Of a stretch of 64,000 nt of DNA, positions 1 to 64,000 are shown one piece after another (the first letter of the stretch is position 1; each line of letters opens with the position of its first letter). A program made the translations under genes and the position numbers. The notes below the pieces were generated by a model. That model was not told where the DNA came from. It searched no databases and saw only the letters and a program-made list of their open reading frames with translations. Location of the stretch: the NCBI RefSeq assembly GCF_001742305.1, contig NZ_MJAT01000022.1, positions 124,001 through 188,000 on the forward strand, read 5' to 3'. The DNA is from Desulfuribacillus stibiiarsenatis. Its GTDB lineage: Bacteria; Bacillota; Bacilli; Desulfuribacillales; Desulfuribacillaceae.

Positions 1-479
1 ATTTAGCAGTCAGTAGTGACCTAAAGGTTGGTCTTACTAGAGAGTGTAATCATTTAAAGCGTTGGGGTGATCAAGGGGCGGTACAAGCAATTCCGATTGC
101 GAAACTGCCAACCAGGAAATTGGCTGGTGAACTGGAAATGCGTTTAGCAGAGCGCTTCCCTGACAAAACGAACTGGCGCAAAATGTTAAAAGGTGATACA
201 CCAGAGATTGATTTATTACAATTTCGAAAGGAAGCATATTCCATGGTGCAGGAGGAGTACGGAGACTATTTTCTGCACGAAGAATCCTTAACAAGTCTTC
301 GATATCCGATACGCCAGGAAATGGAGAAAGTGACTACATTTAATCTCGACAAACAGCCTGTGATAGAAGATGTTTTAATCGGAATCAAAGGCCAGTATTT
401 AATGTTTTCCTCAGGGGTACTCAATGTGAAGAAGTATGCGGGTTATCACGTTACCATTACTTTACTAGATACCATGTAA
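1..479 (+). CDS. DUF2797 family protein, C-terminal part
   Basis: The frame is open from base 3 to the stop at 477-479, so this is the 3' part (about 158 residues) of a gene that begins before the window. The translation carries the pattern S-D-L-K-V-G-L-T-R followed by the segment ...NHLKRWGDQGA..., which resembles the conserved core of the DUF2797 family. The function of that family is not established. An internal ATG at 120 is not a likely start because the conserved core continues upstream of it. The last 23 bases overlap tail-to-tail with the next gene on the opposite strand. The family call is made from memory of the conserved block; the C-terminal half is less distinctive. Confidence 0.65.
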   Translation, partial: LAVSSDLKVGLTRECNHLKRWGDQGAVQAIPIAKLPTRKLAGELEMRLAERFPDKTNWRKMLKGDTPEIDLLQFRKEAYSMVQEEYGDYFLHEESLTSLRYPIRQEMEKVTTFNLDKQPVIEDVLIGIKGQYLMFSSGVLNVKKYAGYHVTITLLDTM

Positions 480-930
480 ATACCGTGGTGATTAACAAGA
501 TACCAATAATCACAAGTCGTATGGGTAGAGCCAATGGCTTCTTTTGCAAGACGGAGACGGCCGATAGGAGTCCATAGGATATCAATGCGATTAATAATAA
601 GGCAGCACACCAGACAATGCTAAAGCTGATAGAGAATCCCCATAAGTTAGTTGTTGCTATGATGATGCTTTGTGTTGACCAAGGAATGGTAATCAGTGTG
701 CAGAACACTAAAATCGAAGATGCGACGGGTGCGATGACACCTAAACGATAGAGAAGCATTTCTAATCCGCGGACGTCTTGGTAATATATAAGGCTCGCAG
801 CCGCACGAGTAAATTGTTGGAACGGTAAATGGAATAAATACAGCACCAGAACGATAGCAAATATGCTGAGGATAAGACCTACGAATATATAGAATCTCTT
901 GTGTTTCATTAATTTATTCTGTTGCTCCAT
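457..930 (-). CDS. small multi-pass membrane protein, TVP38/SNARE-associated-like
   Basis: About 157 residues with at least four hydrophobic segments: one near the N-terminus, a central pair separated by the short segment containing I-P-W-S, and one at the C-terminus. The layout (helix, amphipathic stretch, then L-G-x-I-A-P followed by hydrophobic helices) recalls the start of TVP38/DedA-type membrane proteins, but it is shorter than they usually are and the match is weak. Two starts are possible. A TTG at 942 lies directly against an AGGAG at 944-948, which is too close. The ATG at 930 lies 13 bases away, and I use it here. Its 3' end overlaps the DUF2797 gene. It probably does not share a transcript with the rhodanese gene, because a terminator hairpin lies between them. 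Confidence 0.5.
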   Translation of the reverse strand: MEQQNKLMKHKRFYIFVGLILSIFAIVLVLYLFHLPFQQFTRAAASLIYYQDVRGLEMLLYRLGVIAPVASSILVFCTLITIPWSTQSIIIATTNLWGFSISFSIVWCAALLLIALISYGLLSAVSVLQKKPLALPIRLVIIGILLITTVFTWYLVK

Positions 931-970
931 TGACCTATTCAACTCCTATAATCGAAAATGGATGTTTAAA

Positions 971-1000
971 AACAAGCTACCAATCCGTTGGTAGCTTGTT
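971..1000 (-). terminator. intrinsic terminator of the rhodanese gene
   Basis: A perfect 13-bp inverted repeat (971-983 and 988-1000) with a 4-base loop lies just past the end of the minus-strand rhodanese gene. Read on the minus strand, the hairpin is followed by TTTAAAC, a short T-rich tail. Confidence 0.75.
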
Positions 1001-1028
1001 CTGGGAAGTTGTAAATTGTAAATGTTGA

Positions 1029-1949
1029 TCACTTATTCATTGGTAAAGCGTCATTTGCAGCCCACTCATAGATTGATGCATCATAGTTCTTAACGTTCTG
1101 GTAACCAGCCATTTCTAAGATCATCGTCATATGAGCTGAACGGATTCCAGCAGTGCAATATGTGACAATTTCAGAGTTTTTATCAATTTGCTTTGCTTTC
1201 ATAATGTCCTCTACCTCTGTTGCTGTCTTAATTGTACCATCATTGTTGAAGAAATCCTTAAAAGGAATATTGATTGCTCCTGGAATATGTCCACCACGTT
1301 TTTCACCAAAATCAGTTGCGCCCTCAAACTCTTTCGCATTACGTGTGTCTAATATCACTACATTGTCTAAGTTAGTAGACAACCAATCCGTTGTTGCAAG
1401 AGAGTCTAAATCTAAGCTTGCCACTTGAAAATTTGATGCTACAGGGGTAGTCGCATCCTTAGATACTTCAAATTTCGCATCATTCCATGCTGGCCAACCA
1501 CCACTTAACATCTTGCTGTTCGTTAAGCCAGCCATACGCAACATCCATACGATACGACCATCTTCACCCCAGCCATTAGGGTCAGCGTATACAATAATTG
1601 TTTTGTTTTGATCGATTCCTAGCTCGCTTAACTTCGCAGATAGTTCTGGAGCATTAAGCACCGTACCCCAATCAGTATCGCCAGGGGCACCATCCATTTT
1701 AGCAAATTGCTGCCACTTCACTGGGATAGCCCCAGGGATATGACCTTGTTCGAATGATTCCGGGCCTCTAGCATCTAAAAGTAGTAGATTGTTCGTATTT
1801 AAATTTTCATTTAACCATTGTACGTTTACTAAATAGTCATTGCTTTGCGCTACTGAGCCTGCATCAGGAGCCTTTGGAGTAGTTCCACAAGCAACCAGCA
1901 TGACAGCTAGTAGAATGATAAAGCTAAGTAAAAGATGTTGTTTTTTCAA
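1029..1949 (-). CDS. rhodanese-like sulfurtransferase lipoprotein
   Basis: 306 residues. The N-terminus is a lipoprotein signal peptide with lipobox L-V-A-C (Cys21), so the protein should be anchored on the outer face of the membrane. Two rhodanese domains follow (about 45-155 and 180-300). The C-terminal domain has the active loop C-T-A-G-I-R with Cys265. The N-terminal domain has lost the Cys, with D-P-N-G-W-G-E at the equivalent place. This inactive-then-active pairing is typical of tandem thiosulfate/3-mercaptopyruvate sulfurtransferases. The start is a TTG preceded by AGGAGG at 8-base spacing. Sulfane-sulfur transfer outside the cytoplasm is the likely role; the substrate is unknown. Confidence 0.88.
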   Translation of the reverse strand: MKKQHLLLSFIILLAVMLVACGTTPKAPDAGSVAQSNDYLVNVQWLNENLNTNNLLLLDARGPESFEQGHIPGAIPVKWQQFAKMDGAPGDTDWGTVLNAPELSAKLSELGIDQNKTIIVYADPNGWGEDGRIVWMLRMAGLTNSKMLSGGWPAWNDAKFEVSKDATTPVASNFQVASLDLDSLATTDWLSTNLDNVVILDTRNAKEFEGATDFGEKRGGHIPGAINIPFKDFFNNDGTIKTATEVEDIMKAKQIDKNSEIVTYCTAGIRSAHMTMILEMAGYQNVKNYDASIYEWAANDALPMNK

Positions 1950-2191
1950 ATCGAATAGCCTCCTAGTGGGTTAATTGAATAGTTATTACCGTCCATATGA
2001 ACGAATTCATTACTGTTCACATTATATATTAGTAAAAATTATTGGTCAATAAATTGATATTATAATTACATTCATATAAGTTGTTTTAAAAATCTTGAGT
2101 CTACTATTAGAAAATCAAGAAACTATACCCTAAGAAAAGCAATAAACGGTATAATAATAGAATCATAGTATGCGTAATTGGGGGACAAAGT

Positions 2192-5100
2192 ATGTCTTTA
2201 GAATTTATTGTTGGGCGCGCTGGTAGTGGGAAGACTTTTACATGTCTTGAGCGTATTCGTCAAGAGCTACGCAGTCATCCACAAGGGGCCCCAATCCTGT
2301 ATATTGTACCCGAGCAAATGACATTTCAATCGGAATATGCCTTAGCGACTACGGACGGGCTAAAAGGAATGATTCGTGCTCAGGTATATAGCTTTACGAG
2401 ATTAGCCTGGAAGGTGTTGCAGGAAACAGGAGGGCTATCCAGACAGTATATCGATGGGATTGGCATGCAGATGCTGTTGCGCAAACTCACCGAGCACCAT
2501 AAGCACGCATTTCACATGTACGGAAAAGTAGCAGATCAAGCAGGCTTTATTCAGCAATTAGAACAGATGCTAGTGGAGATGAAACGCCATTGTATCTCAA
2601 CAACACAACTGGAGAATTTACTACAGCAGCATAAACAAACAGAACGTAAAGATCAGAAGTTAATTGATAAGCTTGAAGACATTTTATTGATTTACAAGGA
2701 TTTAGAAAAGGAAATCCATAGCAAATATATCGATTCAGAGGATTATTTAAAACTTCTAGCAGAAAAAATAGTAGACTCCACGTATATAGCGGATGCAGAG
2801 ATTATCGTCGATGGATTCCATAGTTTTACCCCTCAAGAGCTGTTCGTTTTGAAAGCTCTTCTTACGCATGCTAAGAAAGTTTCGGTAGCTCTTACCCTCG
2901 ACCAAACGTATGATGACAAGCTTCCAACAGAATTGCACATGTTTTACGGAACGGCTAAAACGTATCAGAAAATCCGGTCATTAGCAAAGCAAGAATCTGT
3001 TCCTGTATTGCCTGCGCTATGGTTGGACGGTAGCTTAGGGAGACATAGAGAAAATCCGCAATTACAGCATCTAGAGAAAAACTATCATCGATGGCCAATC
3101 CTACCATTTTCCGAGTGTAAAGATTCAAAAGCATCAAAAGTATTAAAAGCATCTATAAACATTGCTGCGGCAGTAAATAGACGTGCAGAGATTGAGGCAG
3201 TAGCCCGCGATATTATTAAAAAAGTCAGAGATGAAGGCTATCGATACCGAGAGATTGCAATTGTCACGAGAAACTATGAAGTGTATGGCGATGTATTAGC
3301 TAATATTTTCAAAGAATACGAGATACCTATATTTATAGACCAGAAGAAGACGATGCTGAATCACCCGCTCATTGAGTTTATACGTTCAAGCTTAGAAACC
3401 GTCACTGGGAACTGGAAATATGATGCGATTTTTCGCTCCGTGAAGACAGATTTCTACTTGGATTTTGAGCAAGCTATGTGCAAACAGAAACAGCGGGAAG
3501 AACTGGATGTGTTAGAAAATTACGTATTAGCAAAGGGCATTTCAGGGAGTCATCGATGGAATAGCGAGCAGCCATGGAGATATGCGAAAAAGGATTCCCT
3601 TGAATCGGATATTGTCTATTCCCTGGAAGATCAACAACAAGAACATCTGATTAATATCTGGCGAATTCGTATTGCAACACTACTATCAAACCTTGAAAAC
3701 GGATTGAACAAAGCCACCCTAGGGAAAGAGTTATGTGCAGCTCTCTATCAATTCCTTGTGGAGCTTCAAGTGCCAGAAAAAATTTATACATGGCAACAGG
3801 AGCAAGAAGCGTCTGGGGAGCTAGTCAATGCCCGTCAACATGAGCAGGCGTGGAAATCAGTAGTAGAGTTACTTGATCAGCTCGTAGAAATTGTTGGAGA
3901 TCAAGAGGTTTCTTTAGACTTATTCGTCAAGATGATGGAAAGCGGCATCGAGAATCTTCGCTTTAATCTTGTTCCACCAGCTTTAGATCAGGTGTTAATG
4001 GCAAATTTCGACTTGTCGCGGTTAACGAATATCCGATGTACGTATATCATTGGCATCAATGAAGGGGTAATACCGGCAAAAGTTAAAGAAGATGGCATGA
4101 TCACGGAAGAAGAGCGGGAGTACTTAAAGAATACAGGGCTTGAGCTAGCTCCTAGCTATCGCAGTCGATTAATGGAAGAGCCATTTACCATCTACAACAC
4201 ACTTACAAGCGCTTCAGATTTCTTGTGGATAAGTTATCCATTGGCCGATGAGGAAGGGAAGACATTACTTCCATCCAGTGTGATTTCTCACTGCAAAGAG
4301 TTATTCCCAGCCATTGAAGAGCAATTTATAGTAGCAGACCCAGGGGAAGAAGTCGAGGAGCGGCAGTTAAGTTATATCGTGCACCCGAAACCGACGATAT
4401 CCTATCTGACAAACCAATTAAGACAATGGAAAAAAGGCTATACAATTTCACCCGTGTGGTGGGATGCTTATAATTGGTTTGCTAGTATAGGGGATTTGCA
4501 CGACGAGAAATGGAAACGAGCGATCGATAGCTTGTTCTATAAGAACGTAGAATCGAAGTTGCCACATGAACTGATTGACAAAATGTACGGGAAAAAAATT
4601 GTTGCCAGTGTTTCGCGAATGGAACGCTATTCAGCCTGTCCGTTTTCGCAATTTCTTTCCCACGGATTAAAAGTTAAGGAACGAGAAATATACAAATTGC
4701 AAAACCCAGACATTGGCCGTTTGTTCCACGAAGCGCTTAAAAGGGTAGGACAATATATCATCGAACACGGATTACGATGGGCAGATTTGTCAGAAACGGA
4801 GTGCCGTGAATTATCGGAACGAATTGTTGAGCAATTAGCGCCGAAGCTACAAAGCGAAATTTTACTAAGCTCACAGCGCAATCAATACATTTTGCGCAAG
4901 CTAAAAGCGGTTGTTAGTAGAGCTACAATCATCATCAGTCAGCAAGCCAAGGGCAGTGGCTTTTCTCCTAAAGGCTTCGAAGTTGAATTTGGACCGAATG
5001 TACCGATTGCTTTTGATCCGATTGCGCTCACGAAAGGCCATACGATGGATTTGATTGGACGTATTGATCGCATTGACCAAGCGATCGTGAGTGGTGAGTC

Positions 5101-5746
5101 TCTACTGCGTATTGTGGATTATAAATCGAGCATGAAGGCGTTAGATTTGACGGAATTGTATTATGGGTTAGCTTTGCAAATGATTACGTATTTAGATGTC
5201 GTCGTCGCTTGCTCTAAACATTGGTTAGGAGAGCAAGCAGCCCCGGCAGGTGTGCTATATTTCCATGTCCATAATCCATTAATCCAAAGTAATCGCCCGA
5301 TGACGAAGGAGCAATTAGAGCAGGAATTATATAAGAGTTTTCGTATGAAAGGGTACGTACTAGCAGACCCGGAAGTGGCAAGGGCGATGGATCCTTCCTT
5401 GGCAGATGAAGGGTATGTCCGCTCGCATATCGTGCCAGTGGCATTAAAAAAGGATGGCCAATTTGACAGTCGATCGGCTGTTATGTCGAACATGGAATTC
5501 GATGCGCTGCGCAAGCATGTGCGCGAGACGATTCAACACATTGGCAATCAGCTTGTCGATGGGAACATTACGATAACACCGTATCGACTGAAACAAAAGA
5601 CACCTTGTAGTTATTGTCCGTACCCTTCTATTTGCCATTTTGATTGTAGCCTAGAAGAAAATCAATACCGCATATTAAAACCGATTACAGACCAGCAGAC
5701 ATTACTAGAAAAGTTAAGGGGGGATTCTGATGACAGCAGCAAATAA
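2192..5746 (+). CDS. addB: ATP-dependent helicase/nuclease subunit B (AddB)
   Basis: 1184 residues, normal for AddB. It pairs with AddA to resect double-strand breaks for homologous recombination. Visible features are the N-terminal Walker A loop G-R-A-G-S-G-K-T (Lys14) and the C-terminal nuclease domain with V-D-Y-K-S. Four cysteines of the [4Fe-4S] cluster are present: Cys816 (in A-C-P-F) and Cys1139, Cys1142 and Cys1148 (C-S-Y-C-P-Y-P-S-I-C). This 1+3 spacing matches Bacillus AddB. The ATG follows a GGGGGAC ribosome binding site. The gene overlaps addA by 17 bases, so the two are translationally coupled. Confidence 0.97.
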   Translation: MSLEFIVGRAGSGKTFTCLERIRQELRSHPQGAPILYIVPEQMTFQSEYALATTDGLKGMIRAQVYSFTRLAWKVLQETGGLSRQYIDGIGMQMLLRKLTEHHKHAFHMYGKVADQAGFIQQLEQMLVEMKRHCISTTQLENLLQQHKQTERKDQKLIDKLEDILLIYKDLEKEIHSKYIDSEDYLKLLAEKIVDSTYIADAEIIVDGFHSFTPQELFVLKALLTHAKKVSVALTLDQTYDDKLPTELHMFYGTAKTYQKIRSLAKQESVPVLPALWLDGSLGRHRENPQLQHLEKNYHRWPILPFSECKDSKASKVLKASINIAAAVNRRAEIEAVARDIIKKVRDEGYRYREIAIVTRNYEVYGDVLANIFKEYEIPIFIDQKKTMLNHPLIEFIRSSLETVTGNWKYDAIFRSVKTDFYLDFEQAMCKQKQREELDVLENYVLAKGISGSHRWNSEQPWRYAKKDSLESDIVYSLEDQQQEHLINIWRIRIATLLSNLENGLNKATLGKELCAALYQFLVELQVPEKIYTWQQEQEASGELVNARQHEQAWKSVVELLDQLVEIVGDQEVSLDLFVKMMESGIENLRFNLVPPALDQVLMANFDLSRLTNIRCTYIIGINEGVIPAKVKEDGMITEEEREYLKNTGLELAPSYRSRLMEEPFTIYNTLTSASDFLWISYPLADEEGKTLLPSSVISHCKELFPAIEEQFIVADPGEEVEERQLSYIVHPKPTISYLTNQLRQWKKGYTISPVWWDAYNWFASIGDLHDEKWKRAIDSLFYKNVESKLPHELIDKMYGKKIVASVSRMERYSACPFSQFLSHGLKVKEREIYKLQNPDIGRLFHEALKRVGQYIIEHGLRWADLSETECRELSERIVEQLAPKLQSEILLSSQRNQYILRKLKAVVSRATIIISQQAKGSGFSPKGFEVEFGPNVPIAFDPIALTKGHTMDLIGRIDRIDQAIVSGESLLRIVDYKSSMKALDLTELYYGLALQMITYLDVVVACSKHWLGEQAAPAGVLYFHVHNPLIQSNRPMTKEQLEQELYKSFRMKGYVLADPEVARAMDPSLADEGYVRSHIVPVALKKDGQFDSRSAVMSNMEFDALRKHVRETIQHIGNQLVDGNITITPYRLKQKTPCSYCPYPSICHFDCSLEENQYRILKPITDQQTLLEKLRGDSDDSSK

Positions 5747-8700
5747 CATGCCAGCCAAACCTGTAGGTAGTCAGTGGACGGACGAACAGTGGCAAGCTAT
5801 CGCGATGCGTCATCAAAACATCCTTGTAGCTGCTGCCGCAGGCTCTGGAAAGACAGCAGTACTTGTAGAGCGAATGATACGTCGCATTATGGATGAGCAG
5901 GACCCCATCGAAGTTGATCAGCTTTTGGTCGTTACTTTTACCAATGCCGCAGCCGCAGAGATGCGAAAAAGGGTAGGTGAAGCTTTAGAGAATGCCTTGC
6001 AAAGCAACCCAACATCGACAAAGCTGCAGAGACAGCTCGCACTCATGAATAAAGCGGCCATTTCGACCTTGCATTCCTTTTGCTTAGAAGTGGTACGCAG
6101 ATATTATTATACAATCGAAATCGATCCGAAATTCCGCATTGCTGATGAAACAGAGGCAGATTTATTACGTGACGAAGTGTTAGAAGAACTGTTTGAGAAA
6201 CAATATGGAATCGCTGACAACTTTGCATTTTTCCAATTGGTCGATTGCTTCACAGATGATCGGGATGACATGCAATTACAAAGCATGGTGCGAAAGCTAT
6301 ATGATTTTGCCCAAAGCCACCCGTTTCCGTATCACTGGTTAGATCAAGTGGTGGGGAATTATCAGCTTAAGGAAGTTGTGGCTATAGACGGTCTGCCGTG
6401 GGTCCAAGATTTTCTAAAGGATATTCAACTACAGCTTTCGGGCACACGCTGTGTTTTTGAGAATGCTCGCCAGCTTACCTTAGACCCACAAGGGCCAGAG
6501 CCGTATTTCGAGAATCTAACATCGGATTTACAATTGATAGATTCATTAGTTACGGCAGCTCAAGAGTCTTGGGGGAACCTCCATGCTGCTTTTCAGTCGA
6601 TTACATTCTCCAGACTGAAAAGCTGTAAAAAAGGTATGTATGATGAGGATTTGCAAGACGAAGTGAAAAGTTTGCGTGACCAAGGAAAGAAACAAATCAA
6701 CAAAATTATGGAAGATTATTTTCAGCGCAGCCCACAAGAGTTTTTGCAGGATATGCAGCAAATGGCTCCCGTGGTCGGAACACTAGTGGAAATAGTCAAG
6801 GAGTTTTCTGGGCGCTATCGCGAAGCCAAAGAGAAGAAGGGAATCGTTGATTTTTCTGATTTAGAACATTATTGTCTTGCGATTTTAAAGGATGCGCAGT
6901 CGTCCCCAAATGCACTGATTCCATCGGCAGCAGCGGTCGAGTATCAGAAGCAGTTTGCAGAAATTCTGATTGATGAATACCAAGATACCAATCTAGTGCA
7001 AGAAGCAATCCTACAGCTAATAAAAAGCGATAAGAATTGTCTATTCATGGTGGGCGACGTCAAACAGAGCATTTATCGGTTTCGATTGGCCGAGCCGGAG
7101 TTATTCCTTTCGAAATATCGGGCTTTTGAAAGTATGGACAACATATACAATAGAATTGAAACAAGCGAGCAAGCGAGTGTCGAGGGCGTCGCGGGTGTAC
7201 GTATAGATTTGGCAAAAAACTTCCGTAGCCGTACAGAAATCATTGATTGTACGAATTATGTGTGTCAGCAAATTATGAATGAGACAATCGGCGAAATCCC
7301 ATATGATGAAGCCGCGCAACTGAAATGGGGTGCTAGCTACTACCCAGAGCAACCATCCAGTGCAGAATTGCTTTTGATTGATCGTAGCCAGAATGTAGTT
7401 GTTGAAGATCAGTCTGACGGACAGTCTGTTGCAACAGGTGAAGAAGGTTCGGACGTATTCAATCGCAATAAACAAGAGGACACCATCGATACAGATAACC
7501 CAGAGGAGTTAGAAACGGCCCAACTAGAAGCAAGGGCAATTGGCAGGAAGATACTTTCTTTAATAGGAAGAGGAGAAGGACCGACCTATCAAGTGTTCGA
7601 TAAGACGTTCAAGCGCATGCGCGATATTCAGTATCGAGATATAGTCATTCTATTACGTGCAACTGCTAGCTGGTCGCCAGTTATGATTGAGGAACTTAAG
7701 AAGTTAGGGATACCTGCGTACGCAGAGATTGCAACAGGATACTTCACTGCCACAGAAGTGCGAATTGTCATGTCATTATTGAAGATTATTGACAATCCAT
7801 ATCAAGATATACCGTTAGCAGCAGTGCTACGATCTCCCATTGTCGGGTTGACTGCTGAAGAATTAGCGCTGATTCGAATCAGCAATAAGAGTGGCTTGTA
7901 CTATGATGGATTGAAGCAATACCTCGAATCAAAAGCACACGATTCAGACAGTAATGTAGAAGACACCAAAACGGAAGACACCAAAACGGGTGAATCCAAT
8001 GGGGAAGATGAAACGTTTGCGAAGTTGCAAGGATTTTATAATAGACTATTGCACTGGCGTGCTTTAGCGCGAAAGGGATCACTCGCCGATTTGCTATGGG
8101 AAATTTATCAAGACACTGGCTATTACGACTATGTCGGTGGTTTAGTGGCAGGCCATCAGCGTCAGGCGAATTTGCGGGCACTTTATGACCGTGCGCGTGG
8201 CTATGAAAAGACATCATTTCGTGGTTTGTTTCGTTTCCTTCGTTTCATAGAACGGATGCAGGAACGAGGCAGTGACTTAGGCACAGCACGTGCCTTAGGA
8301 GAACAAGAAGACGTTGTGCGCATCATGACAATTCATAAAAGCAAAGGATTAGAATTTCCGGTCGTGTTTGTCGCGGGTTTAGGGAAACAATTTAATTTCC
8401 AAGATATTCGCGGGAAATTTTTATTACACAAAAAACTTGGGTTAGGCATTGCTTTTGTCGACCCGCAGATTCGCATTACCTACCCATTGTTGTCACAGCT
8501 AGCGATTCGTCAGCGAACTAAGCTTGAACAATTAGCTGAAGAGATGCGTGTGTTATATGTAGGGTTAACGAGAGCGAAGGAAAAACTGTATTTAGTAGGC
8601 ACATTAAAGGATATGGAAAAGTCCGTCCAGCAATGGAGCCAACATATTTCGTTGCAAAACTGGCTGTTACCAGAGTTCCATCGCGCCAATAGTCGCACCT

Positions 8701-9674
8701 ATTTAGATTGGATTGGCCCTGCCATTCTACGTCATCGGGAAGCTACACAGCTACACCAGAGAATTCACCCAGATTGTAATGCATTACTTGCGGATATTTT
8801 CAGTGAGGTTCGCGACCATCAAGCAAAATGGTCCATCATAACGATTCAAAGCAGTGACTTGACACTCGATTCGGCAACCAACGGGGAGCTTGAACTTCAG
8901 CATTTGGATTTCATTCAAAGGAAACAACCAGTTCCATTATCAAGTCAGCACCAAGAGTTAATTGCAGCGCGCTTCCAATGGCAATATAACTATTTGCAGG
9001 CGACTACTCACCATGTGAAGCAAACCGTTACGGAAATGAAACGAGCTGGAGATTTTACAGTCAAATCTGATGAACGCTCATTCGTCATTGGAAAAGAGTA
9101 CCAAACGGTTCTTATGCCACGACCTCAATTTTTACAAGAGAAGAAAATGTCTGCTGCAGAGCGAGGCACTCTACTACACATGATCATGCAGCATATCAAT
9201 CTTGCGCAAGACCTATCGAAGGACACACTGGAAATACAAATCGATGATATGATTGAGAAGGAATTCGTGACAAAAGAGCAGGTTGCGCCATTACTGAACT
9301 CGGATGTGCTCCATCATATTGTTGCGTTCTTTGCGACTGACCTTGGCAAACGCATGAAGAATGCGCAAAGAATTTACCGTGAGATTCCATTTAGTTTAGC
9401 AATTCCTGCACGTGAGATGTATAACGATTGGACGGGACAGGATGAGAATGTTTTCGTACAGGGTGTAGTGGATTGCTTATTGGAGGATGAAAAAGGAATT
9501 GTCCTGGTGGATTATAAATCGGACCGCACGAAAGACCTTACCGATGAGGAACTTTTCAACAGGTACCGTATGCAAATTAGTATTTATGCGAGGGCAATAG
9601 AAGAGATATGGAATATAACAATCGCAGAGAAGTATTTATACTTCTTCGATGGGAATCGCATTGTCAGTTGTTAA
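5730..9674 (+). CDS. addA: ATP-dependent helicase/nuclease subunit A (AddA)
   Basis: 1314 residues, slightly longer than most Bacillus AddA proteins. UvrD-like helicase motifs are present in order: Walker A A-A-G-S-G-K-T (Lys41), T-F-T-N-A-A-A, Walker B D-E-Y-Q-D-T, G-D-V-K-Q-S-I-Y-R-F, T-I-H-K-S-K-G-L-E-F and V-G-L-T-R-A-K-E. A RecB-family nuclease site D-Y-K-S-D is near the C-terminus. It is the Chi-responsive helicase and 3'-strand nuclease of AddAB. Two acidic, low-complexity linkers stand out: about residues 555-590, and about 735-765, where a 15-base unit is repeated exactly (7959-7973, 7974-7988) to give E-D-T-K-T twice. The start ATG follows AAGGGGGG inside the end of addB. Confidence 0.97.
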   Translation: MTAANNMPAKPVGSQWTDEQWQAIAMRHQNILVAAAAGSGKTAVLVERMIRRIMDEQDPIEVDQLLVVTFTNAAAAEMRKRVGEALENALQSNPTSTKLQRQLALMNKAAISTLHSFCLEVVRRYYYTIEIDPKFRIADETEADLLRDEVLEELFEKQYGIADNFAFFQLVDCFTDDRDDMQLQSMVRKLYDFAQSHPFPYHWLDQVVGNYQLKEVVAIDGLPWVQDFLKDIQLQLSGTRCVFENARQLTLDPQGPEPYFENLTSDLQLIDSLVTAAQESWGNLHAAFQSITFSRLKSCKKGMYDEDLQDEVKSLRDQGKKQINKIMEDYFQRSPQEFLQDMQQMAPVVGTLVEIVKEFSGRYREAKEKKGIVDFSDLEHYCLAILKDAQSSPNALIPSAAAVEYQKQFAEILIDEYQDTNLVQEAILQLIKSDKNCLFMVGDVKQSIYRFRLAEPELFLSKYRAFESMDNIYNRIETSEQASVEGVAGVRIDLAKNFRSRTEIIDCTNYVCQQIMNETIGEIPYDEAAQLKWGASYYPEQPSSAELLLIDRSQNVVVEDQSDGQSVATGEEGSDVFNRNKQEDTIDTDNPEELETAQLEARAIGRKILSLIGRGEGPTYQVFDKTFKRMRDIQYRDIVILLRATASWSPVMIEELKKLGIPAYAEIATGYFTATEVRIVMSLLKIIDNPYQDIPLAAVLRSPIVGLTAEELALIRISNKSGLYYDGLKQYLESKAHDSDSNVEDTKTEDTKTGESNGEDETFAKLQGFYNRLLHWRALARKGSLADLLWEIYQDTGYYDYVGGLVAGHQRQANLRALYDRARGYEKTSFRGLFRFLRFIERMQERGSDLGTARALGEQEDVVRIMTIHKSKGLEFPVVFVAGLGKQFNFQDIRGKFLLHKKLGLGIAFVDPQIRITYPLLSQLAIRQRTKLEQLAEEMRVLYVGLTRAKEKLYLVGTLKDMEKSVQQWSQHISLQNWLLPEFHRANSRTYLDWIGPAILRHREATQLHQRIHPDCNALLADIFSEVRDHQAKWSIITIQSSDLTLDSATNGELELQHLDFIQRKQPVPLSSQHQELIAARFQWQYNYLQATTHHVKQTVTEMKRAGDFTVKSDERSFVIGKEYQTVLMPRPQFLQEKKMSAAERGTLLHMIMQHINLAQDLSKDTLEIQIDDMIEKEFVTKEQVAPLLNSDVLHHIVAFFATDLGKRMKNAQRIYREIPFSLAIPAREMYNDWTGQDENVFVQGVVDCLLEDEKGIVLVDYKSDRTKDLTDEELFNRYRMQISIYARAIEEIWNITIAEKYLYFFDGNRIVSC
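7959..7988 (+). repeat. 15-bp exact tandem duplication in addA
   Basis: The unit GAAGACACCAAAACG occurs twice back to back, encoding E-D-T-K-T repeated in an acidic linker of AddA. It keeps the reading frame. Confidence 0.9.
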
Positions 9675-10140
9675 TAGAAGTATAGAAATTGCAACATTTC
9701 CATAGCTACCCAATGTTTCCAATACAATAAACGTAACTTTCATGATAATATGCTACTATCAGCAAACAAAATGCAATATAATGATGATAGCACCACTGAA
9801 ACGGTACATTACAATTTTAACTAAGATGATATTTATTGTGAAAATTAAATAGCTTATGCAGGAAAAACCGATGTCTGAGCAGAATAAACACTAGAAGCGA
9901 CGCTAATTATTCTATGATTTAGAGAGTTGTGTTGGTAGATACTTGCAAGATATTAAGAATGAAAAAATAGATTTAGAAGTACAACCTATTGATATAAATA
10001 ATATGAATGAACAGATTGAATCATTTGATAGAAAAATAGAAAGAAAATAGAAAGAAAAGAGAAAAAAAGAGAAAAAAGAGAAAAAAACAAGATGAGGGTA
10101 ACAAGGATAGGAAGCGAAATCATCAGAGGAGGCACTAATA
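9675..10140. other. AT-rich intergenic region with purine tract and possible gene remnant
   Basis: No complete gene is seen in these 466 bases. An open frame without a start codon runs from 9907 to 10050 (47 codons, hydrophilic, containing D-L-E-S-C-V-G-R-Y-L-Q-D-I). It could be the debris of a lost gene. From 10031 to 10087 the plus strand is almost only purines (blocks of GAAAA and AGAGAAAAAA), immediately upstream of the ribosome binding site of the chemoreceptor gene. Confidence 0.5.
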
Positions 10141-11868
10141 ATGGTGTACTGGTATAAGAAATTATCCAATAATATTGGGATGAAAGTTATGATCGTAGTT
10201 TGGGTTGGCATATTCATAGCTGCGATGATGCAGGTGTGGTTCGGGTATAGCTTGAATAAAGACCATCTCATGCTTAGTGCTCAGCAAAAACTAATAGGCG
10301 ACCTTCAATTAGGAGCAGAGGCATTTGATCGAAAGGTTCCTGGCGATTGGAAAGTAGAGAATGGGAATTTGTATAAAGGATCGACTCAAATCAACGACAA
10401 TCCTGAAGTCTTAGAAATTGTCGACAATTTAGGTAAGCTTATGGGAAGTAACACTGTAACAATCTTTCAAGGTGATACACGCGTAGCCACTAACGTACTT
10501 ACCGCTGAAGGTAAGCGAGCAATCGGCACGCAAATCTCGGAGACTGTTGGGAAAGCTGTACTTCAAGATAAAATACGCTATGTAGGGCGTGCGAACGTAG
10601 TTGGTACTTGGAACCAAACAGCGTATGACCCAATCCACGACTCCCAAGGAAATGTAATAGGTATATGGTATACAGGAGTCCCTGAAGATTATTATATTCA
10701 ATTAGCGAAGGATGGCATTATACCAAATGTAGTGGTCGGGTATTTTTCTGCTAGTATTTATGCGACGATTTTGTTCTTTATTTTACGCTGGTTGATATTC
10801 ATTCCGATTCGCAGATTACAGGTAAACGCTAACCAAATTGCAAACTACAACCTGCATATTGAGCCTTTACAAGTGCGCAACGAGGACGAAATTGGTGATG
10901 TAACTAAGGCGTTTAACACGATGCTTGCGAATTTGAAAAATATTGTGGGCAATGTTACAGACAGTGCGAACCGCGTGACACATATATCTGAGAATCTATC
11001 GGACGGTGCCAAACAGACAGAACAAACATCCCAAGAAGTCGCGCATAATATCGGAGAAATAGCAGACGGGGCGAATTCCCAAGCTGCTCATGCATCCAAC
11101 ATTATGGAAATGATTGAAGATACGAAAGAGCAAGTTGAGATTGGATATAAGGAAGCATCTAAGACAGCAATTAATACAATGGAATCCACTAAAGTTGCGA
11201 AAGAAGGACAAGAGGCAATAAGTAAAGCAATTGCGAATCTTGGATCTGTAACCAAAACAGTGCAATTCGCAACTGACGCAATCCAGAAGCTAGGGCGTCG
11301 CTCCAATGAAATTGGCGGGATCGTTACCATAATCTCAGATATAGCGAATCAAACAAATCTTTTAGCACTAAATGCTGCCATCGAAGCGGCTAGGGCTGGC
11401 GAGCAAGGTAGAGGTTTCGCAGTCGTATCGGATGAAGTTCGTAAACTTGCGGAACAGTCGAACCAGGCAGCAGAGAAAATAGGAAATCTTATTCAAGATA
11501 TTCAAGCAGAAACTTCCGTGACAGTTCGCACAATGGAAAGTAACTTAGAAACAGTGCAATCGCAAGTAAACATTATCCAGGAAGGCGGAAAAGCCCTTAC
11601 AGAGATAGTGAAAAATGTAGAACAGACAGAAGTAGATGCGAATAGTATCCAAAAAATATTTGAGCAATTAACCGATAACGCAAATCAAGTACTTCGTGCC
11701 GTGGAAGAAATATCAAATATTATTTCTAGGGCAGCATCTGCTTCACAGCAAGTCGCAGCAGCGGCTGAAGAACAGTCTAGTACAGTAGAAGAAATTGCAT
11801 CAAATGCAGAAGAACTATCGCTGATGGCGAAATCCTTGAACGAAGAAGTTAGTAAATTTACAACATAG
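10141..11868 (+). CDS. methyl-accepting chemotaxis protein with single Cache domain
   Basis: 575 residues. There is an N-terminal membrane helix (about 15-35), an extracytoplasmic single-Cache-like sensor (about 40-185) containing the blocks D-W-K-V-E-N-G-x-L-Y-K-G and G-D-T-R-V-A-T-N-V, a second helix (about 190-215), then HAMP (about 216-270) and a long signalling coiled coil. The conserved hairpin tip is [21 protein letters not shown], which binds CheA/CheW. The ligand is unknown. The start ATG follows GAGGAGG. The sensor is clearly related to that of the chemoreceptor at 13859-15556, so the two are paralogues. No C-terminal CheR-tether pentapeptide is seen. Confidence 0.95.
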
Positions 11869-11925
11869 AGCCTTAGTTGCACCGACTTAACAACACAGTA
11901 TGTATTATTGATGTACCAGATTAGG

Positions 11926-11967
11926 CAGCGCCCCTAGCATATTAAATGCTTTAGGGGTGCTGTTTTT
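11926..11967 (+). terminator. intrinsic terminator after the chemoreceptor gene
   Basis: A GC-rich inverted repeat (CAGCGCCCCTA... paired with ...TAGGGGTGCTG) is followed by TTTTTC on the plus strand, 58 bases past the chemoreceptor stop. Confidence 0.88.
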
Positions 11968-12065
11968 CATTTCTCGATTACATTTCATTTATACACGAAT
12001 AGAGTTGATATTTATATGGCAGACGTAATATGATGGAGTTAGGCAGACAAATGGGGAGTGGGCAT

Positions 12066-13067
12066 ATGCGAAAAGTATCTTTTGGTTTTATTTTGGGGAT
12101 TGTATTATCGATTTCTGTGAATGTACAAGCAAACACTGAGATTATGGCGAGACTTGCAGATTTTAAATTATTACTAAATGGCAATTCAGTGCAAGTTGAG
12201 AACACACCATTATTATATAATGGGAGAACCTATCTTCCAGTACGAGAAATTAGCAATATACTAGGCTATGATATTGATTATATAGAAGCGACAAAATCGA
12301 TTATGATTCAAGACCGTCCAGCGCAACAAGGGACGAATACAACGGTTCTTTTGCCAGGTCAATCTTCACCAGCACAGGCACCAGTATATCTAGATGTACA
12401 TAGCGCCATTATTGAGGCTGTTGATAAAGCCAAGCATTCTGTCGTCGGGGTTGTCAATATGCAGCCAACAGGTGGGAGAATCAATCCTAATGAATTAAGG
12501 GAAGCGGGAAGTGGATCTGGAGTCATCTACAGAGCAGAGGATAACAGAACTATCATCATAACGAATCATCATGTAATTGAGCGTGCTTCTCGTATCTATG
12601 TAACACTACCAACAGGGGAACAGATTATTGCTAGATTAATAGGTTCCGATCAATTAACAGACTTAGCAGTATTAGAGGTTACTAGCTCCGATTTAAAAGG
12701 AACTACGTTAGCGGTGATTGGCAATTCTGCTGCTTTAAGGCAAGGAGAGCCGGCAATCGCGATAGGGAATCCACTCGGCCAAAGGTTAGCGCAAACGGTA
12801 ACAGCAGGAATTATTAGTGGGACTCAGAGATTTCTGCCTGTAACAATAAATGGCGCAAGACATGAAGTGGAGGTAATCCAAACCGATGCTGCTATAAATC
12901 CAGGGAATAGTGGTGGAGCACTCCTAAACATTAGAGGTGAGCTCATCGGTATTAATAGTGCAAAAATCGCTATGACTGGCGTCGAGGGAATTGGATTCGC
13001 GATTCCTATCAATAAGGCACAACCTATTATATCGGATATATTAACCCATGGTAGAGTTATACGTTAA
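12066..13067 (+). CDS. HtrA-like trypsin-type serine protease with N-terminal copper-amine-oxidase-like (stalk) domain
   Basis: 333 residues. A signal peptide or anchor (about 1-22) leads into a small beta domain (about 30-83) with the pattern N-G-R-T-Y-L-P-V-R-E-I, typical of the copper amine oxidase N-terminal-like domain of Firmicutes envelope proteins. A DegP/HtrA protease domain follows. The catalytic triad is visible: His169 (N-H-H-V), Asp199 (L-T-D-L-A) and Ser282 (G-N-S-G-G-A). The protein ends right after the protease fold, so there is no PDZ domain, unlike standard HtrA. I chose the ATG at 12066 because GGGGAG precedes it at good spacing; the in-frame ATG at 12030 lacks a clear site. 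Likely role: extracytoplasmic protein quality control or processing. Confidence 0.9.
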   Translation: MRKVSFGFILGIVLSISVNVQANTEIMARLADFKLLLNGNSVQVENTPLLYNGRTYLPVREISNILGYDIDYIEATKSIMIQDRPAQQGTNTTVLLPGQSSPAQAPVYLDVHSAIIEAVDKAKHSVVGVVNMQPTGGRINPNELREAGSGSGVIYRAEDNRTIIITNHHVIERASRIYVTLPTGEQIIARLIGSDQLTDLAVLEVTSSDLKGTTLAVIGNSAALRQGEPAIAIGNPLGQRLAQTVTAGIISGTQRFLPVTINGARHEVEVIQTDAAINPGNSGGALLNIRGELIGINSAKIAMTGVEGIGFAIPINKAQPIISDILTHGRVIR

Positions 13068-13178
13068 ATGATATTTCCACTTCCGAATAATTCAATGAAC
13101 AAGTCATATGATAAGAGTAAGAGCTTGTTCTTAGAGCGGATCTATGGACATGGACATAGGGAATAGGGAGTGAAGATA

Positions 13179-13691
13179 ATGTTCAATTTTTTAAGAGTAA
13201 ATGGGAAAAGAAGTATCTTTGCATTGATTATTAGCATAGCGATTGCACAAGGGATAGGGCTACTAAGTACATTGTTGACTCGGAACTCGTTTGAGATTTA
13301 CCAAACACTAACAAAGCCTTGGTTTGCGCCACCACAATGGGTGTTTGGGCCAGTTTGGACAATACTATTTGTACTCATGGGTCTAGCAGCATACAGAGTG
13401 TGGATGAGTGGCTACTATCACCCATTTGGATTTACGGACCAAATGCGCAGAGCATTAACGCTGTATGGAATACAATTTGTTTTCAATTTCTTGTGGTCGA
13501 TATTATTCTTCCGTTTTCAATGGTATGGCATAGCGCTCATCGATCTTTTAATCTTATTAGCCTTGATTATTATTACGGCAAGGGAATTCTACAAGATTGA
13601 CCGACTCGCAGGCTTGCTCATGATTCCATACATTGTATGGGTATCCTTCGCTGGGATATTGAATTATTATATCTGGATATTGAATCGATAG
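13179..13691 (+). CDS. tspO: TspO/MBR family membrane protein
   Basis: 170 residues with five predicted membrane helices, the family fold. Recognisable blocks are W-F-A-P-P-Q-W-V-F-G-P-V-W-T and F-N-F-L-W-S near helix 4. Family members bind tetrapyrroles and other hydrophobic ligands; the physiological role here is not known. The ATG at 13179 is preferred because AGGGAG lies 8 bases upstream. A GTG at 13170 is also in frame. A bidirectional terminator follows. Confidence 0.93.
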   Translation: MFNFLRVNGKRSIFALIISIAIAQGIGLLSTLLTRNSFEIYQTLTKPWFAPPQWVFGPVWTILFVLMGLAAYRVWMSGYYHPFGFTDQMRRALTLYGIQFVFNFLWSILFFRFQWYGIALIDLLILLALIIITAREFYKIDRLAGLLMIPYIVWVSFAGILNYYIWILNR

Positions 13692-13770
13692 GAAGTAAAT
13701 AGCAAGATGTAATCGTTAAGAAGTGAATGTTAAATCGTTATAAAATATAAAAGCTAATTGTAAAAACTAA

Positions 13771-13816
13771 AAGCCATACATAACACACTTGAGAATTCAC
13801 GTGTTATGTATGGCTT
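13771..13816. terminator. bidirectional terminator between tspO and the second chemoreceptor
   Basis: A perfect 16-bp inverted repeat (13771-13786 with 13801-13816) around a 14-base loop, flanked by A-rich sequence on the left and T-containing sequence on the right. It sits between two convergent genes and can serve both. Confidence 0.85.
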
Positions 13817-13858
13817 TCCTATTTCGACAGTGCATTTACTATACAATACTTGAATCTA

Positions 13859-15556
13859 CTATATCTTAAAGGTTAAGACTGCTGTTTCTAGTTCTTCTGC
13901 CATTTCATTTAATGAAGTAGCAGATGCAGAGATTTCCTCAATAGCTGCTTGCTGTTCCTCGGTAGCTGCAGCAACTTCTTGGAAACTACTTGAAGAAGTA
14001 CGAGCAATTTCACTGATTTCGTTAATCGAACTTGCTACTTGTCGTACATGCTTTGATAGGGTTTCAGAAGTGTTCGTTACTTCTTGTATTTGCGCAGCAA
14101 TTTGGTGAGAAGCTTGGGCAATTTTTTGGAAGTTATTCTTCGCTTCTTCTACTAACACAGTTCCCGTTGTAACCTCTGTTGCTACAGTATTCATAGCTTT
14201 TACAGAACGTAATGTTTCGCTTTGAACTTGTCCTATTAATTCTGTGATCTGTTTTGCAGAGATCTCCGATTGTTCAGCTAGCTTGCGGACCTCTTCGGCA
14301 ACAACGGCAAAGCCTCTACCATGTTCCCCTGCACGTGCTGCTTCGATTGACGCGTTGAGTGCAAGCAAGTTTGTTTGAGCTGCAATTCCTGTAATGACAC
14401 TGACGATATTCTCAATATCCTTCGAACGCTCTTCTAACGACTGGATAATCGTAACGGTATGCTCCACGGACGAGCTAACTTGACTCATTTGTGACATTGT
14501 CTTTTGGATTGATTGATTTCCTAATTCAGCATCTTTCGATGTCGCATTTGATATTCCTGCAACAGCGGCCATACTAGAAACGACTCGTTGAATATCTATA
14601 TTGATGGTGTCCATTGAATCATTACAGTGATCGACAGAGACTGTTTGTTGCTCAGCACCATTAGCCGCAATTTCTATGGATGTGTTGATTAGTTCTGTCC
14701 CTTTAATTGTCTGTTCACTACTAGCCGCTAACTGTGTGGAGGATGCAGCTAATCCGTGGGACAATGTTAAAATCTGTTGGACTAAAGACCGTAGATTTTC
14801 TTTCATATGATTATAGCTATCGGAAAGGTTTCCGATTTCATCCTTCGCAGTAACCTCTAGGTGGGTCTGGAAGTTACCTTCCCCGGCTTCACAGAACACA
14901 GCTAATAGCTTGTTAAGGCGTGAATTAATGTTACGGATAAAGAAGAATACGATAACAATAGCAAGTAGGATAACTACTACAACAGTAAAGAGTAAATGTC
15001 GCGTTGCACTCGCTACTGTTTGATCAATCATATTTTGTGGTGCACCCACATACCAAATGCCAATAGTTTCATTTTGAGCATTTTTAATTGGCTGATAAGC
15101 AGTTTGATAGTTCTTGCCAACCACGTTTGCTTCCCCTAAATACAATTCCCCTTGCTTTAATACCTTGTCTGCAACGGTAGCAGATACTTGGGTACCGACA
15201 GCTCGTTTGCCATCCACTTGAACGTTTGTAGCGATTCGAGTATCGCCAAGGAAAATTGTAACAGTATCGCCGGTGAACTTCCCGATATCATCCACAAGTG
15301 CAAAGTTCTCATTCATTCTGACATTGCCCTTAAAAAGCTCCCCGTCACGAACGTTCCATTCCCCAGGGTATTTTAAATCGATGTATTCATAGCCTAGTGT
15401 TAAATCAGATAATGCCTTCTGTGTTGCTGTTGCTTTTACCCCAGCCTCTATTTCTTTAATCATTACATAGCCGGCAGCCACTGCAAAAATAAGAAGTAGC
15501 GCAATTGTCAAGAAGCCAAACTTATAGCCCATTTTAAGATTTTTCCAAAAACTCAT
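13859..15556 (-). CDS. methyl-accepting chemotaxis protein with single Cache domain
   Basis: 565 residues. Same architecture as the receptor at 10141: N-terminal helix, Cache-like sensor (about 35-180) with blocks [12 protein letters not shown] and G-D-T-R-I-A-T-N-V, a second helix (about 190-212), HAMP, and the signalling domain with tip [21 protein letters not shown]. The sensor similarity shows that the two are paralogues, but the cytoplasmic parts differ more. The ATG has GGGAG upstream at good spacing. It is read from its own promoter region, which contains AT-rich short repeats. Confidence 0.95.
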
Positions 15557-15772
15557 GATAGCACTCCCTATAATAAATAATAAATAGTAATAATAAATAA
15601 TAATTATCTAAAAACTGGACAACATAAGTCTTATTTAGAATCATTACACTTTATTGTAATAAATTATTGTTGGATTCACAATGATAAATTACTACCATCA
15701 AATTAGAATATTACTAGATAAAATATAGTAGCTAGTTGGTGGGCAATACAGCATGCATGGCAAGCAAATAAA
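15557..15772. other. AT-rich intergenic region
   Basis: Divergent region between the chemoreceptor and the genes to the right. The first 50 bases are short iterations of TAATAAATAATAAAT-type sequence. No gene or clear operator was recognised. Confidence 0.5.
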
Positions 15773-15949
15773 ATGCTTATACTAATGGAAATATTGGCGT
15801 CAGTTGGAAGTCAAATACATACGAATACATACGAATATGAGGGAATTGCAAGTGAAGTGAAGGAAATCAAAAGAAGAGCAAAAAAAACCGAAAAAGTAAG
15901 CAAACATAAGATGAACGTAAGAGAAACGCAAGATAAGGAGTGGATATAA
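15773..15949 (+). CDS. possible small basic protein (58 residues), uncertain
   Basis: An ATG-started frame ends with TAA directly abutting the TTG start of the deacetylase gene. The translated protein has a short hydrophobic start (M-L-I-L-M-E-I-L) and a strongly charged second half rich in Lys, Arg and Glu. No good ribosome binding site precedes the ATG. The exact 10-base direct repeat AATACATACG (15814-15833) lies inside it. It may be a leader peptide coupled to the deacetylase, or chance. Confidence 0.22.
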   Translation: MLILMEILASVGSQIHTNTYEYEGIASEVKEIKRRAKKTEKVSKHKMNVRETQDKEWI

Positions 15950-16978
15950 TTGAAGAAACCAGTGATGATTATAATTTCATTGATGCTGCTCATGGGATCA
16001 GCATATTTTGTACATACGACTAACGGATCAGAGCAAATTGTAGAGTCACAGACAACGCATATTAATGAAGCTGTCAGTGATTTAATTACCACAACAGCCT
16101 ATGGACAACGGGCAATGATTGCGACAAATGATGTAATTCATGTCATATCTACCAATTATCATCTACCGCCAAGATTAGTGAAAGCGCGTGTTTCAGAGGA
16201 ATATAAGGATAAGGAATCAGTTACTATGAATGAAGCGCGAGCAATCATTGCTTCCTTTGAAGATTTAAAATTCGCGGATCGGGTGCCGATTATTACCTAT
16301 CATCATCTTTTAAAACGTGATGAAAATAGGAGATACCGAGGAAATAGCCTAGTAATGTCCGTAGAAATGTTCGAAGAGCATATGAAGCTATTACATGAAA
16401 ACAACTACACAACTATAACCCTAGATGAACTGGCATTATTTATGAGTAAACAAATTCAGTTACCAGAAAATAGTATTGTCATTACCTTTGATGATGGTTA
16501 TTTGAGTAACTTTGAATACGGATATCCAATTTTAAAGCAATATGGTTTTAAGGCAACAATCTTTATCATCACTGGGATTGTACGAGAAAGGCCGATTGCA
16601 TTTCACCCGAACTACTTGAGCTTTATTAGCTGGCCTGAGATGGAGACCTATAAAGATGTGTTTGAGTATGCAGGTCATACCCACGATTTACATTATAAAG
16701 AGGGACGATATAGCCATTTGCGTGTGAAACCCCAACAGTCTGTCCTCGATGACCTGAAACAGTCAAAGGAATTGTTGGATTCGGATTACTTTGCTTATCC
16801 TTACGGTCAATACAGTAAGAAGGTAATCCGAACTTTAGAAGAAGCGGGATATACCCATGCGTTTACAGTTGAACCTAAGCCTGTGACCGTAAAGAGTGAT
16901 CCGTATAAAATCCCGCGCTATATGATTAACCCGACAACAAAACTCAAACGTTTTAAAAAATATGTAGGCATTGATTGA
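15950..16978 (+). CDS. polysaccharide deacetylase family protein (exported)
   Basis: 342 residues, starting at a TTG with AAGGAG upstream. A signal or anchor segment (about 5-25) is followed by a linker and a NodB-type deacetylase domain (about 115-340). The motif T-F-D-D-G-Y supplies the catalytic and metal Asp residues, and H-T-H-D-L-H supplies the metal His pair. The segment P-I-I-T-Y-H-H at the domain start resembles the PgaB/IcaB group that removes acetyl groups from GlcNAc polymers. The substrate (peptidoglycan or exopolysaccharide) cannot be decided. It acts outside the membrane. Confidence 0.9.
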   Translation: MKKPVMIIISLMLLMGSAYFVHTTNGSEQIVESQTTHINEAVSDLITTTAYGQRAMIATNDVIHVISTNYHLPPRLVKARVSEEYKDKESVTMNEARAIIASFEDLKFADRVPIITYHHLLKRDENRRYRGNSLVMSVEMFEEHMKLLHENNYTTITLDELALFMSKQIQLPENSIVITFDDGYLSNFEYGYPILKQYGFKATIFIITGIVRERPIAFHPNYLSFISWPEMETYKDVFEYAGHTHDLHYKEGRYSHLRVKPQQSVLDDLKQSKELLDSDYFAYPYGQYSKKVIRTLEEAGYTHAFTVEPKPVTVKSDPYKIPRYMINPTTKLKRFKKYVGID

Positions 16979-16987
16979 AAATGATTC

Positions 16988-17016
16988 TTGACCAGATCCC
17001 TGTCGCAGAGTATTCT
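16988..17016 (+). promoter_or_regulatory. likely promoter of the P-type ATPase gene
   Basis: TTGACC (16988-16993), a 17-base spacer and TATTCT (17011-17016) lie 55 bases upstream of the ATPase start. Confidence 0.5.
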
Positions 17017-17070
17017 GTATATAAGCAATTTTGAATATGGCTAATTATACAAGCTGATGAGGAGATCTTC

Positions 17071-19284
17071 ATGAATGAAACAGTAGAATATTGGGTAAAA
17101 GGACTTTCTTGAGCAGATTGTGCCGCTAAGTTTGAGCGGAATGTAAAGTCATTACCAAATGTCCAAGAAACTAAATTAAACTTTGGTGCTTCAAAAATTA
17201 CAATTACGGGAAATATTTCTATCGAGAAAATTGAAGAGGCAGGGGCTTTTGATGGAGTGAAAGTAGTCGCATATAAAGAGCCACAAAAAGCCAAGGTTAT
17301 AATCGGTGCCAGTGCGGAAGATAACACACTGGTAAATCAAGAAAGGCGTTTTCAAATACAAGAGCTATGGACGAATCCTGTGTTCCAAAAATCTATGATA
17401 TCTGGGATGTTCATTGTTTTTGCGTATATAACGGAACGTTTCTTTGAAGCTGAGCAAGTAGCACTAATCCTATACATGGTAGGTTTGTTAGTCGGTGGTT
17501 TTGTAACGTTTCGCAAAGGTCTACGAAGCTTAACTAAGCTACAATTTGATATGAATCTCCTAATGACAATTGCCGTAACAGGTGCAGTTCTGATTGGTGA
17601 ATGGGCGGAAGGCGCTATCGTATCTTTCTTGTTTGCGATTAGTAATGCCCTCGAAAGCTATTCTATGGATAAAGCACGCAATGCCATCCGGGGACTCATG
17701 GAATTAGCACCAAAGGTAGCAAATGTGATACGCAATGGGGCAGAAACCCAGGTACCAGTCGAAGAATTGATTCTCGGTGATATCGTTGTCATTCGACCAG
17801 GTGAGAAAGTAACTGTCGATGGAGAAGTAGTCAATGGGCAAACGGCAATCAATCAGGCGGCAATTACAGGTGAATCTATTCCAGTAGAGAAGAGAATTAG
17901 CGATACTGTGTTTGCAGGTACGTTAAATCAGCATGGAGCGATTGAGGTAAAAGTATCTAAGCTAGTGGAAGATACTACGATAGCGAAAATTATCCATTTG
18001 GTAGAGGAAGCACAGGGAGAACGCGCACCGTCACAAACCTTTGTCGAGGCTTTTGCAAAGGTGTATACACCCACAGTTTTTGTTATTGCGTTGGCAATAG
18101 CGACGATTCCACCTATTTTATTGGGGCAAACTTGGTCAGAATCGATCTATCAAGCGCTAGCATTATTAGTTGTCGCATGCCCTTGTGCCTTAGTTGTTTC
18201 CACACCAGTGGCTATCGTGACAGCTATAGGGAATGCAGCGAAGAACGGGGTACTGATTAAAGGTGGTGCGTATCTAGAGGAAGCTGGGAGCTTAACAACA
18301 ATCGCATTTGATAAGACGGGTACTTTAACCAAGGGCGTACCAGAAGTGACCGACGTAATTACGTTTGGAACATACACGAATCATCAATTAATACAAATCG
18401 CAGCATCGATCGAAAATATGTCAGAGCACCCGCTCGCAAAATCTATCGTTCGCCACGCGAAAAAACTGTCGTTAACCCTATCGCCAGTCGATGGATTTCA
18501 AGAGATACCTGGTAAAGGCGCTTTTGGAACAATTGATGAAGCGACCTTTTCGATTGGTAGTCCAAGTTACTTCGCAGAACGTAACCAATTGACAGAGGAA
18601 CTTAAATTTCCGATTTCTTTGCTGCAAGGACAAGGGAAAACAGCGATGTTGTTAGGCGATGAGACTTCTACCTACGGAGTAATTGCAGTGGCTGATCAAG
18701 TCCGTCCTTTGAGCGCGATGGTTATTCAGGAGCTGCATGAATTAGGAATCAGAAAGACAATCATGTTAACAGGTGACAGTATACAAGCAGCGAATTATAT
18801 AGGGAAACAAGTGGGAGTTACGGAAGTATTTGCCGAACTTTTGCCAGAGAAGAAACTACAAGCAATTAAAGATTTACGTCAAGGAAATCACATAGTCGCG
18901 ATGGTCGGAGACGGGGTGAACGATGCTCCAGCACTGGCGGCATCTAATGTGGGAATTGCCATGGGTGGTATAGGTACTGACACAGCACTTGAGACAGCAG
19001 ATATTGCCCTAATGGCAGATGACTTGTCGAAGCTGCCCTTTACGATACGTTTAAGTAGATCAGCAAAAAGGATTATAAAGCAGAATATAGCATTCTCTGT
19101 AAGTATTAAGATTATTGCAGTACTGGCAGTATTTCCAGGTTGGTTGACTTTATGGTTAGCAATTCTTGCGGATATGGGAGCTACATTATTAGTGATTGCG
19201 AACGGTCTTAGACTTTTACTGTTAAAACCGAAGGAACCGCCACTACCCTCATGTTCAAGTACAAAGGAAAAGGAGGTACATTAA
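17071..19284 (+). CDS. cadA: Zn/Cd/Pb-type P1B ATPase (CadA-like) with in-frame TGA, probable selenoprotein
   Basis: Reading from the ATG at 17071 (ribosome binding site GAGGAG) gives 737 residues if the TGA at 17110-17112 is decoded. The first 70 residues are a heavy-metal-associated domain very like CadA: G-L-S-(TGA)-A-D-C-A-A-K-F-E-R-N-V, then N-F-G-A-S-K-I. The TGA takes the place of the first Cys of the CxxC metal site, so residue 14 would be selenocysteine and Cys17 its partner. The ATPase core is intact: T-G-E-S (266-269), C-P-C (370-372) followed by S-T-P, D-K-T-G-T (Asp414), the S-E-H-P motif, G-D-G-V-N-D, and D-M-G-A-T in the last helices, all typical of Zn/Cd/Pb exporters. If TGA is a stop, translation could restart at the GTG at 17257 and yield a 675-residue pump without the metal-binding domain. 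dtd follows directly. Confidence 0.85.
17110..17139 (+). promoter_or_regulatory. in-frame TGA with bacterial SECIS-like hairpin
   Basis: After TGA (17110-17112) and a 10-base spacer comes the stem CCGCT (17123-17127) paired with AGCGG (17135-17139). Within the 7-base loop an A-U pair can close a three-base GUU apex. The spacing (about 17 bases from UGA to the loop) and the G at the loop apex fit the loose bacterial SECIS consensus that binds SelB. No selA, selB, selC or selD gene is in this window. Confidence 0.6.
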
Positions 19285-19737
19285 ATGCGTATTGTCATGC
19301 AAAGAGTTACAAGTAGTAGCGTCTATCTCCCAAAAGAAGAGCGCATAACAGGAGAAATTCAATTAGGTTTATTGGTGCTATTGGGTGTCGGTCCTAACGA
19401 TACGGACGAAGATATGCAATATCTGATAGATAAGATGATCCATTTACGGATTTTTGAGGACGAGGCAGGCAAAATGAATCTATCTGCGAAGGATGTGGGC
19501 GCAGAGATTATGATTGTCTCACAATTTACCCTCTATGCAGATTGTCGTAAAGGCAGAAGGCCAAGCTTTACACAAGCTGCACAGCCTGAAAAGGCTAATG
19601 AGATGTATGGACAGTTTGTAGCGCGTTTACAGGAAGAAGGCTTTAAAATAGCGACCGGTGAGTTCGGCAAACATATGCAGGTATCACTGGTGAACGATGG
19701 TCCGGTTACTATTATGCTCGATAGTGAGAATAGATAG
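19285..19737 (+). CDS. dtd: D-aminoacyl-tRNA deacylase
   Basis: 150 residues, the usual length. It starts M-R-I-V-M-Q-R-V-T-S-S-S-V and contains the family motif S-Q-F-T-L-Y-A-D and the G-R-R-P-S-F segment. The enzyme hydrolyses D-amino acids (and mischarged Gly) from tRNA in the cytoplasm. The ATG starts right after the stop of the ATPase gene, with AAGGAGG inside the ATPase 3' end, so it is probably cotranscribed and translationally coupled. Confidence 0.96.
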   Translation: MRIVMQRVTSSSVYLPKEERITGEIQLGLLVLLGVGPNDTDEDMQYLIDKMIHLRIFEDEAGKMNLSAKDVGAEIMIVSQFTLYADCRKGRRPSFTQAAQPEKANEMYGQFVARLQEEGFKIATGEFGKHMQVSLVNDGPVTIMLDSENR

Positions 19738-19958
19738 TGTGGTATACCTACAATGAAATGGACTAGATTTATAATACTCATATCATATTTAACTGGTATA
19801 TAAATTAAAAGAGAACTGGACGCATCCACTTCTCTTAAATGTACGCCGAAGCGATACACTGCAATTAGTTATAATCTAGGATACTATTTTTTTATTATAC
19901 GTAAAGCAAAAACTATATTTATATGAAGACTCAAATGTATGGTAAGTTAGGTTTGACC

Positions 19959-19987
19959 TTGACTACTCGAGAATTGCATTCTATAAT
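19959..19987 (+). promoter_or_regulatory. consensus vegetative promoter of the STAS gene
   Basis: TTGACT (19959-19964), a 17-base spacer and TATAAT (19982-19987) upstream of the STAS gene at 20022. Confidence 0.8.
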
Positions 19988-20006
19988 GATAACAATAATC
20001 ATTAAC
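19984..20006 (+). promoter_or_regulatory. Fur-like operator overlapping the promoter
   Basis: TGATAACAATAATCA (19987-20001) matches the Bacillus 7-1-7 Fur box TGATAAT-N-ATTATCA at 12 of 14 positions and sits inside the larger dyad TAATGAT...ATCATTA (19984-20004). It overlaps the -10 element and the expected transcription start, the usual place for repression by Fur. Confidence 0.6.
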
Positions 20007-20021
20007 GAAAAGGTGAGGCTG

Positions 20022-20327
20022 ATGACAATTGTTAGAAAAGGGAATTCAGCAGATATCAATAACTTGCAACGAATCGATATAGTAAATAAGAATTTGCTGA
20101 AAGAAAAGTTAAATGAGATGCTTCTAGATAGAGATTTACACCAAATCAGGATTAATTTTAACACCATATCGAAGGTAGATTGTACTGGTATAGGGCTATT
20201 ATTGTCTTTCCATAAAATAATTCAAGAAATGGGTGGAAAGTTAATTCTTTATGGGATTAAAGATCGTTCAATTCAAACAATATTTCAAATGATTCACTTA
20301 GATAGAGTAATAACAATAGCAGATTGA
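20022..20327 (+). CDS. STAS-domain protein (anti-anti-sigma-like)
   Basis: 101 residues from the ATG at 20022, which follows AAGGTGAGG; longer frames reach back to 19923 but would run through the promoter. The protein is a single STAS domain, with the conserved loop V-D-C-T-G-I-G-L-L in the position of D-S-S-G in SpoIIAA/RsbV. The Thr may be the phosphorylation site. No cognate kinase or phosphatase is adjacent, although an RsbW-like and a PP2C protein are encoded at 53-57 kb. The upstream Fur-like box suggests iron control. Confidence 0.82.
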   Translation: MTIVRKGNSADINNLQRIDIVNKNLLKEKLNEMLLDRDLHQIRINFNTISKVDCTGIGLLLSFHKIIQEMGGKLILYGIKDRSIQTIFQMIHLDRVITIAD

Positions 20328-20469
20328 ATAAGTATGAGGAATTGCCCTTGACTTGCCATGATTGCCTTATATTACAAGCAAATAATCTATAATTTTTAGC
20401 AGGTAATCACAAGTGAATAAAGAATACTATAATGAATAATGGAATTGATGTGAAAGGGGACAGATCAAC

Positions 20470-21873
20470 TTGAAACACCACCTAAGAATACCCATTCTCG
20501 TATTGTTCATTGTAGCATGTATTGTCGTCATGCCTTTTGATGGTTATGCATCTTCGAATCAAATCAAGGTTTTTGTTGACGGCACGGAGGTTCCTTTTGT
20601 CGATGCGCAGCCTTACATTGACGGCAATGGACGCACGCTAGTACCTGTACGATTTCCTGCGGAAGCAGTAGGGGCTACAGTAGACTGGAATAATGACGCC
20701 AAACAGGTGACTGTAAGTAAGGATCATAAAACTGTGATACTCTCAGTGAATCAAAGGGAATATATCGTCAACCATATGAAGATGCAGATGGACACGGAAA
20801 TGATCTATAACTCACAATACCATCGAAACTTTGTGCCAATACGATTCGTCTTAGAAGGCCTTGGATATGAAGTAGGCTGGCAGACATTCCAACAGTATGG
20901 CATCATTCACGTGTTTACGGATGGACAAACAGTCACGCAGAAGAACACAATTTACAAGCAAATAGAATCGCGAATCACTGCGCCACAGATGCCAAGCGTT
21001 CAGCCTGTTGAGACAACACAGCCAACAGCTAAATTTATAGTAGATGACCTTGCGATTGGTAGTCCTTTAGAGGATTTAATCAAGAAACGTGGCAACCCGG
21101 ACCGTATGGATGCAAGTCAATACGACTTTCAATGGTATGTATACAATAAAGACTATAGCAATTATTTGCAGGTAGGCGTTAAGGATAAGAGAATTGTTGC
21201 TTTACATAGTAGTGCAGTGAAATGGAGCGGAGTCGGGAATTTAGCACCTACCGCAACAAAGAAGAATGTGCGAGATGCTTTAGGAGAGCCTTTAAGAGGT
21301 TTGCGGATTGGCAATACGATGTATCTTAATTCCTATGAAAATAGGGATGTTTATTTAGTTGACGAGTCCTATTATGCATATTTTGATTATGATGCATTCG
21401 ATAAGGATATCGTTCAGTCGGTTTTATTGTTAGACAAAAAAAGTAGAGAGACGCTACCGGCATTTCACTCTGCGGGCTCAACGGATTTACGAAAAGCCTT
21501 CGAATATCAGGTGTTTGACTTGACGAATGCTGTGAGGCAGAAAAAAGGCTTGTCTATACTAAAATGGAACGAGCAAGCTGCCATTACTGCTAGGAAACAT
21601 AGTGAAGATATGGCGAAGAATAACTTTTTCGACCATATCAATCTCCAAGGTCAGAGCCCATTTGACCGCATGCGTGCGGATGGTATACGTTTCCGTTCTG
21701 CAGCGGAAAATTTAGTGGCAGGTAGTGAAGATGCAGTGCAAGCTGTACCAATGTGGATGAATTCTAAGGGCCACCGTGAAGCAATGCTTTCGCGACAGGA
21801 GTTACTAGGTGTTGGTGTGGCCTTTGGTGGCCGTATGAATATATATTTTACACAGAAATTTTTCACTCCATAA
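20470..21873 (+). CDS. exported CAP-domain (SCP/PR1-like) protein with stalk domain
   Basis: 467 residues, TTG start with GAAAGGGGA upstream. In order: signal peptide (about 1-27); a copper-amine-oxidase-like N-terminal domain (about 30-155) with N-G-R-T-L-V-P-V-R-F and N-F-V-P-I-R-F repeats; a CAP-associated N-terminal domain (about 190-330) starting I-G-S-P-L-E-D-L; and a C-terminal CAP domain (about 345-465) with H-S-E-D-M-A, F-D-H-I, A-E-N-L-V-A-G and K-G-H-R-E-A-M. CAP proteins of this bacterial type (YkwD-like) are secreted or wall-associated, with function mostly unknown. It is a paralogue of the protein at 37099-38280, which lacks the stalk domain. Its stop overlaps the convergent LysR gene by 11 bases. 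Confidence 0.9.
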   Translation: MKHHLRIPILVLFIVACIVVMPFDGYASSNQIKVFVDGTEVPFVDAQPYIDGNGRTLVPVRFPAEAVGATVDWNNDAKQVTVSKDHKTVILSVNQREYIVNHMKMQMDTEMIYNSQYHRNFVPIRFVLEGLGYEVGWQTFQQYGIIHVFTDGQTVTQKNTIYKQIESRITAPQMPSVQPVETTQPTAKFIVDDLAIGSPLEDLIKKRGNPDRMDASQYDFQWYVYNKDYSNYLQVGVKDKRIVALHSSAVKWSGVGNLAPTATKKNVRDALGEPLRGLRIGNTMYLNSYENRDVYLVDESYYAYFDYDAFDKDIVQSVLLLDKKSRETLPAFHSAGSTDLRKAFEYQVFDLTNAVRQKKGLSILKWNEQAAITARKHSEDMAKNNFFDHINLQGQSPFDRMRADGIRFRSAAENLVAGSEDAVQAVPMWMNSKGHREAMLSRQELLGVGVAFGGRMNIYFTQKFFTP

Positions 21874-22777
21874 TAAACGATGCTTGCAGCAATGATATAA
21901 ATTTCGTGGCGGCAAGTGGAGTCGGAATATGCTTATGAGTAATGATCCCCAAGTCTCGATTGGGGATTTTTTCTTTGAGTTGTAATTCAATGACTTCCCC
22001 AGAAGTTAATTCGTTTAGAACATAATCCTTAGTTAAGAATGAGATTCCGAAATTGATTTTCACCAAATCAATTAATAAATCTACACTACTTAGCTCAAAT
22101 TCTGGTTGAATCGATACTTGATTTGTAGATGCCAGTTGATTAAGGAATGAGCGCGTAGAAGTGTTTTCTTCCAATGCGAGAAGAGGTAGTTGAGTTAACT
22201 CTTGCATCGTAATAACCTTCTCGCGCAGATGTTCAAATTGTCTACCTGCAATAAAAATGTCCTGAATCGGTCGTTTCAATACTACATCGAATATTTGAGT
22301 ATCGATATGACTCGGAAGATTTATCATGATGACATCTACTTCGCCCTTTTGCAAAAGCTCCAAACAAACAGGCGATGGGCGATTCGTAACATGAATCTTT
22401 ATCTTTGGATATTGAGTCGAGAACTGCTGGAAATAGGGTAGCAAATAGTGCTTGCATATGGTATCGCTTGCACCAATTCGAATTTCTCCAGCCTCGAGTG
22501 TGCGCATTTCTATTAATTTGCGTTCCCCATTCTTAATGTAGAGGTACGCTGGTTCTAAATGTCGGAATAACACTTCTCCTTCCTGTGTTAAACGGACACT
22601 TTTCGTGCTGCGGATAAATAGCTTGCAGCCGAGTTTTTCCTCTAATAGTTTAATCGTCTGGCTCACGGAAGACTGTGATACGAATAAGTGTTTAGACGCT
22701 TCGGAAAAGCTAAGGGTGTTAGCTACATGATAGAAAACCTTATAAAGCTCAAAATTTATATCGATAAGAATGCACAC
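21863..22777 (-). CDS. LysR-family transcriptional regulator
   Basis: About 304 residues. An N-terminal winged helix-turn-helix (about 10-65: F-S-E-A-S-K-H-L-F-V-S-Q-S-S-V-S-Q-T-I) is followed by a LysR substrate-binding domain (about 90-300). It belongs to the broad CysL/CysB-like group by look; the inducer is unknown. The start is uncertain: a GTG at 22777 fits the frame, but the only purine-rich block (AAAAAAGGTG) overlaps it, so translation may begin a few codons further in. It is divergent from the ABC exporter operon at 22914 and may control it. Confidence 0.9.
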   Translation of the reverse strand: MCILIDINFELYKVFYHVANTLSFSEASKHLFVSQSSVSQTIKLLEEKLGCKLFIRSTKSVRLTQEGEVLFRHLEPAYLYIKNGERKLIEMRTLEAGEIRIGASDTICKHYLLPYFQQFSTQYPKIKIHVTNRPSPVCLELLQKGEVDVIMINLPSHIDTQIFDVVLKRPIQDIFIAGRQFEHLREKVITMQELTQLPLLALEENTSTRSFLNQLASTNQVSIQPEFELSSVDLLIDLVKINFGISFLTKDYVLNELTSGEVIELQLKEKIPNRDLGIITHKHIPTPLAATKFISLLQASFIME

Positions 22778-22913
22778 CTTTTTTAGTTAATGATTTCTTA
22801 ATACATCAGTAATCGCTATGTAAGTATTTAGTAACAAAATAATAATAAGCGGCAAAAGAGTAAAACGCAAGTGAGCAACAAGATTAAATTCTAATAATTG
22901 GAAGGTGAACCCT

Positions 22914-23660
22914 TTGGAAAATAATCCCGAAACAATTCTGCAACTCGAAAATGTTTCCAAGTATTTCGGTATTACCCAAGTGCTGCATGACATCACCTTA
23001 CAGGTAAAGAAGGGCGAAATTTATGGCTTTCTTGGGCCCAATGGTGCAGGAAAAACAACCCTAGCACGAATGATCTTGGGTTTAATACGCTGTGATAAAG
23101 GCTCTATACAAATCCAAGGGCATAACATCAATGATCAATATAAACAAGCGATTCGTCATGTCGGAGCTATTGTAGAAACACCAAACTTTTATTCCTATTT
23201 ATCTGGATACGACAATCTTAAATTATCTGCCAATGTATATGGCGATGTATCTAAGGAACAGATCTTAGAAGTGTTAGAGATGGTGCAAATGACGGAGAAA
23301 AGTAAAGCCAAAGTAAAAACATATTCCCTTGGCATGAGGCAGCGGCTAGGTATTGCAAGAGCATTGCTGCATCGCCCTGAGCTAGTCATTCTCGACGAAC
23401 CGACCAATGGGCTAGATCCGCAAGGGATTAAAGAAATGCGGGAACTGATTCAACAGCTAGCGTTTGAAAAAGACATTACGTTTTTTATCTCAAGTCATCT
23501 TTTGAAAGAGGTTGAAATGACCTGTACTAAGGTCGGTATCTTGAATCGCGGGAAATTCCTAGCAGAAGGTCAGGTGGAGGAATTAGTTGCGCTATCTCCA
23601 TTCTCAAGCTTTGAAGACTACTTCTTAGATCTTACAAAAGGGGCTGGGGTTTATGTGTAA
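22914..23660 (+). CDS. ABC transporter ATP-binding protein (BcrA-like)
   Basis: 248 residues. Walker A is G-P-N-G-A-G-K-T-T; signature is Y-S-L-G-M-R-Q-R-L; Walker B is L-V-I-L-D-E-P; the switch His is in I-S-S-H. The closest type is the bacitracin/lantibiotic self-protection or general ABC-2 export ATPase. The TTG at 22914 is chosen because GGAAGGTG lies 6-7 bases before it; a GTG at 22905 is within that site. It overlaps the permease gene by 8 bases and leads an operon with a two-component system. Confidence 0.93.
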   Translation: MENNPETILQLENVSKYFGITQVLHDITLQVKKGEIYGFLGPNGAGKTTLARMILGLIRCDKGSIQIQGHNINDQYKQAIRHVGAIVETPNFYSYLSGYDNLKLSANVYGDVSKEQILEVLEMVQMTEKSKAKVKTYSLGMRQRLGIARALLHRPELVILDEPTNGLDPQGIKEMRELIQQLAFEKDITFFISSHLLKEVEMTCTKVGILNRGKFLAEGQVEELVALSPFSSFEDYFLDLTKGAGVYV

Positions 23661-24420
23661 TTTAGTATACAATGAACTATATAAAATGGTAGCAAACTGG
23701 AAACTATTGATCTTCTTGTTGATAACTTTAGTGGCAGTTGCTATTCCTTCGATGGTGATGTTCATCCCTGAGGCGCATGTTGTGTTTACTGGACAAGACT
23801 ACCCACTGATGATACTTAATGGGCTTGTAACAATGGTTTTGCCGATTTTCATTATTATAATGCTTGCGGAAATGTTCACAACAGAATATGAAAAAGGTAC
23901 ATTGAAAAACACGCTCATCCAACCTGTTTCACGAATCCAAGTGGTGGTAGGGAAACTCCTTGCAGTCGTATCGATTGTGGGATTTTTACTACTTGTAGCA
24001 TTGATTGCTGGTTATGGATTTGGAATTGCTGTATTTGGCTGGGGAGAAGGGATTGCTATCGGAGGCAACTTGCTAACCTCATCACAAGGCATTATTGCCA
24101 CTGTTACCAGCTATGTTGTATCTTTGATACCATTAACGGTTTTCGCTGTATTTATCGCAGTGCTTTGTATAATATTGTCCAGTGGAACCGCTGCTTTGGG
24201 GATTAGTATTGGCTTGTTCCTGGCAATGAATATTGCAGGGCAGCTTGTAGAAAAGTTAAGTCCATACCTTATAAACACACACTTCAATCTGTATATTTTT
24301 GTCATGGAGGAAGCATTGCGAGTGCAACTAGTACAATCAATTGTAGCACTTGTAGTATATGGGGTTGTTTCTTCTCTGTTAGTGGCTATACTTTTCAAGA
24401 AGAAGGAAATTATACTTTAG
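23653..24420 (+). CDS. ABC-2 type transporter permease
   Basis: 255 residues with six hydrophobic segments (about 18-40, 55-80, 100-130, 140-165, 175-195, 225-250). The segment after helix 2 (F-T-T-E-Y-E-K-G-T-L-K-N-T-L) is the conserved cytoplasmic loop of BcrB/NatB-type permeases. With the ATPase upstream it should form a small exporter, probably for a peptide antibiotic or a lipid-active compound. The gene overlaps the ATPase gene and is followed closely by the response regulator. Confidence 0.9.
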   Translation: MCNLVYNELYKMVANWKLLIFLLITLVAVAIPSMVMFIPEAHVVFTGQDYPLMILNGLVTMVLPIFIIIMLAEMFTTEYEKGTLKNTLIQPVSRIQVVVGKLLAVVSIVGFLLLVALIAGYGFGIAVFGWGEGIAIGGNLLTSSQGIIATVTSYVVSLIPLTVFAVFIAVLCIILSSGTAALGISIGLFLAMNIAGQLVEKLSPYLINTHFNLYIFVMEEALRVQLVQSIVALVVYGVVSSLLVAILFKKKEIIL

Positions 24421-24437
24421 ATTTAGAGGTGGACGTT

Positions 24438-25130
24438 ATGGTGAAAGAAAGAATCCTTGTCGTAGATGACGAACAGGAAATCTGCGAATTATTAAAGGAT
24501 TATCTTGAAAATGAAGGGTATGAAGTTTTCGTAGCTTATGACGGTAAGCAAGGATATGAACGTTTTCAACAAGAAAAGCCTATTTTAGCGATATTGGATA
24601 TAATGCTTCCATTGATGGAAGGGACGGAACTTTGTCGTAAGATACGCAATGAGTCTTCTATTCCGATAATTATGTTAAGTGCTAAGAAAAGCGATATTGA
24701 TAAGATTCTAAGCCTAGGCCTTGGCGCCGATGATTATATGACGAAACCTTTTAGCCCTAGTGAGTTAGTCGCTAGGGTTAAAGCGCATTTGCGCAGATTC
24801 CTTCAAATGAATGTTAGTAATGAAGGGCAGGCTGTTTTTACATACGAGAATTTGCAAATTGATAGTAAAGCCCATAAGGTAATAGTTGACGGTCAGTCAA
24901 TGGAGCTATCTGCGAAAGAATTTGCACTGCTACATTTTCTTGCCAACCATCAAGGGCAAGTATTCACACGAGATCAAATTTTTGACCATGTATGGGGTTT
25001 CAACGAATATGGGGATGTGAATACAGTGACGGTGCATATCCGGAGAATCCGCGAAAAAATAGAAGTAGATCCAACGAAGCCTAAGTTTATTAAAACAATT
25101 TGGGGTGTTGGATACAAATTTGGAGAGTAG
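24438..25130 (+). CDS. OmpR-family response regulator
   Basis: 230 residues. Receiver domain (about 4-118) with acidic pocket D-D (10-11), phospho-acceptor Asp54, and Lys in T-K-P. A winged-helix DNA-binding domain follows (about 130-229) ending G-V-G-Y-K-F. The ATG at 24438 is preferred, with AGAGGTGG 7 bases upstream; a GTG at 24429 lies inside that site. The partner is the kinase that starts 13 bases after it. Confidence 0.95.
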   Translation: MVKERILVVDDEQEICELLKDYLENEGYEVFVAYDGKQGYERFQQEKPILAILDIMLPLMEGTELCRKIRNESSIPIIMLSAKKSDIDKILSLGLGADDYMTKPFSPSELVARVKAHLRRFLQMNVSNEGQAVFTYENLQIDSKAHKVIVDGQSMELSAKEFALLHFLANHQGQVFTRDQIFDHVWGFNEYGDVNTVTVHIRRIREKIEVDPTKPKFIKTIWGVGYKFGE

Positions 25131-25142
25131 GGGGCCACTACG

Positions 25143-26567
25143 TTGAAACTTGGGATTCATAGTAAGCTTGTGGTTGCCTTTATCTCTGTTATCATCATTC
25201 CGATTGCTACAGCAGGGTTGTCTTTCTATTTTATTATGGAGCATGTGAATAAACATTTTGATATGAAACAAGTGGATGTGATGCAACAGGTTGCTTTCGA
25301 CATCCGCGAAGCAGTGCAATCTGGTTATCCATATCTGGCCAATAGTAATGGACAAGCAACGCAATCAGTAGGGGAAAGCATACGCGAAATAGCAGACGAC
25401 TATGATGTGCAGTTTGAAATATTTGATGAAGAAGGAAATCTACTCCTTCGAACGGCGGAGACAACTTTTACAAAATCGAGATTTAGTAATAACAGTCTGA
25501 ATATACCAGTAGAGGATAATAAGGTTGTGAAAGTAGTTGTTCATTACAATCCGTCATCCGAACCAGCCAAAATTTTATTTTCGATTCTAAAAGGCATTGC
25601 ACTTAGTATTCTATTTGGATTTATTGCACTATTAATGGTCGTAGGATGGTTTACGTGGTTTCTCTCACGGAGTGTTTTGAAGCCTTTAGGGGAATTAAAC
25701 GTTGCGACTGCGAAAGTAGCGGACGGAGACTTCGATTTCAATATCAATTACAACAAAAATAATGAGTTTGGTGCATTATGTCGTTCCTTTATGTTGATGA
25801 AAGAGCAGCTCAAGGCATCGATTGTTCGACAACAGCAACAGGAGCAACTGCGCAAAGAGTTGGTAGCAAGTATTTCTCATGATATTAGAACTCCAGTCGC
25901 TTCCATTAAAGGCTACGTGGAGGGGATTCAAGATGGTATTGTGAAAGACCAAGAAAGGTTAGCGAAATACTTAGAAGTAATACATGGGAAAACTGAGCAA
26001 TTAGACCGTTTGGTTGACGATTTATTTCAATTTTCTCAAATAGAAGTAGGTAAATTGGAAATAGTTCTAGAAAAACAGAATAGCAGAAAGTTTTTCTCTT
26101 CGATCCTTCAGCAATTTGAAGTAGAGTTGGGATCGCAAGGGATTTCTTTGACGCTACCAAAAGAAATTCCGGATGTTAGTATTGCTGTAGATAAGCAACG
26201 GATGATCCAGGTGATCGAGAATTTGATTGGTAATGCGTCTAGGTACGTAGATAAAGAACATGGACTCGTGCAGATCGACATCGATTTACAATCAGAGAAA
26301 GAAAACTCAACGGAACCTTTACACTTATCAGAATCTTTACGCATATCCATTAAAGACAACGGGCAGGGCATCGCAGAGGACGACCTTCCGTATGTATTTG
26401 ATCGGTTCTACCGAGGCGAAAAGTCGCGTTCGAGAAAATTCGGTGGCACGGGCCTTGGTCTAGCGATTAGCAAATACATCATTGAAGCGCACCATGGGGA
26501 AATAGGTATTACTAGCAAGCTACATAAAGGAACAACTGTGTTTTTTACCCTTCCAATACAGAAGTAG
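25143..26567 (+). CDS. membrane sensor histidine kinase
   Basis: 474 residues, TTG start with AGGGGGC upstream. N-terminal helix (about 8-33), an extracytoplasmic sensor of about 110 residues, a second helix (about 150-178), HAMP (about 180-232), HisKA with S-I-S-H-D-I-R-T-P-V, then a HATPase domain with N-L-I-G-N-A, D-N-G-Q-G-I and G-T-G-L-G-L. It forms a pair with the response regulator and likely senses the substrate of, or the stress relieved by, the ABC exporter in the same operon. Confidence 0.94.
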   Translation: MKLGIHSKLVVAFISVIIIPIATAGLSFYFIMEHVNKHFDMKQVDVMQQVAFDIREAVQSGYPYLANSNGQATQSVGESIREIADDYDVQFEIFDEEGNLLLRTAETTFTKSRFSNNSLNIPVEDNKVVKVVVHYNPSSEPAKILFSILKGIALSILFGFIALLMVVGWFTWFLSRSVLKPLGELNVATAKVADGDFDFNINYNKNNEFGALCRSFMLMKEQLKASIVRQQQQEQLRKELVASISHDIRTPVASIKGYVEGIQDGIVKDQERLAKYLEVIHGKTEQLDRLVDDLFQFSQIEVGKLEIVLEKQNSRKFFSSILQQFEVELGSQGISLTLPKEIPDVSIAVDKQRMIQVIENLIGNASRYVDKEHGLVQIDIDLQSEKENSTEPLHLSESLRISIKDNGQGIAEDDLPYVFDRFYRGEKSRSRKFGGTGLGLAISKYIIEAHHGEIGITSKLHKGTTVFFTLPIQK

Positions 26568-26738
26568 AATCAATTATATACAGAATTACGAAAAACATAT
26601 TACATATACTTATAAATCATATTATAACTAATAATAACATGTTATAAGTAAATTCTGTTACAATAAAGCTAATGAAAACCATTCGAGTTTACAAACGAAG
26701 GGAACAAATCGACTGAAAATAAATGGGGGGGTTTATCG

Positions 26739-29700
26739 ATGACCGCTGTAATGGGGATACAAGTGCGAAGAATTTTCGTAGAGAAGAAACCTGGATTTAA
26801 CGTGGAAGCTGAGGCTTTATGTCGTGACTTTCAACAAAACCTAGGAATTTTAGGACTGCAATCGGTAAGGGTCGTAAATCGGTACGACATCCAAGGAATC
26901 AATGAAGAAATTTATCAACAGTCTCGAAATACAATTTTCTCAGAACCACCAGTGGATATTGTCTATGACGAACAATTACATGTACAAGACCCAATTCGTA
27001 TGTTTGCCGTCGAATTCCTACCAGGACAATATGATCAAAGAGCTGACTCTGCCGCGCAATGTATACAGATTTTAACACAGAGTGACCGACCGATTGTTAC
27101 TACCGCTAAGGTGGTACTATTATCAGGGGACATTTCAGATGAGGAATTTAATCGCATCAAGCAGTATTATATCAATCCAGTAGAGTCCCGAGAAGCTACT
27201 CTAGATAAACCTTTAACAATTGAGCTACAAACGGAACAACCAAGTGATGTACAAGTCCTTGACGGGTTCTGTCACATGGATGAGCAGCAAATGAAGGAAT
27301 TTATGCAACGTATTGGCTTTGCAATGAATTTCGAGGACCTTTTATTTTGTCAAAAGTACTTCCGTGATACAGAGAAGAGAGATCCAACTATCACAGAATT
27401 AAAAGTAATCGACACATATTGGTCTGATCACTGCAGACATACAACATTCTTAACAGAGATTCAGGAAGTGACGTTCGATGAAAATGAGAATGTAGTGCCT
27501 ATGAAAGCAGCATATCAGAGATATCTTAAAGCTCGTGAAATCGTGTATGGCGAAGAAAACCGAGATGTTTGTCTTATGGATTTAGCTGTCATCGGAATGA
27601 AAGAGCTGCGCAAGCAAGGCAAACTACAAGATTTAGATGTTTCTGATGAAGTAAATGCATGTAGCATTGTTGTAGATGTCGATGTTGAAGGTGAGATACA
27701 AGAATGGTTAGTGATGTTCAAGAACGAAACACACAACCATCCTACAGAAATTGAACCATATGGTGGTGCGGCGACTTGCTTAGGTGGCGCCATTCGTGAC
27801 CCACTATCTGGTCGTTCGTATGTATATCAAGCAATGAGAGTGACAGGTAGCGGCGACCCACGTGCGCGTATTGAAGATACTATTCCAGGCAAGCTGCCGC
27901 AACGCAAAATCACTACGGAAGCAGCAGCAGGATATAGTGGCTACGGGAACCAAATAGGGCTCGCAACAGGACATGTTGCTGAAGTATATGATGAAGGCTT
28001 TGTCGCGAAACGTATGGAAATTGGTGCTGTGATGGCTGCTGCTCCCAAAGAAAATGTGGTTCGCATACAACCAAGTAAGGGCGATGTAGTGATTTTAGCT
28101 GGCGGACGTACAGGTCGTGACGGCTGTGGTGGAGCTACTGGATCTTCTAAAGAACATGATGAAGACTCGATCTTTACATGTGGCGCAGAAGTGCAAAAAG
28201 GGAATCCACCGACAGAAAGAAAGCTACAAAGACTATTTAGAAATCCTAAAGTAAGCATGATGATTAAGAAATGTAATGATTTTGGTGCTGGCGGGGTATC
28301 TGTTGCAATCGGGGAATTAACAGATAGTCTGAAAGTCAATTTAGATGTGATTCCGAAGAAGTACGAAGGACTTGATGGTACAGAACTTGCGATTTCTGAG
28401 TCACAGGAGCGGATGGCGGTGGTAGTGGCCGCTGAAGATGCAGAACGCTTCATTCGATTCGCACAAGAAGAAAATGTAGAAGCTACTGTTGTTGCTGAAG
28501 TAACAGATAACCGACGTCTACAAATGTATTGGCGCGGAAACGCGATTGTCGATTTAAGTAGGGATTTCTTAGATACGAATGGTGTGAAACAAACAACCAA
28601 AGTACACGTAAATGGGCCGCAAACAGATATGGATTTTCTTACGCAACCATCGCAGCACATAAGAGATGAACTAAAGAGCTACCCTTTGGAATCTTGTGAA
28701 ACATTACGACAAGCTTGGATAGCGAATCTTACGGATCTAAATGTTGCTGGTCAGCAGGGATTAGTGGAGCGCTTTGATAGTACAATCGGTGCAGGAACGG
28801 TCTTAATGCCATTTGGTGGGAAGTATCAGGCTACGCCTGCCGAAGGCATGGTTGCCAAGATTCCGGTCATTGGCAAGGAAACCAATACAGCGACGATTAT
28901 GACCCATGGATACAATCCAAAGCTAGCATCTTGGAGTCCGTTTCATGGGGCTCTGTATGCAGTAGTAGAGGCAGTTGCCAAGGTAGTAGCAATCGGTGGT
29001 CGTTATGATTCTATCCGTTTGACTCTACAGGAGTACTTTGAAAAGTTAGGGACGGATGCATCCAAATGGGGCAAGCCGTTTAGTGCATTATTAGGTGCAT
29101 ATCACGCACAGGAGCAATTCGGTATTCCAGCAATTGGTGGAAAGGATAGCATGTCAGGGACATTTAAAGATTTGCATGTCCCACCTACTTTAGTTGCTTT
29201 TGCTGTAGATGTAGTGAAGGCAGATAAAGTGATATCTCCAGAGTTCAAACAGGCGGGGAGTCAGGTTGTTTTTATTCCATCGAAGTTTGATGGACAATCG
29301 ATGATTGATTTTGACAACTTGAAAGCGAACTTTACTAAGGTAACAGAACTGATTCATTCTGGAAAAGTATTAGCTGCCCATACTGTGAAGTATGGCGGAA
29401 TCGCAGAAGCACTTACGAAAATGGCTTTCGGAAATAAAATTGGATTCCGTTTTGAACCATCAAAAGCGAATGCCATGACACAATCCATGGAGATTGGATA
29501 TGGAGAAGAATGGTTCTTGCCGAAGTATGGTTCATTAGTATTAGAACTTCCGAGTGATATCAACGTACAAGAAGCGTTGGGAGATATTGATTATATTGCA
29601 TTAGGTAATACAACGTCATCACAAGCCATTCAAGTTGGTGATATGACGATTATGCTGGATGAATTATATCGCCTATGGCAAGAGCCATTACAAGATATTT

Positions 29701-30665
29701 TTCCAATCCAAGCGAAAAGTGTAACGGAAGAATCTACTTACAATTTTGAGAAAACTGAAGCTAGTTTCGTGAAAACTGGGTCAGATGCAATAACGTACAA
29801 TTCGATAATAAACGCAGATACAACTATTAAAAGTCAAAGTCGCAGCTCTCGTACAACAGCACTCGCACAGCCGCGTGTCTTAATCCCTGTATTCCCAGGA
29901 ACGAATTGCGAATATGATACGCATAAGGCGTTTGAGAAAGCTGGCGGACAAGTCGATACGATGATTATAAGGAATCTAACGTCTGTTGATATTGAGAATT
30001 CTATCGCAACCATTGTTGATAAAATCAAGCAAACACAAATTTTGATGCTGCCAGGTGGCTTTAGTGGTGGTGATGAACCAGACGGTTCTGGTAAATTTTA
30101 CGCTACGCTCTTTAGAAACCCAAGAATTAAAGAAGCTGTGATGGACCTATTGCAAAATCGTGATGGTCTTGTGCTGGGGATTTGTAACGGATTCCAAGCG
30201 TTGATTAAATTAGGGCTACTGCCATATGGTGAGATCCGAGATATGAATGAGAATTCCCCTACGTTAACCTTTAACACGATTGGTAGACATATTTCCACAA
30301 TGGTACAAACAAAGGTTGTATCCAATCAGTCACCATGGTTACGTAATGTTGAAATAGGCGAAATCCATTCAATTCCTGTTTCCCATGGGGAGGGACGTTT
30401 CTTTGCTACGGTAGAGGAGTTACAAAAGCTTATCGATGGGAAACAGGTGGCTACTCAATACGTAAATCAAATGGGTAATCCGACTATGCAAAGCCCTGCC
30501 AATCCTAATGGCTCCATCTATGCAATCGAAGGCATCACAAGCCCTGATGGTAGAATTTTTGGGAAAATGGGACATTCAGAGCGCATAGGAAATCACGTAG
30601 CCATCAATGTTCCGGGCAAAAAAGATCAGAGAATTTTTGAAGCTGGTATCTCATATTTCAAATAA
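26739..30665 (+). CDS. purL: phosphoribosylformylglycinamidine synthase, single-chain
   Basis: 1308 residues. It converts FGAR to FGAM with glutamine and ATP in purine synthesis. The N-terminal PurS-like part and two AIR-synthase-related halves carry the signatures H-N-H-P-T-E-I-E-P and G-G-K-D-S-M-S-G-T. The last about 260 residues are a class I glutamine amidotransferase domain (P-G-T-N-C-E-Y-D, nucleophile in G-I-C-N-G-F-Q, and H-G-E-G-R-F). Bacilli normally use three separate proteins, PurS, PurQ and PurL; this large fused form is the type known from Proteobacteria and some Clostridia. It stands alone, without other pur genes nearby. The ATG follows GGGGGGG. Confidence 0.95.
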   Translation: MTAVMGIQVRRIFVEKKPGFNVEAEALCRDFQQNLGILGLQSVRVVNRYDIQGINEEIYQQSRNTIFSEPPVDIVYDEQLHVQDPIRMFAVEFLPGQYDQRADSAAQCIQILTQSDRPIVTTAKVVLLSGDISDEEFNRIKQYYINPVESREATLDKPLTIELQTEQPSDVQVLDGFCHMDEQQMKEFMQRIGFAMNFEDLLFCQKYFRDTEKRDPTITELKVIDTYWSDHCRHTTFLTEIQEVTFDENENVVPMKAAYQRYLKAREIVYGEENRDVCLMDLAVIGMKELRKQGKLQDLDVSDEVNACSIVVDVDVEGEIQEWLVMFKNETHNHPTEIEPYGGAATCLGGAIRDPLSGRSYVYQAMRVTGSGDPRARIEDTIPGKLPQRKITTEAAAGYSGYGNQIGLATGHVAEVYDEGFVAKRMEIGAVMAAAPKENVVRIQPSKGDVVILAGGRTGRDGCGGATGSSKEHDEDSIFTCGAEVQKGNPPTERKLQRLFRNPKVSMMIKKCNDFGAGGVSVAIGELTDSLKVNLDVIPKKYEGLDGTELAISESQERMAVVVAAEDAERFIRFAQEENVEATVVAEVTDNRRLQMYWRGNAIVDLSRDFLDTNGVKQTTKVHVNGPQTDMDFLTQPSQHIRDELKSYPLESCETLRQAWIANLTDLNVAGQQGLVERFDSTIGAGTVLMPFGGKYQATPAEGMVAKIPVIGKETNTATIMTHGYNPKLASWSPFHGALYAVVEAVAKVVAIGGRYDSIRLTLQEYFEKLGTDASKWGKPFSALLGAYHAQEQFGIPAIGGKDSMSGTFKDLHVPPTLVAFAVDVVKADKVISPEFKQAGSQVVFIPSKFDGQSMIDFDNLKANFTKVTELIHSGKVLAAHTVKYGGIAEALTKMAFGNKIGFRFEPSKANAMTQSMEIGYGEEWFLPKYGSLVLELPSDINVQEALGDIDYIALGNTTSSQAIQVGDMTIMLDELYRLWQEPLQDIFPIQAKSVTEESTYNFEKTEASFVKTGSDAITYNSIINADTTIKSQSRSSRTTALAQPRVLIPVFPGTNCEYDTHKAFEKAGGQVDTMIIRNLTSVDIENSIATIVDKIKQTQILMLPGGFSGGDEPDGSGKFYATLFRNPRIKEAVMDLLQNRDGLVLGICNGFQALIKLGLLPYGEIRDMNENSPTLTFNTIGRHISTMVQTKVVSNQSPWLRNVEIGEIHSIPVSHGEGRFFATVEELQKLIDGKQVATQYVNQMGNPTMQSPANPNGSIYAIEGITSPDGRIFGKMGHSERIGNHVAINVPGKKDQRIFEAGISYFK

Positions 30666-30725
30666 TAGGTATAAAATATCCAGAAATATAGCACAATAGA
30701 GAATGTAAGTAATATATTTAGGTAA

Positions 30726-30742
30726 TGCATTCAAGGAATGCA
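30726..30742 (+). repeat. short perfect hairpin upstream of the cold-shock gene
   Basis: TGCATTC-AAG-GAATGCA, a 7-bp stem with a 3-base loop in the leader of the cold-shock gene, 8 bases before the AGGAGG site. The same GCATTC/GAATGC stem core recurs at 31107 and 32466. Confidence 0.6.
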
Positions 30743-30766
30743 AACATTTAGGAGGAATTTAAGAGT

Positions 30767-30964
30767 ATGCAAGGTACAGTAAAATGGTTTAATGCAAGTA
30801 AGGGGTTTGGATTTATCGAAACAGAAGGTGGAGAAGATGTATTCGTACATTTCTCAGCAATTCAAGGCGATGGATTTAAATCATTAGAAGAAGGTCAAAG
30901 AGTATCTTTTGAGGTTACTGAAGGAAACCGTGGCCCTCAAGCGACTAACGTTTCTGTAATGTAA
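30767..30964 (+). CDS. csp: cold-shock protein, CspA family
   Basis: 65 residues, one cold-shock domain. RNP1 (K-G-F-G-F-I) and RNP2 (V-F-V-H-F) are both intact. It is an RNA/ssDNA-binding chaperone of the cytoplasm. The ATG follows TAGGAGG, and a roughly 100-base leader with a short hairpin precedes it. A strong terminator follows. Confidence 0.97.
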
Positions 30965-30987
30965 TCGCATATCCTACCAACGAATAA

Positions 30988-31016
30988 AACCTCCACTCTT
31001 ATGTGGAGGTTTTTTG
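30988..31016 (+). terminator. intrinsic terminator of the cold-shock gene
   Basis: AACCTCCAC (30988-30996) pairs with GTGGAGGTT (31003-31011), followed by TTTTT. Confidence 0.95.
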
Positions 31017-31106
31017 CACTATCAGAAATCATTAGTTTGAAGTAGATAGTATAGCTGTGCATTAGCAACACATCAGCAGTAAACTGCTGTGTTTATGCGT
31101 CAGTGC

Positions 31107-31148
31107 AACTAAGGCATTCTCTGCGCTAAAGCTTGGCGAATGCTAGTT
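31107..31148. repeat. hairpin element, copy A
   Basis: AACTA..GCATTC pairs with GAATGC..TAGTT around an 18-base loop that contains AAAGCTTGGCG. It lies just after the stop of the minus-strand glucosaminidase gene. A related element is at 32466-32500, and the string TAAAGCTTGGCG also occurs in the large dispersed repeat copy at 50640. Confidence 0.55.
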
Positions 31149-31152
31149 TTCT

Positions 31153-31785
31153 TTACATCTGTTGGGCCATGCGGTAAAGCATTACCCAAACTTGTTCGCG
31201 TGTCGCTTGATCCTGCGGATTCAAGCCATCGGAAATGCCGTTGGCTACTACCCAATCATGAGCTTCTCTTGCATAATCGGATACAACAGATTGTGGTTTA
31301 GCTTTAGGTGTAGCTACAGGTTTAGGTGCAGGTAATGTATCCCACTGAAATAATTGATGTTCTTCAATTAGTCGGATAAGTTTTGAAGCATAATTGGGAT
31401 CTGTTGCATAACCTGCTTCTTGTAATGCATGTGCTGCTTCTAAGTAATTATTAGCTTGGAATACAGGTAGGTAACGAGACGATCGTAGCAGAAATTGCGT
31501 ATGGTCATTTATCGATTCGTTCAAAGTGTTATAATTTCGGAATTGCGCTTGGACCCATATCCATCCCTTTTCTTCACTGTACTCCCTAGTTTTCTTTGTG
31601 ATACTACCTACTGTACCGACTCCTTTGATACCAAATAGATTGTTCGCTTCTTTCGTAAGTCCGCTCTTTCCCCAGTTACTTTCTAGAATCGCCTGCGCTA
31701 TTTTCACACTAGGAAATAAACCATGTAACGCGTAATCTTCTTTAGCTGATGCAACAAGAGATTCAATAAATTTCGTCTTTTCCAT
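31153..31785 (-). CDS. N-acetylglucosaminidase-type peptidoglycan hydrolase with SLH-like tail
   Basis: 210 residues. A glucosaminidase (FlgJ/LytG-type) domain spans about 1-145, with catalytic Glu35 in A-I-L-E-S-N-W-G and the motif N-N-L-F-G-I-K-G. After a proline/lysine linker the last 45 residues (A-H-D-W-V-V-A-N-G-I-S-D-G, then T-R-E-Q-V) look like one S-layer homology unit. No signal peptide is visible. This is unusual for a wall enzyme and recalls phage or flagellar-type hydrolases. It presumably cleaves the glycan strand during wall remodelling. Confidence 0.85.
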   Translation of the reverse strand: MEKTKFIESLVASAKEDYALHGLFPSVKIAQAILESNWGKSGLTKEANNLFGIKGVGTVGSITKKTREYSEEKGWIWVQAQFRNYNTLNESINDHTQFLLRSSRYLPVFQANNYLEAAHALQEAGYATDPNYASKLIRLIEEHQLFQWDTLPAPKPVATPKAKPQSVVSDYAREAHDWVVANGISDGLNPQDQATREQVWVMLYRMAQQM

Positions 31786-31941
31786 TTTAGCACGCCCTTT
31801 CTTCCCTTATAATTCATTGTATGATGTACCCTATACATTGCATGAAGAAAAGGTAAACAAGAATGCCATATTAATTTTCATTTAAAGAAAACATGTAAAA
31901 CAAAACTTGGAATACTACAAGTTCTTAGGACGCGAGTGAGT

Positions 31942-31974
31942 AAAAAAAATCAGCTCACACAGAATGTGCAAGCT
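31942..31974 (-). terminator. intrinsic terminator of the universal stress protein gene
   Basis: On the minus strand AGCTTGCACA and TGTGTGAGCT form a 10-bp stem (with two wobble pairs) over a 3-base loop, followed by GATTTTTTT. It lies 31 bases past the usp stop. Confidence 0.82.
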
Positions 31975-32004
31975 GGCATGTATGTATCGAATATAACTTT
32001 GATG

Positions 32005-32433
32005 TTAGCGGACGACTAAGACATCCGATGGAGAATGACGAATGATGTATTCAGAGACACTACCAACAAGTACACGTTCCAATGCATTTGTGCCAGTAGC
32101 ACCGACAATAACCAAGTCAGGATCAACTTTGGGCATAATCGTTTTGATAATCTCTCGCTTTGCAGAGCCAGACTCAAGAATCACTTGTACATTGGTAATA
32201 CCGGATTCTACGGCTTTCGCTTTAAATTCTTCCAATAAGCGTTCAGCGCTTGTGCGAGCAACATTTAGTATCTCTGCGTCATATGGCTTGTAATCCGAAT
32301 AAATCGGAATATCTACTACATGGGCAAGAGTTAGTTTTGCTCCGTTTTCATTGGTTACCTTTAAAGCACGGTTAAAGGCTTTATTCGATTCTTCTGAACT
32401 GTCTACACAAAGCAGAATGTTTTGATAAGGCAT
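32005..32433 (-). CDS. universal stress protein, UspA family
   Basis: 142 residues, one Usp domain. It starts Y-Q-N-I-L-L-C-V-D-S-S-E-E-S and contains the ATP-binding pattern G-A-T-G-T-N-A-L-E-R-V-L-V-G-S-V-S near the C-terminus (G-2x-G-9x-G-S type). A cytoplasmic nucleotide-binding stress protein of unknown specific role. The ATG has AAGGGGG about 11 bases upstream. Confidence 0.94.
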   Translation of the reverse strand: MPYQNILLCVDSSEESNKAFNRALKVTNENGAKLTLAHVVDIPIYSDYKPYDAEILNVARTSAERLLEEFKAKAVESGITNVQVILESGSAKREIIKTIMPKVDPDLVIVGATGTNALERVLVGSVSEYIIRHSPSDVLVVR

Positions 32434-32768
32434 ATAATACGATTCCCCCTTATTATAAGTACGCTAACTAAAGCATTCTCAAAGCTAGATGAATGCAAGT
32501 CTTAAAGAAATATATCTTGCGTGCATTGATAGAGCTTGCGACTGCTAAGTTTTGTTTATATTATAACTTAAGTGTTATATATTGTGCGAATAATTATGCG
32601 CTAACACGAAAAGTTGAACTGATAATATAAGTGTATTATAATATAGTGAATTAATAATATGCATGAAAACCATATCTTAATGGATACTAAAGTGTTAGAG
32701 ATTACACCTAAATGTAATAAGTATTGAATTATGAGAATAAAACTATATTTTACGAGGAGGCAAGAGGT
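32434..32768. other. divergent intergenic region between usp and arsC
   Basis: 335 AT-rich bases without a gene. They hold the second hairpin element at 32466-32500 and the AGGAGG of arsC. No ArsR-type operator was recognised. Confidence 0.5.
32466..32500. repeat. hairpin element, copy B
   Basis: AACT..GCATTC pairs with GAATGC..AGT. It shares AACTAA-R-GCATTCTC and GAATGC-N-AGT with the element at 31107-31148 but has a shorter, different loop. The two copies flank the glucosaminidase-usp pair. Confidence 0.5.
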
Positions 32769-33185
32769 ATGAGAAAAACACTATATTTTCTATGTACAGG
32801 AAACTCGTGTCGCAGTCAAATGGCTGAAGGTTTTGCAAAAGCATATGGAGCAGAGAAATTTGATGTATATAGTGCCGGGATTGAAGCTCATGGATTAAAC
32901 CTACTGGCTGTAAAAGCAATGAATGAAATTGGAATTGATATCAGCAATCAAACATCTGATGTCATTGATCAAGAAATTTTGAATCAGGCGGACTATGTCA
33001 TTACATTATGTGGAGATGCCAACGATAAATGCCCTTTGTCGCCGCCACATGTCAAACGATTACACTGGGGATTTCCTGATCCTGCAAAAGCAGAAGGAAC
33101 AGAAGTAGAACGATGGAAAGTGTTTCAGTCAGTGCGCGATAGTATTGGCGAGAGAATTCAACAATTTGTTGAAACAGAAGAGTAA
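32769..33185 (+). CDS. arsC: arsenate reductase, thioredoxin-coupled type
   Basis: 138 residues. It has the low-molecular-weight phosphatase loop C-T-G-N-S-C-R-S (Cys9, Cys14) and the redox pair Cys81 and Cys88 in [11 protein letters not shown], which fits the S. aureus/B. subtilis ArsC mechanism in which a three-cysteine relay is recharged by thioredoxin. It reduces arsenate to arsenite in the cytoplasm. The ATG at 32769 follows GAGGAGG; a longer frame from 32724 has no ribosome binding site. No arsR, arsB or acr3 gene is adjacent, so the arsenite exporter must be elsewhere. Confidence 0.95.
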
Positions 33186-33230
33186 ATAACTATTTATAGA
33201 AACAGAGTATATCGGCAGGCTGTTATGAGC

Positions 33231-33277
33231 AAAACCCGCGCAATAATGAAACGGCGTTTCATTATTGCGCGGGTTTT
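33231..33277 (+). terminator. long hairpin terminator after arsC
   Basis: A perfect 22-bp inverted repeat (33231-33252 with 33256-33277) with a 3-base loop; the 3' arm ends GGGTTTT. It lies 46 bases after arsC and is unusually long for a terminator. Confidence 0.8.
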
Positions 33278-33408
33278 GTTGGTACTAGTACATATAGTCA
33301 TATATCCTTATGTCCAAGCATATAATGGAAGTGGAGATGAACAACTTGTGATTCATTATGTTTCTTTATAAGTAAAAAAGAACTATAAAGAACAATATGA
33401 ACAAAACG

Positions 33409-33459
33409 TTGAACTGTTTATAAAACAGTGTTACTATATACATGTAAAGTAACACAGTT
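33409..33459 (+). promoter_or_regulatory. promoter and candidate operator of the TAXI transporter operon
   Basis: TTGAAC (33409-33414), a 17-base spacer and TACTAT (33432-33437). An 11-of-12 inverted repeat (33424-33435 with 33448-33459; core GTGTTACT/AGTAACAC) covers the -10 element and the expected start site, a plausible repressor site or leader hairpin. Confidence 0.6.
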
Positions 33460-33502
33460 ATATAACAGAAAAGAATGTGTACAAAATAAGGGGAGGAATA
33501 TC

Positions 33503-34558
33503 ATGTTTAGAAGTAAGAAGTTTACAATCCTAATTACAGTATTACTAGTGTTATCATTAGCAATCGTAGGTTGTGGCGGTAGCAAGGATGCTGCTCCAGC
33601 ACCAACACCAGCTCCTGACCAAAAGGATGCAACTCCAGCAGGTCCAGACAAATCAAAGTGGCCTAAGAACTTACAATTAGGTGCTGCTTCTATCGGTGGA
33701 GCATACTATGTATATGCTGGAGGTATTTCAACTGTTCTTCAAGAAAAAGTTGGCATTGAAGTTGGCGTAGAAGTAACTGATGGTCCTAACCATAACATTC
33801 AATTATTAGAAATTGGCGACATGGATTTAGGTCTAGTAACAATGGGTCCTGCTTGGGAAGCATGGCATGGAGAAGAAGCTTGGACTGGTGGCAAAAAACA
33901 CCAAAACATGAGAGCAATCTTCCCTATGTACAACACATACTCTCAGTGGTGGGCTTCTGCAAGCACAGGCATTAAGAGTGTTCAAGACTTAGCTGGTAAG
34001 AAGGTTGGTGCTGGTCCTAAGAGTGGAACAGCTGGTACATTCCACCCGCGTTTCTTAGAAATAGCTGGTGTTAATGCTAACCTACAATTCGCTGGATTAA
34101 GCGACCTTGTTAGCAGTCACTTAGATAAGCAATTAGATGCAAACAGCTTCGCTTCTGGTATCCCAGTTGCAGGTGTTATGGAAACAGCTTCTCAAATGAA
34201 AGACATCGTTATGTTCGGTGTTGATGGAGAGTTACGTGATGAAGTAGTTAAGAAATATCCTTTCTGGACTCCAGCTCAAATTCCAGTGAGCGCTTACCCT
34301 GACTTCTTAAAAGCTCCAGTTGAGACTGTAGCGATTGGTAACTGGGCAGTTGCTCACAAGGATCTACCAGAAGATTTAGTTTATGAAATCGTAAAAGCGA
34401 TTATGGAAAACAACGACATGATGCTACAAGCTCACCAAGCTGCGGCAGAAACTAAGCCTGAGTTTGCTAAGGATAACACTTGGTTACCAATGCACCCAGG
34501 AGCAATTAAGTACTTCGAAGAAGTGGGTATTGAATTACACCCTGACGTGAAGAAGTAA
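33503..34558 (+). CDS. TAXI-family TRAP transporter solute-binding lipoprotein
   Basis: 351 residues. Lipoprotein signal with lipobox I-V-G-C (Cys24), then an Ala/Pro linker and the TAXI solute receptor fold (about 55-350). Recognisable blocks are G-G-A-Y-Y-V-Y-A-G-G near the start and A-G-K-K-V-G-A-G-P-K-S-G-T in the middle. It captures a small organic ligand (TAXI proteins often bind glutamate-like or other dicarboxylates; not determined here) for the fused permease downstream. The ATG at 33503 follows AGGGGAGG. Confidence 0.94.
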   Translation: MFRSKKFTILITVLLVLSLAIVGCGGSKDAAPAPTPAPDQKDATPAGPDKSKWPKNLQLGAASIGGAYYVYAGGISTVLQEKVGIEVGVEVTDGPNHNIQLLEIGDMDLGLVTMGPAWEAWHGEEAWTGGKKHQNMRAIFPMYNTYSQWWASASTGIKSVQDLAGKKVGAGPKSGTAGTFHPRFLEIAGVNANLQFAGLSDLVSSHLDKQLDANSFASGIPVAGVMETASQMKDIVMFGVDGELRDEVVKKYPFWTPAQIPVSAYPDFLKAPVETVAIGNWAVAHKDLPEDLVYEIVKAIMENNDMMLQAHQAAAETKPEFAKDNTWLPMHPGAIKYFEEVGIELHPDVKK

Positions 34559-34603
34559 TCGTTATCAATCAGTTATAAAATGCTTTGTATAGTAAGGTAG
34601 TAT

Positions 34604-34634
34604 CCCCACCCGCCTTATAGTGGGTGGGGTTTTT
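34604..34634 (+). terminator. hairpin between TAXI receptor and permease genes
   Basis: CCCCACCC (34604-34611) pairs with GGGTGGGG (34622-34629), followed by TTTTTC. Its position inside the transporter operon suggests partial termination, so that the receptor is made in excess over the permease. Confidence 0.8.
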
Positions 34635-34662
34635 CACGAATTCAATGGAGAGGAGATTCCCG

Positions 34663-36681
34663 ATGACAGAGACAGAGAAAAAAAAGAGCAACGCAGCCGC
34701 GCAGCCTCAGATGCATGGGCAGTTTGAATTGAAAAATGGGAAAATCGTTTTGGAAACAAACGATGAAGCAGAGTTCTCGAGCCACCGCATACTAACTGGA
34801 TGGTTAGGAAGGTCAATTTCTGCAATTGCTATTATTACAGCTGTTTTTCACCTATATACGCTAATCGTTGCACCTATGGACCAATGGTTATTCCGTAGTT
34901 TGCACGTCATGTTCTTATCTGTGTTAGGTTTTGCGCTTGTACCGGGATGGAAGAGTGCGAAGGCAAAAATTCACTTCGTCGATTGGTTATGTATAGCAGC
35001 TAGTATTGCTACAACCGCGTATATATTTATTTATTTTGATGAATTATTGTACAGAATGGGAGTACTCCCAACGACGTTAGATTTTATAGTTGCACTTATA
35101 GGTACGGTTTTAGTATTAGAATTAAGTAGACGTACGAGTGGTTGGTCACTGACAATCTTAGCATCAGTGTTTATCGCGTATGCTTTTGCGGGACCGTATA
35201 TGCCAGGAGTATTACAACACCGTGGTTATTCCATGGAAAGATTTTTCACGTACATTTTCGGTACGAATGGAATCTTCAGTGTTCCAATTTCCATTTCTTC
35301 TAAATATATTATTATCTTTATCATTTTCAGTGCGTTTCTACAAGTATCTGGAGTTGGTAAGTTCTTCGTAGAATGGGCATTCTCAATTAGTGGAAGTGCT
35401 CGTGGAGGACCTGCTAAAGTAGCGGTATTATCCAGTGCGTTGATGGGAACGATGAATGGAACATCAGCAGGTAATGCAGTAGCTACGGGTAGTTTAACAA
35501 TTCCGTTAATGAGGAAAGTTGGTTATAACCCTAAGTTCGCAGCTGCAACAGAGGCTGTTGCGTCAACAGGTGGACAAATTATGCCACCAATTATGGGTGC
35601 CGGAATATTTATCATGGCCGAGATGACGGGGATACCGTATCAAAGTATCATGGTAGCCGGTGTTATACCAGCTATATTATATTTCTGGTCTGCTTACTTA
35701 ATGGTAGATAAAGAAGCATGTAAATTAGGGCTTCATGGATTTGATAAGACGCTTTTACCAGATATCAAAGACGTTATGATGAGAAGTTATATGTTCTTGC
35801 CAGTCGTTATGTTATTCGGAATGCTTGCCGCTGGATTCTCAGTAATCATGGCAGGTTTCATAGCAATCGTTGCTAGTTTAGCTACAAGCTGGTTAACGAA
35901 AGACAATCGCATGGGTCTTAAAGAGGTATTACAAGCCCTTGATATTGGGGTTCGTGGTAGTATTCAGTTAATGGCAGTGTGTGCTGCAGCGGGTATTATC
36001 ATGGGGGTAATCGCTTTAACAGGTGTTGGTCTTAAGTTTGCGTCGATGTTGTTGGGAATTGCAGGAACTTCAGTTTTCTTAGCGCTATTCTTTGCAATGT
36101 TAATCTCAATCGTACTAGGTATGGGTATGCCAACGACAGCTGCTTATGCAGTAGCTGCTTCGGTTATTGCACCGGGACTAATTCGTATGGGAATTGAACC
36201 ATTAATGGCTCACTTCTTCATATTCTACTATGCTTGCTTATCCTCTATTACACCGCCAGTAGCGCTTGCTGCGTATGCTGCATGTGGAATTAGTGGATCA
36301 GATCCAATGAGAACAAGTTTAACATCATTCCGTTTAGGAATCGCGGCATATATAGTACCATTTATGTTCTATTATGCGCCGGCTATCTTATTAGCAGGAG
36401 AGGCTTGGGAGATTGCGCTGCGATCCATTACTGCCGGTATCGGAATTTATGCATTGGCTTCGGCGGTACAACAATGGTGCTTCGGAAACATTAACCGCCT
36501 AGAACAAGCGATTCTATTAGTCACATCGTTCTTCTTAGTAACGAAGAATGAAGTACTAGATATCGTAGGCTTAGTAGCTTTAGCTTTCATCATATTCTTA
36601 CAATACAAAAAATATGGTACGCTAAAATACAAGAACATGAAAAGAGAAGATATTCATCAAGGTGTAAGCTTATCTCAATAG
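34663..36681 (+). CDS. TRAP transporter, fused 4TM/12TM permease (TAXI type)
   Basis: 672 residues with about 16-18 membrane helices. The small DctQ-like part is at about 45-150, and the DctM-like part follows with G-T-M-N-G-T-S-A-G-N and G-M-G-M-P-T-T-A-A-Y, the conserved ion/substrate loops, and S-S-I-T-P-P-V-A-L-A-A-Y. It is a secondary, ion-driven importer working with the upstream lipoprotein. The ATG at 34663 follows GGAGAGGAG; the in-frame GTG at 34624 lies inside the preceding terminator arm. Confidence 0.95.
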   Translation: MTETEKKKSNAAAQPQMHGQFELKNGKIVLETNDEAEFSSHRILTGWLGRSISAIAIITAVFHLYTLIVAPMDQWLFRSLHVMFLSVLGFALVPGWKSAKAKIHFVDWLCIAASIATTAYIFIYFDELLYRMGVLPTTLDFIVALIGTVLVLELSRRTSGWSLTILASVFIAYAFAGPYMPGVLQHRGYSMERFFTYIFGTNGIFSVPISISSKYIIIFIIFSAFLQVSGVGKFFVEWAFSISGSARGGPAKVAVLSSALMGTMNGTSAGNAVATGSLTIPLMRKVGYNPKFAAATEAVASTGGQIMPPIMGAGIFIMAEMTGIPYQSIMVAGVIPAILYFWSAYLMVDKEACKLGLHGFDKTLLPDIKDVMMRSYMFLPVVMLFGMLAAGFSVIMAGFIAIVASLATSWLTKDNRMGLKEVLQALDIGVRGSIQLMAVCAAAGIIMGVIALTGVGLKFASMLLGIAGTSVFLALFFAMLISIVLGMGMPTTAAYAVAASVIAPGLIRMGIEPLMAHFFIFYYACLSSITPPVALAAYAACGISGSDPMRTSLTSFRLGIAAYIVPFMFYYAPAILLAGEAWEIALRSITAGIGIYALASAVQQWCFGNINRLEQAILLVTSFFLVTKNEVLDIVGLVALAFIIFLQYKKYGTLKYKNMKREDIHQGVSLSQ

Positions 36682-36740
36682 TGATGAGTTATATACTATA
36701 AGAATACCTATAGATAACAATAATACAGTAGAATTACGAT

Positions 36741-36796
36741 ACTTGGCAGCACCAATCTCCTGTATATAGAAAAGGCGTTTTGGTAGCGGTCGGGAT
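36741..36796 (+). repeat. decayed partial copy of the dispersed repeat
   Basis: CTTGGC-GCAC--ATCTCC followed by TATAGAA, GG-GT-TT-GTA and CGG-ATAAA aligns with the second half of the intact unit that starts about 55 bases later, with many substitutions. Confidence 0.45.
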
Positions 36797-36922
36797 ATAA
36801 AGAAAACTTAGTCAGATGGAGTTTTTACTCCATCTGAACTCTAGTTGCACTTATTTCGAAGCTTGGCGGCACTTATCTCCCGCTTATAGAAGTGGGAGTA
36901 TTAGTAAACGCCGCTGAGATAA
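36797..36922 (+). repeat. dispersed structured intergenic repeat, copy 1 (short form)
   Basis: 126 bases from ATAAAGAAAACTTAG to GCCGCTGAGATAA. Stem I is CAGATGGAGT/ACTCCATCTG around TTTT. Stem II has an outer GCGGC/GCCGC and an inner CTCCCGC/GTGGGAG helix. It lacks the AATGGTTCT apical hairpin that copies 2 and 3 carry. Confidence 0.85.
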
Positions 36923-36962
36923 AAAAGAGATAGTAGTTATAATAGTGCTGAGGGGCACGTAT

Positions 36963-36992
36963 AAGGGCTGTTGACAAATGTCAACAGCCCTT
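36963..36992. terminator. hairpin between convergent transcripts
   Basis: A perfect 14-bp inverted repeat (36963-36976, 36979-36992) with a 2-base loop, located between the permease gene and the convergent CAP gene. The T-rich tail is poor on both sides, so the terminator call is tentative. Confidence 0.55.
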
Positions 36993-37098
36993 AAAATTGT
37001 TCCTGCACTTAATTGAATTGAAATAAGATTGTTTCATGTACCGCATGTTGAACTATCCTCTATGAAAAGTTAAGATGTTATTCCTTTTGTAAATTCTA

Positions 37099-38280
37099 TT
37101 AATAAGGAACTAGAAAGTTTTGCGCATAATGTTTCTCAATTACACCAACTCCAAGATGAGTATAGTTTTTATGCAGCATATTTACGCGATGGCCTTCACT
37201 ATTCATCCACGCTTCTACAGCTTCAATTGCATCCTGCTGACCAGCGGCGATATTTTCTGCAATCATTCGATAACCTACCTTCGCTCTGTTAAAACGGTTA
37301 GAAAGTTTGCCATGGGTGGGAGAGACATGGTCGAAATACCCGTTGGTCAACATATCATGTGCGTGATTTCGCGCGATATCGGACACCTTACCACTCCATT
37401 GTAATGGTTGTAATTGATGGCGCACTCGTATCGCGTTTGTAATGTCTAGAATTTGTCGTTCATGAGCACGATTGACAATTTCAAAATCATTGGCAGACAA
37501 TGGCAAAGCTTTAAATGACGGTGCATTTCGATAATAACTCCATTCCATAGAGTAGCCACCTGTGGCTAGAAACGTAGCATAATCACTAATGCGAATTCCT
37601 GATAATTTGTGATTATCGTGAATATCAATGTAAAATTCAATCGCCATTTGATTGTCGATGGCTACATACTTCTTGTTATCATACGACTGTTTAACATGAA
37701 CGAGGAAATTCGCATCTTCAAAGTCTAGTGATACAGAATCTTTAAGAGAATATATCTTTTGAATCTCTGTTACAGGCATTCCAATTTTAATAGAATTAAA
37801 TTCCCATGTAGGACTCACACTATATAAGGATACAACTGTATGATCTTTTATTGCAATTTGCTTATAATATTTATAGTTATCATTGTAAATCCACCACGTA
37901 TACCCGTAAGGAGTTAAATCTATTCGATTAGGCGTACCAAGTGTATCTAATACTTCTCGTTCCGTTGATCCAATCGAAATTCCGAACAGACCTTTCGCTT
38001 TCTCACTATGATTTGCCATTGTTGGGAAAGGGTTTGTGTTAGGGATTGATTCATTCGTAGGTGTTACTAACACCTGTTCAGGTACATCTTTCAAGAATGT
38101 GGTATAATTATTACTGTTCCGGTCTACTAAATTGACTAAGACTTCTAGTCCGCCTTTGTTTTCTCTTAGATGTTTCGCATAAGCGCTAAACTCAAGGAGT
38201 GTTGGTAGGGGGATTAAGGTCGATGCAATAATCACACAAAAAATAATTCCACTACACATGCCCAATAAAAAACGTTTCAA
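37099..38280 (-). CDS. exported CAP-domain protein (YkwD-like)
   Basis: 393 residues, TTG start with GGGAGGTG upstream. N-terminal signal/anchor (about 5-25); a CAP-associated domain (about 95-240) starting G-I-S-I-G-S-T-E-R-E-V-L; then a C-terminal CAP domain (about 270-390) with H-A-H-D-M, F-D-H-V, A-E-N-I-A-A-G-Q-Q-D-A and E-G-H-R-V-N-M-L. It lacks the stalk domain of its paralogue at 20470-21873 but shares the rest. Function unknown; probably acts at the envelope. Confidence 0.88.
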   Translation of the reverse strand: MKRFLLGMCSGIIFCVIIASTLIPLPTLLEFSAYAKHLRENKGGLEVLVNLVDRNSNNYTTFLKDVPEQVLVTPTNESIPNTNPFPTMANHSEKAKGLFGISIGSTEREVLDTLGTPNRIDLTPYGYTWWIYNDNYKYYKQIAIKDHTVVSLYSVSPTWEFNSIKIGMPVTEIQKIYSLKDSVSLDFEDANFLVHVKQSYDNKKYVAIDNQMAIEFYIDIHDNHKLSGIRISDYATFLATGGYSMEWSYYRNAPSFKALPLSANDFEIVNRAHERQILDITNAIRVRHQLQPLQWSGKVSDIARNHAHDMLTNGYFDHVSPTHGKLSNRFNRAKVGYRMIAENIAAGQQDAIEAVEAWMNSEGHRVNMLHKNYTHLGVGVIEKHYAQNFLVPY

Positions 38281-38526
38281 ATCTATTGCACCTCCCTAAT
38301 CTAAGTATATTATATGGATTTTCGAAACAAAACAAGTATAACGTATATAACATGGTGAAAATAATGTTAATATGTGCATAATAAGGATATTCAAAACTCT
38401 ATCATTATAGGTAGAAAATAAGCATCTTATTCACGTTAGAATGAAAGTTAGTATAACGAATCAAAAATAGTATACCAATGGGAAATGCAGCGTTGAGTAG
38501 GAAAAGAATAAATGGAGGACTCATAC

Positions 38527-39288
38527 ATGGGATTAGAAAGAATAGACAAAATCTTAACACACCTGGGTGTAGGTACAAGAAAAGAAGTGAAAAAACTGTG
38601 TCGATTAGGTAACATAACCGTAGATGGAGAAATGGTGCGCGATAGTAGTGAAAAAGTAGACCCGGAGAACGTAGAAATTGCTGTGGATGGACAAGTATTA
38701 GAATACAAAAAATATATTTATGTCATGCTACATAAGCCTGCCGGAGTCGTCTCAGCGACTGAAGATCGCCAGCACACAACGGTAATTGATCTTTTACCAG
38801 AGGGGTTTCAAGTATTCGAACCATTTCCTGTAGGTCGCTTAGATAAAGATACGGAGGGACTCATGATTCTCACGAATGATGGGCAATTTTCACATCGAGT
38901 GCTTTCGCCGAAAAAACAGATTAACAAGATGTATTATGTAGAAGTGAATCGTAACATAAAAGATGCTGACTTCAAAAGAATCGAAGAGGGAATCGCGTTA
39001 GAGGATGGCTATGTAACGATGCCAGCCGTTGTCTCAACAATAGAAAGCTTGGCGCCTGATAAAAAAGCAAACATCCCAGAAACATTTCACAGTGCTTATG
39101 CTAATCAGCGATTTATGCTAACGATTCAAGAAGGGAAATACCATCAAGTCAAACGTATGGTGGAGGCAGCTGGCAGCGAAGTAGTCTATTTAAAGAGAAT
39201 ATCGGTAGGGAACTTAGTATTGGATAGTCAACTAGCGCCAGGAGATTGCAGGGAATTGACGGAGGATGAGATGGAGGGAATTCTATGA
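38527..39288 (+). CDS. rsuA: 16S rRNA pseudouridine synthase, RsuA family
   Basis: 253 residues. An S4 RNA-binding domain (about 1-60: R-I-D-K-I-L-T-H-L-G-V-G-T-R-K-E-V) is followed by the RsuA/RluB catalytic domain. The catalytic Asp is in G-R-L-D-K-D-T-E-G-L, and H-Q-V-K-R-M is the conserved C-terminal block. It modifies rRNA, probably U516 of 16S rRNA. The ATG at 38527 is chosen because GGAGG lies 8 bases upstream; the ATG at 38512 overlaps that site. Its stop overlaps the next start by 4 bases. Confidence 0.92.
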   Translation: MGLERIDKILTHLGVGTRKEVKKLCRLGNITVDGEMVRDSSEKVDPENVEIAVDGQVLEYKKYIYVMLHKPAGVVSATEDRQHTTVIDLLPEGFQVFEPFPVGRLDKDTEGLMILTNDGQFSHRVLSPKKQINKMYYVEVNRNIKDADFKRIEEGIALEDGYVTMPAVVSTIESLAPDKKANIPETFHSAYANQRFMLTIQEGKYHQVKRMVEAAGSEVVYLKRISVGNLVLDSQLAPGDCRELTEDEMEGIL

Positions 39289-40388
39289 AGCCCAGTTTTG
39301 CCAGTGATAACTACGCCCCAGTACATCCCTTCGTAATGGAGGCGCTCATAGAGGCGAATCATGGGCATGTTCCTGCTTACGGGAATGATCAATATACACA
39401 GGCTGCGATAGAAGCATTTAAAGATATATTTGGTGCAGATATAGAGGTATTCTTTGTGTATAACGGGACTGGTGCAAACACGATTGGTCTCACAACAATT
39501 ACGCGGTCTTATCACGGCGTCCTGGTCGCCAATACTGGACATATCAATGTGGATGAATGCGGTGCGCCAGAGAAGTTTACTGGTTGCAAGCTACTAGACA
39601 TAGAAAGTGATAGCGGAAAACTTACTGTAGAGCAAATGCAGCCATACCTTCATAAATTGGGTGAGCAACATCATAGCCAACCAAGAGTTATATCGATTAC
39701 CCAAGGGACAGAATATGGTACGGTGTACTCAATCGATGAAATACAGGAGATTTCTGACTTTGCTAAGCAAAATAATCTGTTGTTACATATGGACGGAGCA
39801 CGTATAGCAAACGCTGTAGCGTCACAATTACAATCAATCGATCAAGGGCATAATGAATACGATACAACCAATCAAGAACGCTATCAATGGGGTATCAAGC
39901 TCTTAAAAGGAATGACGAAGGATGCGGGTGTCGACGTGTTATCGTTTGGCGGGACGAAAAATGGAATGATGTTCGGAGAAGCTGTGATATTTTTCAATAC
40001 AGCATTAGCCCATGAGTTTAGATTTTTCCGTAAGCAAGGGATGCAGCTTCATTCGAAAATGCGATATATTGGGGCGCAATTCCAAGAACTACTCAAGAAT
40101 CATTTATGGTTGCAAAACAGCCTACATGCCAATGCTATGGCGCAATTGTTAGCAAATCAGCTGAGAAAATATCCGAAAATCCAGATTACACAGCCAGTGC
40201 AAGCAAATGTTATATTTGCAACGATTCCTCAGGAAATGCTAGACATTCTATCAGAACAATTTCATTTTTATGTTTGGAATCCCGATTGTTTAGAGGTACG
40301 GTGGATGACTTCCTTTGATACAACAGTGGAAGACATTCAGAGATTTATAAAAACGATTGCTGACTACTATGCTGTTGCATTAGATTGA
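39285..40388 (+). CDS. ltaE: low-specificity L-threonine aldolase
   Basis: 367 residues, a fold type I PLP enzyme. The PLP lysine is Lys225 in S-F-G-G-T-K-N-G, and Asp170 in H-M-D-G-A-R binds the pyridine nitrogen. It splits L-threonine or allo-threonine to glycine and acetaldehyde. The start overlaps the rsuA stop (ATGA), so the two are coupled. The 3' end overlaps the convergent kinase gene by 44 bases. Confidence 0.92.
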   Translation: MKPSFASDNYAPVHPFVMEALIEANHGHVPAYGNDQYTQAAIEAFKDIFGADIEVFFVYNGTGANTIGLTTITRSYHGVLVANTGHINVDECGAPEKFTGCKLLDIESDSGKLTVEQMQPYLHKLGEQHHSQPRVISITQGTEYGTVYSIDEIQEISDFAKQNNLLLHMDGARIANAVASQLQSIDQGHNEYDTTNQERYQWGIKLLKGMTKDAGVDVLSFGGTKNGMMFGEAVIFFNTALAHEFRFFRKQGMQLHSKMRYIGAQFQELLKNHLWLQNSLHANAMAQLLANQLRKYPKIQITQPVQANVIFATIPQEMLDILSEQFHFYVWNPDCLEVRWMTSFDTTVEDIQRFIKTIADYYAVALD

Positions 40389-41814
40389 AATCTTTATCAT
40401 ATGCAGTAGGGAAATGCAAAGTCACGATTGTCCCCCAAGAACCAGTGGAAATTTCCATAGAGCCATGATGACGATCGATAATCGATTGGCATACAGCTAA
40501 CCCTAATCCTACATGCTTCTCTTTCGTTGAAATAAAAGGTGTTCCCATTCGGTCCAGTATACTATCCGGTATACCTGGGCCGTCGTCTTTTATTTTGATG
40601 AAGACATCATGATTGGTTTGGCCAGTACTGATTGTTAATGTCTGCCCCGCTTTCATTGCCTCGCAGGCGTTTTGTACTAAGTATAGTATCAACTGTCGAA
40701 CTTCTCGAGTGTCGATAAGCACCAAAGAATGCTTTGTTAAATCAAGCGTTACTTGGATATCAAAATTATTAGCTTGCTCCTCAATGATTGGGAATAGATT
40801 TTCGATGATTGGATTTAAACTTTTTAATTCGGGCGATAAAGGGGTCTCCTTCGCCAAAGATAAATAATCGTTGATAATGCTACTAGTTCGGTCAATTTCC
40901 TGTAACATTAACATGAAATAATGGCTGTCTTGCTCATAGGCCTTCTTAGTAGATAAGAGCTGTAAGAACCCCTTCACTGTTGTCAACGGATTGCGAATTT
41001 CATGGGCAATCGAGCCGGCCATTTGACCAATCAATTTGTATTTCTCTAATTTCATTATATCGCTTTGCATCAGTGTATAATCGGTGATGTCGACTAGTGT
41101 GCAAAATAAAAGCTGTTGCTCGCGTATTTCTAGCCTCTCTATAGAAAGTAAGGCTATCTTATTGTTGTTATCCATGGTTATAAAGGCAACTTCCGTATTT
41201 GTGATGCGTTGTGAGTTGCGAACAAGGTACACAAGCTTTTCATAAGTATCCTCAGTAAGAAATTGGCGGAACGAAACATTCTTGTGCAAAAGCTCTTCTC
41301 TAGGAATCTTAGTGAAACTCAAGAAGCGCTCATTAGCATCGACACAAAGGCCTGTATGGTATTCTAATAGCATACAAGGCAAGGGGTTACTGTGGAACAA
41401 TTGCCGGAAATGGTCCTCAGAAGAACGTAACTGGTTGACAATCTCTCGATTGCATTCCTCCTTATCAATTAAGGCGTTTAAGATGGGGGTGATTTCCTTA
41501 AAGACTAACTCTTGATGGGCGATTGGTTGATTATTCGCAATGGCTAAAGAAAATGATTCTAAATTCTTTGCAAATATCGTAAAAATTAACCATGCGAAGG
41601 ATAAAGCTATAAGGGAGAATAAGAGTCCTGCTAGGGCAAACTTACAAGCTTTTATAAAGGCGGGGTAGATTTGGATGCCGGCTTGATAAGCATCCATAAA
41701 AGTAATTAGCGTTAAGCCAACGGTTGGGATTAATGCAATGAGTAGAATCCATAAGTAATACCTTCGAGCAATCGATAATGGAAATAGCTTTTTATACAGA
41801 TTACTATATTTCAT
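40345..41814 (-). CDS. PAS-domain histidine kinase (Kin/NtrB-like)
   Basis: 489 residues. Two N-terminal membrane helices (about 20-40 and 48-72) with only a short outside loop, a linker, a PAS domain (about 140-250: F-R-Q-L-F-H-S-N-P-L-P), HisKA with S-I-A-H-E-I-R-N-P-L-T-T-V-K-G-F, and HATPase with D-D-G-P-G-I-P and H-V-G-L-G-L-A-V. The H-box type resembles the Bacillus sporulation kinases KinA/B/E, and there is no adjacent response regulator, as with those orphan kinases. A role in a phosphorelay is an inference. The ATG follows GAGAGG. Confidence 0.9.
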   Translation of the reverse strand: MKYSNLYKKLFPLSIARRYYLWILLIALIPTVGLTLITFMDAYQAGIQIYPAFIKACKFALAGLLFSLIALSFAWLIFTIFAKNLESFSLAIANNQPIAHQELVFKEITPILNALIDKEECNREIVNQLRSSEDHFRQLFHSNPLPCMLLEYHTGLCVDANERFLSFTKIPREELLHKNVSFRQFLTEDTYEKLVYLVRNSQRITNTEVAFITMDNNNKIALLSIERLEIREQQLLFCTLVDITDYTLMQSDIMKLEKYKLIGQMAGSIAHEIRNPLTTVKGFLQLLSTKKAYEQDSHYFMLMLQEIDRTSSIINDYLSLAKETPLSPELKSLNPIIENLFPIIEEQANNFDIQVTLDLTKHSLVLIDTREVRQLILYLVQNACEAMKAGQTLTISTGQTNHDVFIKIKDDGPGIPDSILDRMGTPFISTKEKHVGLGLAVCQSIIDRHHGSMEISTGSWGTIVTLHFPTAYDKDFNLMQQHSSQQSFL

Positions 41815-41992
41815 GTAACTGATCCTCTCAAGTTATGATTGTGTAACTTATGTTGATTATATAGCAAAGCTATTCCAGAACTATGGTACTAACATTGATT
41901 CTAAACAAGTGCAATGGAGTGATTAATAGCCATTATAACAACTGGGAATGGTAGGAACAAGTGTTTTCATACAATTATCTCATAGGAGGTGT

Positions 41993-42715
41993 ATGGTGAG
42001 ACATATAAGCATAAAAGGGTGTCTATTTGTAGTATTGCTCAGTGTGTTGTTAGTGTTAACAGGTTGTGCGGAAGGGACATTTCACATTACGATTCATAAG
42101 GATTATAGTGCTGACTTGCGCTATCAAGTTGGTGTGAATCAAGGTGTAGCGGGGTTTCTAGTGTTAGCGCAAGAGAACCCAATGCTAGAATTGAAACGTA
42201 GGGCTGAGATTTACGGATACTCTGTTACCGGCTATACAGACGCTAGTTCTACAGGCATCATAGCAGAGCGGCATGTAGAATCTATTATTAACTTCGACGC
42301 ACAAGAAGTCGACGTGCTGGTTGCTGGACTAATTGATAATAGTAGCGGTGAAAACAAAGAGAATTTCCGTTTTTATGAAGAGAAGGGATTTTTCACGAAT
42401 CGTTATCAGGTTGAGGCGAACATTGACTTGAGAAACCTTAACTTTCTAGATAACCAAGAAATAAATTTCCTCGGGAGTAAGATGTTAGAACAAATGAATT
42501 TGCAATGTATCGTCACACTACCGATTAAGGTTATCAAGCATAATGCCCATGAAACGAAAGATGAGGGATACACATTGGTTTGGAATCTGAAGGCTGGGGC
42601 GGAGAATCCAATCATACTTCAAGCAAGCGTTCCTAATATAAAGAACATCATAACTTTTATAATTGCGACAATTCTATTAGTAATGGGTTTTTTCTTTATT
42701 ATAAAGAAAACTTAG
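41993..42715 (+). CDS. DUF3153-like membrane-anchored lipoprotein
   Basis: About 240 residues. Lipobox L-T-G-C (Cys25) after a signal peptide, an extracytoplasmic domain (about 30-215), and a C-terminal membrane helix followed by I-I-K-K-T. The lipoprotein-plus-C-terminal-helix layout and the beginning (T-F-H-I-T-I-H-K-D-Y-S-A-D) resemble DUF3153/LppM-type proteins of unknown function. Start is ATG 41993 or GTG 41996; GTG is better spaced from AGGAGG. The last codons (I-K-K-T-stop) lie in dispersed repeat copy 2, so the repeat supplies the stop codon. Confidence 0.75.
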   Translation: MVRHISIKGCLFVVLLSVLLVLTGCAEGTFHITIHKDYSADLRYQVGVNQGVAGFLVLAQENPMLELKRRAEIYGYSVTGYTDASSTGIIAERHVESIINFDAQEVDVLVAGLIDNSSGENKENFRFYEEKGFFTNRYQVEANIDLRNLNFLDNQEINFLGSKMLEQMNLQCIVTLPIKVIKHNAHETKDEGYTLVWNLKAGAENPIILQASVPNIKNIITFIIATILLVMGFFFIIKKT

Positions 42716-42878
42716 TTCAGATGGAGTTTTTACTCCACTTGAACTCTAGTTGCACTTATTTCGAAGCTTGGCGGCACTTATCTCCCGCTTTCACCTCAGG
42801 TCGTAATGGTTCTAACTATTTTAAAATAGAAGAACCATTCTGTAGAAGTGGGAGTATTAGTAAACGCCGCTGAGATAA
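42701..42878 (+). repeat. dispersed structured intergenic repeat, copy 2 (long form)
   Basis: 178 bases. Same ends and stems as copy 1, plus an apical hairpin in which AATGGTTCT (42805-42813) pairs with AGAACCATT (42831-42839) around an inner CTATTTT/AAAATAG. It begins inside the 3' end of the upstream lipoprotein gene and ends 101 bases before znuA. Confidence 0.88.
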
Positions 42879-42894
42879 AAAAATGAAACGCACC

Positions 42895-42917
42895 TAAATC
42901 GTAATCGTTCTTATTTA
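42895..42917 (+). promoter_or_regulatory. candidate Zur operator upstream of the zinc uptake operon
   Basis: TAAATCGTAATCGTTCTTATTTA. The left half matches the Bacillus Zur box (AAATCGTAAT) exactly; the right half is degenerate. It lies about 62 bases upstream of znuA, and zur is the last gene of the operon. Confidence 0.5.
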
Positions 42918-42978
42918 CAGATAATTTCATATACATTATACTAATGGAAAATATAGAGAAATACAAGGGGTGCGATTG

Positions 42979-44103
42979 ATGATGAATGGACTGGTTTATA
43001 ATGCAATTAATACAAAGAGAAGGATTCGAAGCGTAATTATGATTCTAGTGTTGCTAGTAGGATTGGTATTCGCTGGTTGCTCCAATCACGCGAATCCTAC
43101 GAACAATGCACAACGCGAAAGTAAGTCGCCGGAGAGTATAGATAACAATCGTAATACATTAACCGTATATACAACAACCCTAGCGAACTACGAATTCACA
43201 AAAGTTATAGGCGGAGAGTTTGTGGAGGTTAACAATATCGTTCCAGTAGGAGTAGATTCCCATGACTTTGAACCTTCAGCTCAGACAATGATAGGTATAG
43301 CGAAAGCAGACTTAGTTGTATATAATGGTGGGGGATTTGAGTTATGGATTGATAAACTCCATGAAGCAGTGGGGAAAGAGAGTCACGTAATTTTGCTAGA
43401 TACGACGCAAGATATGAAGTTAATGGAATCGGACGAAGTGCATGCTGACGATATGCATGAAAGCGATATCGATCACAAGGACGACCATGAACACGGCTTT
43501 TTAGAAGAATTATGGCATACAGTGCGGGGTTGGTTTTCTGATTCCCACGACCATGATCATGATGCACACGACCATGGGGATTTCGATCCACATGTATGGT
43601 TAAACCCATTGCTAGCAATAGAGCAGGCAGATAAAATTGCCAAGACGTTGGCGCACATTGATCCAGCGAATGCAGAGTACTATCAAACGAATTCTATGAA
43701 TCTTAAGCAGCAATTACTAGATTTAGATGCAGAGTTTGAAAATGCTCTGAACGATATGCCGAATCATAAGTTTTTTGTTTCCCATAAGGGATATTCGTAT
43801 TTAGCAGAACGTTATGGATTAGAACAAGTTGCGATTAATGGCATTCATCCAGGGGCAGAACCAAGCCAAAAAGAGATACAGACAATCATCGATGAAATGA
43901 AAGCGCTTGGAATCCAACACCTTTTCTTCGAGACGACGGTAAGTAATAAGATAGCAAATGTAATTAAAGATGAGATTGGTGCTGATGTATTGTTTTTACA
44001 CCCGTTAGAGAATTATACGGAACAGGATATCCAGAACCAAGAGACATATTTCACACTTATGAGAAAGAATTTGGGAAATCTAGTAATGGCGTTTGCAGAA
44101 TAG
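42979..44103 (+). CDS. znuA: zinc ABC transporter substrate-binding lipoprotein (ZnuA/AdcA)
   Basis: About 374 residues. Lipobox F-A-G-C (Cys34), then the cluster A-I solute-binding fold. Metal ligands sit in V-D-S-H-D-F-E-P, H-V-W-L-N-P, S-H-K-G-Y-S-Y and the E-T-T-V-S-N-K segment. A His/Asp-rich loop (about 145-200, many H-D-H repeats) between the first two ligands is typical of zinc rather than manganese receptors. The ATG at 42979 has AAGGGG upstream; GTG 42970 and TTG 42976 are in frame. First gene of the znuACB-zur operon. Confidence 0.94.
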   Translation: MMNGLVYNAINTKRRIRSVIMILVLLVGLVFAGCSNHANPTNNAQRESKSPESIDNNRNTLTVYTTTLANYEFTKVIGGEFVEVNNIVPVGVDSHDFEPSAQTMIGIAKADLVVYNGGGFELWIDKLHEAVGKESHVILLDTTQDMKLMESDEVHADDMHESDIDHKDDHEHGFLEELWHTVRGWFSDSHDHDHDAHDHGDFDPHVWLNPLLAIEQADKIAKTLAHIDPANAEYYQTNSMNLKQQLLDLDAEFENALNDMPNHKFFVSHKGYSYLAERYGLEQVAINGIHPGAEPSQKEIQTIIDEMKALGIQHLFFETTVSNKIANVIKDEIGADVLFLHPLENYTEQDIQNQETYFTLMRKNLGNLVMAFAE

Positions 44104-44112
44104 GAGCCACGT

Positions 44113-44877
44113 ATGATCCTTCAATTAAGCAATATATTTTTCCAATATGATACTCGGGTTGTCTTACGTAATGTCAACTTATCTGTGGAAGCGGGAGATT
44201 TTCTCGGTATCGTTGGGCCTAACGGTTCTGGGAAATCGACATTGTTAAAAACAATGATGGGACTAATCAGCCCTGACCAGGGGGAAGTTAAACTTTTTGG
44301 TAAAAGCATAAAGGAGTTTCGTGAGTGGCATAGAATTGGTTACATACCTCAAAAGGTGAACAGCTTAAATGTAGGATTTCCTGCAACGGTATTTGAAGTG
44401 GTTTCTATGGGATTAACAGGGAAAAAGGGAATGTTGAATCGCTTATCGAAGGCAGATGACGCAGAAGTGGAAGCGACCATCGCATTAGTCGGATTACAGA
44501 AAAAGCGGAACGATCTGATTGGTACTCTATCAGGGGGACAACTACAAAGGGTATTTATCGCGCGGGCTTTGGTATCAAAGCCCGATGTCATGATTTTTGA
44601 TGAGCCAACTGTCGGTGTAGATGCCAACTCGATGGAAAGCTTTTATCAACTATTAGAAGATTTACATCGTCATCATAAGAAAACGATTGTTTTGGTCAGT
44701 CATGATATTGGTGCGATTACCACGAGAGTGAATAAGGTGGCATGTATCAATCGAGAATTGTACTATCATGGTGATCATCTGGGATTTATAGAAAATCAAC
44801 AACAAATTCTCGCACAAGCGTATCAGCATTCTATCACACTCATTGAACATGGTCACAAAACGGAATGTTCATGCTAA
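44113..44877 (+). CDS. znuC: zinc ABC transporter ATP-binding protein
   Basis: 254 residues. Walker A G-P-N-G-S-G-K-S-T, signature L-S-G-G-Q-L-Q-R-V, Walker B V-M-I-F-D-E-P, switch His in V-S-H-D. Metal-type ABC ATPase that powers zinc import by ZnuB. It starts 9 bases after znuA and is followed within 15 bases by znuB. The C-terminus ends with H-K-T-E-C-S-C, a possible metal-binding tail. Confidence 0.95.
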   Translation: MILQLSNIFFQYDTRVVLRNVNLSVEAGDFLGIVGPNGSGKSTLLKTMMGLISPDQGEVKLFGKSIKEFREWHRIGYIPQKVNSLNVGFPATVFEVVSMGLTGKKGMLNRLSKADDAEVEATIALVGLQKKRNDLIGTLSGGQLQRVFIARALVSKPDVMIFDEPTVGVDANSMESFYQLLEDLHRHHKKTIVLVSHDIGAITTRVNKVACINRELYYHGDHLGFIENQQQILAQAYQHSITLIEHGHKTECSC

Positions 44878-44889
44878 GGGGCGTTACTA

Positions 44890-45777
44890 TTGATTGAAGT
44901 TCTACTAAACTATAGTTTCATGCAACGGGCATTTATTGCTGGAATTCTTATCGGTATAGTCGCGCCAGTGATTGGTGTGTTTCTTGTATTGCGACGTCTA
45001 TCGTTAATTGCAGATGCGCTTTCGCACGTGACACTCACTGGAATAGCGCTCGGGATGTTGTGGAATAAATGGAATCCAATGCTTGCTATAAATCCAGTAG
45101 TTTCTGGTATGGCGGTATCTGTCGTTGGAGCGTTATCGATTGAGCAGCTTCGAAAGGTGTATAAATATTATCAGGAACTAGCCATTCCTGTCATTTTATC
45201 GGCAGGTATAGGATTAGGCATCGTATTAATCAGCCTGGCAGATGGATTTAACGCCAACTTGTTTGGCTATCTATTTGGAAGCGTTGTTGCTGTTAGTACG
45301 TCTGACGTGTGGCTCATTGGTATGGTCGCGGTAGGCGTGATAGGTGTGATTGTTATATTCTATAAGGAACTGTTTTTCCTTGCATTTGACGAAGAGGGAG
45401 CAAGGCTTGCAGGAATTCCGTATCGCTTCCTTAACCTTATGTTTATTCTACTGGTGGCCTTAGTGATTGCAGTCGGAATGCGAGTAGTAGGAGTATTGCT
45501 GATTTCTTCTATGATTACGTTGCCAGTTGCCGCCAGCCTACAAGTGGCCAATAGCTTTAAGCAAACGTTCCTCTATGCAATAGGCTTTGCACAGCTTTCC
45601 ATCATTACTGGATTGTATGCTGCCTATTACTTAAATTGGGCTTCTGGGGGGACAATCGTATTAGTTGCGGTAGCAATATTGATTGTAGTGATAGCTGCAA
45701 AATCTGTGATAAAACGTAAGGGGAATCAAGATGGAAAAACGAGAAGCGATGCTGCAATTGAAACAACAGGGGTATAA
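44890..45777 (+). CDS. znuB: zinc ABC transporter permease
   Basis: 295 residues with eight or nine membrane helices, of the ABC-3 family. Conserved segments are R-R-L-S-L-I-A-D-A-L-S-H-V-T-L-T-G near helix 2 and F-D-E-E-G-A-R-L-A-G-I-P in the cytoplasmic loop. TTG start with AAGGGG upstream. Its last 47 bases overlap the zur gene in another frame. Confidence 0.95.
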   Translation: MIEVLLNYSFMQRAFIAGILIGIVAPVIGVFLVLRRLSLIADALSHVTLTGIALGMLWNKWNPMLAINPVVSGMAVSVVGALSIEQLRKVYKYYQELAIPVILSAGIGLGIVLISLADGFNANLFGYLFGSVVAVSTSDVWLIGMVAVGVIGVIVIFYKELFFLAFDEEGARLAGIPYRFLNLMFILLVALVIAVGMRVVGVLLISSMITLPVAASLQVANSFKQTFLYAIGFAQLSIITGLYAAYYLNWASGGTIVLVAVAILIVVIAAKSVIKRKGNQDGKTRSDAAIETTGV

Positions 45778-46186
45778 ACCGACGAACAGACGACAGGCAA
45801 TTTTTAATTGCATCCATGAGCAGAAAAGATTCATGTCTGCAAAGGATGTGTATGATGAGTTACAAGCTGCTTTTCCGACCTTAAGCCTGGATACAATCTA
45901 TCGCAACCTCATGATATTTACAAATGTGGGGTTACTAGAGACAACTGAGATACAAGGCGAGCGGAAATATCGGTTATTATGCTGCGCACATAACAGCCAT
46001 CACCATCATATGATTTGTACAAGCTGCGGAAAAACAATAATGATCGAAGCGGAATGTCCGATTGAACTCATAAAAATGCCCGATGATTTTGTCGTCACCG
46101 GACATAAGTTTGAGATTTATGGTTGTTGTTCAGATTGTGTTCCTGAAGGTGCAACTTCATATTCGAAAAATGACTCTGTCATGTAA
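45731..46186 (+). CDS. zur: Fur-family zinc regulator
   Basis: 151 residues. Winged helix (about 10-85: R-R-Q-A-I-F-N-C-I and S-L-D-T-I-Y-R-N-L), then the dimerisation domain with H-N-S-H-H-H-H, C-T-S-C-G-K and a C-terminal G-C-C-S-D-C, which supply the structural and sensing zinc sites. Its place in the zinc uptake operon makes Zur far more likely than Fur or PerR. It starts inside znuB with AAGGGG at suitable distance, so it is coupled to it. The 3' end overlaps the next gene on the opposite strand by 70 bases. Confidence 0.93.
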   Translation: MEKREAMLQLKQQGYKPTNRRQAIFNCIHEQKRFMSAKDVYDELQAAFPTLSLDTIYRNLMIFTNVGLLETTEIQGERKYRLLCCAHNSHHHHMICTSCGKTIMIEAECPIELIKMPDDFVVTGHKFEIYGCCSDCVPEGATSYSKNDSVM

Positions 46187-46656
46187 GAGGATAAATCCGC
46201 TTCTTCTGTGATTTTATCTGGATGGAATACAACGGAGAATAAAAAGATATTTCCGTCTTCTATCGGGGGCATGTTTTTCAGTGTGTTAAAGACACCGCCA
46301 GCAATCGTTTGGTTTTTCCCGCCAATAATTTTGACACTCATAGAATGTAAATTCGTTACTGTTTCCCCGGTATTGTTGACGAACATCATATAAGCAAGCA
46401 AGGCCCCGTTACTTAGGAACTTTGCGTGGGGAGAGTATAGACTAGGCTTTCCGTTTGAGGCAATAATAGCTCGGCGAGCAAAATCCTGTAACCGAGAAAT
46501 TTCTTCCTCTGTTAATACCTCATAGACGGAATCTTCTATAACCAGCAGATTTTCGTTAAATGTATGATTGAATTCAGGCCCTCGCTCCACGTAATAGAAT
46601 ATTGCTGAAATCCCTACGATAAAGAAAACTCCTGCCAAAATACCTTTCCATTTCAT
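46117..46656 (-). CDS. membrane-anchored protein of unknown function, possibly SLAP-like
   Basis: 179 residues. One N-terminal membrane helix (about 5-22), then an extracytoplasmic domain. The part from about 85 to 150 (L-L-A-Y-M-M-F-V-N-N-T-G-E-T-V, then I-F-L-F-S-V-V-F) has the beta-rich look of SLAP-type domains, but I do not recognise the family firmly. The ATG has GAGGGG upstream. Tail-to-tail overlap with zur. Confidence 0.6.
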   Translation of the reverse strand: MKWKGILAGVFFIVGISAIFYYVERGPEFNHTFNENLLVIEDSVYEVLTEEEISRLQDFARRAIIASNGKPSLYSPHAKFLSNGALLAYMMFVNNTGETVTNLHSMSVKIIGGKNQTIAGGVFNTLKNMPPIEDGNIFLFSVVFHPDKITEEADLSSYMTESFFEYEVAPSGTQSEQQP

Positions 46657-46765
46657 AAAATCCCCTCATCTACTTGTCCAATGAGACACATAATGAACTT
46701 CTCTGTATAGTGTATCATCCATTGAATGTTTCGTAAAGGTTTGCCAATATACCATAAGCATCAGA

Positions 46766-48745
46766 TTATTGCACAGGCTCTGTACCGGGCACGAAGAATA
46801 CTGTACGCGTTCTTGTACAACTTCCGTTAGCTGGGGCTAGTTCACCAGTATCCAAGCAGATTTCAAGCGGAGCAACCCCTTTAGGAATCGGAAATTGCTT
46901 GTAGTGTTGCTTGGTTATCACCGGCTCAGTTACGGTAGACGATTCACCTACACTGGTAGGGTGACCCATCACAGGTACAGTGGTTCCTGATACTTGGGCC
47001 ATATAATTCGCCCATATCGGTGTCGCTTGATAGGACTCACTACGACTGATGAACCTGTCTCGATCATAACCGACCCAAACAGAAGTGACGTTATCTGGTG
47101 TGAAACCAATCATCCAAGCATCTGTATCGGTTGTACCCGTCTTACCTGCTACATCGAATGGTAATAAATCTTTGACACGAAAGCCAGTGCCATCTGGTTC
47201 AAACACACTACGCATCATATCTGTAAGAATATATAGCGTCTCTGGATCATGGACATGTTGTTGCTGTGTTTCACTAGCATATAAGAGTTTACCACGACGG
47301 TCGCGGATTTCCAGTATTGCTCGTGGCTCTATACGAATACCTTGGCTCGCTATCGTCCCGTATGCAACTGTCATTTCCATAGGACTCACAGGAAAAGCGC
47401 CGAGCGCAAGAGAAGGCTCTTCTTGTAAATAGCTTTGAATTCCTAAGGTTTGAGCCGTTTCTTTTACTAGAGATGGTCGTACCATAAGGTTTGTCTTGAC
47501 AGCAACTACGTTATCTGACACAGCTAACGCCTTTAAAAAAGTTATATCATCATTAAAATAAAAATCATTAAAGTTTCTAGGAGTATAGCTTTGGCGCCCG
47601 TTATCATAGGTAAAACGTGCCGCTTCACTTTTAAGTTTCGAGACTGGTGATAAGCCGCTATCTAAGGCAGCTAAATACACAAACGGCTTAAATGTTGACC
47701 CTGCTTGGCGCTTAGCAAGCACTCGATTGTAAGGGCTTTCTTTATAGTCACGCCCTCCAACCATGGCAAGAATATCGCCGTTTTCTGGATTGACCGTGAC
47801 GAGCGCTGCTTGCAAATCTTCAAACTTAGAAAGCTGCTCATCAATTAAAGCTGCTGCTGTTTGCTGCATGCCAAGGTTAAGTGTCGTTGTGATTTCAAGG
47901 CCTTGCATACGCAATTGGTCTTCCTGATAGCCCAGTTTCACAAGCTCAGCAATCACATAATCGCGGAAGTATAAGGCGGATGCTGTTTGCACATTAGGCT
48001 TATGGAATACTAGTTCTGACGTTAATGCATCATCCATTTCCTGCTGTGAAATATATCCATTTTCGACCATGCGATGTAACACTAGTTTCTGTCGTTTCAT
48101 AGCATTATCGTAGTTCAAAAACGGAGAATAGTAACTGGGCCCCTTTGGGACACCAGCTAATAACGTACTTTCCGCTAATGTTAATTCGCTAGCGGATTTT
48201 CCGAAATAACGTTGGGAAGCAGCCTCTACACCATAGCAGCCATGCCCATAATAGATTTGATTTAGGTATTTTTCTAATATATAGCTCTTTGAATAGTGAA
48301 GCTCAAGCTGTGCTGTAAGAATCAGTTCATAGAACTTGCGCTCCCAGGTTTTTTCATGCGTGAGATATAAGTTTTTTGCAAGCTGTTGTGTGATTGTACT
48401 TCCGCCTTGCGAACGACTTTGGTTTTGGAAATTAATATAGATAGCTCGTAAAACGCCTTTCACATCGACACCGAAATGCTGATAAAAATGCTGATCTTCT
48501 ATAGCGACAGTTGCCTGCACTATGTGTGTGCTGATATCCTCCAATGGAACGTGAACGCGATTTTCTTCCGTATGAAGATTATCAATAATTTGATGGTCGC
48601 GGCTATATATTTTGGTCGTATAAGCAATGTCTTGATCTGGTAAAGGTTGGCCCTTCAGATAGATAATAAAACCGATTAATAAAAAGATGGATAGTATGGA
48701 TAAAGCAAATAGTTTGCTGGAAATCCATCGTATTGTTCCCCACAT
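46766..48745 (-). CDS. pbpG: class A penicillin-binding protein (PBP1A/PbpG type)
   Basis: 659 residues. N-terminal anchor helix (about 10-30). Glycosyltransferase domain (about 50-220) with catalytic Glu83 in V-A-I-E-D-Q-H-F and G-G-S-T-I-T-Q-Q-L. Transpeptidase domain (about 300-600) with Ser350-x-x-Lys353 in G-S-T-F-K-P-F, S-D-N, and K-T-G-T. It polymerises and cross-links peptidoglycan outside the membrane. The ATG at 48745 is chosen with GGAGGG 7 bases upstream; a TTG at 48751 is too close. The neighbourhood (PBP, speE, ywiB, argS) matches Bacillus pbpG. Confidence 0.92.
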   Translation of the reverse strand: MWGTIRWISSKLFALSILSIFLLIGFIIYLKGQPLPDQDIAYTTKIYSRDHQIIDNLHTEENRVHVPLEDISTHIVQATVAIEDQHFYQHFGVDVKGVLRAIYINFQNQSRSQGGSTITQQLAKNLYLTHEKTWERKFYELILTAQLELHYSKSYILEKYLNQIYYGHGCYGVEAASQRYFGKSASELTLAESTLLAGVPKGPSYYSPFLNYDNAMKRQKLVLHRMVENGYISQQEMDDALTSELVFHKPNVQTASALYFRDYVIAELVKLGYQEDQLRMQGLEITTTLNLGMQQTAAALIDEQLSKFEDLQAALVTVNPENGDILAMVGGRDYKESPYNRVLAKRQAGSTFKPFVYLAALDSGLSPVSKLKSEAARFTYDNGRQSYTPRNFNDFYFNDDITFLKALAVSDNVVAVKTNLMVRPSLVKETAQTLGIQSYLQEEPSLALGAFPVSPMEMTVAYGTIASQGIRIEPRAILEIRDRRGKLLYASETQQQHVHDPETLYILTDMMRSVFEPDGTGFRVKDLLPFDVAGKTGTTDTDAWMIGFTPDNVTSVWVGYDRDRFISRSESYQATPIWANYMAQVSGTTVPVMGHPTSVGESSTVTEPVITKQHYKQFPIPKGVAPLEICLDTGELAPANGSCTRTRTVFFVPGTEPVQ

Positions 48746-48974
48746 AAACAAGCCCTCCTCACAGACTTTGTAGTATCCATTGTTGCCATTCGAGGGGCTT
48801 TTAAAACTCGCGATATGATTTTTTTAAAATTTTTTGAAAAAAAACATTTATTTTTTCACTAATACTGGGTATAATACGTAGTGGCATTTAAAAAAGCTTC
48901 CAAAAGAGCATCGCAGCTTTTGAGGACAGCCGGTAATATTAGCCTGAATGATAATTGATGAAGGAGTGATTGTC

Positions 48975-49436
48975 GTGTTACCGACACCTAAAAAGTTTAA
49001 AGTAGTTGCAGGCGGTGCAGAAGGAAGAAGTAAACTTACTGCATTTGATAACGCCTTATTAAAAGCCGGAGTAGGAAATGTAAACTTATTAAAAGTTAGC
49101 TCAATCTTACCTCCGTCTTGTGAGTTCGACGCAGATTTCGTATTACCACTTGGAGCATTAACTCCAATTGCATACGGTTCTATTGTATCTGATGTTCCGG
49201 GCGAGACGATCGCAGCAGCAGTAGCAGTAGGAGTTCCTGCGGAAGAAACGATGGGAGTTATTATGGAGTTCTCTGGTAAATGCACGAAGGAAGAAGCAGA
49301 AACTACAATCCGTAAAATGGTAGAAGAAGCTTTTGAAGTACGTAACCTAGAACTAAAAGAAATCAAAGTATGTGCAGTTGAGCATAAGGTCGAGAAAATC
49401 GGTTGTGCTTTTGCTGCTGCTCCACTTTGGTACTAA
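48975..49436 (+). CDS. pdaD: pyruvoyl-dependent arginine decarboxylase
   Basis: 153 residues, GTG start with AAGGAG upstream (an in-frame ATG at 48948 has no site). The self-cleavage site is K-V-S-S-I-L-P-P, with the break expected between Ser42 and Ser43, giving a beta chain and an alpha chain with an N-terminal pyruvoyl group. It makes agmatine from arginine, the first step of polyamine synthesis. This small archaeal-type enzyme is used by some bacteria in place of PLP-dependent SpeA. A terminator separates it from speE. Confidence 0.93.
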   Translation: MLPTPKKFKVVAGGAEGRSKLTAFDNALLKAGVGNVNLLKVSSILPPSCEFDADFVLPLGALTPIAYGSIVSDVPGETIAAAVAVGVPAEETMGVIMEFSGKCTKEEAETTIRKMVEEAFEVRNLELKEIKVCAVEHKVEKIGCAFAAAPLWY

Positions 49437-49448
49437 TCATACGAACAG

Positions 49449-49485
49449 CGTCAATAGGGACAAGCTCCCTTTTGGCGTTTTGTTT
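49449..49485 (+). terminator. intrinsic terminator after arginine decarboxylase gene
   Basis: CGTCAATAGGGA pairs with TCCCTTTTGGCG (one mismatch, one wobble), followed by TTTTGTTT. Confidence 0.85.
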
Positions 49486-49693
49486 ATTTTAAAGCATCAA
49501 AAACTTGGCTAGTGGATTTATTCAGTAAAATTACAGATAAATATTAAGATACCTCAACAAGATAAAAAGCAATATCACTTGCAGTAGATGATTCGTTGGT
49601 GATTTAATTGGTTATGATGGTTAACTTTGGACAAGTAATTAGGGATTAGCAAATAAAAGAAATCTATAAAACTTAAAAGAGAGGTTGATGAGA

Positions 49694-50524
49694 ATGTCAG
49701 AATTTTGGTACACGGAGAAACAAACTCCAAACATCGGGATTACCCTTAAGATTTCCGATATTATACATAGCGAGGAATCAGAATTCCAAAAGGTAGATGT
49801 AATTGAAACGAATCAATTCGGTACGATGTTAGTTCTTGACGGTATGGTTATGACAACGGATAAGGACGAGTTCGTGTATCACGAAATGATTTCCCATGTT
49901 GCTATGAACACACACCCAAACCCTAAGAAAGTTCTAGTTGTTGGTGGTGGAGATGGTGGAGCAATTCGCGAAATTATCAAGTACCCTTCTGTAGTAAAAG
50001 CAGTACTTGCAGAAATTGATGGACGAGTAATCGAAGTCTCAAAGAAATACCTTCCAGACATTGCAGCAGGACTCGCGGACCCTCGTGTAGATGTGCAAGT
50101 CATTGACGGTATCAAGCATGTACAAGATTTAAAAGACGAGTATGACATTATCTTAGTAGATTCTACTGAACCTATTGGACCGGCAGAAGGCTTATTCGCG
50201 AAAACATTCTACCAAAGCATTTATGAATCTTTAAAAGAAGATGGGATTATGGTTGCACAAACAGAATCGCCGTTCTTTAACAACGATTTAATTACGCGCG
50301 TGTTCAAAGACATTGAATCGCTTTTCCCAATTACGAAGCTTTACTTAGCTCATATCCCAACTTACCCAAGTGGTGTGTGGAGCTTTACGATGGGATCTAA
50401 GAAATATGATCCACTACAAGTACCGCAAGAGCAATTAAAGACAACGAATACTAAATACTATACACCAGAGATTCACAAGTCAGTATTTGCTCTTCCTAAA
50501 TTCGTAGCAGATTTATTAAAATAA
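49694..50524 (+). CDS. speE: spermidine synthase
   Basis: 276 residues. N-terminal beta domain, then a methyltransferase-like fold with [15 protein letters not shown] (catalytic Asp) and the Y-P-S-G-x-W-S-F segment. It transfers aminopropyl from decarboxylated AdoMet to putrescine (or to agmatine in some lineages). The ATG at 49694 follows GAGAGG; in-frame TTG 49685 and ATG 49688 are less well placed. No agmatinase (speB) follows as it does in Bacillus. Confidence 0.94.
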
Positions 50525-50546
50525 CAGAATTTCAAAATTTATAAGG

Positions 50547-50577
50547 AAAGGCAATCGTAATAGGTTGCCTTTTTTTG
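50547..50577 (+). terminator. intrinsic terminator of speE
   Basis: AAAGGCAA (50547-50554) pairs with TTGCCTTT (50565-50572), followed by a T run. Confidence 0.9.
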
Positions 50578-50639
50578 TTTTTTTGGATAGCATAGTAATA
50601 CAACTCACAAGCAAATCACAATCTATTATTATTTTTATC

Positions 50640-50837
50640 ATAAAGAAAACTTAGTTCAGATGGAGTTTTTACTCCGCCTGAACTCTAGTTGCACTTATTT
50701 CGCCTGTGCCCCTTGTGGGTAAAGCTTGGCGGCACTTATCTCCCACGTTTACCTCAGGTATTTAATGGTTCTAACTATTTTAAAATAGAAGAACCATTCT
50801 GTAGAAGTGGGAGTATTAGTAAACGCCGCTGAGATAA
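50640..50837 (+). repeat. dispersed structured intergenic repeat, copy 3 (longest form)
   Basis: 198 bases. Same end sequences as copies 1 and 2, the AATGGTTCT/AGAACCATT apical hairpin (50764-50772, 50790-50798), and an extra 22-base insert between TTATTTCG and CTTGGCGG. The inner helix is CTCCCAC/GTGGGAG, where the other copies have CTCCCGC, so a G-U pair is replaced by A-U. Confidence 0.88.
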
Positions 50838-50873
50838 TCAAAAGTACACCTTAGAAAAAAGAAGGGGATTTTT

Positions 50874-51350
50874 ATGGAGCAGCAAGTTCGATTATACATC
50901 CAAGCGATACATCAAATTGAAGATAAAGAACTGATTGAACAAGGCGTCTTAAGCCAAGTCGAAAAGGCAGAGCATTGGTACGAGGCAAAATTACATGTAA
51001 AAGAGAACATTACATACATTCAATATAACGATACAGAACAGGAAAACGAAGAAGTGAAAACCATCATTAAAATTGATGGACAAGAGATTACTATATTAAA
51101 ATATGGTTTTGTAAAATCAAAGCAGAAATTCATGAAGGGCGTACCGTACCAAAGCATCTATGAGACGCCATATGGAACATTGCCCCTTGAAGTCGACACG
51201 AAGGATATTAACGTACAGTTCCTATCGAAAGATGATGGTTTCATACAAATTGATTACGTCTTAGATGTAGCGGGAGAGCGTTTAGGATCAAGGAAACTAG
51301 ATATTCGAGTTATGCCGGACACGAAGCGGCATGTAGCATATAAGCATTAG
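50874..51350 (+). CDS. DUF1934 (YwiB-like) beta-barrel protein
   Basis: 158 residues, no signal peptide or membrane helix, mostly predicted beta strands. The pattern of the family is seen in the middle (Y-I-Q-Y-N-D, then T-I-I-K-I-D-G-Q-E-I-T-I-L-K-Y-G) and near the end (F-I-Q-I-D-Y-V-L-D). DUF1934/YwiB has a calycin-like fold of unknown function and sits next to argS in Bacillus, as here. The ATG has AAGGGG upstream. Confidence 0.85.
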   Translation: MEQQVRLYIQAIHQIEDKELIEQGVLSQVEKAEHWYEAKLHVKENITYIQYNDTEQENEEVKTIIKIDGQEITILKYGFVKSKQKFMKGVPYQSIYETPYGTLPLEVDTKDINVQFLSKDDGFIQIDYVLDVAGERLGSRKLDIRVMPDTKRHVAYKH

Positions 51351-51433
51351 AGGTATATGGAGTATAAGTATTGCGGTATGGCGTATAAGGATTAACAGAA
51401 ATGGCACGATTAGTATATAGGAGGTTTTATGAT

Positions 51434-53140
51434 ATGGGTATCATTGATCAACTAAAGAGCAAATTGCATCAAAGTGTAATAGAAGCTGTACTGCAAGCGG
51501 GAATCGTCACTGAATCTGAAATGCCAGAGTTCATCATCGAGTCGCCGAAGGACGATAAGAACGGAGATTTTGCTACGAATGTTGCTATGCAACTCACGAA
51601 AATCGCTAAGAAAAACCCGCGCCAAATCGCCGAAGCAGTCGTGGAACATCTTGATAAAGAGTCCATCGGCATAGAGAAAGTAGAAATCGCAGGGCCGGGG
51701 TTTATCAACTTTTACATGAGCTACCAGTACCTGTATGATTGTCTTGATCAGATTCTACAACATGGGGAAAAGTTTGGAGCATCGCAATCAGGAGCTGGAA
51801 GAAAAGTACAGGTTGAGTTCGTGAGTGCCAATCCCACAGGAAGTCTTCACCTTGGTCATGCACGATGGGCAGCCGTTGGAGATACGTTATCCAACCTACT
51901 AGAGTTCGTAGGATATGATGTAACAAGAGAATTCTATATTAATGATGCAGGGAATCAAATCGACAATCTTGGCAAATCTGTATACGCTCGATACTTACAA
52001 GCCCTTGGACAAGAGGGAGAAATGCCGGAGGGTGGATACTTCGGTCAAGATATCATAGAAATTGGTCAACAACTGGCAGATACATATGGGGATAAATATA
52101 TCAGCATGGATGAGGAGAGTCGCCATGCGGAATTGAAAGAATTTGCATTACAGGAAAAGCTCGCGAACATTAAAAAGGACCTAAAGGATTTCGGCGTTGA
52201 GTTCGATGTTTGGTTTAGCGAACGATCCTTATACCAGACGGATGAAATTCCACAAGCTCTTGATCGATTAAAGGATGCTGGATATCTCTTTGAACAAGAT
52301 CAAGCGATGTGGTTAGCAAGTACAAAGCTTGGAGACGATAAAGATCGCGTATTAGTAAAGTCTGATGGCAGCTTCACGTATTTGACGCCAGATATAGCAT
52401 ATCACCGCAATAAGTTTGAACGCGGATTTGAGAAGGTAATCAATATTTGGGGGCAAGACCATCACGGATATGTAGCACGTATGAAAGCTGCGATGGATGC
52501 ATTAGGATATGACCGTAACCGTTTGACCGTGCTTTTAGGACAGTTAGTGAACTTATATCAAGACGGCGAGTTAGTAAGAATGTCAAAGCGTACCGGGAAA
52601 GCAGTTACCTTAGCGGAACTCATTCAAGAAGTCGGAGTGGATGCGACGCGTTATTTCTTCACTATGCGCAGTATCGATACCCATTTAGATTTTGATTTAG
52701 ACTTAGCAAAGACGAAATCCAATGAAAACCCAGTGTTTTATGTGCAATATGCCCATGCCCGTATTTGTAGTATTAAGCGTCAAATCGCGGAAACAGGGTT
52801 GGAAGATGGTCTGCAAGCGAGTCGCGACGCTGCCAGCCAATGGTCGATTGATTCTGTGAACTGGAGCTTACTATCGACAGAGCACGACATTCAGTTAATT
52901 AAGAAATTAGCAGAACTGCCAAGTGAATTGGCACAAGCAGCGGAACAACTGGCACCACACCGTATCATTCGTTATGCATTCGATTTGGCAACGGCGTTCC
53001 ATAGTTTCTATACGGCGCAGCGAGTGTTAAGTGAAGATATAGAACTGACAAAGGCAAGATATGGCTTAGTACTAGCTGTGCAGCAGACGTTACAGAATAC
53101 CCTGCGGATATTAGGGATTTCTGCGCCAGAGAAAATGTAG
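51434..53140 (+). CDS. argS: arginyl-tRNA synthetase
   Basis: 568 residues, a class I synthetase. The N-terminal additional domain (about 1-110) is followed by the catalytic core with the HIGH signature as H-L-G-H in [12 protein letters not shown], the KMSKS-like M-S-K-R-T-G, and the C-terminal anticodon-binding DALR domain. Charges tRNA-Arg. The ATG at 51434 follows AGGAGG at 9 bases. No T-box leader was seen in the upstream sequence. Confidence 0.97.
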
Positions 53141-53150
53141 GATTTAAGGA

Positions 53151-53176
53151 AACGACCCACTAGAGGGTCGTTTTTT
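53151..53176 (+). terminator. intrinsic terminator of argS
   Basis: AACGACCC pairs with GGGTCGTT over a 6-base loop, followed by TTTT. Confidence 0.93.
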
Positions 53177-53329
53177 CGCACTTTTGGACCATTGCTTAAG
53201 GCCTATTATCGTAATAAAATAACAAACAGGATAAAGAAGGTCAGAAAAAACATAAAAGGTTCGATAAAATATAATTATGTAGGAAAAATCTAAAATTCTG
53301 GTAGATATTATTAGGAAGTGTGGTCCTGT

Positions 53330-53722
53330 ATGCATCAATATATTGTGATTTCAAGTTCAATGAAAGAAGGAAATGATTTGCGAGAACAACTGTTGCAGAT
53401 ACTTCGCAATGATTTTCCTGGAAAGAAATTATACGTATTAGCAGTTCTTGAAATGGTTATGAACTCGATTGAACATGGGAATCAAATGGATGAGAAAAAA
53501 TCGGTAACAATTAAAATTCTTGAAGAAGTGAATCGAGTGAGCATTGAAGTTACGGATGAAGGTATAGGATTTAACTGGAAAGACAAAATAACAGATTTAG
53601 AAAGACTGGCAGATCCAGATTTTTCACTGCGCGGAAGAGGGATTTTATTAGCTAAAGAAATTTGTGATCAATTGATGTATAAAGACGAAGGTAGGACTGT
53701 AGTATTAATAAAAGAACTATAG
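53330..53722 (+). CDS. RsbW/SpoIIAB-like serine kinase (HATPase_c_2)
   Basis: 130 residues. The ATPase boxes are present: N box N-S-I-E-H-G-N, G1 D-E-G-I-G-F, G2 R-G-R-G-I. This is the GHKL fold of anti-sigma kinases that bind a sigma factor or another target and phosphorylate an STAS antagonist. The next gene encodes an STAS protein, fitting a partner-switch pair. No sigma factor gene is in the window, so the target may be something other than a sigma factor. The start ATG has GGAAGTG upstream, a moderate site. Confidence 0.85.
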   Translation: MHQYIVISSSMKEGNDLREQLLQILRNDFPGKKLYVLAVLEMVMNSIEHGNQMDEKKSVTIKILEEVNRVSIEVTDEGIGFNWKDKITDLERLADPDFSLRGRGILLAKEICDQLMYKDEGRTVVLIKEL

Positions 53723-53852
53723 TGTCGACGAAAGGTCTATGAGAAAATAAGTTTTTACAAGCAATGGTACTATTTTACCATTGCTTTAGTCCTGGAATAC
53801 AAATATTATTGAGTTAATATATGTAAATTTAGAATTGTTCAAGGAGTTTGCC

Positions 53853-54173
53853 ATGCTGAAAACGGAAATTAATAACCAACAATTACATATGCAGGTCCAC
53901 GCAAATCTATTATCTCCGGTAGTACCTATGTTAATCGAGCAAGTAACGGATATTTTTGACAAACAAAGTTCTTTGTTTACTAAAGTTTTTTTTGACATGC
54001 AGAAATGTCGTGACATTGATTCGCGCGGAGTAGGCTTTGTCATTAGTTTATACAAAACCTTGTCGATGGAAGGTAAGGATTTAATTTTGCAAAACGTACA
54101 CCAGGACATTATCGAGGTATTTCAAATCGTTAAGATGGATGAGTACTTAATAATACATAATCAAAAGTCTTAA
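53853..54173 (+). CDS. STAS-domain protein (anti-anti-sigma-like)
   Basis: 106 residues, ATG with AAGGAG upstream. A single STAS domain with the loop I-D-S-R-G-V-G-F-V; the Ser of D-S-x-G could be the kinase target. Expected partner of the RsbW-like kinase encoded before it and substrate of the PP2C domain encoded at 55194. Distinct from the STAS protein at 20022. Confidence 0.83.
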   Translation: MLKTEINNQQLHMQVHANLLSPVVPMLIEQVTDIFDKQSSLFTKVFFDMQKCRDIDSRGVGFVISLYKTLSMEGKDLILQNVHQDIIEVFQIVKMDEYLIIHNQKS

Positions 54174-54204
54174 TTATTCATTGATTGAAGAGGGGAATTA
54201 GAAG

Positions 54205-55197
54205 ATGGGGATCCTTGTAATAGACGATTGTAAAGATTCGCTACAACTAATAAAAGCGTATCTAAAGGACTTTATGGAGGAAGAGATAGTTACTGCAGTA
54301 TCTGCAAGAGAAGGAATGGAGCTGCTATCTGATGAGATCGGACTTATCCTTCTTGATGTAGTTATGCCAGACAAGGACGGGATTACTGCTTGTAAAGAAA
54401 TAAAGACAATCGCTGACTATACGGATATTCCTATTCTCATTATCACTCAAAACAATGATTTGGAGACTTTAGAGAAGGCATTTCAGGCAGGTGCATCGGA
54501 CTTTATCAGGAAACCATTTCATAAACTGGAATTGCGCGCAAGGGTTTCTGCTTTTTTGAAGCTCAGTAGGGAAATGAAGCATCGCAAGCTCCGTGAGCAG
54601 GAACTCGTGAGTTTAAATCAGGAATTGTACGAGAAAAATGAATTATTAAAACAACTATCGATGATTGATGGTTTAACTGGCATAGCGAATCGAAGATATT
54701 TTAACGAGTGCTTAGACCGTGAATGGAAACTAGCAGTAAGAAATCATACTCCACTTTCTGTCGTTATATTTGATGTAGACCATTTCAAAGATTATAACGA
54801 TCAATATGGTCATCAAAGTGGCGATGAGGTGCTAAAGAATGTAGCTGCCGCCGCTGTAAATGTGATTAAACGACCGACAGATATTATCGCTCGATATGGT
54901 GGAGAAGAATTCGTGGTCATCCTACCTGAAACTACATGTGATGGTGGTTATCATGTGGCGGAGACGATACGAAAAGAAATAATAGGTTTGAACATTTGTC
55001 ATGAGAAATCCTCTGTCTGTGAGTCCTTGACAGTTAGTGTAGGAGTGGCCGAAATAGGCAAACACGGGGATACAATGGATTGTTTAATAGAGCGGGCAGA
55101 TAAAGCGTTATATCAAGCAAAACAGTTAGGGAGAAATCGAACGATAAGGCATAGCGATATTGAAAATGCAAAAGAATCCACGCAGGAAACCCTATGA
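54205..55197 (+). CDS. response regulator with GGDEF diguanylate cyclase domain
   Basis: 330 residues. Receiver (about 1-120) with acidic pair D-D, phosphorylation Asp51 and Lys in R-K-P, a coiled-coil linker (about 122-150), then GGDEF (about 155-315). The active motif is R-Y-G-G-E-E-F, and an inhibitory I-site R-P-T-D lies exactly five residues before it. So c-di-GMP synthesis on phosphorylation, with product feedback, is expected. It overlaps the next gene by 4 bases. Close paralogue of the protein at 59421. Confidence 0.94.
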   Translation: MGILVIDDCKDSLQLIKAYLKDFMEEEIVTAVSAREGMELLSDEIGLILLDVVMPDKDGITACKEIKTIADYTDIPILIITQNNDLETLEKAFQAGASDFIRKPFHKLELRARVSAFLKLSREMKHRKLREQELVSLNQELYEKNELLKQLSMIDGLTGIANRRYFNECLDREWKLAVRNHTPLSVVIFDVDHFKDYNDQYGHQSGDEVLKNVAAAAVNVIKRPTDIIARYGGEEFVVILPETTCDGGYHVAETIRKEIIGLNICHEKSSVCESLTVSVGVAEIGKHGDTMDCLIERADKALYQAKQLGRNRTIRHSDIENAKESTQETL

Positions 55198-56762
55198 TTA
55201 AAGCAATGAAAATTCTTATCGTTGACGATTCAAAAGCAAATGCCCTATTGCTACTAAAATATTTGCAGGTAGAAGGATATAGTGACGTTTCCTATGTCTT
55301 GTCTGCCCTTGAAGCATTAGATGTATTGAATAAAAGTTTGGATCTTATTCTAATGGACGTCATGATGCCGGAGATGGATGGCATTGAAGCGGTTCAACAA
55401 GTGCGCAAAAGCTATAATCCACAACAATTACCAATTGTAATGGTTACGGCAGCCGATCAGGTTGGGTATTTGAAAAGTGCATTCGATGCTGGTGCGAACG
55501 ATTACGTGTCAAAGCCAGTCAATCGAGTGGAATTTCTTGCGCGCGTTAAGAACACACTTGACTTGAAACGACAATATGATCGGAGAGTTCATTACGAGCG
55601 CATCCTTGAGAATACGCTAGAAGAGCAACGGGTACAGATTACTGCAATGGAGACAACGTCTAGTGGGATTATTATTGCTGACCATGTATGCCATGTGGAA
55701 TGGATGAATCATGCAGCGGAAGAATTGTTAGGTTATACGCTGGAAGAGCTCTTATCGACGAATCTGATGGAGCATTTTGCTGAGCAAGATCGCCTACGGG
55801 TCTACCAGCAATTAGCACAGAACACCAATCCGAATGCCATTCAAGAACAAGCTACACAGCCAATGATAGAAGAACTTGTAAATTACTATAATCGCAATCA
55901 ACAGCAACGAATAGCAAAAGTATCTTGTACTTCATTATTGGTGACTGTACACAAACAAAAATTACAGAAACTTGTACTCGTAGTACACGATGTGACAGAA
56001 CAAGAGAGTCAACGAATCCAATTAGAAAATGAACTCGAGTTGGCAAAACAAATACAGAAAAACCTCTTACCAGCACCAATGGATCAAAAGGATATTCAAA
56101 TTAATGGGTACATTGAAGTATCCAATCGCCTATCAGGCGATTTTTATTATTGGCACCAAATCTCAGAATCGCAGTATGGTGTAATTATTATTGATGTAAT
56201 GGGTCATGGGGTTAGCTCTTCGTTAGTTGGGATGACCATACGATCTCTGTTGCCGGGGATTATTAGTAGAATCAAGAGCCCTACAGAAGTAATGCTAGAG
56301 TTAAACCGTCATATGATTTCTTTATATCAATCAAAAGCATATATATTTGCGTGCATGGATTACTATTTTACAGCAATCTATGTGTTAATCGACACAGAGA
56401 AAGATATGGTTCGTTATGTCAATAGCGGACATCCAGTAGGGATCTTGGTTGAAAATTGCAAGAAATTCATAAAACTTGATACTGGGTCACCACCAATCGG
56501 TTTGCTATCACAGCTTCCTATGAAGGAAGCACAGCTATCCTTCCCAAAGGGTTCGAGACTAGTATTATATTCCGATGGTTTACTAGCATTGTTACCACAA
56601 AATTACAAGTGGCAAATCGGAATCCTTACGGCTTTGATACAAAAAAGCTGCGGGAAACCGTATGGTGAATTACTAGATTCGATTTTACGAAATCCAGAAA
56701 ACATAAAAGAGAACGCATCTCGAGATGATGATATTACCCTTGTCGTGATTGATCGTAAGTAA
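55194..56762 (+). CDS. response regulator with PAS and PP2C (RsbU/SpoIIE-type) phosphatase domains
   Basis: 522 residues. Receiver (about 5-125, Asp55), a linker helix, a PAS domain (about 150-275: G-I-I-I-A-D-H-V-C-H-V-E-W-M-N), then a PP2C-type Ser/Thr phosphatase (about 300-520) with L-S-G-D-F-Y-Y, I-D-V-M-G-H-G-V, N-S-G-H-P and S-R-D-D-D-I-T. The metal-binding Asp residues are all present. It should dephosphorylate an STAS antagonist, most likely the one at 53853, when its receiver is phosphorylated. Start overlaps the previous stop (ATGA). Confidence 0.93.
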   Translation: MIKAMKILIVDDSKANALLLLKYLQVEGYSDVSYVLSALEALDVLNKSLDLILMDVMMPEMDGIEAVQQVRKSYNPQQLPIVMVTAADQVGYLKSAFDAGANDYVSKPVNRVEFLARVKNTLDLKRQYDRRVHYERILENTLEEQRVQITAMETTSSGIIIADHVCHVEWMNHAAEELLGYTLEELLSTNLMEHFAEQDRLRVYQQLAQNTNPNAIQEQATQPMIEELVNYYNRNQQQRIAKVSCTSLLVTVHKQKLQKLVLVVHDVTEQESQRIQLENELELAKQIQKNLLPAPMDQKDIQINGYIEVSNRLSGDFYYWHQISESQYGVIIIDVMGHGVSSSLVGMTIRSLLPGIISRIKSPTEVMLELNRHMISLYQSKAYIFACMDYYFTAIYVLIDTEKDMVRYVNSGHPVGILVENCKKFIKLDTGSPPIGLLSQLPMKEAQLSFPKGSRLVLYSDGLLALLPQNYKWQIGILTALIQKSCGKPYGELLDSILRNPENIKENASRDDDITLVVIDRK

Positions 56763-56824
56763 TGAAATTTAGATTGCAGCGTATACAAATGTACGACAAT
56801 AGATATAAAGGGGTGTTACAGTGT

Positions 56825-59449
56825 ATGACAGAAATTCATATAGAACGATTGCACTCGTATCACTCGTTTGTATTTGAATTAGCAGCATCATTTATTAATA
56901 CTCCCCTACATAAAATGAATCAGGAAATAATGACGGCCATGGAGACCATTGGCCTACGAGCCAATGTCGAGCGAGTATATTTATATGAGTACGATGAGGA
57001 GAATACATTGGCGATTAACACCCATGAATGGTGTGCACCGAATGTAGCATCACGCATCCAAGTTGCTCGGGCAGTGCCTATGCAGATGATTGAAGAAGTC
57101 ATTGAATGCCACCGTTCTGGTAGAGTATTTCATATTGATAATGTTCAACAGTTACAAGAATCTGAATTGAAGAATTATCTCCTGCAGCATAATGTCTTTA
57201 CTCTGGTTGCTATACCGTTATTAGTAGACGGGAAATGCCTTGGAACGATTGGCTTTGAATCAGCGCAAAGTACTCGTCAATGGACGATGGCGGAGTTCGA
57301 ATTGCTAAAATTGTTCTCACATCTATTAACGAATGTAAAGGTTCGTCAGCAGACTGAAACCGCCTTGCTAGAAAGTAAGAACTATAATGATGTTTTATTT
57401 CATCATTCTCACGTCCCATCGGTAGTCATTGATTTAGAACATTATAGAATACTGGAATGTAATGATGCTGCGATTAAGATTTACGGACTCGATTCAAAAG
57501 AGCAGGCGCTTCACCAATCAATATTTATGTTCTCTGCAGACATTCAATACGATGGGAGGCAATCAAAAGAGGCAAGTAATGAATATATTCAAAAGGCTTT
57601 ACGTGAGGAATCTGCTTTTTTTGAATGGAAACATATCCGCCCCAATGGAGAGTCCTGGGATGCTGAGGTCCATTTGATTGCTTTCAAACATCAAAACAGA
57701 CAACTTTTAAAATATACTTTATTTGATATTACGGAAAGAATAAGAAGAGAACAATTGCTAGAAGTACGTTTGCGAATTGCAGAGTTTGCGACGAACCATA
57801 CACTAGACCAACTTTTGCAGAAAACGCTGGATGAAATTGAGCAAATTACCGAGAGTCAGATTGGTTTTTTTCACTTTTTAAATGAAGACCAAGTGACATT
57901 AGAGTTACAGATGTGGTCTACGAATACAATAGGATCGATGTGTGCAACCGAAGGACGAAAAGCCCACTATAATATAGGTGAAGCAGGAATATGGGTTGAG
58001 TGTATCCATCAACGTCAGCCTGTGGTTCATAATGATTATGATAGCGTACCGCATAAGAAAGGACTGCCAGACGGACATGCACCGATTGTAAGGCAACTTG
58101 TGGCACCAGTCATTCGAGGGAATCAAATAGTAGCGATTATAGGGGTTGGGAATAAACCCCGAGACTATACGTCTAGAGACGTCGAGTTGGTATCAGCTCT
58201 GGCCGACCTTGCATGGGAGACAGCAGCACGGAAACGCGCTGAAGAAGAGATGAAAGCGTTGCGCGACCAAGCATTACTGGCAACGAAAGCAAAATCTGAC
58301 TTTCTCGCCATGATGAGTCATGAGATTCGTACGCCAATGAATGTAATTATTGGTATGGCAGATTTATTAGCAGAAACTCCATTAAAGAAAGAGCAAAAGC
58401 GATATATCGATGTGTTCCGGCGTTCCGGAGAAGATTTGTTAAATATTATCAACGACATTCTAGACATTTCTAAGTTCGAAGCAGGACGACTTACTATTGA
58501 GAGAATCCCATTTAACTTGTCGCGATTGATTCAAGATGTTTCTGATTTATATATGCATCAAGCCATACAAAAAGAAATTCAGTATTCATCGCATATTCAC
58601 ATTGCTGAAGGTTTCTTTGCAGTAGGTGATCCAACCAGGATTCGCCAAATCATTGGGAATCTGCTGTCAAATGCTGTGAAATTCACAGAGTCCGGGAGCA
58701 TTCGATTGATAGCAGATTGCCTAATGGAAGACGATGGTCATTTGTGCTTAATTTGCCGAATAGAGGATTCAGGAATTGGTATTGCCACAGAAAAGCTACA
58801 AGAAATATTCGAACCTTTTTCACAGGCCGAAAGTTTTATCACACGTAGATTTGGTGGAACAGGACTTGGGTTAGCCATAGCTAGGCAGCTAGCTTTATTG
58901 ATGCAAGGTGATATTGCCGTTGTCAGTGAAGCTGGGAAAGGGAGTACTTTTGTATTAGAAGTGCGGATTGATGCATATGACTCGGAAAAGGATTATATTA
59001 CGAATTTATCCCATGGTAAACACAAGAAATCGATAGAAACCAATAATGGGAAGCCATTAAAAATCCTAATTGCGGAAGACTCGATTGACAACCAATTGTT
59101 GATGAAAGCATATTTAAAAAACCAAAATATTAAGGTGGAGTTTGTAGACAATGGAAGGTTGGCCGTTGAATCTTATCAAAACAATGAGTATGATCTTGTG
59201 ATAATGGATATTCAAATGCCTGAAATGGATGGCTATACAGCAACTTCAGAAATCCGTAAATGGGAACAAGTAAATCAGCGAAACGCGACCCCTGTTATTG
59301 CACTTACCGCCTTTGCACTTCAAGGAGACCGTGAACTTGCGATGCAAGCAGGATGTACTGAATATATGACCAAGCCAATCAAAAAACAAAAGATTGTGGA
59401 ATTATTAAAAAGGTATCGGGGTGAGGAAAACGAAGATACTAATCATTGA
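56825..59449 (+). CDS. cytoplasmic hybrid histidine kinase, GAF-PAS-GAF-HisKA-HATPase-REC
   Basis: About 874 residues, no membrane helix. First GAF (about 25-175), PAS (about 185-305: H-S-H-V-P-S-V-V-I-D), second GAF (about 315-460), HisKA with [10 protein letters not shown], HATPase with N-L-L-S-N-A, D-S-G-I-G-I and G-T-G-L-G-L, and a C-terminal receiver with D-L-V-I-M-D-I-Q-M-P. The ATG at 56825 is preferred because AAAGGGG precedes it; the in-frame ATG at 56762 has none. Likely senses an intracellular cue and feeds the REC-GGDEF and REC-PP2C neighbours. Confidence 0.92.
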   Translation: MTEIHIERLHSYHSFVFELAASFINTPLHKMNQEIMTAMETIGLRANVERVYLYEYDEENTLAINTHEWCAPNVASRIQVARAVPMQMIEEVIECHRSGRVFHIDNVQQLQESELKNYLLQHNVFTLVAIPLLVDGKCLGTIGFESAQSTRQWTMAEFELLKLFSHLLTNVKVRQQTETALLESKNYNDVLFHHSHVPSVVIDLEHYRILECNDAAIKIYGLDSKEQALHQSIFMFSADIQYDGRQSKEASNEYIQKALREESAFFEWKHIRPNGESWDAEVHLIAFKHQNRQLLKYTLFDITERIRREQLLEVRLRIAEFATNHTLDQLLQKTLDEIEQITESQIGFFHFLNEDQVTLELQMWSTNTIGSMCATEGRKAHYNIGEAGIWVECIHQRQPVVHNDYDSVPHKKGLPDGHAPIVRQLVAPVIRGNQIVAIIGVGNKPRDYTSRDVELVSALADLAWETAARKRAEEEMKALRDQALLATKAKSDFLAMMSHEIRTPMNVIIGMADLLAETPLKKEQKRYIDVFRRSGEDLLNIINDILDISKFEAGRLTIERIPFNLSRLIQDVSDLYMHQAIQKEIQYSSHIHIAEGFFAVGDPTRIRQIIGNLLSNAVKFTESGSIRLIADCLMEDDGHLCLICRIEDSGIGIATEKLQEIFEPFSQAESFITRRFGGTGLGLAIARQLALLMQGDIAVVSEAGKGSTFVLEVRIDAYDSEKDYITNLSHGKHKKSIETNNGKPLKILIAEDSIDNQLLMKAYLKNQNIKVEFVDNGRLAVESYQNNEYDLVIMDIQMPEMDGYTATSEIRKWEQVNQRNATPVIALTAFALQGDRELAMQAGCTEYMTKPIKKQKIVELLKRYRGEENEDTNH

Positions 59450-60434
59450 CGATTGTCTGGATACCCAAAGATTGCTTAAGAAATACATTAGTGATTATTT
59501 GGATGCAGAAGTAGTGGCAGCAGTTTCGGCAGATCAAGGAATATCGGTTCTTACGGACGACGTGGATTTAATTCTACTAGATATTCTCATGCCAGAAAAA
59601 GACGGTATCTGTGCTTGCCGGGAAATTAAAAGCAAGGAAGCATTTCGGGATATACCAATTGTAATTGTAACTCAATATGACAATCAGGAGATTTTTAGAG
59701 ATGCTTTTATAGCGGGTGCATCAGATTTTATTAAAAAACCGTTTAATAAAATTGAGTTATGTGCTAGGGTGGGCTCACTCTTACAACTGAGCGCGGAAAT
59801 GAAAAAAAGAAAAGTTAGAGAAAAAGAGTTACAAGAGCTTAATGCACAGCTTCAAGATCGTAATGAAACCTTAAAAAAGCTCTCCATGATTGATGGACTA
59901 ACAGGAATTGCTAACCGAAGGTACTTAGAAGAGTACTTAGAGCGTGAATGGCGCTATGCCGTGCGAAACAAAGGACAACTATCCCTTGTAATGTTTGATA
60001 TTGATTATTTCAAGTTATATAACGATTACTATGGTCATCAGTGTGGCGATGATACACTAAAAGCGATAGCGCAAACAGTGGAGAAAATCTTAAAGAGACC
60101 TACGGATATGGTAGCACGTTACGGTGGAGAAGAATTCGTTGTCATTCTACCAGCAACTGCCATTCATGGGGCGATGGAAATTGCGAAACAAATTCGTGGT
60201 TGTGTCGAGGGGCTTCAAATCTGTCACGAAAAGTCAGCCATCTCTGACTATGTAACGATTAGTCTCGGGGTTACGACAATACATAATTATACTAGTGATT
60301 CGACCACGACACTTATCGAACATGCAGACAATGCTTTGTACAAGGCCAAAAATAGTGGTAGAAATAAAGTTGTGCAGTATGAAGAGGTTATAGAGAACTG
60401 TAGCTTTATTAACAATACTTGTAGACTCTCGTAG
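59421..60434 (+). CDS. response regulator with GGDEF diguanylate cyclase domain
   Basis: 337 residues, GTG start inside the end of the hybrid kinase gene (29-base overlap). Receiver (about 4-123, Asp54), linker helix, GGDEF (about 155-320) with R-Y-G-G-E-E-F and I-site R-P-T-D five residues before it. Very similar to the protein at 54205 over its whole length, including the phrase S-M-I-D-G-L-T-G-I-A-N-R-R-Y. The two flank the phosphatase and the hybrid kinase, which points to local duplication. Expected to make c-di-GMP in response to phosphorylation. Confidence 0.94.
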   Translation: MRKTKILIIDDCLDTQRLLKKYISDYLDAEVVAAVSADQGISVLTDDVDLILLDILMPEKDGICACREIKSKEAFRDIPIVIVTQYDNQEIFRDAFIAGASDFIKKPFNKIELCARVGSLLQLSAEMKKRKVREKELQELNAQLQDRNETLKKLSMIDGLTGIANRRYLEEYLEREWRYAVRNKGQLSLVMFDIDYFKLYNDYYGHQCGDDTLKAIAQTVEKILKRPTDMVARYGGEEFVVILPATAIHGAMEIAKQIRGCVEGLQICHEKSAISDYVTISLGVTTIHNYTSDSTTTLIEHADNALYKAKNSGRNKVVQYEEVIENCSFINNTCRLS

Positions 60435-60484
60435 TGCGTGTTTTTATAAGAGATATCATTTGGTGTCCTGAGTATTATAAGCTA

Positions 60485-60513
60485 TTGCAAATGACCTAGT
60501 TTAACTTTATAAT
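60485..60513 (+). promoter_or_regulatory. promoter in front of the binding-protein/hybrid-kinase pair
   Basis: TTGCAA (60485-60490), 17-base spacer, TATAAT (60508-60513). It starts a leader of about 190 bases before the gene at 60713. Confidence 0.6.
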
Positions 60514-60519
60514 ACGAGT

Positions 60520-60644
60520 GGAAAGCAATTTCTAAGAATATTCGTTAAAGCATAAGGGAGCTAAGATAAACAATTCTAACATGGACGCCTGAATTGTTTG
60601 GAGCAAGTGGCGTAACCGACCAGTTATTTCAACTGGTCTTTTTT
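60520..60644 (+). ncRNA. structured leader with intrinsic terminator, candidate attenuator or small RNA
   Basis: Between the promoter at 60485 and the gene at 60713, about 125 bases can fold. AAACAATTC (60578-60586 region) pairs with GAATTGTTT about 14 bases later, and GACCAGTT (60618-60625) pairs with AACTGGTC (60631-60638), followed by a T run. Promoter, folded domain and terminator before a coding region are the hallmarks of a riboswitch or attenuator. I could not match it to a known riboswitch consensus; a free-standing small RNA, or simply the terminator of the upstream operon, are alternatives. Confidence 0.4.
60618..60644 (+). terminator. intrinsic terminator upstream of 60713
   Basis: An 8-bp perfect stem (60618-60625 with 60631-60638) over a 5-base loop, then TTTTTT. 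Confidence 0.9.
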
Positions 60645-60712
60645 ATACGCAAAAGTTGATTTTCCTTTGAAATATTATTTGAGCAACAAGTATTGAGATT
60701 GTAGGTGTTCAC

Positions 60713-61858
60713 GTGGCGAGAATCATAACAACAAAAAGTATTACCTCGGTGATTATAGTATGTTTGCTATTAGTAGTCCTGTTGTGGCTGAGAACGGAAT
60801 CGCTCCAGACGAAAACAATCATAATTATAACGAAAGACCAAGAGAATACAGCTAGCCTTAATCCATCCCGTTTAATTGTAGCGGCTGAATTAGCTTTAGC
60901 TGATTATCAAAAACAAAAACAACGATATCCTATCACCCATCAATATATTACTTATACGGGCGAAGAACAGGAAGGATATGATAAGGCAAGGCAGTATCTG
61001 AAAGAAAACAAAAGCGTGGTTGCAATCGTAGGAGATTTTAATAGTGCAGGAACAAAGTTACTCGCAGAGCTTGCGATGGAATTTGAAATTCCTCATATAT
61101 CATTTTTCTCAACAGATGAGACGATATTTCATGAAAAGTCATGGAGTTTTTCCATTCGAAATCGAACGGCACATGAGATGGATACGATGGTGCAGCTCAT
61201 CAACAAACATCTACAAGTAGAACAAGTGACAATCCTTTCTAGCGAAACGTCTAATTTAATCCAAAGAGCAGAAGAACTGGAACTGGCTTTGAGTTCTATA
61301 GGAATCAAAGCACAAGAGATACTAACGGTAGAATCAGGGCAAATAGATTTTAGTAACGAAATTACCCGGATTAAGGGGCAACTGACGGGCAAGGCCGTCG
61401 TTATTTTTCTAGGGTCGCAACAACTTGAACACTTTTTGCAACAATGTCAAATGGCAGAGATAACACTTCCGATTATTTCTACAGGAGTAGTTCTGCATCC
61501 AGATATTCTTCATGAGTTTGTTGGAATAAAGGGCAATGTATATTCTGTAGTGCCAAAAATTTATCTAGATTATGCAGAGCGAATAGATTTAGTAACACTT
61601 ATGGAGCGTTATAAGATAGCCATAGGTAATCATCGATTGGACGCCTCTGGGCTGTGGATTTATGATGGATTTCAAGTGATGTACGAAACGATGAACGCGT
61701 CTAAAAATAGCTCTCAATTAAGAAATCTCTTGCGTGACTATAATAAAAGGCATGTAAGTTATATGATATCATTTGATGAACATGGTCTAATCAAAGATAG
61801 TGGTTTCATCCCCGTAACCATTCAGGGCAGCCGGTTTATAGAGGTGGAGATTCCGTAA
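60713..61858 (+). CDS. membrane-anchored periplasmic-binding-protein-like receptor
   Basis: 381 residues, GTG start. An N-terminal membrane helix (about 9-27) is followed by a type 1 periplasmic-binding fold (about 35-375) like the Leu/Ile/Val-binding receptors, with the hallmark [12 protein letters not shown] near residue 105. There is no lipobox and no transporter gene beside it. Its stop overlaps the ATG of a membrane hybrid kinase, so it probably serves as the ligand-sensing partner of that kinase. The ligand is unknown (amino-acid-like by family). Confidence 0.82.
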
Positions 61859-64000
61859 TGTTCAATAAAAATTCTAGAATAGTTTTCAATAGATTACAAT
61901 GGCGGCTATTCCGGCAGTTCACAATTGCGGGATTAGTTCTGATTGTCTTGTTAGCAGGTCTAATATACAAGTACGTGACAGAAACAACCATTGAGTTATA
62001 CCAAGCGAACGCAAGGATGGTACTAGAACGTTACGAAATAACAGCTAGGTTATTCTTGAAGAGAGAAATGGAGATATTAACGCTACATTATAAGCTGCTA
62101 GGTTATGAGCAAAGTGATAAAGTTCTAGAAAGCATCAAGGATAATCCTAAATACTTAGAATCATATATTATGAACGCAGAGGGTTTCATTACCCATGCGA
62201 CTGTTGATAGGATGATAGGATATCAATACAAAGGTAAAGAAATCTTTAAAGTAGCGAGGAATGCAAATCAGCCATTCCCGTTGATAAGATTCCATCCCTT
62301 TGAGCAAAGATTACTTATCAATCTTGTCATTCCGACCTTTAACGATCGTAGGCAGTTAACTCAGATTGCAGTACATGAACTAGATCCAATTTGGTTAGAA
62401 GAACGCTTAGAATTTGAGTATCAAGCAAGTGATGGAGAAATTCATCTAGTAAATACAAATGGAATTATCTATTTAACGCTGCCCAAGAATGATTCAAAAA
62501 AACTGAATGCATTTGGAATTGCTACGTCCATCTTTGACTATGGATTTACGCTGGAACATTTAGAACAAAACCAGAGTGGACTGAATGATTTTATTAGTGA
62601 TAACCATTTAATTGTTTATAAAAATATAGATTCTGATTTAGGATTTGTTGTCAATCGCGTCTCATTAGATACAATTAGTGAGCAATTGAGAAGTATCTAT
62701 GTCATCATGGTTAAAGGTGCCCTTGTTGGAATGCTTTTTTTCATATTTTACGGCTTTTATGTAGCTAGGCGAACCGTGAAACCAATACGTGAGTTATCTG
62801 TTCAATTGAAGGAAGCACTGAAAGGTGAAAAAATGACCGTCATTTACGATCAACAATCGGAGCTTTCAATCATTGGTGACGCTTTTAATCAAGCTTGGGA
62901 AGATAATAAAATCATGAATCAGCAGTTAGTAAAAGAGAGAGAAACAGCAAAGCGTGAAAAGCAAAAAGCTGAAGAAGCAAATGCTGCGAAAAGCAGGTTT
63001 TTAGCTACAATGAGTCACGAAATACGAACCCCAATGAACGCTATTATTGGTATGACGGATGTATTAGACGAACTAGCCAACACACAAGAACAAAGAAATT
63101 ATATTCGTATATTGAAGAAAAATGGAGAGCATCTATTAAAAATTATTAACGCAGTCCTCGATTTAGCTAAAATAGAAGCAGGAGAAATAAAGCTGTCTAT
63201 GAGTGCAGTTAATGTTTCGGAAATGGTATATGAAGTAGGGGACACCTATAGCTATATAGCAGATCAAAAGGGTTTGCAACTTACGGTAGATATTAACTTA
63301 GATAAAGAAATGAAATGCCTTGCTTGGATTGATGAAGATAAAGTGCGTCAAGTACTGGTTAACCTGATTGGTAATGCTATTAAGTATACGGAAAAAGGTA
63401 GCATTAATTTAAAATTAGAATGTGATCAGCGCTCTCTTCGATTGATTGTAGAAGACACGGGGATTGGACTGTCACAAGATAAGGTAGAAACTATCTTTAA
63501 CGAATTTATTCAGCTAGATACTTCGACGACCCGCAGTTATGGTGGAACTGGTTTAGGGTTGACTATATCCAAGAAACTGGTAGAGATTATGGGGGGTCAA
63601 ATTTGGGTTGAAAGTCAAGAAGGAATTGGCAGTAAATTTATGGTTCAAATACCGTACAAACCAGTTACTGAATCCTACGACTTAGAAGAAGTGAACAATA
63701 TTGACAAAGCTACTGAAACACTTTCTTGGCGTCATGGGGATAAAACAGAGGCTAACGCGAAAAGAATTCTACTAGTAGATGATGCAGTCGATAATCGATT
63801 GTTAATCAAAGCATATCTTAAAAATCTTCCATACCATATTGAAGAAGCAACAAATGGTATAGAAGCCTATGAGAAATTTGTAGAGGGAGACTTTGACTTG
63901 GTACTCATGGATATTCAAATGCCATTATTGGATGGATATCAAGCAACTTTGCAAATAAGAAAGTGGGAGCAAGAAAATAACAAAGTCGCGACTCCAATCA
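61858..64000 (+). CDS. membrane hybrid histidine kinase, 3' end outside the window
   Basis: At least 714 residues; the frame is open to the end of the window. Membrane helix (about 19-40), an extracytoplasmic sensor of about 240 residues, a second helix (about 283-305), a HAMP-like linker and a coiled coil. Then come HisKA with [10 protein letters not shown], HATPase (N-L-I-G-N-A, D-T-G-I-G-L, G-T-G-L-G-L), and a receiver with [10 protein letters not shown] near the window edge. The ATG overlaps the preceding stop (TAATG). It is likely part of the same sensory unit as the binding protein, with a receiver closely like that of the kinase at 56825. Confidence 0.93.

Follow-up and report, generated by a model that had tools for sequence, protein, structure and literature searches.

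The leader in front of the binding-protein gene near the end of the window (the whole 64-kb stretch of DNA that was analysed) is, judged by its sequence, a recognisable switch of the c-di-GMP-II class and a fresh example of an established type. We consider it very likely that this riboswitch controls transcription termination and is an ON switch, so that the downstream sensor genes are most likely transcribed only when c-di-GMP is present. The window switch is ordinary in type and informative in place; its interest is the circuit, in which a probable ON switch for c-di-GMP lies between cyclase and receptor genes.

The Rfam search that an earlier note on this DNA had proposed gave c-di-GMP-II (RF01786) at 60547-60630 on the + strand, a covariance-model match over positions 1-84 of the 84 in the model. 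Its score of 53.7 bits exceeds the family's cut-off of 53.5 by a margin of 0.2 bit, and its E-value is 4.8e-9 for both strands of the 64 kb and 4227 families, far beyond chance, or 3e-11 when a 401-base stretch is searched. RF01786 is the sole family to pass its own cut-off in the window. A separate match at 30585-31016 (+), to the cspA thermoregulator RNA family with 61.3 bits against a cut-off of 78, is probably a cold-shock gene with its leader.

The leader was aligned in a set of 36 members, made up of the window, the second copy in the same genome, four copies from a family relative and 30 other RF01786 loci. In this set, which includes the window, 23 columns are kept by at least 90% of the sequences; the window agrees at every one of them, and the conserved positions that it carries include the UGG in the loop, GAG and AACCG, among others. 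Also conserved are a U of the loop and, within AACCG, both A and the G; these presumably correspond to the residues that contact the ligand in the solved class II structure. The c-di-GMP-I class (GEMM, RF01051) shares its ligand with class II and has an unrelated fold; it has no match in the window, at the cut-off or at E 0.05, and a GEMM identity was rejected. The earlier note had compared the leader with GEMM only. It was right that GEMM does not fit and right in its guess at the ligand, since family membership supports the binding of c-di-GMP by this RNA, but class II, which does fit, had not been considered. The two motifs that it singled out are at home in c-di-GMP-II, GGAC-GC being the pseudoknot loop and TAACCG the conserved AACCG.

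The first hairpin of the leader is P3 (60568-60599, +), in which 60568-60575 pairs with 60592-60599. Its loop holds the 5′ strand of a pseudoknot, ACGCC (60585-60589, +), and the 3′ strand, GGCGU (60609-60613, +), follows P2. The Rfam structure line of RF01786 does not include this pseudoknot, which is perfect in the window. Across the 36 members, standard pairs fill 180 of 180 cells, 24 of them with double changes; four of the five pairs change on both sides, and the covariation score was reached by 0 of 500 shuffles. In controls with the strands slid out of register, 7-58% of cells were paired. Three of the five pairs in the window are not the commonest at their position, and all remain paired. 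Because the pseudoknot lies outside the Rfam structure line, it provides independent support for the assignment, and the narrow score of 53.7 bits gives no cause for concern.

Most of the non-standard pairs of the window aptamer sit in P1, whose 5′ strand (60547-60557, +) is weak. Five of its 11 model pairs are non-standard, the free duplex has an energy of -2.3 kcal/mol, and the only firm pairs are the inner two G-C pairs, 60556-60621 and 60557-60620. A score at the cut-off together with a weak P1 could be taken to indicate a c-di-GMP-II relic that no longer switches, or a variant that senses another cyclic dinucleotide; the unrelated class I has variants with another ligand, cyclic AMP-GMP, according to PMC9495176. 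We regard this as very unlikely, however, because every column kept by at least 90% of members is intact, the pseudoknot has been preserved through three double changes and the neighbours are c-di-GMP signalling genes. P1 is poorly kept across the class too (62% of cells paired), and weak P1 duplexes also occur in several other copies of the two genomes.

The promoter, folded leader, intrinsic terminator and GTG start described in the earlier note were all recovered in the positions it had given them. The predicted promoter, TTGCAA-17-TATAAT, spans 60485-60513 (+), with TTGCAA at 60485-60490 and TATAAT at 60508-60513. Taken alone, the promoter match in the window is not above chance (16 found in the region vs 21.6 expected). 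In the riboswitch class as a whole there is an enrichment, with a match to 10 of the 12 bases at most 100 nt upstream of the aptamer in 26 of 75 members vs 72 of 1500 shuffles. The same hexamers stand in locus L040 of the family relative (G001), in which TTGCAA-18-TATAAT lies 31 nt before the aptamer vs 33 nt in the window. The intrinsic terminator occupies 60618-60644 (+), its stem (60618-60638) having eight pairs and a loop of five and being followed by TTTTTTATAC with a tract of six T; the GTG start is at 60713, 68 nt past the terminator. Thermodynamic folding of 60510-60720 gave a stability that is not unusual (z -0.63), and folding energy was dropped as evidence for the leader.

A search of the stretch from the end of the upstream gene (60434) to 60618 gave no terminator-like site, and read-through from the upstream operon may thus be gated by the switch as well. 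The same observation fits the idea that the stem is only that operon's terminator, and the RNA of about 125 nt that a terminated leader would give fits an independent sRNA; against both stand the covariance-model match, the covariation of the pseudoknot, the promoter in front and the conserved genes behind it in the relative, and we give these two ideas almost no weight. The sRNA alternative in the earlier note is thus not needed, although a short terminated RNA is to be expected at low c-di-GMP.

The mechanism that we favour, an ON switch acting on termination, follows from how the terminator and the aptamer share sequence. The 5′ arm of the terminator, 60618-60625, coincides with model positions 72-79 of the aptamer: position 72, the conserved G of AACCG, is its first base, and further along, in the 3′ strand of P1, it holds the 3′ bases of both firm pairs (positions 74 and 75). 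A bound aptamer and a complete terminator should therefore exclude each other. The arrangement is common in the class, in which the 5′ arm of the terminator overlaps the 3′ end of the aptamer in 54 of 76 members vs 14 of 228 shuffled leaders; among the remaining members the terminator lies elsewhere in 10 and none was present by the criteria used in 12. This count was enlarged from the set of 36, with a stricter energy limit; in the smaller set the terminator overlapped in 28, was elsewhere in six and was absent in two. Conditional read-through of a terminator by a riboswitch, as the earlier note had proposed, is supported by this overlap and by the RF01786 match.

In Clostridioides difficile, PMC6200980 describes all four class II switches as raising downstream transcripts upon a rise in c-di-GMP, and c-di-GMP-I switches as OFF. 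Taken with the overlap, the class II behaviour makes ON by antitermination the best reading, and the direction of switching in the window is predicted accordingly from this comparison. RNA polymerase would start near 60520, or come in from the upstream operon, and the aptamer at 60547-60630 would fold with P2, P3 and the five-pair pseudoknot. With c-di-GMP bound, 60618-60621 (the G of AACCG and the CC of P1) would be held in the aptamer, which would block up to four of the eight terminator pairs and permit read-through into the genes for the binding protein and the hybrid kinase. If no ligand is bound, the stem at 60618-60638 would form and transcription would stop.

The same aptamer could have another sign or output, with binding promoting termination (OFF) or acting on translation from the GTG. 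Two observations would suit such an arrangement: c-di-GMP-I switches are OFF in C. difficile (PMC6200980), and P2 and P3 can coexist with the terminator in a nested model (-24.0 kcal/mol). However, the terminator arm, which has the G of AACCG as its first base, competes for both firm P1 pairs, class II is uniformly ON in C. difficile (PMC6200980), and the start codon is well outside the aptamer; we therefore hold an OFF or translational switch to be improbable, although less so than a relic or variant. The energies also speak against the ON switch acting on termination. The enforced aptamer with inner P1 has -11.1 vs -28.4 kcal/mol for the terminator state, numbers that exclude the energies of pseudoknot and ligand, and a free duplex of the two pseudoknot strands has -6.7 kcal/mol. 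Nested energies thus favour the terminator strongly, so switching would depend on the energy of ligand and pseudoknot.

On the upstream side, the genes on the same strand are, in order, an anti-sigma-type ATPase, STAS, REC-GGDEF, REC-PAS-SpoIIE phosphatase, hybrid GAF/PAS kinase and a second REC-GGDEF that ends at 60434. Both REC-GGDEF proteins (54205-55197 and 59421-60434, +) have GGEEF with RxxD before it and are likely diguanylate cyclases, and we infer that c-di-GMP from these neighbours is the usual input of the switch. On the downstream side, the first regulated gene (60713-61858, +) encodes a periplasmic binding protein of the ANF_receptor/Peripla_BP_6 type, and the second (61858-64000, +) a hybrid histidine kinase of 766 aa that runs past the window (L006:1859-4159) and is followed by a LysR gene on the opposite strand. 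No transporter genes are found directly beside the binding-protein gene, and the binding protein is therefore probably the sensor partner of the kinase. We take the LuxPQ-type layout to be a periplasmic binding protein gene beside a hybrid kinase gene, with no adjoining transporter genes. The resemblance of the window genes to LuxPQ is one of gene layout; the one solved chain matched by the window binding protein is 3ip5, an amino-acid binding protein (E 2.7e-4).

In a search of 398 class genomes, the binding protein had matches in 38, the window's own included. Apart from the window's own, the only close match (42% identical) is in G001, which is very probably Desulfuribacillus alkaliarsenatis AHT28; the other 36 genomes have distant matches of 20-29% identity. 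The database taxonomy places G001 in the family of the window genome but in another genus; it is the only family relative compared. Its receptor operon consists of a riboswitch (58.2 bits), REC, Amphi-Trp, the binding protein, a hybrid kinase with Hpt (35% identical to that of the window), REC-GGDEF and HD-GYP, with TTGCAA-18-TATAAT in front and a terminator that has the same aptamer overlap. The locus that corresponds to the window locus lies elsewhere in G001, between argS and a LysR gene, and there a switch directly precedes a cyclase pair that corresponds to the two of the window, at 54% and 52% identity. This switch, at L072:2266-2347 (G001:C29:106265-106346) before two REC-GGDEF genes, is c-di-GMP-II-like with 37.9 bits, which is under the Rfam cut-off; its pseudoknot is fully paired and its terminator starts inside the conserved AACCG. 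It is possible that it is a positive-feedback switch on the cyclases.

Conservation of the leader, another check named in the earlier note, thus extends to two orthologous loci of the one family relative compared, both of which carry the same leader type. No leftover switch was found at E 0.05 in the window from argS to its first cyclase, the place at which the relative has one. In both genomes, then, switches guard the cyclase and receptor machinery, at rearranged places. At the DNA level, the sole match in 40 other genomes was 33 nt on G001 contig 31; it lies inside the coding sequence of a glycogen-type cluster (labels by eye), was attributed to chance and was rejected as conservation. Scans of genome contigs for named relatives by protein gave no relative confirmed by tblastn.

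We tentatively suggest a circuit for the window locus, one that is possible rather than probable. c-di-GMP made by the cyclases would open the switch, which would also gate read-through from the cyclase operon; the receptor would be made only once c-di-GMP is up, and the kinase would act back on the REC-GGDEF cyclases. This would amount to a feed-forward gate at the RNA level within a signalling island, and to a self-reinforcing or bistable circuit. If this is true, G001 wires the same loop otherwise, with one switch before the cyclase pair and another before the receptor operon. Control of such genes by this riboswitch class is already known. In the library searched, no paper joins Desulfuribacillus with a riboswitch, and none joins a c-di-GMP riboswitch, positive feedback and a diguanylate cyclase gene. 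The analysis settles the candidate of the earlier note and shows c-di-GMP-II switches that guard both the making and the sensing of c-di-GMP in the sparsely sampled Desulfuribacillaceae. Its addition is two concrete loci, orthologous but rewired, that would allow a test of positive feedback through an RNA switch.

RF01786 matches occur in 87 of the 398 class genomes, 65 over the cut-off. A motif census of the first gene after 76 switches gave pilin in 11, GGDEF in 6, HD-GYP in 6, EAL in 4, T2SSE ATPase in 1 and the present binding protein in 1, one gene falling under two motifs. With 48 first genes showing no motif at all, and with 0 for the chemotaxis-receptor motif although such sequences are visible by eye, the census is an undercount. 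L072 is the only match under the cut-off that it included, and one tandem copy that exceeds the cut-off (G037:C11:13087) was omitted. Pilin is the most frequent motif-defined first gene of the class (11 of 76), and a switch precedes a type IV pilin gene in both genomes. In the window genome this is its second c-di-GMP-II switch, L007:5017-5100 (G000:C39:93516-93599; 59.1 bits), which is of the same class as the window switch and has the same terminator overlap but precedes a type IV pilin gene. Cdi-2-4, upstream of pilA1 in C. difficile, likewise has in common with the window switch an 84-position aptamer, the pseudoknot, the conserved AACCG and a predicted ON direction; unlike Cdi-2-4, the window switch has the genes of a binding protein and a hybrid kinase as its targets rather than a pilin or adhesin, and its P1 is weak.

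Two further switches stand before pilus genes. The window genome also carries a c-di-GMP-I riboswitch, L008:4995-5082 (G000:C6:63994-64081; 77.3 bits), the only RF01051 copy found in that genome and located on a different contig from the window, which precedes a small ORF and a prepilin-peptidase/Tad-like pilus cluster (labels by eye). In G001, a c-di-GMP-II switch at L071:1554-1637 precedes a pilus ATPase with a c-di-GMP-binding MshEN domain, such that one machine would be controlled by the same messenger at both the RNA and the protein level.
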